Assembly: GCF_027941915.1 (NCBI RefSeq)
Contig: NZ_CP116009.1
Coordinates: forward strand, 3,162,001-3,226,000
From: Ramlibacter tataouinensis
Lineage (GTDB): Bacteria; Pseudomonadota; Gammaproteobacteria; Burkholderiales; Burkholderiaceae_C
Direction of reading: 5' to 3'
Length of the DNA stretch: 64,000 nt
Shown piece after piece: positions 1 through 64,000 of the stretch (positions within the stretch are counted from its first letter, which is position 1; the number at the start of each line of letters is the position of its first letter). The notes beneath the pieces are model-generated. The model was not told where the DNA came from, did no database searches, and was given only the letters and a program-made list of their open reading frames with translations. Made by a program: the position numbers and the translations under genes.

Positions 1-654
1 GCGGTGCTGACCGCCGACGAGAAGGAGCTGGGCGTGGCGCTGGTCGACATCGGCGCCGGCACCACCGACGTGGCCATCTTCACCGGCGGCGCCATCCGCC
101 ACACCTCGGTGATCCCGATCGCGGGCGACCTGGTCACCAGCGACATCGCGATGGCGCTGCGCACCCCGACCAAGGACGCCGAGGACATCAAGGTCGAGAG
201 CGGCTGCGCCAAGCAGTTGCTGGCCGACCCGGAGCAGCAGGTCGAGGTGCCCGGCCTGGGCGACCGCGGCCCGCGCATGCTGTCGCGCCAGGCGCTGGCC
301 GGCGTGATCGAGCCGCGGGTCGAGGAGATCTACCAGCTGGTGCAGCAGGTGATCCGCGAATCGGGCTACGAGGAAGTGCTGTCTTCCGGCGTGGTGATCA
401 CCGGCGGCAGCGCCGTGATGCCGGGCATGGTGGAGCTGGGCGAGGACATCTTCCTCAAGCCGGTGCGCCGCGGCATCCCGCAGTACACCGGCGCGCTGGC
501 CGACATGGTGGCGCAGCCGCGCGCCGCCACGGTGATGGGGCAACTGGAGGAAGCGCGGCTGGCGCGCGTGCGCGGCCAGAAGGTGGCGCAGAAGAACGGC
601 TCCATGAAGACCGCCTTCTCGCGCATGCGCGACTTCATCGTGGGGAACTTCTGA
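1..654 (+). CDS. ftsA: Cell division protein FtsA, C-terminal part (5' end outside window)
   Basis: FtsA is the actin-like ATPase that tethers FtsZ polymers to the inner membrane and recruits later divisome proteins. The reading frame is open from base 1, so the N-terminal half is missing. The visible 217 residues begin just before the actin-fold phosphate-binding segment DIGAGTTDVAIF, continue with the second nucleotide-binding glycine motif (VVITGGSAVMPG), and end in the amphipathic membrane-targeting helix (KTAFSRMRDFIVGNF). The gene is followed directly by ftsZ on the same strand, the normal dcw order. A small palindrome at 715-728 followed by T-rich DNA lies between the two genes but is too weak to call a terminator. 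Confidence 0.95.
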   Translation, partial: AVLTADEKELGVALVDIGAGTTDVAIFTGGAIRHTSVIPIAGDLVTSDIAMALRTPTKDAEDIKVESGCAKQLLADPEQQVEVPGLGDRGPRMLSRQALAGVIEPRVEEIYQLVQQVIRESGYEEVLSSGVVITGGSAVMPGMVELGEDIFLKPVRRGIPQYTGALADMVAQPRAATVMGQLEEARLARVRGQKVAQKNGSMKTAFSRMRDFIVGNF

Positions 655-787
655 TGGACGCCGACCTGCGCGCCGCACGGCGCCGACGACGATGGCGGTG
701 CACCGATCCGCCCTCCTGAACGTTCAGGTTCTTTTCACATCCGACAACGACATCAAACGGCAACTGCAAGGAATAGGAGAAATCGAA

Positions 788-2029
788 ATGCCCATCGAAA
801 TGATCGAGGAAGACGACGGCTTCCACCTGGGCACGCAGATCAAGGTGATCGGCGTGGGCGGCGGCGGCGGCAACGCCGTCGAGCACATGATCGCGCGCGC
901 GGTCCAGGGCGTGGAGTTCATCACCGCCAACACCGACGCCCAGGCGCTGGTGCGCAGCGCCGCGCACAAGACCATCCAGCTGGGCAACAACGGCCTGGGC
1001 GCGGGCGGCAAGCCCGACCGCGGCCGCGACGCGGCCGAGGCGGCCGAGCACAGCATCCGCGAGGCGATCGACGGCGCCCACATGCTGTTCATCACGGCCG
1101 GCATGGGCGGCGGCACCGGCACCGGCGCCGCGCCGGTGATCGCCCGCGTGGCCAAGGAAATGGGGATCCTCACCGTCGGCGTGGTGACCAAGCCGTTCGA
1201 CTGGGAGGGCGGCCGCCGCATGACCAACGCCGAGAGCGGGCTGGCCGAACTGGAGGCCAACGTCGATTCGCTGATCGTGGTGCTCAACGAGAAGCTGCAG
1301 GAAGTGCTGGGCGACGACGTCACGCAGGACGAAGCCTTCGCCCATGCCAACGACGTGCTCAAGAACGCGGTGGGCGGCATCGCCGAGATCATCAACGTCC
1401 CGGGCCACGTCAACGTCGACTTCGAAGACGTGCGCACGGTGATGGGCGAGCCGGGCAAGGCGATGATGGGCACGGCCATCGCCTCCGGGCCCGACCGCGC
1501 ACGCATCGCCGCCGAGCAGGCGGTGGCCTGCCCGCTGCTGGACGGGATCGATTTGTCGGGCGCCAAGGGCGTGCTGGTGCTGATTACCGCCGCGCGCGAG
1601 AGCCTCAAGCTGGCCGAGTCGCGCGAGGCGATGAACACCATCCGCGCCTATGCCTCGCCCGACGCGCACGTGATCTTCGGCACCGCCTACGACCCCAGCC
1701 TGGGCGACGAGATGCGCGTGACCGTGGTGGCCACCGGCCTGTCGCGCCACGGCCAGCAGCGCCGCACGGCGCCGCCGCTGCAGGTGCTGCGCACCGGCAC
1801 CGACAACCTGCCGGTGCAGGTGCCGACGATGCACCACATCGTGGGCAACACCGGCGTGGGGTCGGGCGCCCTGGCCGGCGCCGCGATGCCGGCCGCCGCG
1901 CCCGACCTGACGGTGCCCAGCGTCTGGCGCACCAACCGGGCCCAGGCCTCGTCCCGCGTCGAGGCGCTCAGCGCCGGCGGCATGGACGACTTCGAGATCC
2001 CGGCGTTCCTGCGTAGGCAAGCGGACTGA
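788..2029 (+). CDS. ftsZ: Cell division GTPase FtsZ
   Basis: FtsZ is the tubulin-like GTPase that forms the cytokinetic ring. The 413-residue protein is of normal length. The first glycine-rich nucleotide loop (GVGGGGGNAVEHM) is near residues 22-34, the tubulin signature GGGTGTGAAP is near residues 107-116, and the conserved C-terminal peptide DDFEIPAFLRRQAD, which binds FtsA and ZipA-type partners, ends the protein. The start at 788 is chosen because AGGAGA at 775-780 lies 7 nt upstream and the protein then begins MPIEMIEE, as in relatives. The frame is open 32 codons further upstream, but that part reads through the ftsA-ftsZ spacer and looks non-coding. Confidence 0.97.
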   Translation: MPIEMIEEDDGFHLGTQIKVIGVGGGGGNAVEHMIARAVQGVEFITANTDAQALVRSAAHKTIQLGNNGLGAGGKPDRGRDAAEAAEHSIREAIDGAHMLFITAGMGGGTGTGAAPVIARVAKEMGILTVGVVTKPFDWEGGRRMTNAESGLAELEANVDSLIVVLNEKLQEVLGDDVTQDEAFAHANDVLKNAVGGIAEIINVPGHVNVDFEDVRTVMGEPGKAMMGTAIASGPDRARIAAEQAVACPLLDGIDLSGAKGVLVLITAARESLKLAESREAMNTIRAYASPDAHVIFGTAYDPSLGDEMRVTVVATGLSRHGQQRRTAPPLQVLRTGTDNLPVQVPTMHHIVGNTGVGSGALAGAAMPAAAPDLTVPSVWRTNRAQASSRVEALSAGGMDDFEIPAFLRRQAD

Positions 2030-2037
2030 GCGCCACA

Positions 2038-2130
2038 GTCATCCCCCGCGAAGGCGGGGGATCCAGCGCAACGCGCCTGCGGCACCCGTGCGGCGCGTTG
2101 CGCTGGGTGACCGCCTGCGCGGGGACGACC
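2038..2130. repeat. REP-like palindromic intergenic element
   Basis: Between ftsZ and lpxC lie two nested dyads. CCCCCGCGAAGGCGGGGG at 2043-2060 forms a short hairpin. A perfect 15-bp inverted repeat follows: 2063-2077 (CCAGCGCAACGCGCC) pairs with 2092-2106, enclosing 14 nt. The edges carry TCATCCCC and GGGGACGA, the typical ends of the dispersed REP-like palindromes of Burkholderiales. There is no T run, so it is not an obvious intrinsic terminator, although it could stabilise the ftsZ mRNA 3' end. No second copy was seen in the window. Confidence 0.7.
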
Positions 2131-2195
2131 GGTTCTGGGCTGGGATAGGCCATGGCACGCATGTCCCTGGGCGCACTGAGCTGGCCGCCAAAACC

Positions 2196-2201
2196 TAAAA
2201 T
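2196..2201 (+). promoter_or_regulatory. Predicted -10 box of lpxC (leaderless arrangement)
   Basis: TAAAAT ends 7 nt before the lpxC ATG and no Shine-Dalgarno sequence is visible. A transcript starting at the usual distance would begin at or next to the start codon. The -35 region at 17-bp spacing is weak, so this is a prediction only. The same layout recurs at several other genes in the window. Confidence 0.45.
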
Positions 2202-2208
2202 TCACCCC

Positions 2209-3132
2209 ATGCTGCCCCAAAGGACCCTCAAGACCCTGACCCGCGCCGTCGGCGTGGGGCTGCACGGCGGGCAGCGGGTGGAGCTGACGCTGCGGCCGGC
2301 GCAGCCGGACACCGGCATCGTGTTCCGGCGGGTGGACCTGCCCGAGCCGGTGGACATCCCGGTGTCGGCCGAGGCGGTGACCGACACCCGGCTGGCCTCG
2401 ACCATTTCCACCGGCGCGGTCAAGGTGCATACGGTCGAACACCTGATGTCGGCCTGCGCCGGACTGGGCCTGGACAACCTGTACATCGACATCACCGCCG
2501 AAGAGGTGCCGATCCTGGACGGCTCCTCGTCGTCGTTCGTGTTCCTGCTGCAAAGCGCCGGCATCGTGGCGCAGAACGCGCCGCGCCGCTTCATCCGCGT
2601 GCTGCAGCCCATCGAGGTGCGCGAGGGCGAGGGCGACGCACTCAAGTGGGCGCGCCTGGCGCCCTACCACGGCTACAAGCTCAGCTTCGAGATCGACTTC
2701 GACCACCGCGTGGTCGACTCGACCGGCCAGCGGGTCGAGTTCGACCTCGGCCAGGGCAACTACCAGCGCGACATCGCGCGGGCCCGCACCTTCGGCTTCA
2801 CCAAGGACGTGGAGATGATGCGGGCCAACGGCCTGGCGCTGGGCGGCGGCATGGACAACGCCATCGTGATGGACGACTACCGCGTCCTGAACACCGAAGG
2901 CCTGCGCTACGAGGACGAGTTCGTCAAGCACAAGATCCTGGACGCGATGGGCGACCTGTACCTGCTGGGCAAGCCGCTGCTGGCGGCCTACAACGCGTTC
3001 CGCTCGGGCCACGCCCTGAACAACAAGCTGCTGCGTGCCCTGCTGGCCCAGCGCGACGCCTGGGAGCTGGTGAGCTTCGAGGACGAGCGCCAGGCGCCCG
3101 CCGGGTTCACCCAGCTCGCCCGCGCCTGGTAG
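2209..3132 (+). CDS. lpxC: UDP-3-O-acyl-N-acetylglucosamine deacetylase LpxC
   Basis: LpxC is the zinc-dependent deacetylase that carries out the committed step of lipid A synthesis in the cytoplasm. The 307-residue length is typical. The catalytic Glu and first zinc-ligand His are in TVEHLMSA near residue 77; the other zinc ligands are in HKILDAMGD (H and D), and the general-acid His is in SGHALNNK. The start at 2209 (MLPQRTLK) matches family N-termini; the 19 codons before it have no family support. The gene sits at the end of the dcw cluster, as in many proteobacteria. Confidence 0.96.
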
Positions 3133-3138
3133 CGCGGC

Positions 3139-3315
3139 ATGCTGGTCTTTCGCTGGGCCATCCTGCTGTTGCTGCTGGGCGCCGGCACCTGCTTTGCCTT
3201 CTATGCCGCCACCGCCCAGCCGCGCTACCGCCGCTGGGGCCTGGTCACGCTCAAGTGGACCTTGATCGCGGCCTTCGCCTTCTTTGCCGTGCTGGCGCTG
3301 GAACGGCTGGCCTGA
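3139..3315 (+). CDS. Small two-helix membrane protein, hypothetical
   Basis: A 58-residue ORF starts 6 nt after the lpxC stop and is probably cotranscribed with it. It consists almost entirely of two hydrophobic segments, residues about 4-24 (WAILLLLLGAGTCFAFYAA) and 39-56 (TLIAAFAFFAVLALERL), separated by a short basic loop (QPRYRRWG). This pattern predicts a hairpin inner-membrane protein with a cytoplasmic-type positive loop. No enzymatic motif is visible and I assign no function. The clean membrane pattern and operon spacing support it as a real gene. Confidence 0.7.
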   Translation: MLVFRWAILLLLLGAGTCFAFYAATAQPRYRRWGLVTLKWTLIAAFAFFAVLALERLA

Positions 3316-3334
3316 GCCGGCAGGCGGCGCGAAC

Positions 3335-3883
3335 TCAGTGCGCCCGGCCGGCCTTGTACATGCCGGTGGTGCGGCGCGTGGTCTGCGTGGCTTGCGCGAT
3401 GCGCGCCATGGCCTGCCCGGCATGGGCGTGCGTGATCGCCAGCCCGAGCGCATCGGCCGCATCCTTGCCGGGTAGTCCGGGAAGTTTCAGCAGGCGTTTG
3501 ACCATCTCCTGCACCTCGGCCTTGCCGGCCTTGCCGTAGCCGGCGATCGCCTGCTTCATCTGCAGGGCGGTGTACTCGGCCACAGTCAGCTCGCAGGCCA
3601 CCAGGGCCGTCACGCAGGCGCCGCGCGCCTGCCCGAGCAGCAGCGTGGCCTGCGGGTTGGCGTTGACGAACACGATCTCGACGGCGGCGGCGTCCGGCTG
3701 GTAGCGCTCGCGCACCTCGGCGATGCCGCGGAACAGCACCTTCAGCCGGGCCGGCAGGTCGCCGCGCGGCAGGTGGGTGGTGCTGATGGTGCCGCTGGCG
3801 ACGTACTGCAGCTCGTGGCCTTGCGCGTCGACCACGCCGAAGCCGGTGGTCTGCAGGCCGGGGTCGATGCCGAGGATTCGCAT
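3335..3883 (-). CDS. ruvC: Holliday junction resolvase RuvC
   Basis: RuvC is the dimeric endonuclease that cuts Holliday junctions after RuvAB branch migration. The 182-residue protein has the acidic catalytic set: Asp in [10 protein letters not shown] at the N-terminus, Glu in [22 protein letters not shown], and the paired Asp residues in [14 protein letters not shown]. The start ATG at 3883 is fixed by the family N-terminus. TAGACT (minus strand, 3895-3900) lies 11 nt before the ATG, so the transcript may be nearly leaderless. ruvA and ruvB are not adjacent. Confidence 0.95.
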
Positions 3884-4027
3884 GGGCGCCGTCGAGTCTA
3901 CCGCCCGCGCGCCCGCGGCTGAGGCGCCAAAGCGAATTCGGTCGCCGCCCCGCTGCGGCACGGTCCTACAGGCCGGCGGCCAGCCCGGCGGCAAATTGGG
4001 CTTCTCGCAATCGAAGGGATGTGCCCA

Positions 4028-4342
4028 ATGAAAACCTTGCTCATCGCGTCCATGCTGGCGCTCGGACTCGCCGGCTGCGCCGGCTACGGCCAACCCGGGG
4101 CCGGCGGCACCCGCACCGCGGGCCAGGCGATCGACGACGCCACCATCGGTACCCGGCTGAAGGCCGCCTTTGCGGCCGACCCGCAGCTCAGCGCCCTGAA
4201 GATCAACGTCGATACGACGCAGGGCAACGTCAAGCTGCGCGGGTCGGTCAAGAACATGCAGGAGTGGCGCAAGGCCGGCGAAGTGGCGCGCGGCATCGAG
4301 GGCGTCAAGTCGGTCGACAACCAGCTCGTGATCGGCGGCTAG
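4028..4342 (+). CDS. BON-domain lipoprotein (OsmY-like)
   Basis: The 104-residue protein has a lipoprotein signal peptide: MKTL, a hydrophobic core, then the lipobox LAGC with Cys at about residue 17. The mature part is one BON domain (about residues 36-103, [14 protein letters not shown] to [10 protein letters not shown]), a fold that binds phospholipid or envelope surfaces in OsmY/DolP-type proteins. The start at 4028 is preferred over an in-frame GTG or ATG slightly upstream because GAAGGGA precedes it. Its stop overlaps the convergent gene's stop by 4 bp. A role in envelope or osmotic stress is inferred from the domain only. Confidence 0.85.
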
Positions 4343-5340
4343 ACCCCGAAGTACCAGCGCACCGAGTGGAAGAACACCGGTGCGCTGAAGCACAGCGCAT
4401 CGACCCGGTCCAGCAGGCCGTTGGCGCCCGTGACCGAGGCGCGGTGGCCCCAGGCCGGCACGCCGCGGTCGCGCTTGATGGCCTTCATCACCAGGTGCCC
4501 CAGCGAGCCGGCGGCGCAGGCGATGAAGGCCATCGCCACCGCCTGGCCGGGGCCGAAGGGCGTGATGAACGACAGCGCGCCGCCCAGCAGGCTGCCGACG
4601 GCCATGCCCAGCGCCCAGGTCGCCCAGTTGAAGCTCTTGCTGACCTGCGGAATGGCCGCTGGCCGCGGGGAGCGGCGCGTGAGCAGGTGCTGCACCACCA
4701 TGCAGGTCTGCACTACGAACACCAGGAAGAACACCAGGAACGCGCCCTTGCCGACGTAGCCGCGCTGCGGGAAGTCCAGCAGCAGCAGCGCGGGCAAGTG
4801 GCTCATGCCATAGACGCAGACCATGATGCCCCACTGCATCTTGGCATTGCGCTCCAGGAAGCGCTGGGTATCGCCGCCCAGCGCGCTGGCCAGCGGCAGC
4901 GCCAGGAACACATAGACGGGAATGAACACCGTCAGCAGGTCGAAGCGGCGGGCGGCGGCCAGCCAGAACTGGATCGGCAGCACCACGAAGAAGGCCGCCA
5001 CCAGGCTGCGATGGTCGCCGCGGCGGGTGGGCGACAGCGTGATGAACTCGCGCAGTGCGAAGAAGGCGACCAGCCCGAACAGCAGCGTGGCGCCGGTGTG
5101 GCCGGCGGCCCAGCCGATCCAGAACACCACCACCATCGCCCACGACGACGACAGCAGCCTGCGCGCATCGGTGAGCCGTTCCTGCCAGGCTTCGTCATCG
5201 GTCGCTTGCGCCGGGTTGCGAAAGCCGAGCAGGAACACGGCCACGCTGGCCAGTGCCAGGATGCCGAACACCAGGAAGAACAGCGCGCCGACCTGCTGCT
5301 CGGGCGCCAGGCTGCGCAGGAAGTCGTAGCCCGCCGTCAT
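4339..5340 (-). CDS. Phosphatidate cytidylyltransferase (CDP-diglyceride synthase-like membrane protein)
   Basis: A 333-residue polytopic membrane protein of the CdsA/YnbB type, which makes CDP-diacylglycerol from phosphatidate and CTP. About eight hydrophobic segments are visible. The C-terminal part carries the family signature region, including [35 protein letters not shown] and the [18 protein letters not shown] stretch, which corresponds to the Cds motif G-D-x(3)-S-x(2)-KR-x(4)-KD in relaxed form. It overlaps the acyltransferase gene upstream by 4 bp (ATGA), so phosphatidate is produced and consumed within one operon. It may be a second cdsA paralogue rather than the essential copy. Confidence 0.82.
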
Positions 5341-5948
5341 AAGTCACGCAGCTCGATCACGGCCTGGCGCGCGCGGGCCAGGAAGGCATGGCGGTCCTCG
5401 CCGGGCTGCAGCGCGACGGGAGCGCCGAAGGTCACCGAACACAGGATCGGCACCGGCACCACCTCGCCCTTGGGCATGACCCGCTGCACGTTGGCGATCC
5501 AGGCCGGCACCAGCACCACCTCGGGAAAGCGCACCGCCAGGTTGTACAGGCCGGCCTTGAAGGGCTGCGGTTCCTCGGCGTGGCCGCGCGTGCCTTCCGG
5601 AAACAGGATGATGGAGTCGCCGTTCTCCAGGGCCTGGACCAGCGGCTCCAGCGGGTCCTGCTCGCCGGTGCGGGCCCGGTCCACGTACACGGCGTTGAAG
5701 ACCGCCGTGGTGATCCACCGGCGCAAGCGGCCCCGGGTCCAGTAGTCGCGCGCGGCGATCGGCCGCGTGATGCTGCGCAGCTCGTGCGGCAGCGCCGCCC
5801 AGATCATCACCAGGTCGGCATGGCTCTGGTGGTTGGCGAAATAGATGCGCTGTTCGGCCTTGGGCGGACAGCCGTGCCAGCGCGCCTGTGCCCCGGTGAG
5901 CAGCCGCACCAGGCCCAGCAGGAAGATGCCCATCGCCTTGGCCAGCAT
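5337..5948 (-). CDS. 1-acyl-sn-glycerol-3-phosphate acyltransferase (PlsC family)
   Basis: A 203-residue PlsC-type acyltransferase that converts lysophosphatidate to phosphatidate at the inner membrane. It has an N-terminal membrane segment (KAMGIFLLGLVRLLTG), the catalytic HX4D box in FANHQSHAD, and the glycerolphosphate-binding box LFPEGTRG. The ATG at 5948 (MLAKAMG) is chosen; the frame is open for 49 more codons upstream, but that segment is proline- and histidine-rich and not family-like. TATCAT (minus strand, 5955-5960) sits 6 nt before the ATG. Translationally coupled to the downstream CdsA-like gene. Confidence 0.9.
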   Translation of the reverse strand: MLAKAMGIFLLGLVRLLTGAQARWHGCPPKAEQRIYFANHQSHADLVMIWAALPHELRSITRPIAARDYWTRGRLRRWITTAVFNAVYVDRARTGEQDPLEPLVQALENGDSIILFPEGTRGHAEEPQPFKAGLYNLAVRFPEVVLVPAWIANVQRVMPKGEVVPVPILCSVTFGAPVALQPGEDRHAFLARARQAVIELRDL

Positions 5949-6048
5949 CGGCCGATGATAAGCAGCTCGGCCATGGCCGTGGCAACGGCCCTCGGGGCCG
6001 GGGTGCGCGCCGACGGCCGGGTTGCTCGACTGCCGATATGCTGCGCCG

Positions 6049-6870
6049 ATGCGCCTGGCTGCCTGTTGCATGATCCTCGCGGCGATCGCGCCCACCGTTG
6101 CAGCGGCGGACGACGCCTTGCTGCAGGCCCTGCAGCAGGCGCGCCGGCAATGCGGCGCAGCCGGGCCGGCGCTGCGGCCGCAGCCGCAGCTCGACCAGGC
6201 GGCCCGGCGCTTGGCAGGCGGCGCGCCGCTCGAAAGTGCCCTCCAGGCCAGCGGCTATCGCGCCCAGCGCAGCTTCCAGTGGACCTTGCGCGGCTACCGG
6301 TCGCCGCAGGCGGCGATGCAGGCGCTGGTGCCGCAGCATTGCCGTGCCCTGGCCGACCCCTCGCTGCGCGAGGTCGGCCTGCAGCGGTCGGGCAACGCGT
6401 GGTGGGTGATCGCCGCCGCGCCCTTCGATCCGCCGGCCGCCGGGCAATCCGGCGACGTGTCGGCGCGCGTGCTGGTCCTGGTCAACCGGGCCCGGGCGCA
6501 GCCGCGGCGCTGCGGCAGCCAACCGTTCGATGCGGCCGCCCCCGTGTCGCTCAATGCCTTGCTGGTGCGGGCGGCGGCGGCGCATGCGGATTCGATGGCG
6601 CGTTACGGCTACCTGGCGCACGAGGGCCGCGACGGCAGCACGCCGGCCGAACGGGTCGATCGCACCGGCTACCGCTGGCGCAAGGTCGGCGAGAACGTCG
6701 CCTCCGGCCAGACGAGCGCGGAGCAGGTGGTGCACGGCTGGCTGGCCAGTCCCGAGCACTGCGCCAACATCATGGAGCCGCGCTTCACCGAAATGGGCGT
6801 GGCGTTTGCCGTGAACACCGCCAGCGACGGCGGCATCTACTGGGCCCAGGTGTTCGCTCTGCCGCGCTGA
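6049..6870 (+). CDS. Secreted CAP (SCP/PR-1) domain protein
   Basis: A 273-residue protein with a Sec signal peptide (MRLAACC through APTVAAA, cleavage about residue 22). The N-terminal 130 residues match nothing I recognise. The C-terminal half, from about residue 140 (VLVNRARAQPRRCG), is a CAP/SCP domain with the cavity motifs ADSMARYGYLAHEG (His) and GENVASGQTSAEQVVHGWL, then SPEHCANIMEPRFTEMGVAF. Bacterial CAP proteins (YkwD type) are extracytoplasmic; their biochemical role is mostly unsettled. The start ATG follows a TATGCT hexamer at 6037-6042. The 202 bp downstream, up to galE, contain the galE promoter region. Confidence 0.88.
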   Translation: MRLAACCMILAAIAPTVAAADDALLQALQQARRQCGAAGPALRPQPQLDQAARRLAGGAPLESALQASGYRAQRSFQWTLRGYRSPQAAMQALVPQHCRALADPSLREVGLQRSGNAWWVIAAAPFDPPAAGQSGDVSARVLVLVNRARAQPRRCGSQPFDAAAPVSLNALLVRAAAAHADSMARYGYLAHEGRDGSTPAERVDRTGYRWRKVGENVASGQTSAEQVVHGWLASPEHCANIMEPRFTEMGVAFAVNTASDGGIYWAQVFALPR

Positions 6871-6938
6871 GCGCGCGCCTTTTCAGCTGGAGGTTGTCCC
6901 TCTGGCCAGTTCGCTGTTTCCGAGAGCTAAGGGCTTCC

Positions 6939-6951
6939 GGGACGTTTGCCC
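6939..6951 (+). promoter_or_regulatory. EPS-cluster motif, site 1 (upstream of galE)
   Basis: GGGACGTTTGCCC lies 121 bp before the galE ATG. It is one base shorter than, but clearly related to, the GGGA-N2-TTTGTCCC sites upstream of ugd and other EPS genes. Proposed operator; the binding protein is unknown. A separate perfect 14-bp palindrome, GGGAGATTTCTCCC, lies at 6962-6975. Confidence 0.4.
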
Positions 6952-7072
6952 TGTGCAGTCCGGGAGATTTCTCCCCTGCGACCCGTGCCCTGCGAGAGCC
7001 GAATCTCGTTCGCGCCAGATGCGGGGGCGACGACTTGTCGCTGGATGCGCCTGGCGTGGAGGAATGCTCCGA

Positions 7073-8059
7073 ATGAATGATGCTCGTACGGTTCTCGTCA
7101 CCGGTGGGGCTGGCTATATCGGTAGCCACGCGTGCGCCGAACTGGCTCGGGCAGGGTACGCCCCGGTCGCGTACGACAACCTGAGTACCGGACATCGCGA
7201 GAGTGTTCGCTGGGGGGCGCTGGAAGTCGGGGACATCTGCGACCACGGGCGGCTGGGCGCGGTGCTCCTGAAGTACAAGCCGGGGGCGATCATGCACTTC
7301 GCGGCAAAGGCCTACGTGGGTGAGTCCATGGAGCATCCGCGCAAGTACTACCGCAACAACGTGGCCGGCACCCTCACCCTGCTCGAGACGGCGCTCGAGC
7401 ACGAAGTCAGGTTCTTCGTCTTTTCAAGCAGTTGCGCCACCTATGGCATCCCGCTCGCCTCCCGGGTTTCCGAGACGACGCCACAAGTGCCGATCAGCCC
7501 GTACGGAGCAACGAAGCTGATTTGCGAGCAGATGATTCTCGACTTCTGTCGCTCCTATGGGATGACCGCCGCCTTGTTGCGTTACTTCAACGCAGCAGGC
7601 GCACACCCGACGGCCCCGATCGGCGAGTCGCACGATCCCGAACCGCACCTCATTCCATGCGTTCTCGACGTGGCAAGCGGACGCGCCGCTGAAGTCAGGA
7701 TCCATGGGGGAGATCACCCCACCGTCGATGGCAGCTGCGTTCGGGACTATGTTCACGTGTGTGACTTGGCTGACGCCCACGTTCTGGCCTTGAAGTATCT
7801 GGAGCAGGGCGGGATTCCGGATGCGTTCAACCTGGGAAATGGCAAGGGGTTTTCGGTGCTGCAGGTCGTTGAAGCGGCATCGCGTGTGACCGGTCGCGAC
7901 ATCCCGTACCGGATTTGCGAACGCCGTGCCGGCGACACCGCCGCGGTTTTCGCCGACGCCAGCAAGGCAGCCTCCAGATTGGGCTGGCGGCCCAACTTCG
8001 CCGACCTCGAGGTGATCATCCAGCACGCATGGCGCTGGCACCAGCACCGGGCTTATTGA
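7073..8059 (+). CDS. galE: UDP-glucose 4-epimerase GalE
   Basis: GalE interconverts UDP-glucose and UDP-galactose with bound NAD; here it supplies galactosyl donor for the EPS. The 328-residue SDR protein has the N-terminal NAD motif TGGAGYIGS, catalytic Ser/Thr region FSSSCATYG and the YxxxK motif in SPYGATKLICEQ, followed by LRYFNAAGAHP. The ATG at 7073 is favoured because GGAGGA at 7058-7063 is 9 nt upstream; an in-frame ATG at 7064 lies directly against the SD. Codon use looks less GC-biased than in lpxC or ftsZ. First gene of the EPS cluster. Confidence 0.93.
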   Translation: MNDARTVLVTGGAGYIGSHACAELARAGYAPVAYDNLSTGHRESVRWGALEVGDICDHGRLGAVLLKYKPGAIMHFAAKAYVGESMEHPRKYYRNNVAGTLTLLETALEHEVRFFVFSSSCATYGIPLASRVSETTPQVPISPYGATKLICEQMILDFCRSYGMTAALLRYFNAAGAHPTAPIGESHDPEPHLIPCVLDVASGRAAEVRIHGGDHPTVDGSCVRDYVHVCDLADAHVLALKYLEQGGIPDAFNLGNGKGFSVLQVVEAASRVTGRDIPYRICERRAGDTAAVFADASKAASRLGWRPNFADLEVIIQHAWRWHQHRAY

Positions 8060-8244
8060 GCGCCGCCGCCAGCACGCTCCCGACGAGCCACGGGAGCTCA
8101 AGGGTCGGTCGGTAGACGCGTTCACCCCCGCGTTCCGTTCGCTGATGCGTTGCCACCCGGGCGCGCGGCTGGCCGGACCTGCGCGCCCGGCAGCTCGCGG
8201 GGGGAGACGGTTGGGCGAACCGTTCGGTACAACAACAAGCTCCC

Positions 8245-8258
8245 GGGATGTTTGTCCC
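8245..8258 (+). promoter_or_regulatory. EPS-cluster motif, site 2 (upstream of ugd)
   Basis: GGGATGTTTGTCCC lies 77 bp before the ugd ATG, inside the 276-bp galE-ugd spacer. It is the clearest example of the recurrent EPS motif. The spacer also holds a hairpin-forming inverted repeat just after galE (GCTCCCG/CGGGAGC, 8080-8101) without a T run. Confidence 0.5.
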
Positions 8259-8335
8259 CTATCGACCGTGAGACTCCTCTCATGCCGTGCAAACGGTGTG
8301 AGCGCCAAATCCTTCGCTCACGAAAGGAGTGCTTC

Positions 8336-9670
8336 ATGGCAGCCATCACCCCCCGGGGCGTGCAGCCGCAGTCGGCGAAGGCTTCCGAGGCCGCAGATCT
8401 CCAGGTCGTATTCCGGAGAACCTCCGTACGGGCACTCCGCGATGCGCGGCGAGTTGCGAAACTTGAATTGCCTGCAAGCGGCGTGAAGCCCGCCCTGAAT
8501 AGGAAGGAAATAGCGGTGGTGGGCTTGGGGTTTGTCGGGCTCGCGAACTCGTGCCTCCTTGCAAGGAACAACCGGGTCGTCGGCGTCGACGTGTCCGTGC
8601 AAAGGACGGCTGCCATCAACGCGGGGCGCAGTCCGATCTGCGACCCCGACATCGAGGCATTCCTGTCTTCGTCCGGATCGCGGATCGAAGCAACCACCGA
8701 CGCCGAAGCGGCGTTCACGGGCGCGGACTACGTCGTCATCGCGACCCCGACGAACTACGACCCGGCGACGAACCGCTTCGACACGCGAAGTGTCGAGACA
8801 GTCGCCAGGCAGGTCATCGCGGTCAATCCGGACGCGGTCATCGTCATCAAGTCAACCGTGCCGGTGGGCTTCACCGAGCGGCTGAAGGCGGAGACCGGCT
8901 CGCGCAACATTCTGTTCTCGCCGGAGTTCCTGCGAGAAGGACGCGCCCTGCACGACAACCTGCATCCATCCCGGATCATCGTGGGGGAGCAGTCCGAGCG
9001 GGGCCGCGCGTTCGCGGATGTGCTGCTCGAAGGAACCGCCGAGAAGAATGCTCCCGTGCTGCTGACCAGCTCAACCGAAGCGGAAGCGATCAAGCTGTTC
9101 TCGAACAGCTTCCTCGCCATGCGGGTGGCGTTCTTCAACGAGCTGGATTCGTACGCGTTCAGCCACGGCCTGGACACGCGCGCGATCATCAGCGGGGTTT
9201 GCCTCGATCCGCGCATCGGGGCGCACTACAACAACCCCTCGTTCGGCTACGGCGGGTATTGCCTGCCGAAGGACACCAAGCAACTGCTGGCGAGTTTCGG
9301 TGACGTTCCGCAGACGCTGATCGGGGCCATCGTCCGATCGAACGCCACCCGCAAGGATTTCATCGCTGGAGCAATCCTGCAGCGCAGGCCCCGGACCGTC
9401 GGCTTCCACCGCCTGGTCATGAAGAGCGGAGCGGACAACTACCGTACTTCAGCGATTCAGGGCGTCATGAAACGGATCAAGGCCCATGGCGTCGAGGCGT
9501 TGGTCTACGAGCCGCTGCTGCAGGAGAACTCTTTCCTCGAATCGCGCGTCGTCCGGGACCTCGAGGTCTTCAAGCGCGAATGCGATGTGATCGTGGCGAA
9601 CCGGCTCACGGCTGATCTGCGCGATGTGCGCGAGAAGGTGTTCACCCGGGACGTGTTCGGCGCCGATTGA
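8336..9670 (+). CDS. ugd: UDP-glucose 6-dehydrogenase (Ugd)
   Basis: Ugd oxidises UDP-glucose to UDP-glucuronate with two NAD+, giving an acidic sugar donor. The protein closely follows the short E. coli-type Ugd: dinucleotide motif VVGLGFVGLANS, KSTVPVGFT, and the catalytic cysteine in NNPSFGYGGYCLPKDTKQ. It ends in the typical RDVFGAD. The 444-residue length includes about 56 extra N-terminal residues before KEIAVVGLGF, rich in Arg and Ala, with no obvious fold. The ATG at 8336 has a good SD (AAAGGAG) 8 nt upstream, so the extension seems to be translated. Confidence 0.92.
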   Translation: MAAITPRGVQPQSAKASEAADLQVVFRRTSVRALRDARRVAKLELPASGVKPALNRKEIAVVGLGFVGLANSCLLARNNRVVGVDVSVQRTAAINAGRSPICDPDIEAFLSSSGSRIEATTDAEAAFTGADYVVIATPTNYDPATNRFDTRSVETVARQVIAVNPDAVIVIKSTVPVGFTERLKAETGSRNILFSPEFLREGRALHDNLHPSRIIVGEQSERGRAFADVLLEGTAEKNAPVLLTSSTEAEAIKLFSNSFLAMRVAFFNELDSYAFSHGLDTRAIISGVCLDPRIGAHYNNPSFGYGGYCLPKDTKQLLASFGDVPQTLIGAIVRSNATRKDFIAGAILQRRPRTVGFHRLVMKSGADNYRTSAIQGVMKRIKAHGVEALVYEPLLQENSFLESRVVRDLEVFKRECDVIVANRLTADLRDVREKVFTRDVFGAD

Positions 9671-9750
9671 CGGCGACCGGCTCCTGCGACCGCGCGCACG
9701 CGTGGCTCGCCGCAACGACGGCTCCAGACGAGCTGCCGGCCCGCAAGGCC

Positions 9751-10971
9751 TCACTCCCCACGGCGCTGCGCCGGTTGCAGAGGGCGCACCCGGCCGGCCG
9801 CGGCAACCTGGGGCCACTTGCGGGGCGGCGCATGCGAGTCGGAGATCCGAACGCCCACCGCGTCCTCGACGCACCGGCAATATGCGCTGCGGAACGCATC
9901 GACCGAGAACCGCTCAGCCTGGGCGCGGCAGGCGAGCGGGCTGAACTGTCCAGCCGACTCCTCGAACCGAGCCACGGCGGCGATGACCGACTCAGGCGTC
10001 TGCTTGTCGAAGAACAGGCCGGTGGGCGCGTCACTGCCCTCGATCGGCCGCACAGTCTCCCGCGCGCCTCCGCGGCCGTAGGCAATCACGGGTGTGCCGC
10101 ACGCCTGGGCTTCGACGAGCGTGATCCCGAAATCCTCCTCGGCGGCGAACACGAACGCCTTGGCTCGCTGCATGTAGTCGCGCAGTGGCCCGGCGGGCTG
10201 GCGGCCGACCAGCTGGATGTTGGGGCTGCCGGCCGCCAGCTTGCGGCACCGGTCGAGATCGGGGCCCTCGCCCACCACCACGAGGCGCCGGGCGGGCATG
10301 CGCGCGAACGCCTCCACCAGGACGGGCATCTTCTTGTAGGGCACCATCCGTGCGGCGGCCAGGTAGAAGTCCTCCTTGGCGGTGCGCAGCGCGAAGGACT
10401 GCACGTCCACGGGAGGATGCACCACCACGCTGTCGCGCCCGTAGGCCTTGCGGATCCGGCGGCCGACGAAAGCGGAGTTGGCGATGAACAGGTCCACCCC
10501 CGCGGCCGTGCGGCAGTCCCACAGGCGCATGTAGTGCAGCATGAGCCTGGCCAGCAGGCCCTTCGCGCCGCGGGCCAGGCCCGAATCCTGGAGGTACTGG
10601 TGCTGCAGGTCCCAGGCGTACCGGATCGGGCTGTGCACGTAGCTCACGTGCACCTGGTCCGGCCCGGTGAGCACGCCTTTGGCGACCGCGTGGCTGCTCG
10701 AGAGCACGAGGTCGTAGTCGCTGAGGTCGAGCTGCTCAATCGCGACGGCCATGAGGGGCAGGTAGTGGCGGAACGCGCGGCGCGCGAAGGGCAGCCGCTG
10801 GATGAAGGTGGTGTGCACCGTCCTGCCGCCGAGGAAGGCACGGTCCGGCCCGGACAGGAAGTCGACCACCCCGAAGACGTCGGCCTGGGGGAAGAGCGCC
10901 AGCATCTGCTCGACCACCCGCTCCGAGCCGGCATAGCTGTCGAACCACTCGTGAACGATCGCGACTTTCAC
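9751..10971 (-). CDS. Glycosyltransferase family 4 (GT-B)
   Basis: A 406-residue retaining GT-B glycosyltransferase that probably adds a sugar to the lipid-linked EPS repeat unit on the cytoplasmic face. The N-terminal domain begins VKVAIVHEWFDSYAGSERVV; the C-terminal GT4 domain has YLAAARMVPYKKMPVLVEAF, VVVGEGPDLDRC and the EX7E-type donor site in AEEDFGITLVEAQACGTPVIA. The GTG start at 10971 is chosen because GGAGG lies 8 nt upstream and the protein then begins at the conserved first strand. It converges on ugd with an 80-bp gap lacking a clear terminator. Confidence 0.88.
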   Translation of the reverse strand: MKVAIVHEWFDSYAGSERVVEQMLALFPQADVFGVVDFLSGPDRAFLGGRTVHTTFIQRLPFARRAFRHYLPLMAVAIEQLDLSDYDLVLSSSHAVAKGVLTGPDQVHVSYVHSPIRYAWDLQHQYLQDSGLARGAKGLLARLMLHYMRLWDCRTAAGVDLFIANSAFVGRRIRKAYGRDSVVVHPPVDVQSFALRTAKEDFYLAAARMVPYKKMPVLVEAFARMPARRLVVVGEGPDLDRCRKLAAGSPNIQLVGRQPAGPLRDYMQRAKAFVFAAEEDFGITLVEAQACGTPVIAYGRGGARETVRPIEGSDAPTGLFFDKQTPESVIAAVARFEESAGQFSPLACRAQAERFSVDAFRSAYCRCVEDAVGVRISDSHAPPRKWPQVAAAGRVRPLQPAQRRGE

Positions 10972-11090
10972 CCGGACACCTCCGCGCGGCTGGGCGCACC
11001 GAACGCCCATCCGCAGTGTCGCGCGGCAGCAAGTCTGCGGCCCATGACGGGTGTCCCGGGTCGGCTCGGTCAATCGTCCTGACCGGTGAA

Positions 11091-11124
11091 GAAAAAAGCC
11101 GCGGACGAAGTTCGTCCGCGGCTG
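11091..11124 (-). terminator. Intrinsic terminator of beta-helix gene 1
   Basis: A strong stem (GCCGCGGACGA pairing with TCGTCCGCGGC, 3-nt loop) is followed on the minus strand by six T residues and then C. It lies about 60 bp beyond the stop of the minus-strand gene at 11186 and before the next minus-strand gene. It is the clearest Rho-independent terminator in the EPS cluster. Confidence 0.85.
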
Positions 11125-11185
11125 CCATGCCGGTGGCGAGGGGGCGAGCCAGGGCTGTATCAAGCGCCCGGCTCGCTCGCGGCGC

Positions 11186-12415
11186 TCAAGGGGCCACGTA
11201 GCCCACCGTGCCGCCGCCATGCGGGACGACGGTCACGCCGGGGCCGTTGCCCGCGTAGGCCGGGCCGCTACCGGTGTAGCGGTTGTTCTCCAGGCGCACG
11301 TTCGTCTGCGGGCCCCACCAGTTGAAGCCGTTGCGGCCGTCCTGGATGATGTCGTTGGAGATCACCTTGATGTCGTCGTTCGGTGCGCCGCCGTTGTAGC
11401 TGCCGTCCGAGAAGATCAGCACCGCGCCGTGGCCGTTGCTCACGTTGCCGCAGTTCTGCAGCGTGTTGCGCTGGGCGGTGGCGCCGATCACGTTGAACGT
11501 GTTCCACGGCGTTTCCTGCGCGAAGTAGAGGCAGGCCCACTGCGAGTTGTTCTGCAGGAGGTTGTTCTCGTACAGGATGTTGCGGCCGCCGAGCACGCTC
11601 ATGTTGCGGCCCCACTTGTTGCCGCGCACGATGTTGTTGCGCGCCGTGACGTTGCTCACCGGCGTGCCGTCACCCTGGTAGCTGACCACGGCGATGCCGT
11701 CGTCGCCGCTGCCGTCGATCACGTTGTTCTCCACCGTGATGTCGCTGGCGCCGTCGGTCAGGTGGATCGAGTCGGACAGCGAGTTGCGGATCGTGTTGTT
11801 GGTGATCAGCCCGCGGTTGGCCTTCCGAAGCGTCTGGATGCTGGCGGCCGGCGAGTTCTCGATGGTCACGCCGTCGATCACGAAGTTGGTGGCGCCCCAG
11901 ATCATGATCTTGGTGGACTCCCAGTTGGGCACGCGACCGGGCGCCGGCGCCCCGGTGAGCTTCACCTTGGTCACGCTGGGCGCGTTGCCGCGCATGTAGA
12001 TCGAGGCTTGCTGCCAGTTGGTGGCGTACAGGACGGAGGTCGGGCCGGCGCCGGCGATCTTGCCGCCGTCCAGCTGGATGACCGAGCTGAAGTTGCACTG
12101 GCCGGCCGGGATCAGCAGCGCCAGGCCCTTGGCCTTGGTGTCCGCGATGCCGCGCGAGATGGCCGCGTTGTTGTCGGTGCGGCCGTCGCACACGCCGCCG
12201 TAGTTGGTCAGGCTGATCCCCGCGGGCGCAGGGGCCGGAGCAGGAGACGACGGCGAGAGGCCCGAGGTGGCCACGTCGGCGCCGGTTGCCGAGCTGGCCA
12301 CGTCGCCGCCACCGCCGCCGCCGCAGGCCGCCAGAACGGCGGACATCAGCGCGGCCAGGCAGAGTCGCTTGCGGGATGATGATTGGGCTTGGGGGGAGTA
12401 CTGCAATGTCTTCAC
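11186..12415 (-). CDS. Right-handed beta-helix lipoprotein 1 (putative EPS lyase/modifying enzyme)
   Basis: About 409 residues. After a lipoprotein signal (LMSAVLAAC followed by six Gly) comes a short Pro/Ala linker, then a parallel beta-helix domain starting NYGGVCDGRTDNNAAI, with recurring short N-x-I/V turns (ENNVIDGSGDDGIAVVSY, ARNNIVRGNKWGRNMSV). This is the fold of pectate/alginate lyases and AlgG-type epimerases. No catalytic residues can be assigned by eye. Its core is apparently identical to the neighbouring paralogue. The start is uncertain: GTG at 12415 is used; TTG at 12406 aligns with the ATG of paralogue 2, where this copy has one extra base. No SD is visible for either. Confidence 0.75.
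   Translation of the reverse strand: MKTLQYSPQAQSSSRKRLCLAALMSAVLAACGGGGGGDVASSATGADVATSGLSPSSPAPAPAPAGISLTNYGGVCDGRTDNNAAISRGIADTKAKGLALLIPAGQCNFSSVIQLDGGKIAGAGPTSVLYATNWQQASIYMRGNAPSVTKVKLTGAPAPGRVPNWESTKIMIWGATNFVIDGVTIENSPAASIQTLRKANRGLITNNTIRNSLSDSIHLTDGASDITVENNVIDGSGDDGIAVVSYQGDGTPVSNVTARNNIVRGNKWGRNMSVLGGRNILYENNLLQNNSQWACLYFAQETPWNTFNVIGATAQRNTLQNCGNVSNGHGAVLIFSDGSYNGGAPNDDIKVISNDIIQDGRNGFNWWGPQTNVRLENNRYTGSGPAYAGNGPGVTVVPHGGGTVGYVAP
11224..12238 (-). repeat. Paralogue core repeat, copy 1 (about 1,015 bp)
   Basis: This segment and 12704-13718 match base for base as far as can be seen, at a constant offset of 1,480 bp, and translations in other frames agree. Identity stops sharply at both ends: the last four codons and 3' flank differ, and the linker and signal peptide differ. 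This suggests gene conversion or very recent duplication. Confidence 0.9.
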
Positions 12416-12665
12416 TGTTGAGATGAGGGCTGAGACGTAGGGGTCATGGTTGAGCCAGCCTGGCTTGGCGCGAATGGAGCTGTCTCCGACACCCTTGCGG
12501 AAGGGACCTCGGCTCAGGAAGGCCATGAGGGGCCGCTCGAATGCAGCCGGCAGGACCCTGCCGTCTGCATTCAGGGGAGTGGCGCCAGGCGCCACCGAGA
12601 TCCGTCGTTCACCCTGACCCGCCGCAGTGGAGTCCGGCGGGTCGGGCTGCCGATCCGGACCGGAC

Positions 12666-14033
12666 TCAGGGGGCGACGTAGCCCACCGGCCCGCTGGAGT
12701 ACCGGACGACGGTCACGCCGGGGCCGTTGCCCGCGTAGGCCGGGCCGCTACCGGTGTAGCGGTTGTTCTCCAGGCGCACGTTCGTCTGCGGGCCCCACCA
12801 GTTGAAGCCGTTGCGGCCGTCCTGGATGATGTCGTTGGAGATCACCTTGATGTCGTCGTTCGGTGCGCCGCCGTTGTAGCTGCCGTCCGAGAAGATCAGC
12901 ACCGCGCCGTGGCCGTTGCTCACGTTGCCGCAGTTCTGCAGCGTGTTGCGCTGGGCGGTGGCGCCGATCACGTTGAACGTGTTCCACGGCGTTTCCTGCG
13001 CGAAGTAGAGGCAGGCCCACTGCGAGTTGTTCTGCAGGAGGTTGTTCTCGTACAGGATGTTGCGGCCGCCGAGCACGCTCATGTTGCGGCCCCACTTGTT
13101 GCCGCGCACGATGTTGTTGCGCGCCGTGACGTTGCTCACCGGCGTGCCGTCACCCTGGTAGCTGACCACGGCGATGCCGTCGTCGCCGCTGCCGTCGATC
13201 ACGTTGTTCTCCACCGTGATGTCGCTGGCGCCGTCGGTCAGGTGGATCGAGTCGGACAGCGAGTTGCGGATCGTGTTGTTGGTGATCAGCCCGCGGTTGG
13301 CCTTCCGAAGCGTCTGGATGCTGGCGGCCGGCGAGTTCTCGATGGTCACGCCGTCGATCACGAAGTTGGTGGCGCCCCAGATCATGATCTTGGTGGACTC
13401 CCAGTTGGGCACGCGACCGGGCGCCGGCGCCCCGGTGAGCTTCACCTTGGTCACGCTGGGCGCGTTGCCGCGCATGTAGATCGAGGCTTGCTGCCAGTTG
13501 GTGGCGTACAGGACGGAGGTCGGGCCGGCGCCGGCGATCTTGCCGCCGTCCAGCTGGATGACCGAGCTGAAGTTGCACTGGCCGGCCGGGATCAGCAGCG
13601 CCAGGCCCTTGGCCTTGGTGTCCGCGATGCCGCGCGAGATGGCCGCGTTGTTGTCGGTGCGGCCGTCGCACACGCCGCCGTAGTTGGTCAGGCTGATCCC
13701 CGCGGGCGCAGGGGCCGGGGCCGGAGCGGGTGCAGGGGCCGGCGCGGGCGCAGGGGCCGGAGCAGGCGCCGGAGCAGGCGCCGGGGCCGGTGCCGGGGCC
13801 GGTGCCGGGGCCGGTGCCGGGGCAGGTGGGTTCTTCTTCAGTTGGCCAGGCGCATTGGGGTTGGCGTTGGGGTTGGCGGCCAGCATCTGGGCGCTGAGGT
13901 CGCCGTCGGCGGCCGACGCATCGGCCACGAACTCGTCGCCGCCGCCGCCGCAGCCGGCCAGCACGGCGGCCATCAGCGCGGACAGGGCAAGGCGGTTGTG
14001 GAGGGAGGATTTCTGTTGGGATGGGTACTGCAT
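12666..14033 (-). CDS. Right-handed beta-helix lipoprotein 2 with long Pro-Ala linker
   Basis: 455 residues. The signal peptide ends in the lipobox ALMAAVLAGC, followed by GGGGDEF, so the protein should be lipid-anchored. A (Pro-Ala)n linker of about 45 residues then leads to a beta-helix domain matching paralogue 1 residue for residue from the linker end (GISLTNYGG) to GVTVV near the C-terminus; only the last dozen residues differ. The linker would hold the domain away from the membrane. The ATG at 14033 (MQYPSQQ) has no visible SD. A lyase or epimerase acting on the EPS is inferred from fold and context. Confidence 0.8.
   Translation of the reverse strand: MQYPSQQKSSLHNRLALSALMAAVLAGCGGGGDEFVADASAADGDLSAQMLAANPNANPNAPGQLKKNPPAPAPAPAPAPAPAPAPAPAPAPAPAPAPAPAPAPAPAPAPAGISLTNYGGVCDGRTDNNAAISRGIADTKAKGLALLIPAGQCNFSSVIQLDGGKIAGAGPTSVLYATNWQQASIYMRGNAPSVTKVKLTGAPAPGRVPNWESTKIMIWGATNFVIDGVTIENSPAASIQTLRKANRGLITNNTIRNSLSDSIHLTDGASDITVENNVIDGSGDDGIAVVSYQGDGTPVSNVTARNNIVRGNKWGRNMSVLGGRNILYENNLLQNNSQWACLYFAQETPWNTFNVIGATAQRNTLQNCGNVSNGHGAVLIFSDGSYNGGAPNDDIKVISNDIIQDGRNGFNWWGPQTNVRLENNRYTGSGPAYAGNGPGVTVVRYSSGPVGYVAP
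12704..13718 (-). repeat. Paralogue core repeat, copy 2 (about 1,015 bp)
   Basis: Second copy of the 11224-12238 segment. The upstream end of identity, on the minus strand, falls inside the Pro-Ala linker repeat, a likely recombination point. Confidence 0.9.
13703..13829 (-). repeat. Six-base tandem repeat coding a Pro-Ala linker
   Basis: About 21 units of 6 bp (GGGGCC, GGTGCC, GGAGCA and similar on the + strand) encode alternating Pro and Ala. Because units are 6 bp, slippage changes linker length without breaking the frame. Paralogue 1 has only about four to five units here. Confidence 0.85.
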
Positions 14034-14384
14034 GTCGTCACTGTTGAGATCGGAAGCGCGACGGTAACGGCCAGGGTTGAGCCACGTGTAAGCGACCTCC
14101 GGAAACTGTGTCCAAGGCTGCGGCGCCCTCCGGCGCGCGTTCCGCTCTTGAGCTAGGCAAATGGATGAGATGGGGCCGGGGCGAGGAGGTATGTACGTCA
14201 CAAGTTCACACACACCTCAGCCTGCCCGTGCGAGGCCAGCCGGCGGGGCCGGGCAGCGGCCGGCGCCTGCGCCGACGCGCGCAAGCGCGCGCACCACCTT
14301 CACGCTGAGTGGCGCGCGCGCAGGAAACTGAGGGAAATGCCGGGCCTGGCGCGGCGAACGTGCGCGCGGCTCAGCGCGGCCGGG
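14034..14384. other. Intergenic region between beta-helix genes 2 and 3
   Basis: 351 bp without a convincing gene. Just downstream of gene 3 (minus strand), 14285-14321 can form a long stem of alternating GC plus CCAC/GTGG (loop about 11 nt) without a T run; it may stop transcription or protect the mRNA end. The part near 14034-14220 presumably carries the promoter of gene 2, but I see no strong -10/-35 pair and no copy of the EPS motif. Confidence 0.5.
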
Positions 14385-15515
14385 TCAACGAGCGGCGGGG
14401 CCGACGGGGCCGCCGGCGTAGGGGATCACGCGCACGGCCGGGTCGCGAACGTCGAGCGGCCACATCGCGTCGGTGACCCGGTTGGACTGCAGCAGCACGT
14501 CCGAACTGGGGCCGACTACACGGATGCCCACGCGTCGCGGATGCCGCACGTCGTTGTCGAGCAGCGAAATGCGGACGTTGGCCTCCTGCCCCGCGCTGAA
14601 GACCATCGCTGCACCGTGGCTTGTGAAGACGCCTCCGCATTGCTCGAGCGTGTTGCGGCGGGCCAGCACGTCGCGCGAACCCTTGGTGGCCAGGTCGCCG
14701 CCGTCCTGGGCGATGTAGAGGCAGGCCCAGCCGGCCAGGTTGTTCTGCAGCAGGTTGTCCTCATACAGCACATGTTCCCCGCCGACGACGCTCATGTTGC
14801 GGCCCCACCGGTTGTTCCGCACCACGTTGCGCCGTGCCGTGACATGGCTGACGCGAACCTGGTCGTCGCGGTAGCTGACCACGGCGATTCCGTCATCCCC
14901 CGCCGATTCGACCAGGTTGCCTTCCACCAGGATGTGGCTGGCCCCATCCGTCAAGTGGATGCCGTCGGAGAGCGTGTTGCGCACCACGTTGTTGGTGATC
15001 CGCCCGCGCGTGGCACCTCGGGCGGTCTGGATGCCCGCTGCGGCCGCGCCATCGATCGCGACGTGGTCGATGACGAAGTCGGTGGCGCCGAACACGGTGA
15101 TGCGGGTCATCTCCCAATCGGCCCGGCGCGATGGCGCGGCCGCCCCCGTCAGCCGAAGGTGGGAGACGACCGGCGCCGCGCCCGACATGAAGATGGCCGA
15201 GCGCCGCCAGTCCAGCGCGTGCAGCACGGAGCCCGGTCCCGAGCCGGTCAGGGTGACGCCATCGACCCGAATGACGTCCGCGTATGCGCACGGCCCGTCC
15301 GGAACGAGCACGGGCAGGCGCAACTGCCGGGCGCGTGCCAGCGCCCGGGCCAGGGCGGCTGAGTTGTCCGACACGCCGTCGCAGACGCCGCCGTGGTCGA
15401 CCAGGCGCACGGCCTTTGTCTCCACGGAGGGCGATGGCCCGTCAGCCGATGAAGGGCCGCCCGCGAGACTGGATGCCAGCGCGCCCGTGACCAGCCAACG
15501 GCGCAAGTCGTTCAC
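14385..15515 (-). CDS. Right-handed beta-helix protein 3 (diverged paralogue, secreted)
   Basis: 376 residues with a Sec-type signal peptide (VNDLRRWLVTGALASSLAGG) lacking a lipobox. The beta-helix domain follows the same plan as paralogues 1 and 2 (DHGGVCDGVSDNSAAL, ITNNVVRNTLSDGIHLTDGA, ESAGDDGIAVVSYRDD, NRWGRNMSVVGGEHVLYEDN), but with clear divergence throughout. It lacks the Pro-Ala linker. The GTG at 15515, 14 bp after the upstream polymerase stop, is chosen; the frame is open further upstream into that gene. It is likely the last gene of the 21574-14385 operon and probably acts on the polymer in the periplasm or outside. Confidence 0.8.
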   Translation of the reverse strand: MNDLRRWLVTGALASSLAGGPSSADGPSPSVETKAVRLVDHGGVCDGVSDNSAALARALARARQLRLPVLVPDGPCAYADVIRVDGVTLTGSGPGSVLHALDWRRSAIFMSGAAPVVSHLRLTGAAAPSRRADWEMTRITVFGATDFVIDHVAIDGAAAAGIQTARGATRGRITNNVVRNTLSDGIHLTDGASHILVEGNLVESAGDDGIAVVSYRDDQVRVSHVTARRNVVRNNRWGRNMSVVGGEHVLYEDNLLQNNLAGWACLYIAQDGGDLATKGSRDVLARRNTLEQCGGVFTSHGAAMVFSAGQEANVRISLLDNDVRHPRRVGIRVVGPSSDVLLQSNRVTDAMWPLDVRDPAVRVIPYAGGPVGPAAR

Positions 15516-15529
15516 GATGGGCGGGCCAC

Positions 15530-16840
15530 TCAGGACGCAAAGCGCCGGGCCGCATCGTGGCTCGATCTCGTTGCGCCCAACGCGCCCCACGCCCAGAGCG
15601 CGGCCAGCACGACGACGGCCCCCAGGAGCCAGACGAATGCCCGCGACGTGCCCCAATAGCAGTAGCGGAAGCTTTCGAAGATCGCGACCAGAACGGACGG
15701 GTACAGCATCAACGCGAGGGTGTCGCCCCGTCTATAACGCGAGTACAGGATGCCGCCACAGAACGCCGACAGGGCGAAGTACAGGATGGCTCCGCCCACC
15801 CCCAGGTCCAGCGTGACCCCCAGGAAGCTGGAACCCGAGTTGAACTCCGGGTCGCCGTACCGCTGCAGGAAGAGATCGCCGGTCTCGGTCGTGGCCCCCA
15901 CCGCCTCGGCAAACCAGGCCCCGATGCCGAGCGGGAACGCGTGCAGCCAGTTCAGCACGTTCTCGAACTTCCAGCTCGGCCACTCCGTGGTGGCCAGCAT
16001 GCCGGCTCCGTTGTTGAGCGCCGTGTAGTAGTAGCTCACGAAGCGGCCCAGGGCGAACTCCCAGAAGGCCATGCGGTCCTGGTAGAAGGTCCAGCTGCGG
16101 AAGTACTCCGCCACCGCGAAGAACAGGAAGACGACCGGCAGCGCCGCATACGGACCCAGACCGTAGAGCAGCCGGCGCACGGGCTGCTCCGCCGTGGGCC
16201 TGGGCATGGCCAGGAGCAGCGCAAGCACCAGCGGAATGAGCGCTTCCGCCGTCGCCAGGCGCTCGGACCAGATGTAGGCGCGGAAGAACGTGAACAGCAG
16301 CAGCAGGACCACCAGCGCCTTCAGGACGCCGCCGCGCACCTTGCGCACGAAGACCAGGTAACCCGCCAGCGAGAAGAACGGCGCGGCACAGTTGACCAGC
16401 GAGGTGATGCCCACGACCCTGCCGATCTCGTCGCGTTCCGGCTTGAGCGCGCCCGTCAGGATGCGCAGCATCACGGACGGGTCCAGGATCAGTGACCGAT
16501 ACCAGAACACGTAGGCGGCGAGCACCACGACGCCCAGGCACACCGCGGCGCGAACCAGGTGCTCGTCGCAGCTCTGGAGAACCGTGCGCTGCTGCAGGCC
16601 TTCGCCCAGCGCGGCTCCCATTGCCGAGAAGACCACCAATCCGAGGCACAGGACCAGGTGCTGGGTCGACAAGTAGTTGCGCGTTCGCACGGCAAGCCCG
16701 CCAAGTTCGCTGCTCCCGGCCCAGTACACCACCAGCAGCATGGGCAGGACGAACAGCAGGCTCAGGGTGGACGGACGCGTCCACCAGGGCAGCGCGCGCG
16801 GGCCTGCCGGCGAAGCACTGGGAAACTCAGGCTTTCGCAT
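15530..16840 (-). CDS. Oligosaccharide repeat-unit polymerase (Wzy/EpsE-like O-antigen polymerase)
   Basis: A 436-residue integral membrane protein with about ten to twelve hydrophobic segments and a large periplasmic loop in the second half (NWLHAFPLGIGAWFAEAVG to NSGSSFLGVTLDLGVGG), the pattern of Wzy polymerases, which join flipped repeat units at the periplasmic face. Sequence conservation in Wzy is low, so the call rests on topology and on its place directly after the flippase gene, which it overlaps by 14 bp. The ATG at 16840 (MRKPEFPS) is used. Confidence 0.8.
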   Translation of the reverse strand: MRKPEFPSASPAGPRALPWWTRPSTLSLLFVLPMLLVVYWAGSSELGGLAVRTRNYLSTQHLVLCLGLVVFSAMGAALGEGLQQRTVLQSCDEHLVRAAVCLGVVVLAAYVFWYRSLILDPSVMLRILTGALKPERDEIGRVVGITSLVNCAAPFFSLAGYLVFVRKVRGGVLKALVVLLLLFTFFRAYIWSERLATAEALIPLVLALLLAMPRPTAEQPVRRLLYGLGPYAALPVVFLFFAVAEYFRSWTFYQDRMAFWEFALGRFVSYYYTALNNGAGMLATTEWPSWKFENVLNWLHAFPLGIGAWFAEAVGATTETGDLFLQRYGDPEFNSGSSFLGVTLDLGVGGAILYFALSAFCGGILYSRYRRGDTLALMLYPSVLVAIFESFRYCYWGTSRAFVWLLGAVVVLAALWAWGALGATRSSHDAARRFAS

Positions 16841-18101
16841 CGGACAGGGCGAGCCTGCGAAGCACCAACCCGGCCGCCACGGCCGCCGACACATCGGCGG
16901 CGAGCAACGCCCAGCCGAACCCCGCGGGAGCGCCGCGGAATGCGATCAGCAGGCCGAAAAAGATGGCCGCAGCGGCCATCTCGATGAGGACGTACACACG
17001 TTCCTTGTGGAACAGGGTCAGGCACTGCACGCCGAACAGGGCTCCCGCCATGCAGACCGGCAGGCTCAGCGCGATCAGGCTCGTCAGCATGAAGGCGGCG
17101 ACCGGCGCCTGCGAGGGGCCGTAGGCGAACGGGACGATGCTGCCAACGTGGCTGCTGATCACCAGCGCGATCACCACGCTGCAGGCCATCAGCTGGTAGA
17201 ACAGGCTACGCCCGAAGCGCACGGCGGCGGCACGGTCGGCCATCAACGCGCTGAGGCGGACGTAGCCGAACTGCCCCAGCGGCACGAGAAGCGCGAGTCC
17301 TGCAGACCGGATCCGCAAGGCGATGTTGGCGGCCCCGGTCAACACCGGATCGGCAATCGCGCCGAGGGCAACCACCCCGCCGCTCGTGATCGAGGCGCCG
17401 CTGAGGTTGCCCAGCACGATCGCCGTGCCGCTCCTGAACAGGGAGCGCAGCTGCGGGACATCGATGCGCGGCCGCTTCAGCAAGCGGTACTTGTGCAACA
17501 GCAGCCACCCGACGATGGCGCTGGCCCACGCGACGAAGGCGTAGGCCCACATCGCCAGCGTGAGGTCTTCGGGCGCCGTCACCGTCTTCACCAGCACAGC
17601 GATGCCGACTCCGCGGGACACCAGGGCCACGAGCGCAGCCGACCACATCAGCTCCAGCGAGCGAAGGTACCAGCCCGGCTCGAGGGCGAAGGCGACCATG
17701 TAGACCACCATCGCGTAGGACATCGAAGTCTCGGCCGGGCTCCGGGTGGCGAGGAGGATCGGCAGGACCACGACACAGGTCGGCAGGCTGATCATGAGCT
17801 TGGCGAGCGTGACGTTCCACAAGATCTGCGCCGGACGGTCGCGCCAGTGGCTCGAATGGACCTCGCGCACGCCGATGGAGTCGAACCCGAACTCGACGAA
17901 CATGCACAGGAAGGTCGTGAGCGCCGTGTAGAAGGCGACCACGCCATACTGGGCCGCGCCGAGGTTGCGCGCGCAAACCACCGCGAAGACCACCGGGAAC
18001 GAGTAGATGGCGCCTTGCGCCGCGGCCAGCGCGGCCACCTTCGCGCCCGTGTCCGAGAAGCGATGCAACAGGGGTGCGCTGACGCGCAGGGGATTGCCCA
18101 T
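16827..18101 (-). CDS. Polysaccharide flippase (Wzx, MOP superfamily)
   Basis: A 424-residue membrane protein with 12 or more predicted helices; the N-terminal part (VAALAAAQGAIYSFPVVFAVVCARNLGAAQYGVVAF) matches the start of Wzx/RfbX-type flippases. It should translocate the undecaprenyl-linked repeat unit across the inner membrane before Wzy acts. It lies between the chain-length genes and the polymerase on the same strand and overlaps the polymerase gene, indicating one operon. Confidence 0.87.
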   Translation of the reverse strand: MGNPLRVSAPLLHRFSDTGAKVAALAAAQGAIYSFPVVFAVVCARNLGAAQYGVVAFYTALTTFLCMFVEFGFDSIGVREVHSSHWRDRPAQILWNVTLAKLMISLPTCVVVLPILLATRSPAETSMSYAMVVYMVAFALEPGWYLRSLELMWSAALVALVSRGVGIAVLVKTVTAPEDLTLAMWAYAFVAWASAIVGWLLLHKYRLLKRPRIDVPQLRSLFRSGTAIVLGNLSGASITSGGVVALGAIADPVLTGAANIALRIRSAGLALLVPLGQFGYVRLSALMADRAAAVRFGRSLFYQLMACSVVIALVISSHVGSIVPFAYGPSQAPVAAFMLTSLIALSLPVCMAGALFGVQCLTLFHKERVYVLIEMAAAAIFFGLLIAFRGAPAGFGWALLAADVSAAVAAGLVLRRLALSDAKA

Positions 18102-18122
18102 GACCGTCCTGGCGGCCGTCGC

Positions 18123-19022
18123 TCAGTGCTCGTTCATCACGACACCTGCCAAGGCCGCCGGACCTTTCCCGACGGCGGCCACCAGGCGCTGCAACGCCGC
18201 CAGTCGCGCGGCATGGGGCCGAGCCACCACCAGGGCGGCCCCCGCCATGGCCGCGAGGATGCGCGCTTCGGTGCCCTGGCTGGCGGCCGAGGTATCGAGC
18301 ACCACGTAATCGAACTTGGCCAGCAACTCCCGGATGAGCGCGGCAAAGGAGCCGCGATGCAGCAGTTCGGCCGGGTTGGGCGGAATGGGGCCGGCGGCCA
18401 GCAGCAACAGACCGGGCACGGGCGATGGCTGCACCACGTGCTCCGCCGCGATCCGCCCCGCGAGCAGCTGGCTCAGCCCGACCGAATCATCGACCCGGAA
18501 CAGCGCGTGCTGGCGCGGCACCTGCAGGTCGGCATCGATCAGCAGCGTTCTTCCGCCAAGCTGGGCGAAGGCGATCGCCAGGTTCGCCGCTACGTAGCTG
18601 CGCCCGTCGCCGCGCTGCGGGCTGACCACCGCCAAGGCGCGCGGGACCGTCCGGTCCAGCACGCCGGTCACCAGCTCGGCGCGCAGTTCCCGAAAGCCGT
18701 GCGCGTCTTCGCCCAGCGGGTCGCTTGCGCACACCAGCTCGCTGTCGAACCCGGCTGCGTCCCGCAGGTAGGGGTACTCGAACTGTTCCGCCAGCGCCTC
18801 GAAGATGTCTTCCTCCGACGCCAGCCCCAGCGAAAGGGCCGTTTCGCCGAAGCGGCCGCCATGCTGGCGCTGGTGGCGCAGGACGCGTTCGATGCTGGCG
18901 GCATCCAGGCCCCGCAAGCTGGCCAGGACTTGCCCGATCCGGCGGTCGCGCTTGAAGGTCACGACCTGGTCGTCGTGCCGGCTGAGCGCCGTGTTGGGGG
19001 TCATGGGGCTGGTCTGCGGCAT
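18123..19022 (-). CDS. epsG: Chain-length determinant tyrosine kinase-like ATPase (EpsG type)
   Basis: 299 residues. The first about 90 residues resemble the MshEN/GspE N-terminal domain (RIGQVLASLRGLDAASIERV, GETALSLGLASEEDIFEALA); the rest is a BY-kinase/ParA-like ATPase. The Walker A position reads SPQRGDGRSYVAANLA, with Arg where the P-loop Lys normally stands, a form I recall as common in EpsG. The secondary Walker motif LLIDADLQVPRQH is intact. There is no tyrosine cluster at the C-terminus (ends GVVMNEH), so autophosphorylation as in CpsD/Wzc cannot be assumed. It pairs with EpsF, 3 nt upstream. Confidence 0.85.
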   Translation of the reverse strand: MPQTSPMTPNTALSRHDDQVVTFKRDRRIGQVLASLRGLDAASIERVLRHQRQHGGRFGETALSLGLASEEDIFEALAEQFEYPYLRDAAGFDSELVCASDPLGEDAHGFRELRAELVTGVLDRTVPRALAVVSPQRGDGRSYVAANLAIAFAQLGGRTLLIDADLQVPRQHALFRVDDSVGLSQLLAGRIAAEHVVQPSPVPGLLLLAAGPIPPNPAELLHRGSFAALIRELLAKFDYVVLDTSAASQGTEARILAAMAGAALVVARPHAARLAALQRLVAAVGKGPAALAGVVMNEH

Positions 19023-19025
19023 GGC

Positions 19026-20441
19026 TTACTCGCTGGTGAGGGCTGGGCGGGGCCGCACGAGCAGCGGACGCACGGCGGACAGCGCGCCGCGCGGCTTGCG
19101 CTGGCGCAGGACGGCCAGCACGGGCTGCCCGAACGCAGACAGCACGTCGTCGGCACTGCGCACCCGGCGGTCGCGCTTCTCGGCAAACACGATCGCGACC
19201 AGCGCGAGTAGCAGGCCGACCGCGGCACCGACCGCCGCCTTGCCGGCCACCGAGGCGGTATTCGCCAGCAGCGGTACGTTGGCCGCCTTGAGGACCGACA
19301 CGGTGACTTGCGGCGCGCTCTTCTCGAGCGTGGTCTTGTTCAGGCGCTCGATCACGGCGTCGAACGCATGGCGCGCCACGTCCACTTCGTTCTGCAGCAG
19401 CCGGGCCTCGTCGCGCAGCGCCTTGCGCTGCAGCACCTTGGCGCGCTGCTGTTCCAGCGCCTGCGAGCGCTCGGCCAGCTGGCTGGCCAGCACCTTGCTG
19501 CCGCCCTCGAAGGCGTTCGCGACCCGGCGCTTGGCGAACTCCAGCCGCTGGGCGATGCTGGCCGTGATGGCCCGCGACTCGATCACCGTCGGGTGCCGCT
19601 CGCCCAGCCGCTCGAGCAGCTCGTTCTGCCGGGTTTCCTGGACCGCCAGCGCTTTCTCCAGCTCGGCCACGGTGGTGTCCTTGAGCACCTCCTCCATGCG
19701 GTCGGGGCCGTCGGCCGCCTCGCTGCGGCGGCGCTGCGCCTCGCCGGCCTTCGCCTGCAGGGCCACCACCTGCGCGCTGAGCTCCGTCAGGCGGGCGTCC
19801 TCGACGTCGAGCTTCTCGTCGAAGGTGGTGATGCCGTTGCGCCGCTGGAACTCGGAGGCGCGCCGTTGCGCTTCGTGCAACCGCTCACGCAGCTGCTTGG
19901 CGCGCTCGTCGAAGAAGACGTTGTACTGGCGCACCGGCTCGAGCCGCAGATCCACCGAAGTCTCGACGTACGCCTTGACGAGGGCATTGACGAAGGCGGC
20001 CGCCAGTTCGGGGTCGCGCGACGAATGGGACACCTTCAACACCCGGGAGTCGCGCGCGGGCCGGACCTCGGTTGTCCGCTGCATCTCTTCCACCGCCCAG
20101 GCCTGGAAGTCGCCGCGCCCGCCGGTCTTCATCTGCCAGCGCTCCCGAAGCTCCTGATCGACCGCGGGGCCAAGCGCCTGCAAGGCGCCGGACACCACGC
20201 GCGCGCTGCGCACCACGTCCGCCTCCGTCGTGATCCGGCTGGGCAGGTTGGACCCCGGCAAGGGTACGCCGGCGATCGGATCCAGGTTCTCTTCCTCGAT
20301 CAGGATCTCGGACGTGGCTCGATAGCGGTTGGGCATCAGCAAGGACCCGAGCAGGAGGACGGCGAGCAAAGTGCCCACCCAGACGCCAAGCGCGACGCGC
20401 CAGCGGTATCGGAGGGCGAGGAAGAACTGCTGGATCGTCAT
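19026..20441 (-). CDS. epsF: Chain-length determinant protein EpsF (Wzz/PCP family)
   Basis: A 471-residue polysaccharide co-polymerase. It has one membrane helix near the N-terminus (ALGVWVGTLLAVLLLGSLLM), a long periplasmic part with heptad-rich coiled-coil segments (residues about 170-380), and a second helix near residue 410 (AAVGAAVGLLLALVAIVF), followed by a short cytoplasmic tail. This is the Wzz topology that sets polymer length with Wzy. The kinase-like partner EpsG is encoded separately and directly downstream, as in the EpsF/EpsG type. Confidence 0.88.
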   Translation of the reverse strand: MTIQQFFLALRYRWRVALGVWVGTLLAVLLLGSLLMPNRYRATSEILIEEENLDPIAGVPLPGSNLPSRITTEADVVRSARVVSGALQALGPAVDQELRERWQMKTGGRGDFQAWAVEEMQRTTEVRPARDSRVLKVSHSSRDPELAAAFVNALVKAYVETSVDLRLEPVRQYNVFFDERAKQLRERLHEAQRRASEFQRRNGITTFDEKLDVEDARLTELSAQVVALQAKAGEAQRRRSEAADGPDRMEEVLKDTTVAELEKALAVQETRQNELLERLGERHPTVIESRAITASIAQRLEFAKRRVANAFEGGSKVLASQLAERSQALEQQRAKVLQRKALRDEARLLQNEVDVARHAFDAVIERLNKTTLEKSAPQVTVSVLKAANVPLLANTASVAGKAAVGAAVGLLLALVAIVFAEKRDRRVRSADDVLSAFGQPVLAVLRQRKPRGALSAVRPLLVRPRPALTSE

Positions 20442-20458
20442 CGGCGTCGTTCCGCTGG

Positions 20459-21574
20459 TCAGGTGGCCGCATCACCCTGCGGACTCGGCTGGCGGGCCGC
20501 GCGAGTCCCGGCGCACTTGCGCACCGCATCCAGGACGGCGCGGGCCGGGCCGTCCCACTTCATCTGCTCGGTCCGGCGTCGGCCGGCAGCGATCAGGCGG
20601 GTCCGTTCGGCCTCGTCCGCGGCCAGGCGGGCGATGGCCGATGCGAGTTGCCCCACATCGTCCGGGTCGAAGTAGACCGCCGCGTCCTCCCCGCAGGCTT
20701 CCGGGATGGATGCCGCATTCGACGCCAGCACCGGGCAGCCCGCGCGCATGGCTTCCAGCGGGGGCAGGCCGAACCCCTCGTAGCGCGACGGGAACACGAA
20801 CAGGAGCGCACGCTGCAGCAAGCCCACCAGCTGTTCATCCGTCACGTAGCCGGTGTACTCCACATCCGGGGCGCCGCCATTCCCCGGGCCCGCACGAAAA
20901 ACACGAGACGACCGCCCGCCGGCGACGACAAGCTTGAGGTGGGCCAGGCGCGGGTCCTGCATCGCGGCCTCCAGCGTGCCGATGTTCTTGTTGGGCTGCA
21001 GGCTGCCGATGGCGAGCACATACGGTTTGCCGTCCAGGCGGTCGGCCAGTGAGTGGTCGGGCTCGATGCGGTCGACATGGTCGGACCCCAAGCCGATGAC
21101 CTCGATCTGGCCGGGCGTTACGTGCAAGGCCGGCGCCAAACGACCACGGGAGAATTCCGAATCCGTGATGAGGTGGGCGCCGCTGGCCGCCAGCGCGCGC
21201 AGCACGACGCGGTACCAGGCCGTGAAGAGCGGGCTGAAGCCCTCGGGCACGTCGAAGACGGCGGCGTCGTGGACCACGACCGCACGGTGCCTGCAGAAGA
21301 TGGGCGCGAGGCAGCACAGGCACAGCAGGGGCCGGCCGGCGGCGAACCAGGGCAATTGCAACTGCTCCCAGGCTTGGCCGCGGCCCACGCCGCGAAAAGT
21401 CTGCCGGATGTGCGTCAGCGCCAGCCGTTCGGCACCGGGCGGGCAGATCAGCTCCAGGTCGACACCGGCAATCCCGGCGGCATCCAGCGCACGGACGATC
21501 TCTCTGGCATAACGTTGCACCCCGGTCGTTCTCTGGGTCAGGAACCGTCCATCGATGGCAATGCGTGCACTCAA
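20459..21574 (-). CDS. Glycosyltransferase family 4 (mannosyl/glucosyltransferase-like)
   Basis: 371-residue GT-B enzyme. The N-terminus IAIDGRFLTQRTTGVQRYAREI is the acceptor-domain start of WbaZ/MtfB-like GT4 enzymes; the donor domain has YVLAIGSLQPNKNIGTLEAA and the EX7E box within FPSRYEGFGLPPLEAMRAGCP. The start is TTG at 21574: AGGGGGG lies 7 nt upstream and the predicted N-terminus is family-like, while the 49 codons before it are not. It is the first gene of the minus-strand EPS operon ending at 14385. A mannosyltransferase role would fit with manC in the cluster. Confidence 0.87.
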   Translation of the reverse strand: MSARIAIDGRFLTQRTTGVQRYAREIVRALDAAGIAGVDLELICPPGAERLALTHIRQTFRGVGRGQAWEQLQLPWFAAGRPLLCLCCLAPIFCRHRAVVVHDAAVFDVPEGFSPLFTAWYRVVLRALAASGAHLITDSEFSRGRLAPALHVTPGQIEVIGLGSDHVDRIEPDHSLADRLDGKPYVLAIGSLQPNKNIGTLEAAMQDPRLAHLKLVVAGGRSSRVFRAGPGNGGAPDVEYTGYVTDEQLVGLLQRALLFVFPSRYEGFGLPPLEAMRAGCPVLASNAASIPEACGEDAAVYFDPDDVGQLASAIARLAADEAERTRLIAAGRRRTEQMKWDGPARAVLDAVRKCAGTRAARQPSPQGDAAT

Positions 21575-21921
21575 GACTCGCCCCCCTGGTTCAGCTGCAC
21601 GGCCGTGGCAGTGCTGATGGCGCGCAGCCGGTGCGGACACGACAGCTCGAAGTCGGTCCGTCCCGCACGATTGGATGCGGAACCACTCCCGGCCAGAAGG
21701 GAGCTTTGTCCCGATCCGCATAGGAGGTTGCTGTCACCGGCACCGTGCCCCGTGCGGGGCTCCGGGACTGCGGCTGAGCACGCGCACTGCCGCATGGGAC
21801 AAATCACCCAGTTGAATTGGGAGGGGTCTCCCTTACGGTGGAGGGCGCCGGGTTTGTAGCCTTGCGCAGATGTGAGTGACGAATCGAAGAACCGTGGAGA
21901 CAATGTCAGGAGACCGTCGCC
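21575..21921. promoter_or_regulatory. Divergent EPS promoter region with two EPS-motif sites
   Basis: This 347-bp gap separates the minus-strand GT/epsFG/wzx/wzy operon from the plus-strand GT2 pair. It contains GGGAGCTTTGTCCC at 21699-21712 (plus strand, 124 bp from the TTG at 21574) and GGGTGATTTGTCCC at 21796-21809 (minus strand, 112 bp from the GTG at 21922). GGGAGGGGTCTCCC, another dyad, is at 21819-21832. No gene or strong -10/-35 pair could be called. Confidence 0.5.
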
Positions 21922-22764
21922 GTGAATCCTCTTCCAGAGACTCCTCTCGTGTCGGTCGTGACACCTTCATACAACACGGGCGCTTTCATCGAGGAAACCT
22001 TGAGAAGCGTGGAACAGCAGGATTACCCGAGCGTCGAACACATCGTGCTCGATTCCGGCTCGACTGACGGCACCTTCGAGATCCTCGCGCGCCATCCGGG
22101 CGTGCGCCTCATCACGCCGGCACCACAGGGCCTGAGCGCGAAGATGAACCTCGGCTTTTCGAAGGCCCGGGGGGACATCGTCTGCTGGCTGAGCGCGGAC
22201 GACTACCACCTGCCTGGAGCCATTGCAAAGGCCGTCGACGCGTTGAAGCGCAATCCGGGGGCCGGGATGGTGTACTGCAACTCCTTGCAGGTCGACGAGA
22301 AGGGTGTGGAGATCGGCAGGACGCGCAGCAAGCAGGCGAGCTTGCGCGAGATGCTGCGGCACAACTACGTGCCCCTGGAGAGCGTCTTCGTGCGGCGCGA
22401 GGTCCTGGAGCGCATCGGCCCCGTCGAGACCGGCTATCCGCTCGTGCAGGACTGGGAATGGTTGATCAGGATCTGCAAGCAGTTTCCGATCGTGTGGGTC
22501 GACGACTGGTGGAGCGCCAACCGGGTGCAGCCGCAACAACGGTCGCAGCTCTACAAGGCCGATGTCTGGCGGCAGATGCGGGCCATGACGCACGGGCACG
22601 GCGGAGCTTTCCTGCCCGTGTTCTGGTGCTATTGGGGGCCCAAGTTCCTGCGGGCCGGCCGCATGCTGCTCACCGGGCAATTCCCGCGGTTCAGGACCAA
22701 GCTGCGAACGCACCTCAAGAGCCTCGGCCGGCGCAAGGAGACCCGCAAGGGGCTCGAATACTGA
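21922..22764 (+). CDS. Glycosyltransferase family 2
   Basis: A 280-residue GT-A enzyme. The N-terminal nucleotide-binding strand is VSVVTPSYNTGAFIEETLRSV; the first Asp is in VLDSGSTDGT; the metal-binding DXD-like motif is WLSADDYHLPGA; and the acceptor/catalytic region PLVQDWEWLIRI follows. It probably adds one sugar of the repeat unit in the cytoplasm. The start is GTG at 21922, with CAGGAGA 8 nt upstream. Paired with the next GT2 gene, 48 bp downstream. Confidence 0.88.
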   Translation: MNPLPETPLVSVVTPSYNTGAFIEETLRSVEQQDYPSVEHIVLDSGSTDGTFEILARHPGVRLITPAPQGLSAKMNLGFSKARGDIVCWLSADDYHLPGAIAKAVDALKRNPGAGMVYCNSLQVDEKGVEIGRTRSKQASLREMLRHNYVPLESVFVRREVLERIGPVETGYPLVQDWEWLIRICKQFPIVWVDDWWSANRVQPQQRSQLYKADVWRQMRAMTHGHGGAFLPVFWCYWGPKFLRAGRMLLTGQFPRFRTKLRTHLKSLGRRKETRKGLEY

Positions 22765-22812
22765 CGACGAAGGCTCGCGGTTCCTCGTGATCCAACCCCT
22801 CGCAGGTGACAG

Positions 22813-23844
22813 ATGCCCAGCCCTCAGCAAAGTAGTTCTGGACCGCTCGTGTCCATCATCATCTGCAACTACAACTACGGGCGGTTCCTGCGCGCCGCCA
22901 TCGATTCGGCACTCGCGCAGACGTACGGGAAGGTGGAGGTCATCGTTGTCGACGACGGCTCGACCGACACCTCCCGGGCAGTGATCGATGAATTCGCCGC
23001 GAAAGGCGCGGTGAAGGCCCTCTATCAGGACAACCAGGGGCAGTGCTCCGCCTACAACGCCGGCTTCGCCGCTTCGGCCGGCGACATCGTGCTGTTCCTC
23101 GATGCGGACGACCTGTACCTGCCCGAAATGGCCGAGCGCGTGGTGGCTGCCATCGATGCGAATGCGGCGAAGGCCCACTTCAAACTTTCCTTCATCGGGC
23201 CGCAAGGGGAGCTGCGGTCTGGACAGACTCCGAGGGTCCTGGCATTCGGGGCCGTGGGCGACCTGCTGGCGACGAAAGGCGTCCTGTATTCATCCGCACC
23301 AGGGTCCGGAAACGCCTATGCACGCCGGGCGCTCGCGAAGCTTTTTCCGCTGCCCATCACCGAAGACAGGTATTGCGCGGACTTCTTCACGGTCTATGGG
23401 AGCGCCTTGAACGGCACCGTCGTCGCGGTGAATGCCGTCCTGGGGCGCTATCGGCTGCACGGATCCGTCGACGACGAGGGGGCCTCGCTCGCCTTCGCCA
23501 ACGCGGCCACGTACAACGCACCCGAGAGGCTCAAGGCGCGGATTGCGACATTTCGGTCGCACGTGAGGCGCCAACTCGGCGTTGACCTTCCGCCGCGGCT
23601 GGTGTCGTTCAGTACCCAAAAACAGGAGTTCGTCCGGGACGTCTTTCGTGACGGGCGGTACCTGCGGCGCCTCTGGACGGGGCAGCAACAGTTTGCCGAT
23701 CTTTGGCATGCGCTGCGCAGCTCGCCGGACTTCTCGCTCTTGCTGAAGTCCTGCATCGCCATCTGGGCCGTGCTCGTGATCGTTCTGCCTCGGGCGGCCG
23801 CGCTGCCGCTGGCTCGATACGTGACCAATCCAGCGTCCCGGTAA
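22813..23844 (+). CDS. Glycosyltransferase family 2, longer form
   Basis: A 343-residue GT-A enzyme with the opening strand VSIIICNYNYGRFLRAAID, DDGSTDTSRAVI and the DXD motif FLDADDLYLPEMAERV. The catalytic domain is about 220 residues; the C-terminal 100 residues end in a hydrophobic segment (SCIAIWAVLVIVLPRAAALPL) that may anchor it to the inner membrane. It follows the preceding GT2 in a two-gene operon that converges on the wcaJ-like gene (37-bp gap). Confidence 0.86.
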   Translation: MPSPQQSSSGPLVSIIICNYNYGRFLRAAIDSALAQTYGKVEVIVVDDGSTDTSRAVIDEFAAKGAVKALYQDNQGQCSAYNAGFAASAGDIVLFLDADDLYLPEMAERVVAAIDANAAKAHFKLSFIGPQGELRSGQTPRVLAFGAVGDLLATKGVLYSSAPGSGNAYARRALAKLFPLPITEDRYCADFFTVYGSALNGTVVAVNAVLGRYRLHGSVDDEGASLAFANAATYNAPERLKARIATFRSHVRRQLGVDLPPRLVSFSTQKQEFVRDVFRDGRYLRRLWTGQQQFADLWHALRSSPDFSLLLKSCIAIWAVLVIVLPRAAALPLARYVTNPASR

Positions 23845-23881
23845 CGCCGCGGCGCGGGGCCGTGTCCGGGGAGTGTTTGAG

Positions 23882-25291
23882 CTAGTACCCCATCATGTCG
23901 CCGCGCACCAGCATGACCGCCGTGCGCAAGAGGATCCTCACATCCAGGCCGAGGCTCCAGGACTGCAGGTAGGCGATGTCGTACTCCGTGCGCTTGCGCA
24001 TCGACGGCAGGTCGTTGCCGCCCCGCTGGCCATGCACCTGCGCCCAGCCGGTGATCCCCGGCTTGACCTTGTGGCGCAGCATGTAGCCAGCGATGAGTTT
24101 GCGGTATTGCTCGTTGACCGCAATCGGGTGCGGCCGCGGCCCGACCAGGCTCATGTCGCCCGCCAGCACGTTGAACACCTGCGGCAGCTCGTCAAGCGAC
24201 GTCTTCCGCAGGAATCGGCCGATCGGGGTCACCCGGTCATCGTCCCGGGTGACCTGCGTGTAGGTCGTGTGGCCGTCCTCCATGACCTTCATGGTGCGGA
24301 ACTTCAGGACGGTGATCTCGCGGCCGTCAAGGCCGAAGCGCCGCTGCCGGAAGATCGCGGGGCCCTCGGAGGTCGCCTTGATCATGAGGGCGATCGTCCC
24401 CAGCAAGGGCAGCAGCAGGGGCAGCGCTGCAACCGTGACGACCAGGTCCAGCGCCCGCTTCCTGGCCGCGGCCGCGCCCTGCAGCGGCGTGTCGCACACC
24501 GAGACCATCGGGAGCCCCGCCACGGTGGCCACCCGGCCCTGGACCAGGTCGGCGATGAACACATCGGGCACGAAGAACACGGAAGCCGTCGTGTCGCGCA
24601 ACTGCTCGAGCAGCCCCAGCACGCGCGGCTGCTGCGCCATCGGGATGGCGAGGTAGATGACGCTCACCCCGTTGGCCCGCGTGAGCTCGCCCAGCTGCTC
24701 GAAGCCCCCGACCACGCGTTCGCCGGCCAGCCGCCGCAGCCTCTGCGGTGACCTGTCCTCGACGAAGCCGACCAGCTGCTGGCCATCGGCCTCGCCGCTG
24801 GCGATCAGGCGCGACAGCCGCAGGGCGACGTCGTTGATGCCGACGATCAGCACCCGGTCTTTCCTGTAGAGCCTGGAAACGTGCGGTGCGAAGAAAGGGG
24901 AAGCGGCATGCGCCGCCAGCAGCGTCAGCAACGACAGCGCGCTCCATGCGACCGCGACCTTGGGCTCCACCAGGGCCGGATCGGCCGGGAACAGCAGGCC
25001 GAGGACGCCGGCAATCAGCCCGAGCGAGAGGACCGTCAGCCCCCAATGGTTGACGAGCTGCCACGCGATCGCAGCGGACATCCGGCGAAACGGGACCCGC
25101 CCGGGCGCGCCCACCATCAGCACGATCAGGACCACGATCAGGTCGTTGCGCCGGAAGGGCATGCCGAACGCCACGACCGTGGCCAGGTACGCCAGCGCCA
25201 TCAGCACCCGGTCGAGGATGGACTTGACGAACCACCACTGGCCCTGCTCGGCGGTGAGCCTGGGCGGAAGCTGATCCAGGTAGATCTTCAT
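23882..25291 (-). CDS. Undecaprenyl-phosphate sugar-1-phosphate transferase (WcaJ-like)
   Basis: The 469-residue protein starts EPS repeat-unit synthesis by moving a hexose-1-phosphate, probably glucose-1-phosphate, to undecaprenyl phosphate. Four N-terminal hydrophobic segments are followed by a CoA-binding-like domain (RVLIVGINDVALRLSRLI), one further helix (ALDLVVTVAALPLLLPLLG) and the catalytic bacterial sugar transferase domain with KFRTMKVMEDG, LRKTSLDELPQVFNVLAGDM, SLVGPRPHPIAVNEQY and KPGITGWAQVHGQRGG. The ATG at 25291 follows AGGAG at 11 nt; an upstream in-frame ATG lies in the divergent promoter region and is less likely. Confidence 0.92.
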   Translation of the reverse strand: MKIYLDQLPPRLTAEQGQWWFVKSILDRVLMALAYLATVVAFGMPFRRNDLIVVLIVLMVGAPGRVPFRRMSAAIAWQLVNHWGLTVLSLGLIAGVLGLLFPADPALVEPKVAVAWSALSLLTLLAAHAASPFFAPHVSRLYRKDRVLIVGINDVALRLSRLIASGEADGQQLVGFVEDRSPQRLRRLAGERVVGGFEQLGELTRANGVSVIYLAIPMAQQPRVLGLLEQLRDTTASVFFVPDVFIADLVQGRVATVAGLPMVSVCDTPLQGAAAARKRALDLVVTVAALPLLLPLLGTIALMIKATSEGPAIFRQRRFGLDGREITVLKFRTMKVMEDGHTTYTQVTRDDDRVTPIGRFLRKTSLDELPQVFNVLAGDMSLVGPRPHPIAVNEQYRKLIAGYMLRHKVKPGITGWAQVHGQRGGNDLPSMRKRTEYDIAYLQSWSLGLDVRILLRTAVMLVRGDMMGY

Positions 25292-25561
25292 GCGACCCTG
25301 ATCTCCTGGCGGCACGCCGCGCGGGAGTGATCCCTTTTCTGTTTCATTGGCCATTGGACGTGGCGGCGACCAAGCCGAGAAAGGGTGCTTTGTCATCGCG
25401 CAGGCAGGACAAACTTCCCGCGCTTGTCCGCCAGGGGGCGCCAGCGGGACAAATCGACTACGCGATCCGGGTGCTTCCTCACTCGCCCGGGCAGGGAGCC
25501 GTTCCTAGTCTTCGACCGACATCCCTGGGTCGGGACGACCTGCATTCTTGTCGAGGCACCG
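25292..25561. promoter_or_regulatory. Divergent promoter region wcaJ-like/manC with three EPS-motif sites
   Basis: The 270-bp gap holds three related sites: GGGTGCTTTGTCAT at 25384-25397 (plus), GGGAAGTTTGTCCT at 25407-25420 (read on minus) and AGTCGATTTGTCCC at 25447-25460 (minus). Spacing between the first two is 23 bp, about two helical turns. They lie 92 bp from the wcaJ-like ATG and 101 bp from the manC ATG. This is the densest cluster of the motif. Confidence 0.5.
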
Positions 25562-27070
25562 ATGATTCAGCCCGTGGTTCTTTGCGGCGGTTCGGGGACT
25601 CGCCTGTGGCCGCTGTCGCGCAAGGCGTTTCCGAAGCAGTTCATCGAGCTGTTCGCCGGCAAGAGCTTGCTGGCGCTCACGCTGGAGCGCGTCGCGCCGC
25701 TGCTGGACGCCGACGGGGACATCGTCTGCGTCGGCGCCGAGGAGCACCGGTTCATGTTGGGCGATGCCGTGGCCGGGACGGGGGCCCGGGCGACCCTCGT
25801 CCTGGAGCCGTGCGCGCGCAACACGGCGGCGGCCATGCTGCTGGCAGCCTTGCAGGCGCCCGACCCCGACCGCCTGCAACTGTTCTGTCCCTCGGACCAG
25901 CACATTCCGGACGCTGCCGCGTTCGCCGCGATGGTCCGCAGCGGGGTGGCCGCGGCGCAGCAGGGCGCCATCGTCGTGTTCGGTGTCGTTCCGACGCATC
26001 CGAGCACCGCCTACGGCTATATCGAACGCGCCGGGCCCCACGCGCACGGCGGCCATCGCGTTGCCCGCTTCGTGGAGAAGCCGGACGCCCAGCGCGCGCA
26101 GGAACTGATGGGCAATGCCGACGTGCTCTGGAATGCCGGCATCTTCCTGTGCAAGCCCGGTGTGCTGCTGCAGGGCATGGAACGGCATGCGCCCGACATC
26201 CTGGCGAGCTGCCGCCAGGCGATGGCGGGGGCGGACCGGCGCGGGGGGCTGGTCAGGCCCGACGCCGCCGCACTGCGCGATTGCCGTGCCGAAAGCATCG
26301 ACGTGGCGCTCATGGAGCGCCACGGCGGCCTGGTCGTGTGGCCGTTCCAGGGCGCCTGGAGCGACGTGGGCAGCTGGAATGCGGTGGCCGACCTGCGTGC
26401 GCCCGACGAGCATGGCAACCGCATCGAAGGCCAGGGCGTCCTCGCGGGGGCGGTCAACAGGAACTACATCCACGCGCCCTACCGCCGCGTCGTGGCGCTG
26501 GGAACGAACAATCTCATCATCATCGACACGCCGGACGCGCTGCTGGTGGCGGACCGGTCGGCCGCCGAGCAGGTCAAGGGGGTGGTGGACCAGCTCGAGC
26601 GCGGCGGCAGCCCCGAGGCCACCAGCCACCGCAAGGTGGTGCGGCCCTGGGGGTACTACGACAGCGTCGAGCGGGGCGAGCGGTTTCAGGTCAAGCGGCT
26701 GTTCGTCAACCCGCTCGGCGCACTCAGCCTGCAGATGCACCGCCACCGCTCGGAGCACTGGACCGTCGTGCGCGGAACCGCGGAAGTCACGCTCGGCACC
26801 AGAACCTTCCTGCTGGCCGAGAACCAGTCGGTCGACATTCCGGCGGGCACCCTGCACAGGCTCTGCAACCCGGGCATGACCCCCATCGAACTGATCGAGG
26901 TGCAGTCGGGCGACTACCTCGGGGAAGACGACATCGTGCGGTTCGAAGACGCCTACGGGCGATCGGTCGCGGCTCTGGCCCCGGTCTCCGAACCAGACGG
27001 CACCTTTCACGCGCCGGTGCCGAACGGGCACGCCAAGGACTTGGGCGCCGGCAGACCGCGGCCGGAGTAG
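25562..27070 (+). CDS. manC: Mannose-1-phosphate guanylyltransferase/mannose-6-phosphate isomerase
   Basis: The 502-residue bifunctional enzyme makes GDP-mannose. The N-terminal nucleotidyltransferase domain has the pyrophosphorylase signature VLCGGSGTRLWPLSRKAFPKQF and FVEKPD; the C-terminal cupin carries the PMI type II motif (RPWGYYDSVERGERFQVKRL, LSLQMHRHRSEHW, GTAEVTLG). The metal-binding His residues of QMHRHRSEHW are present. It is 20-30 residues longer than usual, with a polar tail after the cupin. The ATG at 25562 gives the canonical N-terminus MIQPVVLCGG. Last gene of the EPS cluster. Confidence 0.94.
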   Translation: MIQPVVLCGGSGTRLWPLSRKAFPKQFIELFAGKSLLALTLERVAPLLDADGDIVCVGAEEHRFMLGDAVAGTGARATLVLEPCARNTAAAMLLAALQAPDPDRLQLFCPSDQHIPDAAAFAAMVRSGVAAAQQGAIVVFGVVPTHPSTAYGYIERAGPHAHGGHRVARFVEKPDAQRAQELMGNADVLWNAGIFLCKPGVLLQGMERHAPDILASCRQAMAGADRRGGLVRPDAAALRDCRAESIDVALMERHGGLVVWPFQGAWSDVGSWNAVADLRAPDEHGNRIEGQGVLAGAVNRNYIHAPYRRVVALGTNNLIIIDTPDALLVADRSAAEQVKGVVDQLERGGSPEATSHRKVVRPWGYYDSVERGERFQVKRLFVNPLGALSLQMHRHRSEHWTVVRGTAEVTLGTRTFLLAENQSVDIPAGTLHRLCNPGMTPIELIEVQSGDYLGEDDIVRFEDAYGRSVAALAPVSEPDGTFHAPVPNGHAKDLGAGRPRPE

Positions 27071-27085
27071 GAGCGGTTGCCCGCG

Positions 27086-27814
27086 TCAGGGCAGTTCCGC
27101 GCCGCGCATCCGCCCCAGGATGGTCTGTGCGCGGCTGGCGAGATAGCCCGAGTTCGGCACCTTCTCGAAATACCGCGGCCGCGGCAGCATCACGGCCAAC
27201 CGCGCGGACTCATAAGCGCTGAGCTGGCTGGCGCTCTTGCGCCAGTAGTGCTGGGCCGCCGCTTCCGCGCCGAACACGCCTTCGCCCCATTCCACGCTGT
27301 TGAGGTAGATCTCGAGGATGCGCTGCTTGGACAGCATGGCCTCGAGCGCGAAGGTCAGCACGATCTCCTGGCCCTTGCGCAGCAAGGTGCGCTCGCCCGA
27401 CAGCAGCAGGTTCTTGGCCAGTTGCTGGGTGATGGTGGAGCCGCCCACGACCTTCGGCGCGCGCGCCTGGGGCCGCAGTTGCGCGCGGCGCGCGGCGCGC
27501 TCCTGGGCGCGGGCATTCTTCTCCCAGGCCTTCTCGATCGCCTCCCAGTCCACGCCCTCGTGGCTGGCGAAGCCGTCGTCCTCGGACGCGATCACGGCGC
27601 GCTTGAGGTGGTCGGAGATGCGCTCGTAGGGCACCCATTGCTGGCGCCAGCGCAAGCGCCCTTTCTCGGTGGCGATGCGCCACGCTTCGGAACGCTGGAA
27701 GGTGGTGGACTGCGGATCGACCGTGGCGGCCAGCGCGATGCGCAGCACGAAGAACAGCTGCAGCGCGATGCCGGCCAGCACCAGCAGCAGCAGCCAGCGC
27801 AGCAGCCCCTTCAA
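27086..27814 (-). CDS. mtgA: Monofunctional peptidoglycan transglycosylase MtgA
   Basis: 242-residue GT51 glycosyltransferase that polymerises glycan strands from lipid II at the inner membrane. It has an N-terminal anchor (LLRWLLLLVLAGIALQLFFVL), the catalytic Glu in VIASEDDGFASHEGVDW, and the GGSTITQQLAKNLLLSGERT and EAMLSKQRILEIYLNSVEWG motifs. Only 3 nt separate it from aroE upstream, so it is the last gene of a minus-strand operon starting at 31562. Confidence 0.95.
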   Translation of the reverse strand: MKGLLRWLLLLVLAGIALQLFFVLRIALAATVDPQSTTFQRSEAWRIATEKGRLRWRQQWVPYERISDHLKRAVIASEDDGFASHEGVDWEAIEKAWEKNARAQERAARRAQLRPQARAPKVVGGSTITQQLAKNLLLSGERTLLRKGQEIVLTFALEAMLSKQRILEIYLNSVEWGEGVFGAEAAAQHYWRKSASQLSAYESARLAVMLPRPRYFEKVPNSGYLASRAQTILGRMRGAELP

Positions 27815-27817
27815 GGG

Positions 27818-28657
27818 TCAGCCTCCCGCGGCCAGCAAGGCGCGCAGGCCGGCCAGCACCGGAGCGGTATCGGGGCGCACCCCGCGCCAGACCAGGAAGG
27901 ACTCCGCCGCCTGTTCCACCAGCATGCCCAGCCCGTCACGCGGTGCCGCGCCGTGCGCGCGTGCCCAGTCGAGGAAGGGCTGGGCGGCGGGGCCGTACAT
28001 CATGTCGTAGGCCAGCGCGCCCGGGCGCAGCACACGGCCCGGCACCGGGACGGGGCCGCCGCCCAGGCTGCTGGCCGTGGCGTTGACCACCACGTCGAAG
28101 GCGCCGGCGATGGCGTCCAGGCCGCAGGCCACCAGCTGCGCGCCGTTGGCCTGCGCCACGGCGGCGTGGCTGTCCACCAGCAGCTGCGCCTTGCCCTGCG
28201 TGCGGTTGGCGATCACCAGCCGCCGCGGCCGCGCATCCAGCAGCGGTCCCAGCACGCCGGCCGCGGCGCCGCCGGCGCCGACCAGCAGCAGGTCGCGCCC
28301 GGCCAGCTCGACGCCGGCGGCCCGGATGTCGCCGGCCAGCCCGGCGCCGTCGGTGTTGTCGCCGAACACGCGCTCGCCGTCGAAAACAAGCGTGTTGCAA
28401 GCGCCGGCCAGTTGCGCGCGCGCACTGAGTGCACCGGCCAGCGCGGCGGCCTCGAACTTGAAGGGGACGGTGACGTTGCAGCCGCGGCCGCCTTCGGCGC
28501 GGAACTGCCGCACGGTGGCCGGAAAGCCGTCCACCGGCGCCAGCCGCTTGCCGTAGGCCACGCGCTCGCCGGTCTGCTCGGCAAAGCGCGCATGGATCCA
28601 GGGCGAGCGGCTGTGCTCGACCGGGTTGCCGATCACGCAGTAGCGGTCGTCGCTCAT
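27818..28657 (-). CDS. aroE: Shikimate dehydrogenase (NADP+)
   Basis: AroE reduces 3-dehydroshikimate to shikimate. 279 residues; the shikimate-binding N-terminal motif is VIGNPVEHSRSPWIHARF, the catalytic Lys/Asp pair lies in NVTVPFKFEAA and FGDNTDGAGL, and the NADP loop is LLVGAGGAAAGVLGPLL with NRTQGKAQ downstream. It overlaps the tonB-like gene by 4 bp. aroG lies 6.5 kb away but in a separate, differently regulated unit. Confidence 0.95.
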   Translation of the reverse strand: MSDDRYCVIGNPVEHSRSPWIHARFAEQTGERVAYGKRLAPVDGFPATVRQFRAEGGRGCNVTVPFKFEAAALAGALSARAQLAGACNTLVFDGERVFGDNTDGAGLAGDIRAAGVELAGRDLLLVGAGGAAAGVLGPLLDARPRRLVIANRTQGKAQLLVDSHAAVAQANGAQLVACGLDAIAGAFDVVVNATASSLGGGPVPVPGRVLRPGALAYDMMYGPAAQPFLDWARAHGAAPRDGLGMLVEQAAESFLVWRGVRPDTAPVLAGLRALLAAGG

Positions 28658-29508
28658 GGGCTGGTCAGCCTGGTTTCCAGAGTCTCGTCGCGGTTGAACT
28701 TGAAACGCGAGACCACCACGATCTGGTCGGCCCGCTGCCGCATGGCCGTGTTGAAGCGGCCGAACGGGCCGGCCTGCTTGGCGATGGCCTGGGCCCGGCG
28801 GTCCAGCGTGGCATTGCCGGAGCTCTCGACCACTTCCGTGCCGAGCACGCTGCCGTCGTGGTTGACCGTGACGATCATGGTCAGTTCGCCGTACAGCTTG
28901 CGGCCGCCCAGCTCGGGGAAATTGGTGGTGCCGCGCTCTTCGATCTTGCGCCGCAAGCCGTCGTAATAGACCGCATACACCTCCTCGCGCGTGGACGGGC
29001 TGATGTAGCGCTTCTTGGGGCGGGCGTTCTCTTCGTTGATGCGCCGCTCGATCTCGGCCAGCAGTTGCGACAGGCGCCGGCGCTTTTCCTCGCGTGCCTG
29101 CGCCTCGGCGCTGGTGCTTGCCTGCTTCGGGTCAGCCGGCGGCAGGGCGGCCAGCATGCGCTTGACCTGGGCCAGCATCAGCATCTGCTGGTCCTGCATG
29201 GCCTCGATGCGGCGGTGCGCGTCCTCGGCGGCGTCGCCGATCTCGGTCAACGCCGAGGGCGGCAGCGGCGAGGTGGCGCGGCCCCTGGCGGCTTCGCCGC
29301 CGCCGGCCAGCGTCCTTTGCGCGATGGCCTGCGCCTTCTCCGGCTTCTCGTGGCTGGCGGCGTTGACCAGCACCACTTCCAGCGGCGTGTCCTGGAACAC
29401 GCGGTTGAAGCCTTCCGGGTCCACCAGCCGCACCGTGAGCAGGGCGGCGTGGACCGCCGCCGACACGCCCAGCGCGATCTGCAGGGTGCTGAAGGACTTC
29501 AGGTTCAC
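28654..29508 (-). CDS. TonB-family energy transducer protein
   Basis: 284 residues with one N-terminal membrane helix (FSTLQIALGVSAAVHAALL), a long charged periplasmic region with coiled-coil character (residues about 100-170) and a C-terminal TonB-like domain (YDGLRRKIEERGTTNFPEL, GELTMIVTVNHDGSVLGTEVVESSGNATLD, VVVSRFKFNRDETLET). It lacks the long Pro-rich spacer of classical TonB, and exbB/exbD are not adjacent, so the transport partner is unknown. Start is GTG at 29508; GATAAT (minus, 29517-29522) lies 8 nt upstream, within the end of the RNase gene. Confidence 0.85.
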   Translation of the reverse strand: MNLKSFSTLQIALGVSAAVHAALLTVRLVDPEGFNRVFQDTPLEVVLVNAASHEKPEKAQAIAQRTLAGGGEAARGRATSPLPPSALTEIGDAAEDAHRRIEAMQDQQMLMLAQVKRMLAALPPADPKQASTSAEAQAREEKRRRLSQLLAEIERRINEENARPKKRYISPSTREEVYAVYYDGLRRKIEERGTTNFPELGGRKLYGELTMIVTVNHDGSVLGTEVVESSGNATLDRRAQAIAKQAGPFGRFNTAMRQRADQIVVVSRFKFNRDETLETRLTSP

Positions 29509-31562
29509 GGGGCCGGATTATCGGCCGCATTGTCGGGTTCGCCGCCCTCGCTGACGTCGACGGCGATCGCGATCGGGCCGGCCACCGGCTCTTCATCCTC
29601 GCCGCTGTCGTCTTCCGCCGACACCGGCGACGACGCGGCGTCCAGCCGCTCGGCCACGGTGCCGGCCACGTCCAGCGCGATGTCGTCGATGGCGCCCAGC
29701 CGCACGCGCACCCGCGTGCCGCGCGGCAGCGTCTCGGTGCCCAGCACCGGCAGCACCAGCGGCAGTTCGTCGGCGCGCACCAAGCCCTCGCGGAACACGG
29801 TGCCGACCAGCTCGTGGATCTGCTGCTGGCGCAGGTACTGCAACGTCCAGAAGCGCTCCATCGCCGCCTGGTGCGCGTTGTAGGCGCTGTAGGCGGCATC
29901 GAACGCGGAGATCACGGAGAACAGCTCGGCGTCCTTGGGCTTGAAGGGCGCGGCCAGGGCGGCGGTGCGGCCATGGCGGGCCGCCGCGATGATCTGCCAC
30001 TGGTTGACCAGGTCGGTGTAGCGCCGCAGCGGCGACGTGCTCCAGGCATACGACTTCACGCCCAGCCCGGCATGAGGCAGCGCCTTGGTGCCCATGCGCA
30101 CCTTGATGCCGGGGGCCAGGCTGGCCTGGCTGCGGTAGATCGCCGGCACGCCCAGTTCGGCCAGCCACTGGCCCCAGGTGCTGTTGGCCAGGATCATGGC
30201 TTCGGAGACGATCAGGTCCAGCGGCGCGCCGCGGCGGCGCGTGGTGATCTGGACGCGTTCGTTGCCGGTCGGTTCGTCCTCGCCGGCGTCCAGCAGCCGG
30301 AAGCTGTAGTCCGGCCGGGTGAAGGTCTCGGGCTTGCCGCGCACCGCCTCGCGCAGGCCTTTCAGGTGCAGCGCCAGCCGCCACAGGAAGGACAGCGGCT
30401 CGCGCAATCGCTCGATGGGCTCCGGCAGGTCCGCCGGCGCTTGCGGATCTTCCAGCCAGGCTTGCGTGATCTGGTCGTCCAGCTGGTCGTGGCGCAGGTT
30501 GGTGGTGACCGGCACGCGCTCCAGCCGGGTCTCGCTGGCCTGCACGGCCAGGCTGGTTTCGTCCAGCCGCACGTACAGCGACACCGCCGGGCAGTCGCGC
30601 CCCTGCTCCAACGTGTACGCCTGCACCACCTCGTCGGGCAGCATGGTGATCTTGTGGCCGGGCATGTACACGGTGGACAGGCGCTGGCGCGCAACCCCGT
30701 CCAGCGGCGTGCCCGGCAGCAGCGCCAGCCCGGGTGCGGCGATGTGGATGCCCAGCGTGACGGTGCCGGTGCCCAGCCCCTGCACCGACATCGCGTCGTC
30801 GATCTCGGTGGTGCTGGAGTCGTCGACCGAGAAGGCCTGCACCGGCGCGAGCGGCAGGTCTTCGGTGATGGCCGGCGCGGCCAGCGGCGCAAAGCCGGTG
30901 CCCTTGGGGAACTGCTCGAACAGGAAGCGCTTCCAGTGGAACTGGTAGGCCGAATCGATGGCGCCGGCTTTCTGCAGCAGCGCCAGCGGCGCGGTCTGGG
31001 TGGCGCGCGAGGCGTCGACCACCGCCTTGTACTCCGGCGCGTTCTTGTCCGGCTTGAACAGGATGCGGAACAGTTGCTCGCGCACCGCCGGCGGGCAACT
31101 GCCGGCGGCCAGCTCCGCGGCCCAGGCCGCGATCTGCTGCTGCACCTGCTTTTTTTTCTCGATGGCGGCCAGGGCCTGCTGCACGATCTCGGCCGGCGCC
31201 TTGCGGAAGCGCCCCTTGCCGGCGCGGCGGAAGTAGTGCGGCGCCTCCTGCAGGCGGAACAGGGCGGCGGCCTGCTGCTCCGGCGAGGCCTTGTCGCTGA
31301 AGTACTCGCGCGCCAGGTCGGCGAAGCCGAACTCCTCTTCGGGCGCGAACTCCCAGGCCAGGTCCAGCTCGATGCCCTGGGCCAGCGACTGCGCCGCGGC
31401 CACCAGGTCGGCCGGCTGCGGCTTGTCGAATTTCAGCAGGAGGTTCTGCGCCTTGACCTTGACCCGTTTGCCGCTGTCCAGCTCGATCTGCGCCGAGGAT
31501 TCGGCTTCGGAAAGGACCCGGCCGGCCTGGAGCTTGCCGGCCTCGTCGAACAATGCGTACAT
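29505..31562 (-). CDS. RNase II/R (RNB) family 3'-5' exoribonuclease
   Basis: A 685-residue RNB-domain ribonuclease degrading RNA from the 3' end. The catalytic acidic cluster is in SVDDSSTTEIDDAMSV; VYMPGHKITMLPDEV and the substrate-clamping motif AWSTSPLRRYTDLVNQWQ are further family hallmarks. An N-terminal OB-like region and a C-terminal S1-like part frame the domain; the last 50 residues are acidic and low complexity. In size it is nearer RNase II than RNase R. GACAAT (minus, 31570-31575) sits 7 nt before the ATG. Confidence 0.9.
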   Translation of the reverse strand: MYALFDEAGKLQAGRVLSEAESSAQIELDSGKRVKVKAQNLLLKFDKPQPADLVAAAQSLAQGIELDLAWEFAPEEEFGFADLAREYFSDKASPEQQAAALFRLQEAPHYFRRAGKGRFRKAPAEIVQQALAAIEKKKQVQQQIAAWAAELAAGSCPPAVREQLFRILFKPDKNAPEYKAVVDASRATQTAPLALLQKAGAIDSAYQFHWKRFLFEQFPKGTGFAPLAAPAITEDLPLAPVQAFSVDDSSTTEIDDAMSVQGLGTGTVTLGIHIAAPGLALLPGTPLDGVARQRLSTVYMPGHKITMLPDEVVQAYTLEQGRDCPAVSLYVRLDETSLAVQASETRLERVPVTTNLRHDQLDDQITQAWLEDPQAPADLPEPIERLREPLSFLWRLALHLKGLREAVRGKPETFTRPDYSFRLLDAGEDEPTGNERVQITTRRRGAPLDLIVSEAMILANSTWGQWLAELGVPAIYRSQASLAPGIKVRMGTKALPHAGLGVKSYAWSTSPLRRYTDLVNQWQIIAAARHGRTAALAAPFKPKDAELFSVISAFDAAYSAYNAHQAAMERFWTLQYLRQQQIHELVGTVFREGLVRADELPLVLPVLGTETLPRGTRVRVRLGAIDDIALDVAGTVAERLDAASSPVSAEDDSGEDEEPVAGPIAIAVDVSEGGEPDNAADNPAP

Positions 31563-31586
31563 CGCCGCGATTGTCCCATGCGGGTT

Positions 31587-32198
31587 TCAGCCGTCGGCGT
31601 GGTCCAGGCCCAGGAAGGCCAGCACCCGGCCGAGGCGCTGGTCGAAATCGCTGATGGCGTGGTCGCCGCCTTCGATCAGCTCGATCGGCGAACCCGGGTA
31701 GCGGCCCGTCATCTCGCGCCAGTCCAGCACCTCGTCGCCCTTGGCGACGATGGCAAACACGCGCCCGGGGTGGGGCAGGGGGCCGTGCTCCAGCGCCCGC
31801 AGTTCGTCCACGTAGCGCGGCTCGAAATAGAAACGCTGGCTCGGGTCGTGCCAGGCGGTCTGCTCGCCGATGTAGCCGGCCAGGTCGCGCGCCGCATGGA
31901 CGGCGGGGTTGAGCAGCACGGCGCGGCAACCGGTTACGGCGGCGAGATGGGTGGCGTAGAAGCCGCCCAGCGAGGAGCCGATCACGCCCATGCGCTCGCG
32001 CGGCCAGGCGGCGATGCCGTCCATCACCATCTCCATCGCCGCGCGCGGCGAGGGCGGCAGCTGGGGGCACCACCAGGTCACTTCGGGGTGGTCGCGGGCG
32101 ATGCGCTCGGCCATCAGCACCGCCTTGGCGGATCGGGGCGAGGAGCGGAAGCCGTGGAGATAGAGCAAATGCGTCACGGAAACCGGGTCTGCGCTCAT
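31587..32198 (-). CDS. YqiA-like alpha/beta-hydrolase (esterase)
   Basis: 203-residue alpha/beta hydrolase of the UPF0227/YqiA type. Visible landmarks are the oxyanion HGFRSSPRSAK segment, the nucleophile elbow GVIGSSLGGFYATHLA, the acid region AIVAKGDEVLDW and the catalytic His in EGGDHAISDF. The substrate is unknown; family members cleave short acyl esters in the cytoplasm. The ATG at 32198 is chosen; the frame upstream reads into the divergent rodA gene. The 34-bp gap to rodA must hold both promoters. Confidence 0.87.
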   Translation of the reverse strand: MSADPVSVTHLLYLHGFRSSPRSAKAVLMAERIARDHPEVTWWCPQLPPSPRAAMEMVMDGIAAWPRERMGVIGSSLGGFYATHLAAVTGCRAVLLNPAVHAARDLAGYIGEQTAWHDPSQRFYFEPRYVDELRALEHGPLPHPGRVFAIVAKGDEVLDWREMTGRYPGSPIELIEGGDHAISDFDQRLGRVLAFLGLDHADG

Positions 32199-32232
32199 GC
32201 CGCGATGATGCCACCGGGGATAATCGCCGCCC

Positions 32233-33387
32233 ATGTCCGTCGTGTTCGAAAAGCCGCCGATCTGGCAGCGCGCGGCCCCGATGTTCCGGGGCTTCGACGG
32301 ACCGCTCGCCTTCGCGGTGTTCCTGCTCGCCTGCGCCGGGCTGCTGACGATGTATTCGTCCGGCTTCGACCACGGCACGCGGTTCTACGACCACGGCCGC
32401 AACATGCTGATCGCCGGCACCATCATGTTCGTGGTGGCGCAGGTGCCGCCGCAGCGGCTGATGAGCCTGGCGGTGCCGCTGTACACGCTCGGCGTGGCGC
32501 TGCTGATCGCGGTGGCGATCTTCGGCATCACCAAGAAGGGCGCCCGGCGCTGGATCAATGTGGGGGTGGTGATCCAGCCCAGCGAGATCATGAAGATCGC
32601 CATGCCGCTGATGCTGGCCTGGTGGTTCCAGAAGCGCGAGGGCCAGTTGCGCCCGCTGGACTACATGATGGCCGGGCTGATCCTGGTGGCCCCGGTCGGC
32701 CTGATCATGAAGCAGCCCGACCTGGGCACCTCGCTGCTGGTGCTGGCCGCCGGGATGTCGGTGATCTTCTTCGCCGGCCTGTCCTGGAAGCTGATCGTGC
32801 CGCCGGCCGCGGTGGGGCTGGTGGCGCTGGCGCTGCTGGTGGTGTTCGGGGATTCGCTGTGCGCCGAGGGCGTGCGCTGGGTGATGCTGCACGACTACCA
32901 GCAGCAGCGCATCTGCACCCTGCTGGACCCGACCAAGGATCCGCTGGGCAAGGGCTTCCACATCATCCAGGGGATGATCGCCATCGGCTCGGGCGGGCTG
33001 CTGGGCAAGGGGTTCATGCAGGGCACCCAGACCCACCTGGAGTTCATCCCCGAGCGCACCACCGACTTCATCTTCGCCGCCTTCTCCGAGGAATTCGGCC
33101 TGCTCGGCAACCTGTGCCTGATCGCCGGCTTCATCTTCCTGATCCTGCGCGGGCTGGCGATCGCGCTGGAGGCGTCGACCCTGTTCTCGCGCCTGCTGGC
33201 CGGGGCGATCACCATGATCTTCTTCACCTATGCCTTCGTGAACATGGGCATGGTCAGCGGCATCCTGCCGGTGGTGGGCGTGCCGCTGCCCTTCATCAGC
33301 TACGGCGGTACCGCCATGGTGACGCTGGGGCTGGCGCTGGGCATCCTGATGGCGATCGCCAAGGCCAAGCGGCTGGTGCAGACGTGA
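32233..33387 (+). CDS. rodA: Rod shape-determining SEDS glycosyltransferase RodA
   Basis: RodA polymerises lateral-wall peptidoglycan together with PBP2. The 384-residue protein has about ten membrane helices and the SEDS motifs KKGARRWINVGVVIQPSEIMK, KQPDLGTSLLVLAAG (catalytic Asp loop), ERTTDFIFAAFSEEFGLLG and VGVPLPFISYGGTAMV. GATAAT at 32219-32224 is 8 nt before the ATG without an SD, suggesting a leaderless start. mrdA (PBP2) and mreBCD are not in the window, so the gene is outside the usual mre cluster or at its edge. Confidence 0.95.
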   Translation: MSVVFEKPPIWQRAAPMFRGFDGPLAFAVFLLACAGLLTMYSSGFDHGTRFYDHGRNMLIAGTIMFVVAQVPPQRLMSLAVPLYTLGVALLIAVAIFGITKKGARRWINVGVVIQPSEIMKIAMPLMLAWWFQKREGQLRPLDYMMAGLILVAPVGLIMKQPDLGTSLLVLAAGMSVIFFAGLSWKLIVPPAAVGLVALALLVVFGDSLCAEGVRWVMLHDYQQQRICTLLDPTKDPLGKGFHIIQGMIAIGSGGLLGKGFMQGTQTHLEFIPERTTDFIFAAFSEEFGLLGNLCLIAGFIFLILRGLAIALEASTLFSRLLAGAITMIFFTYAFVNMGMVSGILPVVGVPLPFISYGGTAMVTLGLALGILMAIAKAKRLVQT

Positions 33388-33520
33388 AGGCAAGGCGGCC
33401 GGGTTTGGCCGCCATCTTCCGGTCCGCGTGGCCTGGGTCCGCGTGACGCGGCGCCGGCAAGCTGATCGGGAGCAGCGGGCTCGACACACGGGGGCTCTCG
33501 AGGCCTCCTAGAATGCCCCG

Positions 33521-34981
33521 ATGATTTCCCGCGAACCGACACTGGAGCGGCTGGCGACGGCCCAGCGCCTGCTCCTGGAGCCTTTTGGCCTGGACGAATC
33601 CCACCTGTCGCGCGCCCTGGCCGAAATCAAGGCGCACCGGGTGGACGACGCCGATCTCTACTTCCAGTACACGCGCAGCGAGGGCTGGAGCCTGGAGGAG
33701 GGCATCGTCAAGACCGGCAGCTTCAGCATCGACCAGGGCGTGGGCGTGCGCGCCGTCAGCGGCGAAAAGACCGCCTTCGCCTATTCCGACGACATCTCCG
33801 AGGCCTCGCTGCTGGATGCGGCGCGCACCGTGCGCTCGATCTCGTCGTCGGCGCGCTCCGGCCGGGCCAGGGTGAGCGCCAAGAAGGTGGCTGGCAGCCG
33901 CTCGCTGTACCCCGCGGTGGACCCGATCTCCACGCTGGACAGCACGGCCAAGGTGCGCCTGCTGGAGCGGGTGGAGCAGCTCGCCCGCGCCAAGGACCCG
34001 CGCATCGTCCAGGTGATGGCCGGGCTGGCCAGCGAATGGGACGTGGTGATGGTCGCGCGCGCCGACGGCACGCTGGCGGCCGACGTGCGGCCGCTGGTGC
34101 GGCTGTCGGTCACCGTCATCGCCGAGCAGGAGGGCCGCCGCGAGGTCGGCTCCGGCGGCGGTGGCGGCCGCTTCGGGCTGGCCTACTTCGACGAGGACCG
34201 CATCCGCGAGTACGTCGACGACGCCGCCAAGGCCGCGCTGACCAACCTGGAGTCGCGGCCCGCACCGGCCGGCGAGATGACCGTGGTACTGGGCCCCGGC
34301 TGGCCCGGCGTGCTGCTGCACGAGGCCGTCGGCCACGGCCTCGAGGGCGACTTCAACCGCAAGGGCTCCAGCGCGTTTTCCGGGCGCATCGGCCAGCGTG
34401 TGGCGGCCAAGGGCGTCACGGTGCTGGACGACGGCACCATCGCCGACCGCCGCGGCTCGCTCAACGTCGACGACGAGGGCAACCCGACCCAGCGCAACGT
34501 GCTGATCGAAGACGGCATCCTGCGCGCCTACATCCAGGACTCGCTCAATGCGCGCCTGATGGGCGTGGCGGCGACCGGCAATGGCCGGCGCGAGAGCTAC
34601 GCCCACATCCCGATGCCGCGCATGACCAACACCTACATGCTGGGCGGCGACAAGCCGGCCGAGGAAATCGTCGCCAGCATCAAGAAGGGCCTGTACGCCA
34701 CCAACTTCGGCGGCGGGCAGGTGGACATCACCTCCGGCAAGTTCGTGTTCTCGGCCAGCGAGGCGTTCTGGGTCGAGAACGGCAAGATCCTGTACCCCGT
34801 CAAGGGCGCCACCATCGTCGGCAACGGGCCGGACGCGCTGACCCGGGTCACGCTGATCGGCAACGACATGCGGCTCGACAGCGGGGTCGGCACCTGCGGC
34901 AAGGAAGGCCAGAGCGTGCCGGTGGGAGTCGGCCAGCCGACCATGCGCATCGATGGCCTCACGGTCGGCGGCACGGCTTGA
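33521..34981 (+). CDS. tldD: Metalloprotease TldD
   Basis: TldD forms the zinc protease TldD/TldE, which trims peptides (such as modified RiPP precursors) and gyrase-poison antidotes. 486 residues; the zinc-binding motif HEAVGHGLEGD (HExxxH) is near residue 267, and the C-terminal conserved region ETRRESYAHIPMP-like (GRRESYAHIPMPRMTNTYML) and GGQVDITSGKFVFSA is present. TAGAAT at 33509-33514 ends 6 nt before the ATG. The partner tldE (pmbA) is not in the window. Confidence 0.94.
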   Translation: MISREPTLERLATAQRLLLEPFGLDESHLSRALAEIKAHRVDDADLYFQYTRSEGWSLEEGIVKTGSFSIDQGVGVRAVSGEKTAFAYSDDISEASLLDAARTVRSISSSARSGRARVSAKKVAGSRSLYPAVDPISTLDSTAKVRLLERVEQLARAKDPRIVQVMAGLASEWDVVMVARADGTLAADVRPLVRLSVTVIAEQEGRREVGSGGGGGRFGLAYFDEDRIREYVDDAAKAALTNLESRPAPAGEMTVVLGPGWPGVLLHEAVGHGLEGDFNRKGSSAFSGRIGQRVAAKGVTVLDDGTIADRRGSLNVDDEGNPTQRNVLIEDGILRAYIQDSLNARLMGVAATGNGRRESYAHIPMPRMTNTYMLGGDKPAEEIVASIKKGLYATNFGGGQVDITSGKFVFSASEAFWVENGKILYPVKGATIVGNGPDALTRVTLIGNDMRLDSGVGTCGKEGQSVPVGVGQPTMRIDGLTVGGTA

Positions 34982-35006
34982 GGCATCGGGGGCTCATGTG
35001 CTAAAT
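34978..35006 (+). promoter_or_regulatory. Predicted sigma-70 promoter of the aroG leader
   Basis: TTGAGG at 34978-34983 and CTAAAT at 35001-35006 are separated by exactly 17 bp; TG precedes the -10. The predicted transcription start (about 35013) is only a few bases before the leader-peptide ATG at 35016, so the leader ORF would be translated from a leaderless or nearly leaderless mRNA. The -35 overlaps the tldD stop. Confidence 0.6.
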
Positions 35007-35015
35007 TGGCAACCC

Positions 35016-35087
35016 ATGCGCAAGCACAGCGTGTTCTTCTTTGGCTACTTTTGGTTCTCTGGCGCCCCCGGCGGTCGAGAGTCCTGA
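35016..35087 (+). CDS. aroG attenuator leader peptide (aromatic-rich, 23 aa)
   Basis: A 23-residue ORF encodes MRKHSV, then FFFGYFWF at residues 7-14, then SGAPGGRES. Seven of eight residues at 7-14 are Phe (five), Tyr (one) and Trp (one), the end products of the pathway started by the downstream aroG. Codons 17-20 (35064-35075) contain CCCCCGGCGGT, which can pair with the 5' arm of the terminator at 35121. Ribosome stalling on the aromatic codons would leave this segment free, while completing translation to the stop at 35085-35087 would cover it. The ORF is too short to be found by length alone; the residue run and the terminator make it convincing. Confidence 0.85.
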   Translation: MRKHSVFFFGYFWFSGAPGGRES

Positions 35088-35130
35088 GCGTACCTGCAAG
35101 AAACGCAAGAACCCCCGAACAAACCGCCGG
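35065..35130 (+). promoter_or_regulatory. Predicted antiterminator pairing of the aroG attenuator
   Basis: Bases 35068-35075 can pair with 35123-35130, eight base pairs that use most of the 5' arm of the terminator (AAACCGCCGG, 35121-35130). CCCCCGGCGG occurs both at 35065-35074 and at 35132-35141, so leader and terminator 3' arm are sequence copies competing for the same partner, the hallmark of transcription attenuation. Confidence 0.7.
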
Positions 35131-35148
35131 TCCCCCGGCGGTTTTTTT
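35121..35148 (+). terminator. Intrinsic terminator/attenuator before aroG
   Basis: AAACCGCCGG (35121-35130) pairs perfectly with CCGGCGGTTT (35135-35144), loop TCCC, with a run of seven T (35142-35148). It lies 33 bp after the leader stop and 32 bp before the aroG ATG, so termination here would stop aroG transcription. Confidence 0.9.
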
Positions 35149-35180
35149 GTGCCTTTTCCAGACCGCGAAGGAGCCTCCCG

Positions 35181-36314
35181 ATGAACGCAGCCCGATCCGC
35201 CCATGCCAGCGATGCGTGGCCGGTGCACCCCGTCGACAAGACCAGTGCCACCGACGACCAGCGCATCAAGGACATCACCGTGCTGCCCCCTCCCGAGCAC
35301 CTGATCCGCTTCTTCCCGATCCGCGGGACCGAAGTGGAAAGGCTGATCAGCCAGACCCGCCGCCGCATCCACGACATCATGGCCGGCACCGACGACCGCC
35401 TGCTGGTGGTGATCGGCCCTTGTTCCATCCACAACCCGGACGCGGCGCTCGACTACGCGCGCCGCCTGAAGGAGGTGCGCCAGCAGCACGCCGGCACGCT
35501 GGAGATCGTGATGCGGGTGTACTTCGAGAAGCCCCGCACCACGGTGGGCTGGAAGGGGTTGATCAACGACCCCTACCTGGACGAGAGCTACCGCATCGAC
35601 GAGGGGCTGCGCATCGCGCGCCAGCTGCTCATCGAGATCAACCGGCTGGGCGTGCCGGCCGGCAGCGAGTTCCTGGACGTGATCTCGCCGCAGTACATCG
35701 GCGACCTGATCTCCTGGGGCGCGATCGGCGCGCGCACCACCGAAAGCCAGGTGCACCGCGAGCTGGCCTCGGGCCTGTCGGCGCCGATCGGCTTCAAGAA
35801 CGGCACCGACGGCAACATCCGCATCGCCACCGACGCCATCATGGCCGCCGGCCGCGGCCACCACTTCCTGTCGGTGCACAAGAACGGCCAGGTCGCCATC
35901 GTGCGCACCAACGGCAACAAGGACTGCCACGTCATCCTGCGCGGCGGCAAGGCGCCCAACTACGACGCCGACAGCGTGGCGGCGGCCTGCCGCGAACTGG
36001 AGGCCGCCAAGCTCCCGCCGCGGCTGATGGTCGACTGCAGCCATGCCAACAGCAGCAAGCAGCACGAAAAGCAACTCGACGTGGCCCGGGAGATCGGCCG
36101 CCAGATCGCCGGCGGCTCGCGCAGCGTGTTCGGGGTGATGGTGGAAAGCCACCTCAAGGCCGGCGCCCAGAAGTTCAGCCCCGGCAAGGACCGGGCGTCC
36201 GAGCTGGAGTACGGCAAGAGCATCACCGACGCCTGCCTGGGCTGGGACGATTCGGCCCGGCTGCTGGAGCTGCTCTCGCAGGCGGTGGCCGACCGCCGCA
36301 AGCAAGGTCAGTGA
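35181..36314 (+). CDS. aroG: 3-deoxy-7-phosphoheptulonate (DAHP) synthase, class I
   Basis: AroG condenses phosphoenolpyruvate and erythrose 4-phosphate in the first step of aromatic amino acid synthesis. The 377-residue protein has the class I core: LLVVIGPCSIHN, RVYFEKPRTTVGWKGL, SPQYIGDLISWGAIGART, GFKNGTDGN and LMVDCSHANSSKQ (metal-binding Cys near the start of the barrel, His and Glu later in VMVESHLKAG). An N-terminal extension of about 40 residues would carry feedback inhibition by an aromatic amino acid, as in AroF/G/H. SD GAAGGAG precedes the ATG. Expression is predicted to be controlled by the upstream attenuator. Confidence 0.95.
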   Translation: MNAARSAHASDAWPVHPVDKTSATDDQRIKDITVLPPPEHLIRFFPIRGTEVERLISQTRRRIHDIMAGTDDRLLVVIGPCSIHNPDAALDYARRLKEVRQQHAGTLEIVMRVYFEKPRTTVGWKGLINDPYLDESYRIDEGLRIARQLLIEINRLGVPAGSEFLDVISPQYIGDLISWGAIGARTTESQVHRELASGLSAPIGFKNGTDGNIRIATDAIMAAGRGHHFLSVHKNGQVAIVRTNGNKDCHVILRGGKAPNYDADSVAAACRELEAAKLPPRLMVDCSHANSSKQHEKQLDVAREIGRQIAGGSRSVFGVMVESHLKAGAQKFSPGKDRASELEYGKSITDACLGWDDSARLLELLSQAVADRRKQGQ

Positions 36315-36336
36315 CCCCGCCAGCGCCGGCCTTTTA

Positions 36337-36365
36337 TTTACATCAAGTAACGATCGAACTACATT
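36337..36365 (+). promoter_or_regulatory. Predicted sigma-70 promoter of the 36405 gene
   Basis: TTTACA (36337-36342) and TACATT (36360-36365) are 17 bp apart in an unusually AT-rich stretch. Predicted start about 36372, just before the 20-bp palindrome and 33 nt before the ATG. Confidence 0.6.
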
Positions 36366-36375
36366 TGCTGCCGCC

Positions 36376-36395
36376 GCCGCGGATCGATCCGCGGC
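36376..36395. promoter_or_regulatory. Perfect 20-bp palindrome, candidate operator
   Basis: GCCGCGGATCGATCCGCGGC is fully self-complementary and lies between the predicted promoter and the ATG at 36405. As DNA it could be an operator for a dimeric regulator bound just downstream of the start site; as RNA it could form a hairpin that masks the ribosome site. There is no visible SD. Confidence 0.5.
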
Positions 36396-36404
36396 TGGCG
36401 TCCC

Positions 36405-37421
36405 ATGTCGCTCGAGCTGCCCATTCTCCGGATCGGACTGGCGGGTTTCTCCTTGCAGCAGCAGGAGGAGCTGGCGCGGCTGCTGGAGCGCGCCTCGCCC
36501 GGTGGCATAGCCTGGGAATTCTCCCGGCTGGGCGAGGCCGACGCCCTCTGGATCCATGGCGGGCGAACCCAGATCTTGGCCGAGGGCACCGTGCGCGTCG
36601 GCTCGGCCGTGCCGGGCGGCCGCTCGGTGCACATCCACCTGCCGGACGTGGACCGCCCGGTGGCCTTCGCTTTGCCGGTGCCGCGCAACCTGGATGCGCC
36701 GTTGAGTTTCGATCCGCAGCAGCCGGCCACGGTGCGGGCGCTGCTGGGCCGGCTGGAGAACGGCCTGCGCCCGACCATTGCCCAGTTCTGCCTGGCCTCG
36801 CAGGTGCTGGAGCAGGAAAGCGCGCTGGGCTCCGGTGTCTATCACGTCAACGCCGCCAGCGGCCTGCTGGTGGCGGTGGTCGATTTGCGCGGCGACGTCG
36901 GCGTGCTGCCCTCGGCCACCCCGCTCGAGCTGGAGAACGCGATGTGGACGCCACATCTGCGCGCCGACGCCATGCCCGCGCATTTCTCCCGGGCCAGCCT
37001 GTCGCAACTGATGTGGCAATACGCCTTGCGCACGCGCCGTGACGTGCTGCCGCGCCGCTACCGGTCGGACCTGCTGTACTTCCGGCGGCCGCCGCGCCTG
37101 TCGCAGCGCACGCTCAGCGACGCGCACCTGCTGCTGCTGCGCGAGCTGGCATGCGCGCCGGGCCGATTCGCCGAACTGCAGCAGCGCACGGGCCTGGGTG
37201 AAGCCCGGCTGGCCCAGGACCTGGCGGCGCTGTACCTGGTCGGGGCGATCACCTCCAATCCGAAGCGGGCTTCGCCGGCGGCGCCGCGCCGCCCCGAGGC
37301 TGCCGATTCGATGCACAGCGGCCGCAGCATCGCGCCGTCGGGGCTGGGGCAGGAATCCGACCCGCAACCCCTGCGGCCGATGACCGACCTGACGGCGCCG
37401 GCGCCACTCCCGCTCGAGTGA
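36405..37421 (+). CDS. Uncharacterised protein, possible degenerate receiver plus winged helix
   Basis: 338 residues, not recognised as a named family. The N-terminus (PILRIGLAGFSLQQQEELARLLERA) has the strand-helix rhythm of a response-regulator receiver but lacks a clear phospho-acceptor Asp. The middle (residues about 80-220) is unassigned. Residues about 225-290 (LSQRTLSDAHLLLLRELA, FAELQQRTGLGEARLAQDLAALYLVGAITSN) look like a winged-helix fold. The last about 50 residues are polar and low complexity. A DNA-binding role is inference; the palindrome next to its own start would fit autoregulation. Confidence 0.65.
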   Translation: MSLELPILRIGLAGFSLQQQEELARLLERASPGGIAWEFSRLGEADALWIHGGRTQILAEGTVRVGSAVPGGRSVHIHLPDVDRPVAFALPVPRNLDAPLSFDPQQPATVRALLGRLENGLRPTIAQFCLASQVLEQESALGSGVYHVNAASGLLVAVVDLRGDVGVLPSATPLELENAMWTPHLRADAMPAHFSRASLSQLMWQYALRTRRDVLPRRYRSDLLYFRRPPRLSQRTLSDAHLLLLRELACAPGRFAELQQRTGLGEARLAQDLAALYLVGAITSNPKRASPAAPRRPEAADSMHSGRSIAPSGLGQESDPQPLRPMTDLTAPAPLPLE

Positions 37422-37458
37422 GGCAGCGCCCGCCGGCGCATGCAGCGCGCGGAACCCG

Positions 37459-38832
37459 CTAGCGCGCGAGAGCGGCCAGCAGCCGCTCGTGGATACCGCC
37501 GAACCCGCCGTTGCTCATGCACAGCAGCTGGTCGCCCGGTCGGGCGGCGGCGACGGCCAGCGCAACCACCTCGTCCACCGTGTCGCCGACCCGGGCGCGC
37601 TCGCCCATGGGCGCCAGCGCCTCGCGCGGGTCCCAGCCGAGCCCGCCGCCATGACAGATCGCCAGGTCGGCCTGCTCCAGCGCCCAGGGCAGTTGCGCCT
37701 TCATGGTGCCGAGCTTCATGGTGTTGCTGCGTGGCTCGAACACGGCCAGGATCCGGCCCCCGTTGGGCCCCAGCTGGCGCCGCAGGCCATCCACCGTGGT
37801 GCGGATGGCGGTCGGGTGGTGCGCAAAATCGTCATAGACCCGGACGCCACCGGCCTCGCCGCGCAGCTCCATGCGCCGGCGCACGTTCTGGAAGGAAGCG
37901 AGCGCTCGCGCCGCCGTAGCCGGATCGACCCCGACATGCTCGGCCGCGGCAATGGCCGCCAGCGCATTGAGCTGGTTGTGCACGCCGCCCAGCTCCCAGT
38001 CCACCCGGCCTACTTGCTCGCCCCGGCGCAGCACGTCGAAGGCACCTGGGTCGCCGATGGCGGTGAAGTCATCGACTGCGGCGCCGAAGCTGCGCACCTC
38101 GCTCCAGCAGCCCTGGTGCAGCACGCGCTGCAGGCTTTCCTCCAACCCGTTGACCACCACCCGTCCGCTGCCCGGCACGGTTCGCACCAGGTGGTGGAAC
38201 TGGCGCTCGATGGCGGCCAGGTCGTCGAAGATGTCGGCGTGGTCGAACTCGAGGTTGTTCAGCACCGCCGTGCGCGGCCGGTAGTGGACGAACTTGCTGC
38301 GCTTGTCGAAGAAGGCGGTGTCGTACTCGTCGGCCTCGATCACGAAGCAGGAGCCGGTGCCCGTCCGGGCCGAGACCCCGAAGTTCATCGGCACGCCGCC
38401 GACCAGGAAGCCCGGCGCCCGTCCGGCCTGCTCGAGGATCCAGGCCAGCATCGAGGTGGTGGTGGTCTTGCCATGGGTGCCGGCCACGGCCATGACGTGG
38501 CGGCCGTGCAGCACATGCTCGGCCAGCCACTGCGGTCCGCTGGTGTAGCGCGCACCCTGCTCCAGGATGGCTTCCATCAGCGGGTAGCGCGGCGCGCCAT
38601 CGGCGTCGCGCGCCCGCGAAACCACGTTGCCGATCACCCAGACGTCCGGCGCCAGCGAGAGCTGGTCGGCGCCGAAGCCTTCGATCAGGTCGATGCCGAG
38701 CGCGCGCAACTGGTCGCTCATCGGCGGATAGACGCCGGCGTCGCAGCCGGTCACCTTGTGGCCTGCTTCGCGGGCCAGGGCCGCGACGCCGCCCATGAAG
38801 GTGCCGCAGATGCCCAGGATATGGATGTGCAT
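37459..38832 (-). CDS. mpl: UDP-N-acetylmuramate:L-alanyl-gamma-D-glutamyl-meso-diaminopimelate ligase
   Basis: Mpl recycles murein tripeptide onto UDP-MurNAc. At 457 residues it equals the E. coli enzyme. It has the Mur ligase N-terminal motif HIHILGICGTFMGGVA, the P-loop VAGTHGKTTTTSMLAWIL, ATP/metal residues in VIEADEYDTAFFDKRSKFVHY and NNLEFDHADIF, and the C-terminal DDFAHHPTAIRTTVDGLR. The ATG at 38832 is clear from the family; GATAAT (minus, 38839-38844) is 6 nt upstream with no SD. It is divergent from the next gene (89-bp gap). Confidence 0.95.
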   Translation of the reverse strand: MHIHILGICGTFMGGVAALAREAGHKVTGCDAGVYPPMSDQLRALGIDLIEGFGADQLSLAPDVWVIGNVVSRARDADGAPRYPLMEAILEQGARYTSGPQWLAEHVLHGRHVMAVAGTHGKTTTTSMLAWILEQAGRAPGFLVGGVPMNFGVSARTGTGSCFVIEADEYDTAFFDKRSKFVHYRPRTAVLNNLEFDHADIFDDLAAIERQFHHLVRTVPGSGRVVVNGLEESLQRVLHQGCWSEVRSFGAAVDDFTAIGDPGAFDVLRRGEQVGRVDWELGGVHNQLNALAAIAAAEHVGVDPATAARALASFQNVRRRMELRGEAGGVRVYDDFAHHPTAIRTTVDGLRRQLGPNGGRILAVFEPRSNTMKLGTMKAQLPWALEQADLAICHGGGLGWDPREALAPMGERARVGDTVDEVVALAVAAARPGDQLLCMSNGGFGGIHERLLAALAR

Positions 38833-38921
38833 TACGGAATTATCGGATGGCCCTGCGGACCGGCCACGTTCGCCGGCTCCCGACGGTGCCGGCTTGCGGT
38901 GCCGGGCACAATGCCGGCGTG

Positions 38922-39509
38922 ATGGACAGTGTGCAATCGGAGATTGCGGCGGCCGCGGCCCGCATGGTGGTCGAGGAAGGACTGGAATACGGGCCGGCCA
39001 AGCGCCGGGCGGTGCGCCAGCTCGGGTTGCCCGCGCGTGCGGCCTTGCCCGACAACGATGCGGTGGAGGATTCCGTGCGCGAGTACATCGCGCTGTTCTG
39101 CGCCGACACCCAGCCGCAGGAGCTGGCCGCGCTGCGCCGCCATGCCCTGACCTGGATGGAACGGCTGGCGGATTTCCGGCCGTACCTGGCCGGCGCGGTG
39201 TGGAACGGAACCGCCACCCGGCTGTCAGACATCTACCTGCAACTGTTCTGCGACGACCCGAAATCGGCCGAGCTGGCCCTGATCGACCACGACGTGAATT
39301 ACGAAGCCCGCACCGTGACCGGCTTCCAGGGCGGACCGGTGGAGGCGCTGAGCCTCTCCAGCGTCTGTCCGGGCCTGGGCGAGGCGGTCGGCGTGCACCT
39401 GCTGGTGCATGACCACGACGACATGCGCGGCGCGCTGAAGCCGGACGCCCGCGGCCGCGTGCCGCGCGGCGACGCGCAGGCGGTGCGGGCGCTGCTGGAG
39501 ATGGAATGA
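38922..39509 (+). CDS. Conserved hypothetical protein, possibly nucleotidyltransferase-like
   Basis: 195 residues. The N-terminal half is helical (EIAAAAARMVVEEGLEYGPAKRRAVRQLG), the centre contains YLAGAVWNGTATRLSDIYLQLFCDDPKSAELALID, which loosely recalls the strand-loop-Asp pattern of nucleotidyltransferase folds, and the C-terminus is polar. I cannot assign an activity. The ATG at 38922 is used: a CACAAT hexamer at 38907-38912 ends 9 nt before it. It overlaps the thioredoxin-like gene by 4 bp, so the two are coexpressed. Confidence 0.75.
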   Translation: MDSVQSEIAAAAARMVVEEGLEYGPAKRRAVRQLGLPARAALPDNDAVEDSVREYIALFCADTQPQELAALRRHALTWMERLADFRPYLAGAVWNGTATRLSDIYLQLFCDDPKSAELALIDHDVNYEARTVTGFQGGPVEALSLSSVCPGLGEAVGVHLLVHDHDDMRGALKPDARGRVPRGDAQAVRALLEME

Positions 39510-40057
39510 ACGAAGCTGTTGTCCCGCGACCGGCCGGTCGCCGGCGCATGTTGCTGACTGCCGGCGTCGGCGCCGCTGCGGCGCTGGCCGGCGGCGGCCT
39601 GGCCTGGTGGCGGCTGCGCCCGGGCGCCGTCGCTGAAGGGGCGCCCGCGGATTTCTGGGCGTCCACGTTCGAGACGCCGGACGGCGCATCGCTGGCCATG
39701 TCGCAGTTCCGCGGCCGCCACCTGCTGCTGAATTTCTGGGCCACCTGGTGTCCCCCGTGCATCGACGAGTTGCCCCTGCTGGACGCCTTCCAGCAGGAGC
39801 AGGCCGGGCGCTGGAACGTGGTCGGGCTGGCGATCGACCAGCCGAGCGCGGTGCGGCAATTCCTGGGCAAGATGCCGGTGCGCTTCCCGGTCGGCATGGC
39901 CGGGCTGGGCGGCACCGAGCTCGGCAAGTCGCTGGGCAACCAGGGCGGGGGGCTGCCGTTCACGGTCGTGTTCGATCCGGAGGGCGGCATTCGCCAGCGT
40001 AGAATGGGCAAGCTCTACCGCAGGGACCTCGACCAATGGGTGTCCGCCAGCGGCTGA
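39506..40057 (+). CDS. TlpA-like thioredoxin-fold thiol-disulfide protein
   Basis: 183 residues with an N-terminal twin-Arg-like basic stretch (RRRMLLTAG) and one hydrophobic segment, so it is membrane-anchored or exported. The redoxin domain has the active site NFWATWCPPCIDELPLL (CPPC) and the cis-Pro region GGGLPFTVVFD. It probably keeps periplasmic cysteines reduced, as TlpA/ResA proteins do. It is translationally coupled to the preceding gene; accB follows after 126 bp. Confidence 0.9.
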   Translation: MNEAVVPRPAGRRRMLLTAGVGAAAALAGGGLAWWRLRPGAVAEGAPADFWASTFETPDGASLAMSQFRGRHLLLNFWATWCPPCIDELPLLDAFQQEQAGRWNVVGLAIDQPSAVRQFLGKMPVRFPVGMAGLGGTELGKSLGNQGGGLPFTVVFDPEGGIRQRRMGKLYRRDLDQWVSASG

Positions 40058-40183
40058 TCGCGTCCCGCCAGCCCGGAAAGCGCCTCAATGGATTGAAAAA
40101 TCCGAAAATTTAGGCGAAGAAAAGTAAAAATCGAAGGTTTTGCGGTAAATTCGCCAACTTTCCACGAAGAACCGGCGAAGCCC

Positions 40184-40639
40184 ATGGACCTGCGAAAACT
40201 GAAGACGCTGATCGACCTCGTGTCCGAATCCAACGTCTCGGAACTGGAGATCACCGAAGCGGAGGGCAAGGTCCGTATCGTCAAGGGGGCGCCGCCCGCG
40301 GCGCAGGTGTACGCACCGCCACCTGCCGTGACGGTGTCGGCTCCGGCCGCCGCGCAGGCGGCCCCGGCCCCGCTGGCCGCCGCGCCGGCGCCGCAGGTGC
40401 CGGCCGGCCATGCCGTCAAGTCGCCGATGGTGGGTACCTTCTACCGCTCGTCCAGCCCGGGCGCCAAGCCCTTCGTGGAGGTCGGCAGCCAGGTCAAGGA
40501 AGGCGACACGGTCTGCATCATCGAGGCCATGAAGATCCTCAACGAGATCGAGGCGGACAAGTCCGGGACCGTCACCCAGATCCTGTGCGAGAACGGCCAG
40601 GCCGTGGAATACGGGCAGCCGCTGTTCGTGATCGAGTGA
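40184..40639 (+). CDS. accB: Acetyl-CoA carboxylase biotin carboxyl carrier protein
   Basis: AccB carries the biotin of acetyl-CoA carboxylase, the first step of fatty acid synthesis. 151 residues: an N-terminal dimerisation part ([25 protein letters not shown]), a Pro/Ala-rich linker (residues about 45-80) and a C-terminal biotinyl domain with the biotinylated Lys in [18 protein letters not shown]. The 126 bp upstream are markedly AT-rich for this genome and should hold the accBC promoter, but no single -10/-35 pair stands out. Confidence 0.96.
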
Positions 40640-40653
40640 CCCGGTAACGACCG

Positions 40654-42003
<1,350 letters not shown>

Positions 42004-42150
42004 GAATGGCCCCTTCCCGAAGCCGCCTTCGGCCGCCTCCCCACAAGGGGGGCGCCGCCAGCGGCCCGGCGGAGCCGGTGCCGCCGCGGCCGCTCGAATG
42101 CGAGGATTCGTTTGCCGTTCCCAAGTGGGTGCCTGGTCGGGCCTTTGGCG

Positions 42151-43032
42151 ATGTTTGAACTGCGCCTGCTCTGCGGCGAAGGCCAGGTCGAGGCGGTCTG
42201 CGAGGCGCTGGAGGCGCTTGACGCGCTGAGCGTTTCGGTCGAGGACGCGGACGCCCAGACCGACGCCGAACAGGCCTTGTTCGGCGAACCGGGTTTGCCG
42301 CCGCCGCGCGAGGGCTGGCAGCGCTCGCGCGTGCTGGCGCTTTTCTCCGAGCAAGCCGCCGCCGAGGAAGCCGCGCGCCTGCTGCAGGCGCAGGACTTCT
42401 TCTCCGGTGGCCAGGTGCTCGGCATCGGGGAGGTCGCCGAGCAGGACTGGGTGCGCCTGACCCAATCCCAGTTCGCTCCGGTGGAGATCACGTCCGAATT
42501 CTGGATTGTGCCGACCTGGCACCAGCCCCCGGCCCAGGCCACGCGCGTGATCCGGCTCGATCCGGGGCTGGCGTTCGGCACCGGCACCCACCCGACCACG
42601 CGCATGTGCCTGCGCTGGATCGCGCACCGGTCCCTGCAGGGCTGCCGCGTGCTGGATTACGGCTGCGGCTCCGGCATCCTGGCCATCGGCGCGGCCCTGT
42701 ATGGCGCGCCGGAAGTCGACGCCGTGGACATCGACCCGGCGGCCGTGCAGGCCACGCTGGACAACGCCAGCGCCAACGGTGTCGAGCTGCGCGCCGGGCT
42801 CCCGGACGCCGCCCAGGGCGGCTACGAGGTGGTGCTCGCCAACATCCTGGCTTCGCCGTTGAAGGTGCTGGCGCCGCTGCTGTGCGGGCACCTGGCCGCG
42901 GGCGGCCATCTGGTGCTGGCCGGCATCCTGGAGCGACAGGCGGCCGAACTGGCCGAGGCCTTTGCACCCTGGCTGCGGCTGGAAGTCGCCGACCGCGAGG
43001 ATGGCTGGATCCTGATGACCGGACAGCGCTGA
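42151..43032 (+). CDS. prmA: Ribosomal protein L11 methyltransferase PrmA
   Basis: PrmA trimethylates ribosomal protein L11 with S-adenosylmethionine. 293 residues: an N-terminal L11-recognition domain (about 1-60) and a methyltransferase domain with IRLDPGLAFGTGTHPTT, motif I VLDYGCGSGILAIGAALYG, and the NPPY-equivalent VVLANILASPLKVL. The ATG at 42151 (MFELRLL) is preferred over an in-frame ATG at 42112. It lies after accBC, as in many proteobacteria. Confidence 0.95.
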   Translation: MFELRLLCGEGQVEAVCEALEALDALSVSVEDADAQTDAEQALFGEPGLPPPREGWQRSRVLALFSEQAAAEEAARLLQAQDFFSGGQVLGIGEVAEQDWVRLTQSQFAPVEITSEFWIVPTWHQPPAQATRVIRLDPGLAFGTGTHPTTRMCLRWIAHRSLQGCRVLDYGCGSGILAIGAALYGAPEVDAVDIDPAAVQATLDNASANGVELRAGLPDAAQGGYEVVLANILASPLKVLAPLLCGHLAAGGHLVLAGILERQAAELAEAFAPWLRLEVADREDGWILMTGQR

Positions 43033-43055
43033 GCGGCTTCTACAATGCCCGGCTC

Positions 43056-44144
43056 ATGAGCATGATCACCGGCTGCCCAGCCTGCGGGACGATGTTCAGG
43101 GTCGTGCCCGACCAGCTGAAGATCTCCGAAGGCTGGGTGCGCTGCGGCCGCTGCGGCGAAGTGTTCGATGCCACCGAGAGCCTGCAAGCGGAGGACCGCC
43201 GGGCGGCGCCGGCGCCCGAACCAGCTGCCGAGCCGGCGCCGGAGCCGGCCGCTGCGCCAGTGGCCGAAGAGGTGCCGGACATCGGCCCCGTCTCGGTGGC
43301 GACGCTGCTGGCGGCGCCAGTGTCTGAATCTCCCCTCCACGAACCCGACGACCCGGCACCACGGCCTCACGCTACGGAGGTCGACTTCGAGCCGGGGCCG
43401 GACGCCGAACCGGCGATCGATTCGCCCGGGCTGTCCGACGCACCCGCTGACATGGCCATGGCGGCGGAACTGCCCGGCAGCCCCTCGGCCCAAGCCTGGG
43501 ACTCGCAGCCGGCCGCCATCGCCTCCGGCTTCGACGAGTGGCAGGCGATGCGCGAGCAGGCCGAGGACGACCGTTCTTTCGAGGCGCAGGACTCCACGCG
43601 CGGCGACAGCGGACTGGAGGAGGTGTCCTTCGTGCGGCAGGCGCAGCGCCGCGCCTTCTGGCGCCGGCCGCTGGTGCGCCTTGCGCTGCTGCTGGCCGTG
43701 CTGGCGCTGGCTGGCATGCTGGCCCTGCAGTTCGCCGTGCGCGAGCGCGACCGCCTCGCGCTGGCCCAGCCCCAGCTTCGTCCCTTGCTGGAGCGGGTCT
43801 GCGGCCAGCTGGGTTGCTCGATTGGCGCGCCGCGCCGGATCGAAGCCATCGTGATCGACAACAGCGGCTTCACGCGCCTGCGCCCCGATGTCTACCGCCT
43901 GAGCTTCACGCTGAAAAACCAGTCGGCGCTGCCGGTGGCGGTGCCGGCCCTTCAGCTCACGCTGACCGACGGCGGCGAGCAGGCGGTGGTGCAGCGCGTG
44001 CTGCTGCCGCGCGAGCTGGGCGCCGCGCCCGCCACGATCGGCGCTGCAGCCGAGTGGTCGGCCAGCGTGGCGCTGGGCGTGGACGCCGGCAACGGCGATG
44101 CCGCCCGCATTGCGGGCTATCGCCTGCTCGCCTTCTATCCCTGA
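43056..44144 (+). CDS. Zinc-ribbon, DUF3426-type membrane protein
   Basis: 362 residues. An MJ0042-type zinc ribbon opens the protein (CPACGTMFRVVPDQLKISEG with a second CGRCGEVFDA pair), followed by a long acidic, Pro/Ala/Glu-rich linker (about 45-195), one membrane helix (LVRLALLLAVLALAGMLALQF) and a C-terminal periplasmic DUF3426 domain (AIVIDNSGFTRLRPDVYRLSFTLKNQ). The function of the family is unknown. It follows prmA closely. TACAAT at 43041-43046 lies 9 nt before the ATG, an additional possible promoter. Confidence 0.85.
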   Translation: MSMITGCPACGTMFRVVPDQLKISEGWVRCGRCGEVFDATESLQAEDRRAAPAPEPAAEPAPEPAAAPVAEEVPDIGPVSVATLLAAPVSESPLHEPDDPAPRPHATEVDFEPGPDAEPAIDSPGLSDAPADMAMAAELPGSPSAQAWDSQPAAIASGFDEWQAMREQAEDDRSFEAQDSTRGDSGLEEVSFVRQAQRRAFWRRPLVRLALLLAVLALAGMLALQFAVRERDRLALAQPQLRPLLERVCGQLGCSIGAPRRIEAIVIDNSGFTRLRPDVYRLSFTLKNQSALPVAVPALQLTLTDGGEQAVVQRVLLPRELGAAPATIGAAAEWSASVALGVDAGNGDAARIAGYRLLAFYP

Positions 44145-44169
44145 CCTTCACTTCCACTAGAGCAAGACC

Positions 44170-45057
44170 ATGGCAGCCGTCATCTGCGGATCCCTCGCGT
44201 TCGACACCATCATGAATTTCGAGGGCCGCTTCGCGCAGCAGATCCTGCCGGACCAGCTCCACATCCTGAACGTGTCCTTCCTGGTGCCGGCGCTGCGGCG
44301 CGACTTCGGCGGCTGCGCCGGCAACATCGCCTACGCGCTCAAGCGCCTGGGCGGCCAGCCGCTGCCGATGGCGACGCTGGGCACCGACGGCGCCAGCTAC
44401 GTGGAGCGGCTGCAGTCGCTGGGCATCAGCACCGAGTTCGTGCGCCAGCTGCCCGACACCTATACGGCACAGGCGATGATCATGACCGACCTGGACAACA
44501 ACCAGATCACCGCCTTCCACCCGGGCGCCATGATGCAGGCCCACGTCACGCGGATCGAGGCGCGGCCCGACATCAAGCTGGGCATCATCTCGCCCGATGG
44601 CCGCGACGCCATGCTGCAGCATGCGCAGCAATTCCATGCCGCCGGCATTCCTTTCGTGTTCGACCCGGGACAGGGCCTGCCGATGTTCGATGGCCGCGAA
44701 CTTGCCGCCTTCATCGAGCAGGCCACCTGGGTGACGGTCAACGACTACGAGGGCAAGATGCTGTGCGAGCGCACCGGCTGGTCGCCCGCCGAGATCTCGC
44801 GCCGGGTCCAGGGGCTGGTGGTCACGCTGGGCGCCGAAGGTTGCGAGATCTGGATCGGCGGCGACAAGTCGCTGGTGCCGGGCGTTCAGGCCGAGTCGGT
44901 GGTGGACCCCACGGGCTGCGGCGATGCCTGGCGTGGGGCGCTGCTGTACGGCCTGGAACAGGGCTGGCCGCTGGCGCGCTGCGCCGAACTGGGCAACCGG
45001 GTCGGCGCCGCCAAGGTCGCCAGCCGCGGGCCGCAGAACTGGACCTGGGCGAACTGA
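44170..45057 (+). CDS. PfkB-family carbohydrate/adenosine kinase
   Basis: 295 residues. The N-terminal substrate part includes DFGGCAGNIAYALKRLGG, and the C-terminal ribokinase signature DPTGCGDAWRGALLYGL carries the catalytic Asp and anion hole. Proteins of this subtype are usually annotated adenosine kinase or ribokinase; the phosphate acceptor cannot be decided from sequence alone. It is the last gene of the plus-strand run and ends before a terminator. Confidence 0.85.
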   Translation: MAAVICGSLAFDTIMNFEGRFAQQILPDQLHILNVSFLVPALRRDFGGCAGNIAYALKRLGGQPLPMATLGTDGASYVERLQSLGISTEFVRQLPDTYTAQAMIMTDLDNNQITAFHPGAMMQAHVTRIEARPDIKLGIISPDGRDAMLQHAQQFHAAGIPFVFDPGQGLPMFDGRELAAFIEQATWVTVNDYEGKMLCERTGWSPAEISRRVQGLVVTLGAEGCEIWIGGDKSLVPGVQAESVVDPTGCGDAWRGALLYGLEQGWPLARCAELGNRVGAAKVASRGPQNWTWAN

Positions 45058-45112
45058 AACTGATCAGGCTCCGGGGCTGTGCCGGTCCGACCTGCCGGCC
45101 ACCGCAAATGAA

Positions 45113-45138
45113 AAGGCCCGCCTGGCAAGGCGGGCCTT
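45113..45138. terminator. Bidirectional intrinsic terminator
   Basis: AAGGCCCGCC and GGCGGGCCTT pair perfectly around a short loop (TGGCAA); A residues before and T-rich bases after the stem allow it to act for both the convergent kinase gene and livM. Confidence 0.85.
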
Positions 45139-45153
45139 CTTGCATGGGTCCGA

Positions 45154-46170
45154 TCAGGCCCGCGTGCGGCGGCGGTCCAGCCAGGCGAGCAACTCGCCCA
45201 CGATGCCCTTGCGGAAGGCCAGCACGCACAGCACGAAGATCACGCCGATGATGACGGTGACCCATTCGCCCACCTTGTCGGCCAGCATGTTCTGCAGCGA
45301 AATGACGATGCCGGCCCCGAGCACCGGGCCCAGGAAGGTCCCGACGCCGCCCAGCAGGCTCATCAGGATCACTTCGCCGGACATCGTCCAGTGCACGTCG
45401 GTCAGGGTGGCGAACTTCATCACCAGGGTCTTGAGCGAGCCGGCCAGTCCGGCGAGCGAGGCCGACAGCACGAAGGCCAGCAGCTTGTAGCGATCGACGT
45501 TGTAGCCCAGCGAGACGGCCCGGGCCTCGTTCTCGCGGATCATCTTGAGCACCTGGCCGAACGGCGAGGTGACGATGCGCAGGATGCCGACGAAGCACGC
45601 CACGAAGATGGCCAGCACCACGTAGTACATGACGCGGTCGTCCACCAGGGACAGCACGCCGAACAGCTTGCCGCGCATCACGCCCTGCAGCCCGTCCTCG
45701 CCACCGGTGAACGGCGCCTGCAGGCACAGGAAAAAGACCATCTGCGACAGCGCCAGCGTGATCATCGCGAAGTAGATGCCCTGGCGGCGGATGGCGACGA
45801 AGCCGAACACCAGGCCCAGCAGGGCCGCCACCACCAATCCGGCCAGCAGGCCCAGCTCGGGTGTCCAGTTGTGCGCCTTCACCAGCCAGCCGGTGACGTA
45901 GGCGGAGAAGCCGAAGAAGGCGGCGTGGCCGAAAGAGAGCAGGCCGGTGAAGCCCAGCAGCAGGTTGAACGCACAGGCGAACAGGGCGAAGCACAGCAGC
46001 TTCATCATGAACACCGGGTACAGGCCGATCGCCGGCGCGACCAGCGCCAGCCCCAGCAAGGCCAGGTAGGTGATCAGCACGGCGCGCGGCAGGCCGGCGC
46101 GCGGTTCGGTGGCGGCCGGCTGCGGGTGCAGCGCGGCCTGGCCGGCGGCGGGCGAGGTGGGCAGGGACAT
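45154..46170 (-). CDS. livM: Branched-chain amino acid ABC transporter permease LivM
   Basis: 338-residue inner-membrane permease with about ten helices and the EAA-like coupling loop region (ASPFGQVLKMIRENEARAVSLGYNV). It forms the channel with LivH. The N-terminal 25 residues are polar and longer than in E. coli LivM. It starts 1 nt after the livH stop. Last gene of the liv operon. Confidence 0.93.
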   Translation of the reverse strand: MSLPTSPAAGQAALHPQPAATEPRAGLPRAVLITYLALLGLALVAPAIGLYPVFMMKLLCFALFACAFNLLLGFTGLLSFGHAAFFGFSAYVTGWLVKAHNWTPELGLLAGLVVAALLGLVFGFVAIRRQGIYFAMITLALSQMVFFLCLQAPFTGGEDGLQGVMRGKLFGVLSLVDDRVMYYVVLAIFVACFVGILRIVTSPFGQVLKMIRENEARAVSLGYNVDRYKLLAFVLSASLAGLAGSLKTLVMKFATLTDVHWTMSGEVILMSLLGGVGTFLGPVLGAGIVISLQNMLADKVGEWVTVIIGVIFVLCVLAFRKGIVGELLAWLDRRRTRA

Positions 46171-46171
46171 C

Positions 46172-47056
46172 TCAGGTTTCCTTGCCGAACAGACCGGCCG
46201 GGCGCAACACGAGCACGATGGCCATGATGACGAAGACGACGATATTGGAGGCTTCAGGATAGAACACCCGGGTGAAGCCTTCCACCACGCCGAGACCCAG
46301 GCCAGTGACCACCGAGCCCAGGATGGAGCCCATGCCTCCGATCACGACGACCGCAAACACCACGATGATCAGGTTGGACCCCATCAGCGGCGTGACCTGG
46401 ATCACCGGCGCGGCGAGCACGCCGGCCAGCCCCGCGAGGGCCGCGCCGGCCGCGAACGTCAGGGTCACCATCACCGGCACGTTGACGCCGAACGCCTGCA
46501 CCAGCTTGGCGTTCTCGGTGCCGGCGCGCAGGTAGGCACCCAGCCGGGTGCGCTCGATGATGAACCAGGTGGCCAGGCACACGGCGATCGAGGCGACGAC
46601 CACCCAGGCCCGGTAGTTCGGCAGGATCATGAAGCCGAGATTGGTGGCGCCGGACAGCAGTTCCGGCACGCTGTAGGACTGTCCGGAGACGCCGTACTGC
46701 TTGCGGAAGATGCCTTCCAGAATGAGCGAGACGCCGAAGGTCAGCAGCAGGCCGTAGAGAGGATCCAGCCCGTACAGCCGCTTGAGCAGCCCGCGCTCGA
46801 TGATGACGCCCAGCACGCCGACGATCAGCGGTGCGAGCACCAGCGCGAACCAGTAGTTGATGCCCCAGGAGTCCATCATGATCCAGGCGGCGAAGGCCCC
46901 GACCATGTAGAGCGCACCGTGGGCGAAGTTCACGATGTCCAGCAAGCCGAAGATGACCGCCAGGCCCAGGCTGAGCATGGCGTAGAAGGCGCCGTTGACC
47001 AGGCCAAGCATCAGCTGGCCGAGGAACGCCTGGTGGGGGATTCCGAAGATTTCCAA
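46172..47056 (-). CDS. livH: Branched-chain amino acid ABC transporter permease LivH
   Basis: Second permease subunit; 294 residues from the TTG at 47056. The TTG start gives a family-like N-terminus (EIFGIPHQAFLGQLMLGLVNGAFYAMLSLGLAV). An in-frame ATG at 47107 would add 17 residues rich in Pro and Ser from what looks like the livK-livH spacer; it remains possible. The coupling loop ERTRLGAYLRAGTENAKLVQAFGVNV is intact. Neighbours: livK upstream, livM downstream. Confidence 0.9.
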   Translation of the reverse strand: MEIFGIPHQAFLGQLMLGLVNGAFYAMLSLGLAVIFGLLDIVNFAHGALYMVGAFAAWIMMDSWGINYWFALVLAPLIVGVLGVIIERGLLKRLYGLDPLYGLLLTFGVSLILEGIFRKQYGVSGQSYSVPELLSGATNLGFMILPNYRAWVVVASIAVCLATWFIIERTRLGAYLRAGTENAKLVQAFGVNVPVMVTLTFAAGAALAGLAGVLAAPVIQVTPLMGSNLIIVVFAVVVIGGMGSILGSVVTGLGLGVVEGFTRVFYPEASNIVVFVIMAIVLVLRPAGLFGKET

Positions 47057-47154
47057 GGGGGGACCTGGGCTGGGGACTGGGCTTTCGGCCAACGGCCGGG
47101 GAGCCAATGGCCAATGAGGGACGGGAATCGAGCTTAGGGGCCGGGGGCGGGGTA

Positions 47155-47181
47155 CCCGGACTGGATTTTCCCTAGTCCGGG
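47155..47181 (-). other. Hairpin between livK and livH
   Basis: CCCGGACT (47155-47162) pairs with AGTCCGGG (47174-47181) around 11 nt, flanked by further G/C-complementary bases. With no T run it more likely stabilises the livK mRNA or reduces read-through, which would favour excess binding protein over permease. Confidence 0.5.
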
Positions 47182-47214
47182 CGCCCAGCCCCCAGCGTTT
47201 TCCCTCGATTCAGC

Positions 47215-48417
47215 TTACTTCTTCAGCAGCGAGCACTTGGACTCGGCCGGCGTGGTGAAGGCCTGGTCGCCCGGCACCTTGGCCACCAGCTTGTAGTAGT
47301 CCCACGGCGTGGTGGACTCCTTCGGGCCCTTGACCTGGTACAGGTACATGTCGTGGATCATGCGACCGTCGCCGCGCACCGTGCCGTTCTTGTGATAGAA
47401 GTCGTTGTACTTCATCGAGCGCAGTTCGGCGTTCACCTTGTCGCCGTCGGTCGTTCCGACCTTCTGCACCGCCTTCAGGTAGTTCATGGCCGCCGAGTAG
47501 TCGGCCGCCTGCAGCGACGAGGGCATGCGCTTGTACTTGTCGAAGAAGCGCTTGGCGAACTTGCGCGAATCGTCGTCCTGGTTCCAGTACCAGCTGTCGG
47601 CGACCTGCAGGCCCTCGGCGTTGGCCAGGCCGATCGAGTGCACGTCGTTGATGAACACCAGCAGGCCGGCGACCTTCATGCTCTTGGTGATGCCGAATTC
47701 CTTGGCCGCCTTCATCGCATTGATGAAGTCGCCGCCGGCATTGGCCATGGCCAGGATGTCGGCCTTGGAGCTCTGGGCCTGCAGCAGGAAGGACGAGAAG
47801 TCCGAGGCGTTCAGCGGGTGGCGAACCGAGCCGACGACGGTGCCGCCGTTGGCCTTCACCACGGTGGAGGAGTCGGCTTCGAGCGAATGCCCGAAGGCGT
47901 AGTCAGCGGTCAGGAAGAACCACTTCTTGGCGCCGGCCTTGACCAGCGCGCTGCCGCCCACCTTGGCCAGGGCCACGGTGTCGTAGGCATAGTGGATGGT
48001 GTAGGGCGAGCAGTCCTCGTTGGTCAGGCGAGCCGAGCCGGCGCCGATCGAGATGAACGGGCGCTTCTTCTCCTTGGCGATGCCGGACATGGCCAGGTTG
48101 GTGCCGGAGCTGGTGCCGCCGATCAGCATGGCCAGGTTCTGGCTGTCGATCCACTCGCGCGCCTTGGAGGCGGCGACGTCGGCCTTGTTCTGGTGGTCGG
48201 CCGACAGCACCTCGACCGGGCGGTTGAGCACCTTGCCGCCGAAGTCCTGCACCGCCCACTTGATCATCTCGGCGCCCGCGGGGCCGTCGATGTCGGCGTA
48301 GAGGCTCGACATGTCGGTGATGAAGCCGATGCGCACCGGGCCGGACTGGTCCTGAGCCATGGCGCCGGCAGAGCCGAGGCAAACGGCCAGCGCGGCCACG
48401 AGGGTCTTCAGTTTCAT
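47215..48417 (-). CDS. livK: Branched-chain amino acid ABC transporter substrate-binding protein
   Basis: 400-residue periplasmic type I binding protein. Signal peptide MKLKTLVAALAVCLGSAGAMA is followed by the ligand fold (VRIGFITDMSSLYADIDGPAGAEMI, IGGTSSGTNLAMSGIAKEKK). The ligand is expected to be a branched-chain or related amino acid but similar proteins bind other organic acids. SD AGGAGAG precedes the ATG. It sits inside the operon between livF and livH. Confidence 0.92.
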   Translation of the reverse strand: MKLKTLVAALAVCLGSAGAMAQDQSGPVRIGFITDMSSLYADIDGPAGAEMIKWAVQDFGGKVLNRPVEVLSADHQNKADVAASKAREWIDSQNLAMLIGGTSSGTNLAMSGIAKEKKRPFISIGAGSARLTNEDCSPYTIHYAYDTVALAKVGGSALVKAGAKKWFFLTADYAFGHSLEADSSTVVKANGGTVVGSVRHPLNASDFSSFLLQAQSSKADILAMANAGGDFINAMKAAKEFGITKSMKVAGLLVFINDVHSIGLANAEGLQVADSWYWNQDDDSRKFAKRFFDKYKRMPSSLQAADYSAAMNYLKAVQKVGTTDGDKVNAELRSMKYNDFYHKNGTVRGDGRMIHDMYLYQVKGPKESTTPWDYYKLVAKVPGDQAFTTPAESKCSLLKK

Positions 48418-48443
48418 TGCAAGCTCTCCTGTTGAAGAATGGA

Positions 48444-49148
48444 TCAGACGCCCAGGTATTCCTGCAGCATGGCCGTGTTGGCCTGCAGCTCGTGCTGCGC
48501 GAACTCGCGCACGATCTTCCCGTGCTCCATGACGTAGAAGCGGTCGGCCAGCGGGGCGGCGAAGCGGAAGTTCTGCTCGACCAGCATGATGGTGTAGCCC
48601 TTGGCCTTGAGCGTGCGGATGGTCTCGGCCAGCTTCTGCACGATCACGGGGGCCAGCCCTTCCGAGATTTCGTCGAGCAGCAGCAGGCGCGCGCCGGTGC
48701 GCAGGATGCGCGCCACGGCCAGCATCTGCTGCTCGCCCCCGGACAGGCGGGTGCCCGGGCTGGAAGCGCGTTCCTTCAGGTTGGGGAACATGTCGTAGAT
48801 CTCGGCCACGCCCATGCCGCCCGCGCTCACCTCGGGGGGCAGCAGCAGGTTTTCTTCCGCCGACAGGCTGGCGAAGATGCCGCGCTCTTCGGGGCAGTAG
48901 CCGACGCCCAGGCGGGCGACCTTGTGCGACGGCAGGCCGATCGCCTCACTGCCGCGGATGCGGATGGAGCCGGTTCGCTTGCCGGTCAGGCCGACGATGG
49001 CCCGCAGTGTGGTGGTGCGCCCGGCGCCATTGCGGCCGAGCAGCGAGACCACTTCGCCCTCGTTGACCGTCAGGTTCACCCCGTGCAGGACGTGCGACTC
49101 GCCGTACCAGGCGTTCAGGTTCTCGATGCGGAGCAGTTCCTGCGACAT
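48444..49148 (-). CDS. livF: Branched-chain amino acid ABC transporter ATPase LivF, Walker A Lys replaced by Arg
   Basis: 234-residue ABC ATPase. The Q-loop, signature (TRLSGGEQQMLAVARIL), Walker B (LLLLDEISEGLAP) and H-loop (IMLVEQN) are normal. The Walker A reads GRNGAGRTTT: the invariant P-loop Lys is Arg, encoded by CGC (plus-strand bases 49017-49019). Lys is usually needed for ATP hydrolysis, so this subunit may be catalytically weak while LivG keeps an intact GPNGAGKTT. I believe similar substitutions occur in relatives, which would make it a stable trait and not an error. Confidence 0.92.
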   Translation of the reverse strand: MSQELLRIENLNAWYGESHVLHGVNLTVNEGEVVSLLGRNGAGRTTTLRAIVGLTGKRTGSIRIRGSEAIGLPSHKVARLGVGYCPEERGIFASLSAEENLLLPPEVSAGGMGVAEIYDMFPNLKERASSPGTRLSGGEQQMLAVARILRTGARLLLLDEISEGLAPVIVQKLAETIRTLKAKGYTIMLVEQNFRFAAPLADRFYVMEHGKIVREFAQHELQANTAMLQEYLGV

Positions 49149-49149
49149 C

Positions 49150-49923
49150 TCAATGTGCCCCTTGCAGTTCGGCCTGCTCGGAGCCCATGTAGGCCTCGAT
49201 CACCTGCGGGTTGCGGGAGACCTCCTCGTAGGGGCCGTCGGCGATCACCGCGCCGCGCTGCAGCACCGTGATGCGATCGGCGATGGACGACACCACGTTC
49301 ATGTTGTGCTCGACCATGAGGATGGTGCGGCCGGCCGACACCTTCTTGATCAGTTGCGTCACGCGGCTCACGTCCTCGTGGCCCATGCCCTGGGTGGGCT
49401 CGTCCAGCAGCATCAGGTCGGGCTCCAGCGCCATGGTGGTGGCCAGCTCGAGCGCCCGCTTGCGGCCGTAGGGCAGGTTGACGGTGAGCTCGCTGGCGAA
49501 GTCCTGCAAATCCACTTCGGCCAGCAGCTGTCTGGCCCGATCGTGCAGGTGGTACAGCGATCTCTCGGGCTTCCAGAAATGGAACGAGGTGCCCAGGTTG
49601 CGCTGCAGGGCGGCCCGCACGTTCTCCAGCACGGTCATGTGCGGGAACACCGCCGAAATCTGGAACGAGCGCACGATGCCGCGGCGCGCGGTCTGGGCCG
49701 GCTTCTCGTTCGTGATGTCCTGGCCCTGGTAGGAGATCGTGCCGCGCGTGGGCGGCAGGAACTTGGTCAGCAGGTTGAAAAACGTGGTCTTGCCCGCGCC
49801 ATTGGGGCCGATCAGGGCATGGATGTCGCCCCGCCGGACCTGCAGATCGACGTTGTCAACGGCCACGAAGCCCTTGAACTCCTTGGTCAGTCCCCTGGTC
49901 TCGAGAATGATCTCACCCGGCAA
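49150..49923 (-). CDS. livG: Branched-chain amino acid ABC transporter ATPase LivG
   Basis: 257-residue ABC ATPase with intact Walker A (LIGPNGAGKTTFFNLLT), a degenerate signature (LPYGRKRALELATTMAL, typical of LivG), Walker B (LMLLDEPTQGMG) and H-loop (ILMVEHNM). The start is TTG at 49923: GGAGGAG lies 6 nt upstream and the sequence after it (PGEIILETRGLTKEF) is family-like. First gene of the liv operon; livF starts 1 nt after its stop. Confidence 0.93.
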   Translation of the reverse strand: MPGEIILETRGLTKEFKGFVAVDNVDLQVRRGDIHALIGPNGAGKTTFFNLLTKFLPPTRGTISYQGQDITNEKPAQTARRGIVRSFQISAVFPHMTVLENVRAALQRNLGTSFHFWKPERSLYHLHDRARQLLAEVDLQDFASELTVNLPYGRKRALELATTMALEPDLMLLDEPTQGMGHEDVSRVTQLIKKVSAGRTILMVEHNMNVVSSIADRITVLQRGAVIADGPYEEVSRNPQVIEAYMGSEQAELQGAH

Positions 49924-50005
49924 AACAAGCTCCTCCAGCGCCAGCCGGTTCCGCCGGTGACGAGACGCGAATGCTAGGGAGCCGGTCTCCCCCGGGATAG
50001 CGGGG

Positions 50006-50023
50006 AAAACCTTAAGTAGTTTT
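50006..50023. promoter_or_regulatory. Inverted repeat in the liv promoter region
   Basis: AAAAC-CTTAAGTA-GTTTT is an imperfect AT-rich dyad 83 bp upstream of livG in the 172-bp icmF-livG spacer. The bases between it and livG include TAGCAT (minus strand) as a possible -10. Candidate operator or promoter element. Confidence 0.4.
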
Positions 50024-50095
50024 GCGTGAGGATGAGTTCGCTGGCACGGCCGGTGAGGGTGAGCGCCTGCCGGGCTGCCCCGGCCGCGCGCCCGG

Positions 50096-53000
50096 TCACA
50101 TGTTGCGGCGGTACTGGCCCCCGACCTCGAACAGCGCGCCGGTGATCTGGCCGAGCGAGCACACCCGCACCGCATCCATCAGCACCTCGAACACGTTGCC
50201 GTTGGCGATCACCGCCTGCTGCAGCCGGCGCAGCAGGGCCGGTGCCTCGGTCCCGTTGCTGGCCTGGAACTCCCGAAGCCGCGCGAGCTGGCCGCGCTTT
50301 TCGGCCTCGGTCGAGCGGGCTAGCTCAAGCTTCTCGGGAATCGGGTCGCCGTGCGGGTTGCGGAAGGTGTTGACGCCGATGATGGGCAACTCGCCGGTGT
50401 GCTTGAGCATCTCGTAGTGCAGGCTCTCGTCCTGGATGCGGCCGCGCTGGTAGCCGGTCTCCATCGCGCCGAGCACGCCGCCGCGCTCGGCGATGCGCTC
50501 GAACTCGGCCAGCACCGCCTCTTCCACCAGCTCGGTGAGCTCCTCGACGATGAAGCTGCCCTGGTTGGGGTTCTCGTTCTTCGCCAGGCCCCACTCGCGG
50601 TTGATGATGAGCTGAATCGCCATTGCCCGGCGCACGCTGTCCTCGGTCGGGGTGGTGATCGCCTCGTCGAAGGCGTTGGTGTGCAGCGAGTTGCAGTTGT
50701 CGTAGATCGCGATCAGCGCCTGCAGCGTGGTGCGGATGTCGTTGAATTGGATTTCCTGCGCATGCAGGCTGCGGCCCGAGGTCTGGATGTGGTACTTGAG
50801 CTTCTGGCTGCGCTCGTTGGCGCCGTACTTCTCCTTCATCGCCACCGCCCAGATGCGGCGCGCCACCCGGCCCATCACCGTGTATTCCGGGTCCATGCCG
50901 TTGGAGAAGAAGAACGACAGGTTGGGCGCGAAGTCATCGATGTGCATGCCCCGCGCCAGGTAGGCCTCGACCAGGGTGAAGCCGTTCGACAGCGTGAAGG
51001 CGAGCTGGCTGATCGGGTTGGCGCCGGCCTCGGCGATGTGGTAGCCGGAGATCGACACCGAATAGAAGTTACGCACGTTGTGGTGCACGAAGTACTCGGC
51101 GATGTCGCCCATCACCTTGAGGCTGAACTCGGTGGAGAAGATGCAGGTGTTCTGCCCCTGGTCCTCCTTCAGGATGTCGGCCTGCACCGTGCCGCGCACG
51201 TTGGCCAGCACCCACTCGCGGATCTTGGCCGCTTCCGTGGGGGTAGGTTCGCGCCCGTTGTCGGCCTGGAACTTCTCGAGTTGCTGGTCGATGGCGGTGT
51301 TCATGAACATCGCCAGGATGGTCGGCGCCGGGCCGTTGATGGTCATCGACACCGAGGTGCTGGGGCTGCAAAGGTCGAAGCCCGAGTACAGCACCTTCAT
51401 GTCGTCCAGCGTGGCGATCGACACGCCCGAGTTGCCCACCTTGCCGTAGATGTCGGGCCTCTCGTCCGGGTCGTTGCCGTACAGGGTGACCGAGTCGAAT
51501 GCCGTGGACAGCCGCTTGGCCGGCATGCCCTCGGACAGCAGCTTGAAGCGGCGGTTGGTGCGGAACGCGTCGCCTTCGCCGGCGAACATGCGCGTGGGAT
51601 CTTCGTTCTCGCGCTTGAACGCGAAGGTGCCGGCGGTGTAGGGGTAGCTGCCCGGCACGTTGTCCAGCATCAGCCACTGGAGGATCTCGCCATGGTCCTC
51701 GAAGGACGGCAGCGCCACCTTGCGGATCGTGGTGCCCGACAGCGACTTCGTGGTCAGCGCCGTGCGGATCTCCTTGTCCCGGATCTTCACCACGTACTCG
51801 TCGCCCGCGTAGGCCTGGCGCATCGCTGGCCACTGCTGCAGCAGCAGCTGGGCGTCGCGGTCCAGCCGCCCCTTGCGGCCGGCGGCCAAATCGAGCGCGG
51901 CCTCGGCGGCCTGAGCCCGGTCGGGCTTGTCCACCTGCAGCATGCGGGCGGCTTCCTCCAGTTGCTGGATCTCGCGTGCCAGCCGGGCCTGTTCGCGCGC
52001 CCGCTTCTTGTAGCCGCGCACCGTGTCGCTGATCTCGGCCAGGTAGCGCGTGCGCGCAGCCGGCACGATCGGGGTCTGGTTGGTGCTGTGGCGTACATCC
52101 ACGGCCGGCAGTCGGCCTTCCTGTACGGGCAGCCCGAGCGCCTGCAGGCGCGGCCTGAGCGCCTGGTACAGCGCGGTGACGCCATCGTCGTTGAAGCGGG
52201 CGGCCATGGTGCCGAACACCGGCATTTCCTCCGGCCGCTTGCCGAACGCCTCGCGGTTGCGCTGCACCTGCTTGGCAACGTCGCGCAGCGCGTCCTGCGC
52301 GCCCTTGCGGTCGAACTTGTTGATGGCGACGAACTCGGCGAAGTCCAGCATGTCGATCTTCTCGAGCTGGCTGGCGGCACCGAACTCGGGCGTCATCACG
52401 TACATCGGCACGTCCACCAGCGGCACGATGGCGGCGTCGCCCTGGCCGATGCCGGAGGTCTCGACGATCACCAGATCGAAGCCGGCGGCCTTGCAGGCGG
52501 TCACCACGTCGGGCAGCGCGGCCGAGATCTCGCTGCCGAAGTCGCGCGTGGCCAGCGAACGCATGAACACGCGCGGGCCCTGGCCCCAGGGACCGATGGC
52601 GTTCATCCGGATGCGGTCGCCCAGCAGCGCCCCGCCGCTCTTGCGGCGCGACGGGTCGATCGAGATCACGGCCACCCGCACGCGGTCGTCCTGATCCAGC
52701 CGCAAGCGCCGGATCAGCTCGTCGGTCAGGGAGGACTTGCCGGCCCCGCCGGTGCCGGTGATGCCCAGCACGGGCACCTGTCGCTGCGCGGCCTGCCGGC
52801 GCAGCGCCTCCAGCAGGCCCGGATCGGCCGAGCCGTTCTCCAGCGTGGTGATCAATTGCGCCAGTGCGCGCCAGTTCGCATCCTGGTGGCCCTGGATGGC
52901 GGCTGCGTCCGTGGGAGCGTGCGAGGCGAGGTCGCGGTCGCAACGCATGACCATCTCGCCGATCATGCCCTGCAGCCCCATGCGCTGGCCGTCTTCCGGG

Positions 53001-53389
53001 CTGTAGATGCGGGTGACGCCGTAGTCGTGCAGCTCGCGGATCTCGGCCGGCACGATCACGCCGCCGCCGCCGCCGAACACCTGGATGTGGGAGCCGCCGC
53101 GCTGCCGCAGCAGGTCGACCATGTACTTGAAGTACTCGACGTGGCCGCCCTGGTAGGAGCTGACGGCGATGCCCTGCACGTCCTCCTGCAGCGCCGCGGT
53201 CACGACTTCGTCGACGCTGCGGTTGTGCCCGAGGTGGATCACTTCGGCGCCCATGCCCTGCAGGATGCGGCGCATGATGTTGATGGCGGCGTCGTGCCCG
53301 TCGAACAGGCTGGCCGCGGTGACGAAGCGGACCTTGTGGGCGGGGCGATAGCTGGCCAGCGCCTTGAACTCGGCGGACAGGTCGGTCAT
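50096..53389 (-). CDS. icmF: Fused isobutyryl-CoA mutase IcmF (with MeaI-type GTPase)
   Basis: The 1,097-residue adenosylcobalamin enzyme interconverts isobutyryl-CoA and n-butyryl-CoA. Domains in order: B12-binding (residues about 20-150, with the axial His in [12 protein letters not shown]); G-protein chaperone (about 205-420, P-loop [13 protein letters not shown]); linker; and the mutase TIM barrel (about 560-1097). In the barrel, [11 protein letters not shown] has Phe and DQGQNTCIF has Gln where methylmalonyl-CoA mutases carry Tyr (RGPYA) and Arg (VRNT). This pair marks isobutyryl-CoA specificity. It lies next to the liv transporter, fitting valine or isobutyrate catabolism. Confidence 0.95.
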
Positions 53390-53416
53390 GGGGATCTCCA
53401 GGAATCCCCGAGCCTA

Positions 53417-53440
53417 ATTGACGTTTACGTCAACGTCAAT
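53417..53440. promoter_or_regulatory. Near-perfect 24-bp palindrome upstream of icmF
   Basis: The half ATTGACGTTTAC is followed at once by GTCAACGTCAAT; the two are complementary at 11 of 12 positions. It is 28 bp before the icmF ATG. The ACGT-rich form recalls MerR-family (LiuR-type) operators of branched-chain catabolism, but that match is from memory only. Confidence 0.6.
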
Positions 53441-53445
53441 TCATT

Positions 53446-53477
53446 CACCGGGAAATCGCCTGCGCGATTTCCCGGTG
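53446..53477 (-). other. 14-bp hairpin between dctM and icmF
   Basis: CACCGGGAAATCGC and GCGATTTCCCGGTG pair perfectly around CTGC, 7 bp past the dctM stop. No T run follows on the minus strand, so it may be a weak terminator or an mRNA 3'-end stabiliser for the TRAP operon. Confidence 0.6.
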
Positions 53478-53483
53478 TAGCGG

Positions 53484-55472
53484 TCATCGGGCGTAGAGCA
53501 CCGACGGCAGCCACAGGCCGATCTGGGGCCAGATGTAGAGCAGCACGATCGCGATGATCTGGATGCCCATGAAAGGCATCATGCCCAGGAAGATCTGGTT
53601 GAGCGTGACGTGCGGCGGCGAGACGCCCTTCAGGTAGAAGGCCGACATCGCCACCGGCGGCGACAGGAACGCCGTCTGCAGGTTCAGCGCCACCAGCAGC
53701 CCGAAGAACAACGGATCGACGTTGAAGTTGTCCAGCAGCGGGATGAAGATGGGCATGAAGATCACGATGATCTCGGTCCACTCCAGCGGCCAGCCCAGGA
53801 TGAAGATGATGACCTGGGTGAGCACCAGGAACTGGGTCGTGGTCAGGTCCATCGACAGCACCCAGCGCTCCACCAGCTCCTGTCCGCCCAGCAGCGCGAA
53901 GGCGGCCGAGAAGATCGCCGAGCCGACGAACAGCCAGCACACCATGGCCGAGGTCTTCGCGGTCAGGAACACGCTTTCCTTGAGCATCGGCATCGAGAAC
54001 TGCCGGTACGCCACGGCCAGCACGAGGCCGCCCAGCGCCCCCACGGCTGCCGCTTCCGTCGGCGTGGCCAGGCCCAGCACGATGGAACCCAGCACGGCCA
54101 GGATCAGGATGACCAGCGGGAAGAAGCTGGTCAGCAGCATCTTGAAGACCTCCAGCCGCGCGAAGCTCAGCATCGCGTAGTACACGGCTAGCGCGGCCGC
54201 GCCGACACCCAGCCCGATCCAGTAGCCCAGCGGCACCTGCCCGGCCGGGGCCGCGCCGCCATTGCCGGGTTCCCTCACGCCATCGGCGGCCGGGGGTTCC
54301 TTGACACCGTCAGCCGACAGCTCCTGTCCGCCCTCGCCGGGAGCCTCGGCCCCGGGGGGCTCCTTCACGCCCTGGTCGTCGGCTTCCTGCGCGGACTCGG
54401 CCGCGGGCGGCTCCTGCAGCCCGCCGGACTCGGCACCGGGAGGCTCCTGCAGCCCCCCGGAATGGCGTTCCTCGGCGGGCGATTCACCCATGCGGGTCAG
54501 CTCGGTACTGCCTGCCTCCACGGCCACCGGCGCGCTCTGCAGACGGTAGGTCCCGATTGCAACCAGAGCGAACAGCAGCGCGGGCAGCAGCGCCATGAAC
54601 AGCTGGCGCAGCAGGTAGCCGGTCGGCACATCGCGGTTGCGGCTGCCCTTGAGTGCGGCCAGCAGTCCCGCAAGGGCATGGCCGCGGCCGTCGGCCGGCG
54701 TGATCTTCTGCGTCAGCGGCGGCAAGTGGACGATCCGCTCTTCGGCCGAGAGGGGCGGCGCCAGGGAAGGCTTGACCTTGGCCAGGACCACCACGTAGAG
54801 CACATACAGGCCGGCCAGCATGATTCCGGGAAAGAACGCCCCGGCGTACAGCTGCACGACCGAAACCCCCGCGGTCGCGCCGTACACGATCAGCAGCACC
54901 GAGGGCGGGATCAGGATGCCCAGGCAGCCACCGGCCGTGATCGTTCCGGCGGTGAGCTGGATGCTGTAGCCGGCGCGCAGCATGGCCGGCATCGCCAGCA
55001 GGCCCATCAGCGTGACGACGGCGCCGACGATGCCGGTGGCCGTGGCGAAGATGGCGCAGGTCACGATCGTGGCCACACCCAGGGCACCGGGCACCCGCGC
55101 CAGCATCAGGTGGATGCTGCGAAACAGCTTCTCGATCAGGTTGGCCCGCTCGACCAGGTAACCCATGAAGACGAACAGCGGGATGGCAATCAGCACGTCG
55201 TTGGCCATCGTCTTGTAGGCGGCCTGCACCATCAGGTCCAGCGTGTGGGTGGTGTTGCGCCCGTACGCCAGCCAGGTGAAGATCATGCCCATGCCCATCA
55301 GCGTGAAGGCCGTCGGGAAGCCGAGCATGATGGCCACCACCACCAGCGACAGCATCAGCAGGCCGATGTGGCCCCGCTCGATCTGGTCCACGCTGACCAG
55401 CATGTAGAGCGCGCCGGCGACGATCAGCCCCATCAGGCTGAAGCCGAACCAGAGTTCCTTGCGAACCTTCAC
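53484..55472 (-). CDS. dctM: TRAP transporter large permease (DctM) with a repeat-containing insert
   Basis: 662 residues, about 200 longer than usual DctM. The helices start FGFSLMGLIVAGALYMLV and carry TRAP motifs AIPLFVFMGYLVERANLIEKL and GCLGILIPPSVLLIVYGATAGVS; the C-terminal half has ATPTEAAAVGALGGLVLAVAY and SPPVAMSAFYLKG. Between them is a hydrophilic insert (about residues 335-420) with four to five copies of a G-[LV]-[QKR]-E-P-P-type unit (such as GGLQEPPGAES, GVKEPPAADG). It should import an organic acid with DctQ and DctP, driven by the sodium gradient. Overlaps dctQ by 4 bp. Confidence 0.92.
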   Translation of the reverse strand: MKVRKELWFGFSLMGLIVAGALYMLVSVDQIERGHIGLLMLSLVVVAIMLGFPTAFTLMGMGMIFTWLAYGRNTTHTLDLMVQAAYKTMANDVLIAIPLFVFMGYLVERANLIEKLFRSIHLMLARVPGALGVATIVTCAIFATATGIVGAVVTLMGLLAMPAMLRAGYSIQLTAGTITAGGCLGILIPPSVLLIVYGATAGVSVVQLYAGAFFPGIMLAGLYVLYVVVLAKVKPSLAPPLSAEERIVHLPPLTQKITPADGRGHALAGLLAALKGSRNRDVPTGYLLRQLFMALLPALLFALVAIGTYRLQSAPVAVEAGSTELTRMGESPAEERHSGGLQEPPGAESGGLQEPPAAESAQEADDQGVKEPPGAEAPGEGGQELSADGVKEPPAADGVREPGNGGAAPAGQVPLGYWIGLGVGAAALAVYYAMLSFARLEVFKMLLTSFFPLVILILAVLGSIVLGLATPTEAAAVGALGGLVLAVAYRQFSMPMLKESVFLTAKTSAMVCWLFVGSAIFSAAFALLGGQELVERWVLSMDLTTTQFLVLTQVIIFILGWPLEWTEIIVIFMPIFIPLLDNFNVDPLFFGLLVALNLQTAFLSPPVAMSAFYLKGVSPPHVTLNQIFLGMMPFMGIQIIAIVLLYIWPQIGLWLPSVLYAR

Positions 55473-56104
55473 AGTGAGCCCCTTTCTGCGGGCGGCGCTG
55501 CCACGATGCCGCCGCGCTCATCGGGATTCACCGTCGCGTCGTCGGCATGGACCATGGCCTTGAGCTTCTCGACGTCGACCTCTTCCACGTCCTGGATACG
55601 CGAGGGCCATTCGCCGTCACGGATGCAGATCACGCAGCGCGCGATCTCGACGAAGCCCTGCAGCAGCAGGATCGCGCCGGCGAAGGAGATGAAGAACTTG
55701 AATGGATAGACCGGCAGTGGATCGGCATTGAACGTCTGCTCGCGAATGGCGAGCGATTCGCCGAAGTAGATCCAGCCCGCCCAGGTCAGCGCGACGACCC
55801 CGGGCAGGAAGAAGATGATGTAGAGGATCAGGTCCAGCGTGGCCTGCGTGCGCGGGCGGAAGAACCCGTAGAGCACGTCTCCGCGCACGTGGCCGTTCTT
55901 GGCCAGGGTGTACGCGCCGGCCATCATGAACATCACCCCGTACTGCATGATCTGCGCGTCGAGCATCCAGCCGTGCGGCTGCGCGAGCACATAGCGGGAG
56001 AAGACCTCCCAGGAGATCATCACGGTCAGCGAGACGATGAGCCAGGCGAACAGCTGTCCGAGCCAGGTGGACAGCCGGTCGATCGCCAGGAGGAGTTTCT
56101 GCAT
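55469..56104 (-). CDS. dctQ: TRAP transporter small permease (DctQ)
   Basis: 211 residues with four membrane helices (LFAWLIVSLTVMISWEVFSRYVL, IMQYGVMFMMAGAYTLAKNG, LDLILYIIFFLPGVVALTWAG, FFISFAGAILLLQGF). The DctQ motif ISWEVFSRYVL and KNGHVRGDVLYGF are present. The last 45 residues are polar and acidic. It pairs with DctM, whose gene overlaps the stop. Confidence 0.9.
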   Translation of the reverse strand: MQKLLLAIDRLSTWLGQLFAWLIVSLTVMISWEVFSRYVLAQPHGWMLDAQIMQYGVMFMMAGAYTLAKNGHVRGDVLYGFFRPRTQATLDLILYIIFFLPGVVALTWAGWIYFGESLAIREQTFNADPLPVYPFKFFISFAGAILLLQGFVEIARCVICIRDGEWPSRIQDVEEVDVEKLKAMVHADDATVNPDERGGIVAAPPAERGSL

Positions 56105-56139
56105 GTTTGTCCCTTGGACGTTTGTCGGAGGCCAGACGC

Positions 56140-56170
56140 GAAAAGGGCGGCTGTTTGCCGCAGCCGCCCT
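56140..56170 (-). terminator. Intra-operon terminator between dctP and dctQ
   Basis: On the minus strand AGGGCGGCTG pairs with CAGCCGCCCT around a 7-nt loop and is followed by TTTT. It sits between dctP (stop at 56195) and dctQ (start at 56104). Partial termination would give more binding protein than permease. Confidence 0.75.
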
Positions 56171-56194
56171 CTGGAGTGGCCCGCTTTGGGGGCG

Positions 56195-57319
56195 TCAGCT
56201 CTTCTTCGTGCCCTTGCCGAAATAGCGGTTGTAAGCCATGCGGAAATCGACCGTGTAGTCGTTCTGCCACTGGCCGGCGCGCGAGGCGAACTCCTTCTGC
56301 GAATCCAGCACCTTCTTGAAGTGCGGGTTCTCGGCGGCCTTCTTGGCCGTGACCTTGTCCCAGGCGTCGAGCTGGGCGCGCAGGATGGAATCGGGCGTCT
56401 TGTAGAAGTTGACCTTGTCCTTGGTCTTGAGATCGATGTAGTCCTTCGAGTTGCGGTCGATCGCCTTCCAGCTCATGTCGGCGCTCGCCGCCTGCACGCC
56501 GTAGTCGATGATCGACTTGAGTTCCTGCGGCAGTGCGTTGAACTTGGCCTTGTTGAACAGGATCTCGAACTGCTCGCCGGACTGGTGGAAGCTCTGCAGC
56601 ATGCAGTTCTTGGCGACGTCGGGAAAGCCCAGCACGCGGTCGGACGAGGCGTTGTTGAACTCGGCCGCGTCGAGCAGGCCGCGGTCCAGGGCCGGCACGA
56701 TTTCACCGCCCGGCAGCGGGTTCACGGCCACGCCCAGTTCATTGAACACGTCCACTGCCAGGCCGACGGTGCGGAACTTCAGCCCCTTGAGCTGGCTGAC
56801 GTTGGATACCGGCTTGCGGAACCAGCCGAGCGGCTGCACCGGCATCGGGCCGTACAGGTAGGAGACCACGTCCATGTTGATGGACTTGTAGATGTCCTCC
56901 AGCAGCGCCTTGCCGCCGCCGTAGTAGTGCCAGGCCAGCACCATGTTCGGGTCCATGCCGAAGGCCGGGCCCGAGCCCCACAGCGCCAGCGCGGAGTTCT
57001 TGCCGTAGTGGTAGGCCACCACGCCATGGCCGCCGTCGAGCGTGCCCTTGTTGACGGCTTCGAGCAGCTGGAACGCCGGCACCACGGCGCCGGCGGGCAG
57101 CACTTCGATCTTGAGCTTGCCGCCGGCCATGTCGTTGACCTTCTTGGCGAAGTCCTGCGCGTACTCGTGGAAGATGTCCTTCGAGGGCCACGTGCTCTGA
57201 AAGCGGAACGACGCGGGGGCCGTCTGCGCCATGACCATCGGGGCGGTCACGGTGGCGCCGGCGGCAACCGCGGCGCCCTTGAGCAGGCTGCGGCGGCGCG
57301 GGGTGCTGGGAATCGTCAT
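56195..57319 (-). CDS. dctP: TRAP transporter substrate-binding protein (DctP family)
   Basis: 374-residue periplasmic binding protein. The signal peptide has a twin-arginine-type start (TPRRRSLLKGAAVAAGATV), so it may use the Tat system. The mature protein has the TRAP fold (FRFQSTWPSKDIFHEYAQDF) and the selectivity-helix Arg in GLKFRTVGLAVDVFNELG, which binds the substrate carboxylate. Related proteins bind 2-oxo acids or other monocarboxylates; the closeness to icmF and liv genes suggests branched-chain oxo acids, an inference. SD CAGGAGA precedes the ATG. Confidence 0.9.
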   Translation of the reverse strand: MTIPSTPRRRSLLKGAAVAAGATVTAPMVMAQTAPASFRFQSTWPSKDIFHEYAQDFAKKVNDMAGGKLKIEVLPAGAVVPAFQLLEAVNKGTLDGGHGVVAYHYGKNSALALWGSGPAFGMDPNMVLAWHYYGGGKALLEDIYKSINMDVVSYLYGPMPVQPLGWFRKPVSNVSQLKGLKFRTVGLAVDVFNELGVAVNPLPGGEIVPALDRGLLDAAEFNNASSDRVLGFPDVAKNCMLQSFHQSGEQFEILFNKAKFNALPQELKSIIDYGVQAASADMSWKAIDRNSKDYIDLKTKDKVNFYKTPDSILRAQLDAWDKVTAKKAAENPHFKKVLDSQKEFASRAGQWQNDYTVDFRMAYNRYFGKGTKKS

Positions 57320-57424
57320 GCTGTCTCCTGTCAGTCTCTCTGGTTGTTGGCAGGCAATCTTTGAAGGCCGGGCTGCCTGCGTTGAAGAGGGTTTACACGG
57401 AGAGCGGCAACCGGTCCGGTGCGG

Positions 57425-57449
57425 CGCTTCATACTTAGGCGCTAAGCGC
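57425..57449. promoter_or_regulatory. Inverted repeat in the dctP/rhodanese divergent region
   Basis: GCGCTT (57425-57430) and AAGCGC (57444-57449) flank CTTAG-GCG-CTAAG (57434-57446), making a nested dyad about 106 bp upstream of dctP and 111 bp upstream of the rhodanese gene. Candidate operator for the divergent promoters. Confidence 0.4.
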
Positions 57450-57559
57450 GTGCGGCTCGCGCGCGGGCGCGGCGCACGTCGTCAGGCTGTTGCCAGCTTC
57501 GGCCCTTGCCTGGGCCGTGCGTGACCGGCGGCAGGCGCTGGCAGAATCAAGGCGACACC

Positions 57560-58030
57560 ATGGCAGAGTCGAAACAACCACCCCCGCCGGGCGGTGCCCT
57601 CGCGGCACCGGCCCGGGATGTGCCAGTGCCGCGGCCGGCCGAGGGTTATGCCGGCGACGTTTCCCCCGAGCTGGCCTGCGAGTGGTGGCGCCGCGGCGAG
57701 GCCGTGCTGGTGGACGTGCGCAGCGACGCCGAGCGCGAGTGGGTCGGCTTCATTCCGGGCGCCGTGGCGCTGGCCTGGAAGCAGTGGCCCGGCATGGCGC
57801 TCAATCCCGGCTTCGACGAAGGCTTGCGGGCGGCGGTGCCGGCCGGCCACAAGGCCGTGCTGCTGTGCCGCAGCGGCGTGCGATCCATCGCCGCCGCCCG
57901 CCGCGCCACCGAGCTGGGCCTGGAGGCCTACAACATCCTCGAAGGCTTCGAAGGCGACGCCGACGACGAAGGCCACCGCGGCCGCAAGGGCGGCTGGCGC
58001 CTGCGCGGCCTGCCCTGGCGGCAGAACTGA
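57560..58030 (+). CDS. Rhodanese-like domain protein
   Basis: 156 residues: a Pro-rich N-terminal 30 residues, then a single rhodanese domain (about 38-145) with [23 protein letters not shown] and the active-site Cys loop [14 protein letters not shown]. It may act as a thiosulfate:thiol sulfurtransferase or sulfur carrier; no partner gene is adjacent. The ATG at 57560 (MAESKQPP) is used. argJ follows after 23 bp. Confidence 0.88.
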
Positions 58031-58053
58031 ATCCCTTTTTCCTTGATGACGAC

Positions 58054-59280
58054 ATGGCAGTGAACCTTTCCGCCCCGAGCGCGGGCGACCTCCGCCCCGT
58101 GCCCGGGCTTTCCATTGGCGTGGCCGAAGCCGGCGTGCGCAAGGCCAACCGCAAGGACCTGACGGTCTTCCTGCTGGAGCCGGGGGCGGCGGTAGCCGGC
58201 GTCTTCACGCGCAACCGTTTTTGCGCCGCCCCGGTGCAGGTGTGCCGCGAGCACCTGGCCGGGGGCGACATCCGCGCGCTGGTGATCAACACCGGCAATG
58301 CCAACGCCGGCACCGGCGAGGAGGGGCTGGTGCGGGCGCGCGCCACCTGCGCGGCGCTGGCGCGCCAGCTCGGCATCGCACCGGGGCAGGTGCTGCCGTT
58401 TTCCACCGGCGTGATCATGGAGCCGCTGCCGCTGGACCGGATCGAAGCGGGTCTGCCGGCAGCCATCGCCGATGCCCGGCCGGACCATTGGCTGCGCGCG
58501 GCGGAGGGCATCATGACCACGGATACCGTGGCCAAGGCGGCCAGCGCCACGGTGCGCATCGCCGGGGCCGAGGTCTCGATCACCGGCATCAGCAAGGGCG
58601 CCGGCATGATCCGCCCCAACATGGCCACCATGCTGGGATTCCTGGCCACGGATGCGTGCATCGCGCAGCCCCTGCTGCGGCAACTGGCGCAGGAGCTTGC
58701 CGACGGTTCGTTCAACCGCGTGACGGTCGACGGCGACACCTCGACCAACGATTCCTTCATCGTCATGGCCACCGGCAAGGCCGGGCACGCGCCGATCACT
58801 TCGCTCGACAGCGCCGAGGGCAGGGTGCTGAAGGAGGCGATGCTGCAGGTCTCGCGCCAGCTCGCGCAGGCCATCGTGCGCGACGGGGAAGGCGCGACCA
58901 AGTTCATCACGGTGCGGGTCGAGGGCGGCCGCGACGCCGCCGAATGCCGGCAGGTCGGCTATGCGATCGCCCACTCGCCGCTGGTCAAGACGGCATTCTT
59001 CGCGAGCGACCCCAACCTGGGCCGGATCCTCGCCGCCGTCGGCTATGCCGGCATCGAAGACCTGGACCAGGCCGGCATCGACCTCTGGCTGGACGACGTC
59101 CACGTGGCGCACAAGGGCGGACGCCACCCGGCCTACCGCGAAGAGGATGGGCAGCGCGTGATGAAGCAGGCCGAGATCACGGTGCGCGTGGGGCTGGGCC
59201 GCGGCTCCGCGGCCGACACGCTCTGGACCTGCGATCTCAGCCACGACTACGTCAGCATCAACGCGGACTACCGCTCATGA
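58054..59280 (+). CDS. argJ: Bifunctional ornithine acetyltransferase/N-acetylglutamate synthase
   Basis: ArgJ moves the acetyl group from N-acetylornithine to glutamate in the cyclic arginine pathway. 408 residues. The self-cleavage site and nucleophile Thr are in [16 protein letters not shown]; the oxyanion region is [10 protein letters not shown] and the C-terminal subunit contains [16 protein letters not shown] and [21 protein letters not shown] at 58054. It overlaps the following ATPase gene by 4 bp. Confidence 0.95.
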
Positions 59281-60149
59281 GTGAACAGCTGGATCGCCTG
59301 GTCGAGCACGCGGCGCGTTTGCTCGACCGGCTGGAAGCCATCCTGCCGCAACCGCTGTCGGCACCCCGGTGGGATGTCGCCATCGCGTGGCGCTACCGCA
59401 AGCGCGCGTCCGGCCACGGGACGCTCGATCCGGTGCGCCATGTCGCCGGCATCCGCCTGTCCGACCTCAAGGAGATCGATGCGCAGAAGGAGCGCATCCA
59501 GCGCAACACGCAGCAGTTCGTCGCCGGCCAGCCGGCCAACAACGTGCTCCTGACCGGAGCGCGCGGCACCGGGAAGTCCTCGCTGATCAAGGCCTGCCTG
59601 AACGAGTACGCCGGCCAGGGCCTGCGGCTGATCGAGGTGGACAAGGCCGACATGACCGACCTGCCGGACATCGTCGACATCGTGGCCGGGCGGCCCGAGA
59701 AGTTCATCGTGTTCTGCGACGACCTCAGCTTCGAGGAAGGCGAGCCCGGCTACAAGGCGCTCAAGTCCATCCTCGACGGCTCGGTGGCGGCTGCCACGCC
59801 CAACCTGCTGGTCTACGCCACCAGCAACCGGCGCCACCTGCTGCCCGAGTACATGAAGGAGAACCTGAGCTACACCCACACCGACGATGGCGAGGTCCAC
59901 CCCGGCGAGGTGGTCGAGGAGAAGATTTCGCTGTCCGAGCGCTTCGGCCTGTGGGTGAGTTTCTACCCGTTCACCCAGGACGAGTACCTGGCGATCACGG
60001 CGCAGTGGCTGGCCTCGTTCGGGGTGCCGCCGGCTGCCATCGAGGCGGCGCGGGCCGAGGCGCTGGTGTGGGCGCTCGAGCGCGGATCGCGCAGCGGCCG
60101 GGTGGCCTACCAGTTCGCGCGCGACTGGGCCGGCCGGCATCCGGCATGA
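59277..60149 (+). CDS. DUF815 AAA+-like ATPase
   Basis: 290 residues. Walker A is [19 protein letters not shown], Walker [15 protein letters not shown], with sensor-1-like [20 protein letters not shown]815 proteins are conserved next to argJ/mutT in betaproteobacteria; their role is unknown. Translationally coupled on both sides (ATGA overlaps with argJ and mutT). Confidence 0.9.
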
Positions 60150-60619
60150 CCGGCGTGCTCGTTGCCGACGCCGACCGCCCGCGCGAGGGCGGCCCGGGCC
60201 GCAAGGAAGTGGAAGTCGCTGTCGGCGTGCTGGTGCGCCCGGACGGGCGCTTCCTGCTCACCAGCCGGCCCGAGGGCAAGGTCTATGCAGGCTACTGGGA
60301 GTTCCCCGGCGGCAAGGTGGAGCCCGGCGAGACGGTCGAAGTTGCGCTGCGTCGTGAGCTGCGGGAGGAGATCGGCGTCGTCATCGGCGCGGTGCACCCG
60401 TGGCGCGTCGAGCGCGTCGACTACCCGCATGCGCTGGTGCGGCTGAATTTCTGCAAGGTGTTCGACTGGTCCGGCGAGCTGCACATGCACGAGGGCCAGC
60501 GCTGCTCGTGGGAGTCGCTGCCAGTGCAGGTGCAGCCGGTGCTGCCCGGCACCGTGCCGGTGCTGCAATGGTTCGCGCAGGAGCGCGGCTTCGCCGGCGC
60601 CACCCACGCGGGCGCCTGA
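60146..60619 (+). CDS. mutT: NUDIX hydrolase, MutT-like (8-oxo-dGTP diphosphatase)
   Basis: 157 residues. The complete Nudix box GGKVEPGETVEVALRRELREE-IGV is present, preceded by the MutT-like VAVGVLVRPDGRFLLTSRPEGKVYAGYWEFPGG. It should hydrolyse oxidised dGTP and prevent mutations. The N-terminal 22 residues are an extra polar stretch. It overlaps the ATPase gene by 4 bp and ends 3 bp before the convergent yacG. Confidence 0.91.
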   Translation: MTGVLVADADRPREGGPGRKEVEVAVGVLVRPDGRFLLTSRPEGKVYAGYWEFPGGKVEPGETVEVALRRELREEIGVVIGAVHPWRVERVDYPHALVRLNFCKVFDWSGELHMHEGQRCSWESLPVQVQPVLPGTVPVLQWFAQERGFAGATHAGA

Positions 60620-60622
60620 AGT

Positions 60623-60838
60623 TCACTGCAGCTTCGGGTCGCCGAAAGGCTGGTCGTCCGGGGGCGTTTCGTCCGGCACCCGGAAGCTCTCGCTGGCCCA
60701 GGCGCCCAGGTCCAGGCCCTTGCAGCGCGCGCTGCAGAACGGCCGGTAGGGGTTGCCGGGCGAGTAGATGCTGTCGCCGCCGCATTGCGGGCACTTGACC
60801 ACCCGCTGCGGCGCGCGCTTGCCGCTGTCGCTTGCCAT
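60623..60838 (-). CDS. yacG: DNA gyrase inhibitor YacG
   Basis: 71 residues. The zinc-binding site is KCPQCGGD and FCSARCKG (C-x2-C-x15-C-x3-C), followed by the acidic tail. YacG binds the C-terminal domain of GyrB and blocks DNA binding. It follows zapD by 2 bp, part of the coaE-zapD-yacG group. Confidence 0.93.
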
Positions 60839-60840
60839 GC

Positions 60841-61596
60841 TCAGGAACACAGGGTCAGTTCGAAACCCGCATTCTCGTGGCTGGGCTGCAGGCGATCGCT
60901 GCCTTCCTGGCGCATCAGCCGCACCGACACCATCAGCCGGTTGCCGCTGATCTCCGGCACCAGCTGCAGGGCGGGGTCGATGCGCAGCCGCAGCAGCTGG
61001 AAGCTGCGGCCCTGCGGCAGCGTCTGCTGGAAGTGGCCATCGACGGCCATCACCTTCTGCGCCGTGCCCGAATCGCGCAGCAGCTTGAGCAGCAGGTGGA
61101 CCGATTCGGCCAGCGGGCCCAGGCAGCGCGCCCAGCGGCCGAGATCGGCCTGTCGCGTGGCTGCATCGAGCTGCTGCCAGGCGTAGTAGCCGGGGAGGTC
61201 GAATTCGCAGGTGCCGCCCGGGATGCCGATGCGGCTGCGGATACTCATCAGCCACTCGTTCTCGGTGAGCGACTGGCCGGCCTTGCCGGGCTGGCCGTTG
61301 AGGGCCGCGAAGCAGGCGTCGAGCTGTCCCACTACCTCGTCGAGCACGCCCTCCGCGATGGCCGGGTTGCCGCGGTAGCCGTTGAGGACGGACTTCTGCT
61401 TTTCCAGGTCCTTCATCACGTCGGACTTGAGGTCGGCGCGCGCGGCCACGTCCATCACCTCGAACAGGGTGGCCAGCGCGTAGTGATGGTCGAGCGGGTG
61501 CTCGCGGGGGACCAGTTCACCGAGCCGGCGGAACAGGTGCTCCAGCCGCAGGTAGGTCCGGATTCGTTCGTTGAACGGGTACTCGTAGAGGATCAC
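60841..61596 (-). CDS. zapD: Cell division protein ZapD
   Basis: 251 residues; ZapD cross-links and bundles FtsZ filaments by binding the FtsZ C-terminal peptide. It matches the family from the N-terminus ([21 protein letters not shown]) to the C-terminus. The start is GTG at 61596. It is almost 60 kb from ftsZ in this window. Confidence 0.94.
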
Positions 61597-61633
61597 GCGG
61601 GCGGCAGGGTGGGGGGCATTCGCGGACGCGCCA

Positions 61634-62242
61634 TCATAGCCCGAAGGACCTAGCCGCTTCGCGCACCTGCGCCTGCAGCGCCTGCAACGAGAGCCCGCCG
61701 TCGTTGAAGATCACCGTGTCCGCGGCGGCCAGGCGCAAAGCGCGCGGCGCCTGCGCCGCGATGATGGCTTCGACCTGCGCCGGCTGCAGCGCGCTGCGCG
61801 CCACCACCCGCGCCACCTGAGTGGCGGGCGTGCAATCGATGACCAGCACGCGATCGACCTGGTGGCGCCAGCGGCCCGACTCCACCAGCAGCGGGATGTC
61901 GAAGACGATGCAGGCCGCGCCGGCCGCCAGCGCGGCCTGCACCTGGCGGGCGGTCTCGGCGCCCACCAGCGGATGGACGATCGCTTCCAGCTCGCGCCGG
62001 GCCTGCGGTTCCTCGTACACGCGCTCGCGCATGCGCTCGCGGTCCAGCGCGCCCTCGGGGGTGATGAACGCCGGCCCGAAACGGGCAGCGATGGCGGCAA
62101 TGGCGGCGCCGCCGGCGGCGGTGGTCGAACGCGAGATGGCGTCGGCGTCGATGACGGCCGCGCCCGCCGCCGCCAGCATCTGCAGCACCGTGCTCTTGCC
62201 GCTGCCGATGCCGCCGGTCAGGCCGATGCGCATCGCAGGCAT
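61634..62242 (-). CDS. coaE: Dephospho-CoA kinase
   Basis: CoaE phosphorylates dephospho-CoA, the last step of coenzyme A synthesis. 202 residues with the P-loop IGLTGGIGSGKSTVLQML, DADAISRSTT and VFDIPLLVESGRW. Two starts are possible, ATG at 62242 (2 bp after the pilD stop) and ATG at 62233; neither has an SD. Confidence 0.94.
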   Translation of the reverse strand: MPAMRIGLTGGIGSGKSTVLQMLAAAGAAVIDADAISRSTTAAGGAAIAAIAARFGPAFITPEGALDRERMRERVYEEPQARRELEAIVHPLVGAETARQVQAALAAGAACIVFDIPLLVESGRWRHQVDRVLVIDCTPATQVARVVARSALQPAQVEAIIAAQAPRALRLAAADTVIFNDGGLSLQALQAQVREAARSFGL

Positions 62243-62244
62243 GG

Positions 62245-63084
62245 CTACAGGCCGACCGCGCGCAGGATCGACGAGGGGCCGAACACCAGCGCCGTCAGGC
62301 CGGCGCCAGCCAGGAAGGGCCCGAACGGGATGGCGCCGCCTTCGCGCAGGTTGTCGGAGAGCTTCATTGCGATGCCGATGATCGCGCCGATCACCGAGGC
62401 CATCAGCACCATGGGGATCAACGCTTGCCAGCCGAACCAGGCGCCGAGCGCGGCGAACAGCTTGAAGTCGCCGTAGCCCATGCCTTCCTTGCCGGTCAGC
62501 AGCTTGAAACCCTGGTAGACCAGCCACAGCGACAGGTAGCCCGCCACCGCCCCCCACAGCGACTGCTGCAGCGTCAGGCCGTTCCAGCGCAGCGCGGCGG
62601 CGATCAGGCCGGCCCACACCAGCGGCAGCGTGATGTCGTCCGGCAGCAGCGTGGTGTCCCAGTCGATCAGGGCCAGGGCGAGCAGGGCCGCGGCGAAGCC
62701 GCACCAGGCCGCAGCCGTCCAGCTGATACCCCACTTCCAGCCGCAGAACGCAAAAAATCCGGCGGTGGCGATCTCCACCAGCGGATAACGCAAGCCGATC
62801 GGCGTGCCGCAGGAGGAGCACTTGCCGCGCAAGGCCAGGTAGCTCAGCACGGGGATGTTCTCGTACCAGCGGATCGCATGGCCGCAGTTGCGGCAGCGCG
62901 AGCGCGGCCGCACCAGGTTGAACGGCTCGGCCGGCGCCGGCGCCTGCCCGGCCAGCTCGGCGCATTCGGCCGCCCACTGCCGCTCCAGCATCCGGGGCAG
63001 CCGGTGGATGACGACGTTCAGGAAGCTGCCCACCAGCAACCCCAGGACGCCGGCCAGCACGGCGCCCGCTTCGACGGGAAACAT
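62245..63084 (-). CDS. pilD: Type IV prepilin peptidase/N-methyltransferase PilD
   Basis: 279-residue membrane protease that cuts and methylates prepilins and type II pseudopilins. The N-terminal cytoplasmic loop has the zinc cysteines CRNCGHA and CSSCG; the two catalytic Asp are in ALIDWDTTLLPDDI and the GxGD motif GMGYGDFKLFAALGAW. It overlaps pilC by 1 bp. Confidence 0.95.
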   Translation of the reverse strand: MFPVEAGAVLAGVLGLLVGSFLNVVIHRLPRMLERQWAAECAELAGQAPAPAEPFNLVRPRSRCRNCGHAIRWYENIPVLSYLALRGKCSSCGTPIGLRYPLVEIATAGFFAFCGWKWGISWTAAAWCGFAAALLALALIDWDTTLLPDDITLPLVWAGLIAAALRWNGLTLQQSLWGAVAGYLSLWLVYQGFKLLTGKEGMGYGDFKLFAALGAWFGWQALIPMVLMASVIGAIIGIAMKLSDNLREGGAIPFGPFLAGAGLTALVFGPSSILRAVGL

Positions 63085-64000
63085 CAGACGACTGCGCCGA
63101 GCTTGAAGATGGGCAGGTACATCGAGACCACGATGCCGCCGATCAGGCCGCCGAGGAACACGATGATGATCGGCTCCATCAGGCTGGACAGGCCGGCCAC
63201 CATGTCATCGACCTCCGACTCGTAGAAGTCGGCCGCCTTGCCCAGCATGTGGTCGATCGAGCCGGACTCCTCGCCGATGGCGCACATCTGCAGCACCATG
63301 GTCGGGAACACGTTGGCATTGGTCATGGCCGCTGTCAGGCTGGTGCCGGTGGACACCTCCTGCTGGATCTTCTCGGTGGCCGTCTGGTAGACCGAATTGC
63401 CCGAAGCGCCGCCCACCGAGTCGAGGGCTTCCACCAGCGGCACGCCGGCGGCGAACATGGTGGCCAGGGTGCGGGTCCAGCGGGCGATCACCGATTTGTA
63501 GACCAGGTCGCCGAACACCGGCAGCTGGAGCATCACCCGGTCCATGAACATCTGCACCTTCTCGTTGCGCTTCCAGGCCTGCATGAAGAAGTACAGGCCG
63601 CCGCCGATGCCGCCGAAGATCAGCCACCAGTACTGAACGAAGTACTCGCTGACGGCCATGACGAACAGCGTGGGCGCGGGCAGGTCGGCGCCGAACGAGG
63701 TGAACACCTCCTTGAAGGCCGGAATCACGAAGATCATGATCACCGCCACCACCACGAACGCCACCACCACCACCGAGATCGGGTACATCAGCGCCGACTT
63801 GATCTTGGACTTGATGCCCTCGGTCTTTTCCATGTAGACCGCCAGGCGGTCGAGCAGCGTCTCCAGGATGCCGGCGGCCTCGCCGGCCTCGACCAGGTTG
63901 CAGTACAGGTTGTCGAAGTACAGCGGGAACTTGCGGAACGCGGCCGACAGCGAGGTGCCGGTCTCGACGTCGGTGCGGATGTCGTTGAGCAGCTTGGCCA
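63084..64000 (-). CDS. pilC: Type IV pilus inner-membrane platform protein PilC (5' end outside window)
   Basis: PilC is the polytopic platform that works with the assembly ATPase PilB. The frame is open to the window edge: bases 63834-64000 still encode family sequence (TSLSAAFRKFPLYFDNLYCNLVEAGE with the GspF motif), so the apparent first Met at 63833 is internal. Visible are helices VVVVAFVVVAVIMIFVIPAFKEVF and YWWLIFGGIGGGLYFFM and the second GspF domain (LATMFAAGVPLVEALDSVGG, MCAIGEESGSIDHML). The first about 100 residues are missing. Confidence 0.94.
   Translation of the reverse strand, partial: AKLLNDIRTDVETGTSLSAAFRKFPLYFDNLYCNLVEAGEAAGILETLLDRLAVYMEKTEGIKSKIKSALMYPISVVVVAFVVVAVIMIFVIPAFKEVFTSFGADLPAPTLFVMAVSEYFVQYWWLIFGGIGGGLYFFMQAWKRNEKVQMFMDRVMLQLPVFGDLVYKSVIARWTRTLATMFAAGVPLVEALDSVGGASGNSVYQTATEKIQQEVSTGTSLTAAMTNANVFPTMVLQMCAIGEESGSIDHMLGKAADFYESEVDDMVAGLSSLMEPIIIVFLGGLIGGIVVSMYLPIFKLGAVV

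Follow-up and report, generated by a model that had tools for sequence, protein, structure and literature searches.

The window analyzed here, i.e., a 64-kb stretch of DNA from Ramlibacter tataouinensis (GCF_027941915.1, contig NZ_CP116009.1), contains a gene for a type I DAHP synthase of 377 residues at 35181..36314 (+), which was recognized through profile and PDB matches. Its product reached 532.1 bits against TIGR00034 (cut-off 173.2) and 537.9 bits against the narrower NCBI AroG model, which is under the cut-off of that model (568), and the name aroG is retained from the original prediction made for this locus. The best PDB match was 1n8f, "DAHP Synthetase" (E 5e-135), and 5cks, which is named as Phe-sensitive, was found at 7e-135. 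A Shine-Dalgarno sequence, AAGGAG, can be read at 35168..35173 (+), with SD-like sites at 94 of 120 aroG starts. The open reading frame of the upstream gene (33521-34981) ends 140 nt before a hairpin that lies in front of aroG. A further DAHP synthase gene of this genome lacks a leader of the kind described below.

The segment in front of this hairpin contains a mini-ORF at 35016..35087 (+), which encodes the 23-residue peptide MRKHSVFFFGYFWFSGAPGGRES* and runs from an ATG at 35016 to a TGA at 35085-35087. The control codons Phe-Phe-Phe-Gly-Tyr-Phe-Trp-Phe occupy 35034..35057 (+), and the claim that an aromatic 23-codon mini-ORF carries FFFGYFWF at residues 7-14 proved correct when the sequence was re-read. 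Among the 114,946 stop-free eight-residue segments in the six frames of the 64 kb, six aromatics were found four times and seven only once, and this sole 8-mer with seven aromatics is the one in the leader ORF.

Four RNA arms, all on the + strand, can be delimited in this leader. Arm 1, UUCUC (35055..35059), pairs with GAGAG (35077-35081) to form the 1:2 stem, for which there is covariation in 53 sequences. Arm 2 (35068..35081), which was located in the sequence and followed by frame analysis, lies within the leader ORF and comprises CCGGCGGU (35068-35075) together with the same GAGAG. Complementarity and alignment define the other two arms: arm 3, AAACCGCCGG (35121..35130), forms the 5' side of the terminator stem and is also the partner of arm 2, and arm 4 (35135..35148) is made up of CCGGCGGUUU (35135-35144) and the U tract to 35148, which gives an intrinsic terminator between the leader ORF and the structural gene. 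The 10-bp stem (35121-35130 with 35135-35144), the TCCC loop, and the seven T (35142-35148) attributed to this terminator are all present, but three of the seven T form the 3' end of the stem, so that the element has either seven GC-rich pairs followed by seven T or ten pairs followed by four T. Since three terminator-like sites were observed in the surrounding 1.9 kb, against 1.2 expected from shuffles, the hairpin alone is not decisive; the 10-bp stem and its conservation are. The 8-bp competing pairing of 35068-35075 with 35123-35130 was confirmed by the location of the arms, and CCCCCGGCGG in the leader is indeed an exact copy from the 3' side of the terminator hairpin, with three of its loop bases included in the copied sequence. 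Complementarity, a ribosome footprint model and a lineage-specific switch of the arms all indicate that the 2:3 antiterminator would exclude the terminator. The protector 1:2 stem overlaps the control codons and covaries, and is short (5 bp); as arm 2 proper sits in the loop of this stem, the exclusion exerted by 1:2 would be less strict than in trp.

Of the 121 orthologous loci from the same GTDB family that were examined, 120 have a complete aromatic mini-ORF followed by a terminator, and the aromatic codons specify end products of the pathway that aroG serves; in a smaller set of 58 family loci, the leader was recovered in 57, and widening the search window revealed it in the last one as well. 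The conservation of the mini-ORF upstream of orthologues, which had been put forward as a check in the Comamonadaceae, was found, and over a wider range. An intact mini-ORF and terminator occur in 26 of the 65 order loci outside the family, and leaders built on the same plan but with another sequence extend to some members of the order and to four genomes of the class beyond it. A covariance model gave a single strong copy in the genome of R. tataouinensis (E 5e-21); of 300 genomes of the order searched with it, 87 had a match at E<=0.01, and 76 still did at E<=3.1e-4. A DAHP synthase reading frame lies 3' of the leader in all 30 order loci kept from this search, and also follows it in all four class loci outside the order. 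Phe, Tyr, and Trp are all encoded in 113 of the 120 family leaders and in 13 of the 26 leaders outside the family, and it is likely, on the basis of these codons, that a single leader senses the three amino acids together. NCBIfam returned no family for the two leader peptides tried, and no aromatic leader of the aroG type was found at trpE or pheA in the same genome.

The leader is preceded by an extended -10 promoter element, TGC-TAAATT, at 34999..35007 (+). In 109 of the 120 family loci, a TGn motif with a -10 hexamer lies 12-15 nt upstream of the ATG of the mini-ORF, in comparison with 3 of 3856 control ATGs from the same loci, and transcription is thus predicted to start at approximately 35012-35016, which is at the ATG or no more than 4 nt from it. 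No Shine-Dalgarno-like site precedes the leader mini-ORF in any of the 120 family loci. Given this absence and the position of the promoter element, the aroG leader transcript is probably leaderless, an aspect that did not form part of the original prediction.

Compensatory changes, which were also part of the proposed check, were found in part. In the covariation alignment (53 family sequences, 500 shuffles), the 1:2 stem covaries, with 92.0% of its cells paired and a score reached by only one of the 500 shuffles. Within the family, on the other hand, the covariation scores of 2:3 and 3:4 were no better than those of the shuffles (reached by 228 and 64 of 500, respectively), because these arms hardly vary, and the share of paired cells in 3:4 does stand out (6 of 500 shuffles). 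Across lineages, the leader arm changes along with the 5' terminator arm, given that CGACGG is found in the leader of six of the nine loci with the terminator arm CCGTCG, and in none of the 115 with CCGCCG (Fisher 1.9e-8, with relatedness ignored); the matching change is absent from the other three CCGTCG loci. Arm 2 is read in frames 0, 1, and 2 in 96, 2, and 17 of 115 family leaders, and its conservation across different reading frames points to selection on the RNA at this position, whereas the aromatic block is conserved at the level of its codons, which show synonymous changes. The proposal that the stop codon is placed so as to let a terminating ribosome cover arm 2 does not hold in every case, since nine of the 115 leaders stop 25-32 nt past this arm, which is too distant for full cover.

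When folded without translation, the leader of the R. tataouinensis genome is predicted to form the 1:2 hairpin and the terminator, and 2:3 is already formed in 39 of the 120 free leaders. The folding energy of the whole leader is unremarkable (z -1.6; equally low in 14 of 200 shuffles). The effect of the ribosome was modelled with a footprint of 15 nt beyond the first base of the P site, a value assumed from general knowledge. In this model, 2:3 pairs over 7 bp in the window with the A-site codon at any position up to the Phe at 35055, over four pairs at 35058, and not at all later, i.e., the antiterminator is allowed up to the last aromatic codon of this genome and is lost within two codons; early, non-aromatic stall codons also permit it. 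At least five pairs between arm 3 and the leader RNA are left in 85 of the 120 loci with the ribosome stalled at the last aromatic codon, and in none when it is stalled at the stop codon, the remaining 35 keeping fewer than five pairs at the last aromatic codon. In 78 of the 120 loci, the modelled switch codon and the last aromatic codon are no more than one codon apart. In the full-length RNA from the window, the terminator is the minimum-energy state whatever the stall position, so the switch must be kinetic.

On the strength of the sequence and these models, it is very probable that aroG is controlled by a ribosome-mediated transcription attenuator of the trp type; this central claim of the original prediction is supported by the 120 of 121 family loci, the arm switch between lineages, and the covariation of 1:2. 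Since almost every close relative examined has this arrangement too, it very probably serves to raise the pathway when aromatic amino acids are short. RNA polymerase would begin at or beside the ATG, and a ribosome would load on the leaderless 5' end and trail the polymerase. If all the aromatic tRNAs are charged, the ribosome would pass the aromatic block and cover arm 2, which would leave arm 3 available to arm 4, and transcription would stop. When Phe-, Tyr-, or Trp-tRNA is scarce, the ribosome would stall within YFWF, and its leading edge would come to lie just before arm 2, which could then pair with arm 3 ahead of the synthesis of arm 4, allowing aroG to be transcribed. A broader reading, for and against which we see about equal chances, is that one leaderless mini-gene responds, as an OR gate, to a shortage of charged Phe-, Tyr-, or Trp-tRNA and sets the transcription of the gene for the first shared enzyme of the pathway, being an old device of many Burkholderiales that replaces the enteric repressor logic for aroG, and that, in the family, the start at the ATG keeps the first ribosome coupled to RNA polymerase from the very beginning of the transcript.

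The attenuator may instead sense only Phe in effect (perhaps also Tyr), with Trp and the other aromatic codons as passengers, an alternative that we regard as possible, albeit doubtful. Phe is the commonest of these codons, with a mean of 4.4 per leader against 1.6 for Tyr and 1.0 for Trp, Trp is absent from 12 of the 26 leaders outside the family, and a separate Trp-Pro-Trp mini-ORF precedes trpE in the same genome; moreover, the AroR peptide of Corynebacterium glutamicum (Phe-Tyr-Phe) responds to Phe and not to Tyr, according to the available text of PMC11802643. However, Trp is encoded in 114 and Tyr in 119 of the 120 family leaders, and 83 of these have the YFWF core, which provides the final four aromatic codons ahead of arm 2, the place at which the modelled stall is effective.

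The position of the hairpin behind the upstream gene, 140 nt from its end, would suit a terminator of that gene, or a constitutive one, with the mini-ORF arising by chance, but this is extremely improbable and is largely excluded by conservation, given that the mini-ORF and the terminator are kept together despite the poor conservation of positions -60 to -20 upstream of the mini-ORF in the family loci. A promoter-like element also stands between the upstream gene and the hairpin, and the only 8-mer of the window with seven aromatics lies precisely in this mini-ORF. It is nearly as improbable that the main function is not codon-by-codon attenuation, but a trans-acting leader RNA or peptide, or the arrest of the nascent peptide. 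Arrest of the latter type is exemplified by TnaC and SecM, but the peptide of the aroG leader varies with the reading frame past the aromatic block, where the RNA is conserved, which fits poorly with a specific arrest peptide. The terminated leader would be a leaderless mRNA of ~135 nt, resembling the trans-acting rnTrpL of Sinorhizobium meliloti as described in the available part of PMC7298713. A role in trans might still exist in addition to attenuation.

The control of the flux of aromatic amino acids is classically ascribed to repressors and feedback inhibition. The attenuator reading offers a specific and testable account of this control in a large bacterial group from soil, water, and plants. 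A leader that may read up to three amino acids, with a modelled switch close to the last aromatic codon, would be suited to the study of combined tRNA signals, and its apparent leaderless start opens the coupling of the first ribosome and the polymerase to direct test. It might also be relevant to the engineering of aromatic production in harmless relatives.

The trpL, pheL, and pheST attenuators of Escherichia coli have the 1:2, 2:3, and 3:4 arrangement, control codons in a short ORF, and an intrinsic terminator. The aroG leader shares this plan of the arms, the control codons in the ORF, and the terminator with these systems (Rfam Trp_leader and Phe_leader, RF01859), but they are leaders for single amino acids in front of terminal-branch or synthetase genes, whereas the aroG leader has a probable leaderless start. 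The window has no Rfam match at or above the threshold of the family concerned; Phe_leader (RF01859), with a gathering score of 55, gives 19.3 bits. The matches well under threshold, among them those to RNAI, Phe_leader, and ncS54, were taken as chance matches to the terminator hairpin. The identification of the leader with the Burkholderia sRNA ncS54 was dropped, and 20 order-level loci have no Rfam match at E<=0.1.

The nearest precedent is the aroR leader of aroF in C. glutamicum (Neshat et al. 2014, via PMC11802643 and PMC4046766, as far as these sources describe it), where ribosome-mediated attenuation also combines an aromatic leader peptide with a DAHP synthase gene downstream; compared by description only, it differs in its Phe-Tyr-Phe codons, with Trp not named, and in belonging to an actinobacterium. 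The uORFC-13-1 motif upstream of aroF in Acholeplasma also places a uORF containing Phe codon(s) ahead of a terminator and a gene for DAHP synthase, but is from another phylum, and its description in the available text of PMC8632094 mentions Phe only. The kind of attenuator is thus already known, and neither an aroG attenuator in Burkholderiales nor the tri-aromatic, leaderless form was found in the open-licence PMC literature searched, most of it represented by the openings of abstracts. In S. meliloti, the trpL attenuator RNA (rnTrpL), which acts in trans, begins at the ATG of its leader peptide, as is probable for the aroG leader, but this is a Trp leader with trpE(G) as the target (PMC7298713, available part). 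Finally, 82 short 5'UTR transcripts are recorded for B. cenocepacia in the accessible text of PMC5688073.

The leader that precedes aroG is very probably a real and widely conserved ribosome-mediated attenuator. In the window, it comprises a mini-ORF at 35016-35087 (product MRKHSVFFFGYFWFSGAPGGRES), a terminator hairpin at 35121-35130/35135-35144 (arms 3 and 4), whose T run reaches 35148, and an antiterminator pairing, given by the complementarity of the leader bases 35068-35075 (in arm 2) with 35123-35130; on re-reading, all the coordinates of the original prediction agree. The next gene (35181-36314) encodes a type I DAHP synthase, which scores too low to pass NCBI's narrower AroG model. Seven aromatics per eight residues occur in only one of the 114,946 stop-free eight-residue stretches of the whole 64-kb window, that of the mini-ORF.

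The expectation that aroG orthologues share this mini-ORF is borne out within the family, where a complete aromatic mini-ORF followed by the terminator was found at 120 of 121 loci, the sole exception (L029) being an ORF without a usable start. This sample, from the 208 genomes of the GTDB family touched by the searches (30 of the 59 within the genus and 91 of the 149 from elsewhere in the family), consists of the best-scoring loci retained and 60 picked from the list, with the paralogue L002 excluded from the count.

A covariance model built from 53 non-redundant family leaders gave a single strong match in the same genome (E 5e-21), followed by matches at E 0.28 (the same hairpin on the opposite strand) and 0.88. 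Under the stricter filters of the order- and class-wide searches, it matched 87 of 300 Burkholderiales genomes at E<=0.01, of which 11 reach only E above 1e-3 and may be chance, and 7 of 369 genomes of the Gammaproteobacteria at E<=1e-4, four of them outside the order. A DAHP synthase frame lies downstream of the match in all 30 retained order loci, and the four loci outside the order (L300-L303) all present an aromatic mini-ORF, a hairpin with a T run, and then such a frame, which suggests that two further families possess the device or a convergent one. The leader peptide is of the FPKPLAEEG type in three of these four and of the HWRKG type in one.

Among the 65 order loci fetched from outside the family, 26 carry both leader and terminator (with peptides such as MSAKFYFYFFWHLKPLADREG and MTRRFFFFFYYFPCLLADGTG), and 39 do not have both parts, some of these genes being perhaps not orthologues. 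In a scan of named contigs, both parts were found in 57 of the best 80 listed, and the leader-positive records among the matches listed include Ramlibacter, Hydrogenophaga, Polaromonas, Acidovorax, Variovorax, Comamonas, Caballeronia, Paraburkholderia, Massilia, and Janthinobacterium; the L230 contig ends too early to judge. The scan found no leader in three records from Polynucleobacter and in two Cupriavidus copies (L246-L249, L253), one of the latter on chromosome 2, and a third Cupriavidus copy has it. Given that the copies lacking it are close AroG relatives (75-77% identity), a gene can lose the leader or leave it behind. The nearest relative of the window AroG among the named records listed is from Ramlibacter sp. 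Leaf400 (87%), and an AroG relative is also encoded in records titled as MAGs of Bordetella parapertussis (L258, 69%), Gemmataceae (L260, 65%), and Anaerolineae (L292, 63%), the last two of which may be mis-binned contigs.

The leader appears to be under selection both as RNA and as codons. Among 115 family leaders (the five without the motif omitted), arm 2 (GGCGG or a variant of it) falls in frame 0 of the mini-ORF in 96, in frame 1 in 2, and in frame 2 in 17, with very similar RNA being translated as PGGRE or PAVER, so that the arm is conserved as RNA. On sequence evidence, the aromatic block is conserved as codons, with YFWF in 83 of 120 family leaders and exchanges of TAC/TAT and TTT/TTC. 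TTT accounts for 321 of the 530 Phe codons of these 120 leaders vs 54 of the 461 in the portion of aroG sampled from the same genomes, a preference which may reflect slower decoding or the need for unstructured U-rich RNA.

The compensatory stem changes that had been predicted were found in part. In the 53-sequence alignment, the covariation of the 1:2 stem exceeds that of shuffles (score matched by 1 of 500), but that of the 2:3 and 3:4 stems does not (228 and 64 of 500), because these stems are nearly invariant within the family. Between lineages, on the other hand, the arms match: CGACGG is present in the leader of six of nine loci with the terminator arm CCGTCG vs 0 of 115 with CCGCCG (Fisher 1.9e-8, ignoring relatedness), two of the remaining three having CGGCGG, able to pair via G-U, and TGGCGG in 11 of 18 loci with CCGCCA vs 8 of 115 with CCGCCG (Fisher 4e-7, likewise ignoring relatedness). 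For the one locus with CCGCTG, this comparison, which omits three loci with other arms, shows no exact leader partner.

The timing of the switch was modelled by folding, codon by codon, the RNA free downstream of the ribosome, with arm 4 not yet made. In the window, arms 2 and 3 are predicted to keep 7 bp at all tested A-site positions up to the Phe codon at 35055, the last aromatic one; at the following codon four pairs would be left, and then none. Across the 120 loci, at least five pairs between arm 3 and the leader RNA are predicted in 85 with the ribosome at the last aromatic codon and in none with it at the stop codon, and the modelled switch codon lies at most one codon from the last aromatic in 78. 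Three aromatic amino acids would thereby be among the effective codons, a notable trait of this leader. Against a clean switch, however, predicted stalls at early non-aromatic codons likewise permit the 2:3 pairing, the full RNA always has the terminator as its modelled lowest-energy state, and 2:3 is predicted to form without a ribosome in 39 of 120 free leaders.

A second notable trait is the probably leaderless start. In 109 of 120 family leaders, the ATG is preceded by TGn and a -10 hexamer that starts 12-15 nt before it, an arrangement present at 3 of the 3856 other ATGs in these loci, and in the window this extended -10 element lies at 34999-35007. An SD-like site was found before the mini-ORF in none of the 120 and at the aroG start in 94, and the mini-ORF ATG follows a C in 78% and a T in 16%, as is expected if transcription starts at the A. 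The window transcript thus probably begins at the ATG or at most 4 nt before it. As inspection of the upstream sequences of the 26 leaders outside the family generally did not reveal this layout, the leaderless start looks like a family trait. Attenuator leaders with a leaderless start have been described in S. meliloti and Streptomyces.

Attenuators of this kind are already known, and are apparently undescribed in Burkholderiales, where no description for aroG was found in the open-licence literature. C. glutamicum aroF is reported to have AroR, with Phe-Tyr-Phe, upstream and to respond to Phe (PMC11802643, PMC4046766), Acholeplasma has a uORF with Phe codons upstream of aroF (PMC8632094), and a Shewanella study that cites work on E. 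coli lists aroF as 'Attenuator sensing tyr-tRNA' (PMC2659441). The main text of Naville and Gautheret 2010 mentions neither aroG nor aroF (PMC2965389).

Elsewhere in this genome, neither the gene for a second DAHP synthase (55% identity) nor pheA presents a leader of the aroG type, while trpE is preceded by a conserved Trp-Pro-Trp mini-ORF, which points to separate leaders: it seems that the three-way leader belongs to aroG and that trpE has its own. At this trpE locus (L304; G000:C1, upstream of trpE 2150692-2152089, minus strand), the mini-ORF contains RGAWPWR and is followed by a strong hairpin that lacks a T run. GAWPWR lies inside the best mini-ORF before trpE at 26 of 30 loci (L304, L306-L334), and in any frame at 29; this conservation past the two Trp codons could indicate a specific arrest peptide. 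On inspection, many of these trpE loci repeat the layout with TGCTACACT just before the ATG.
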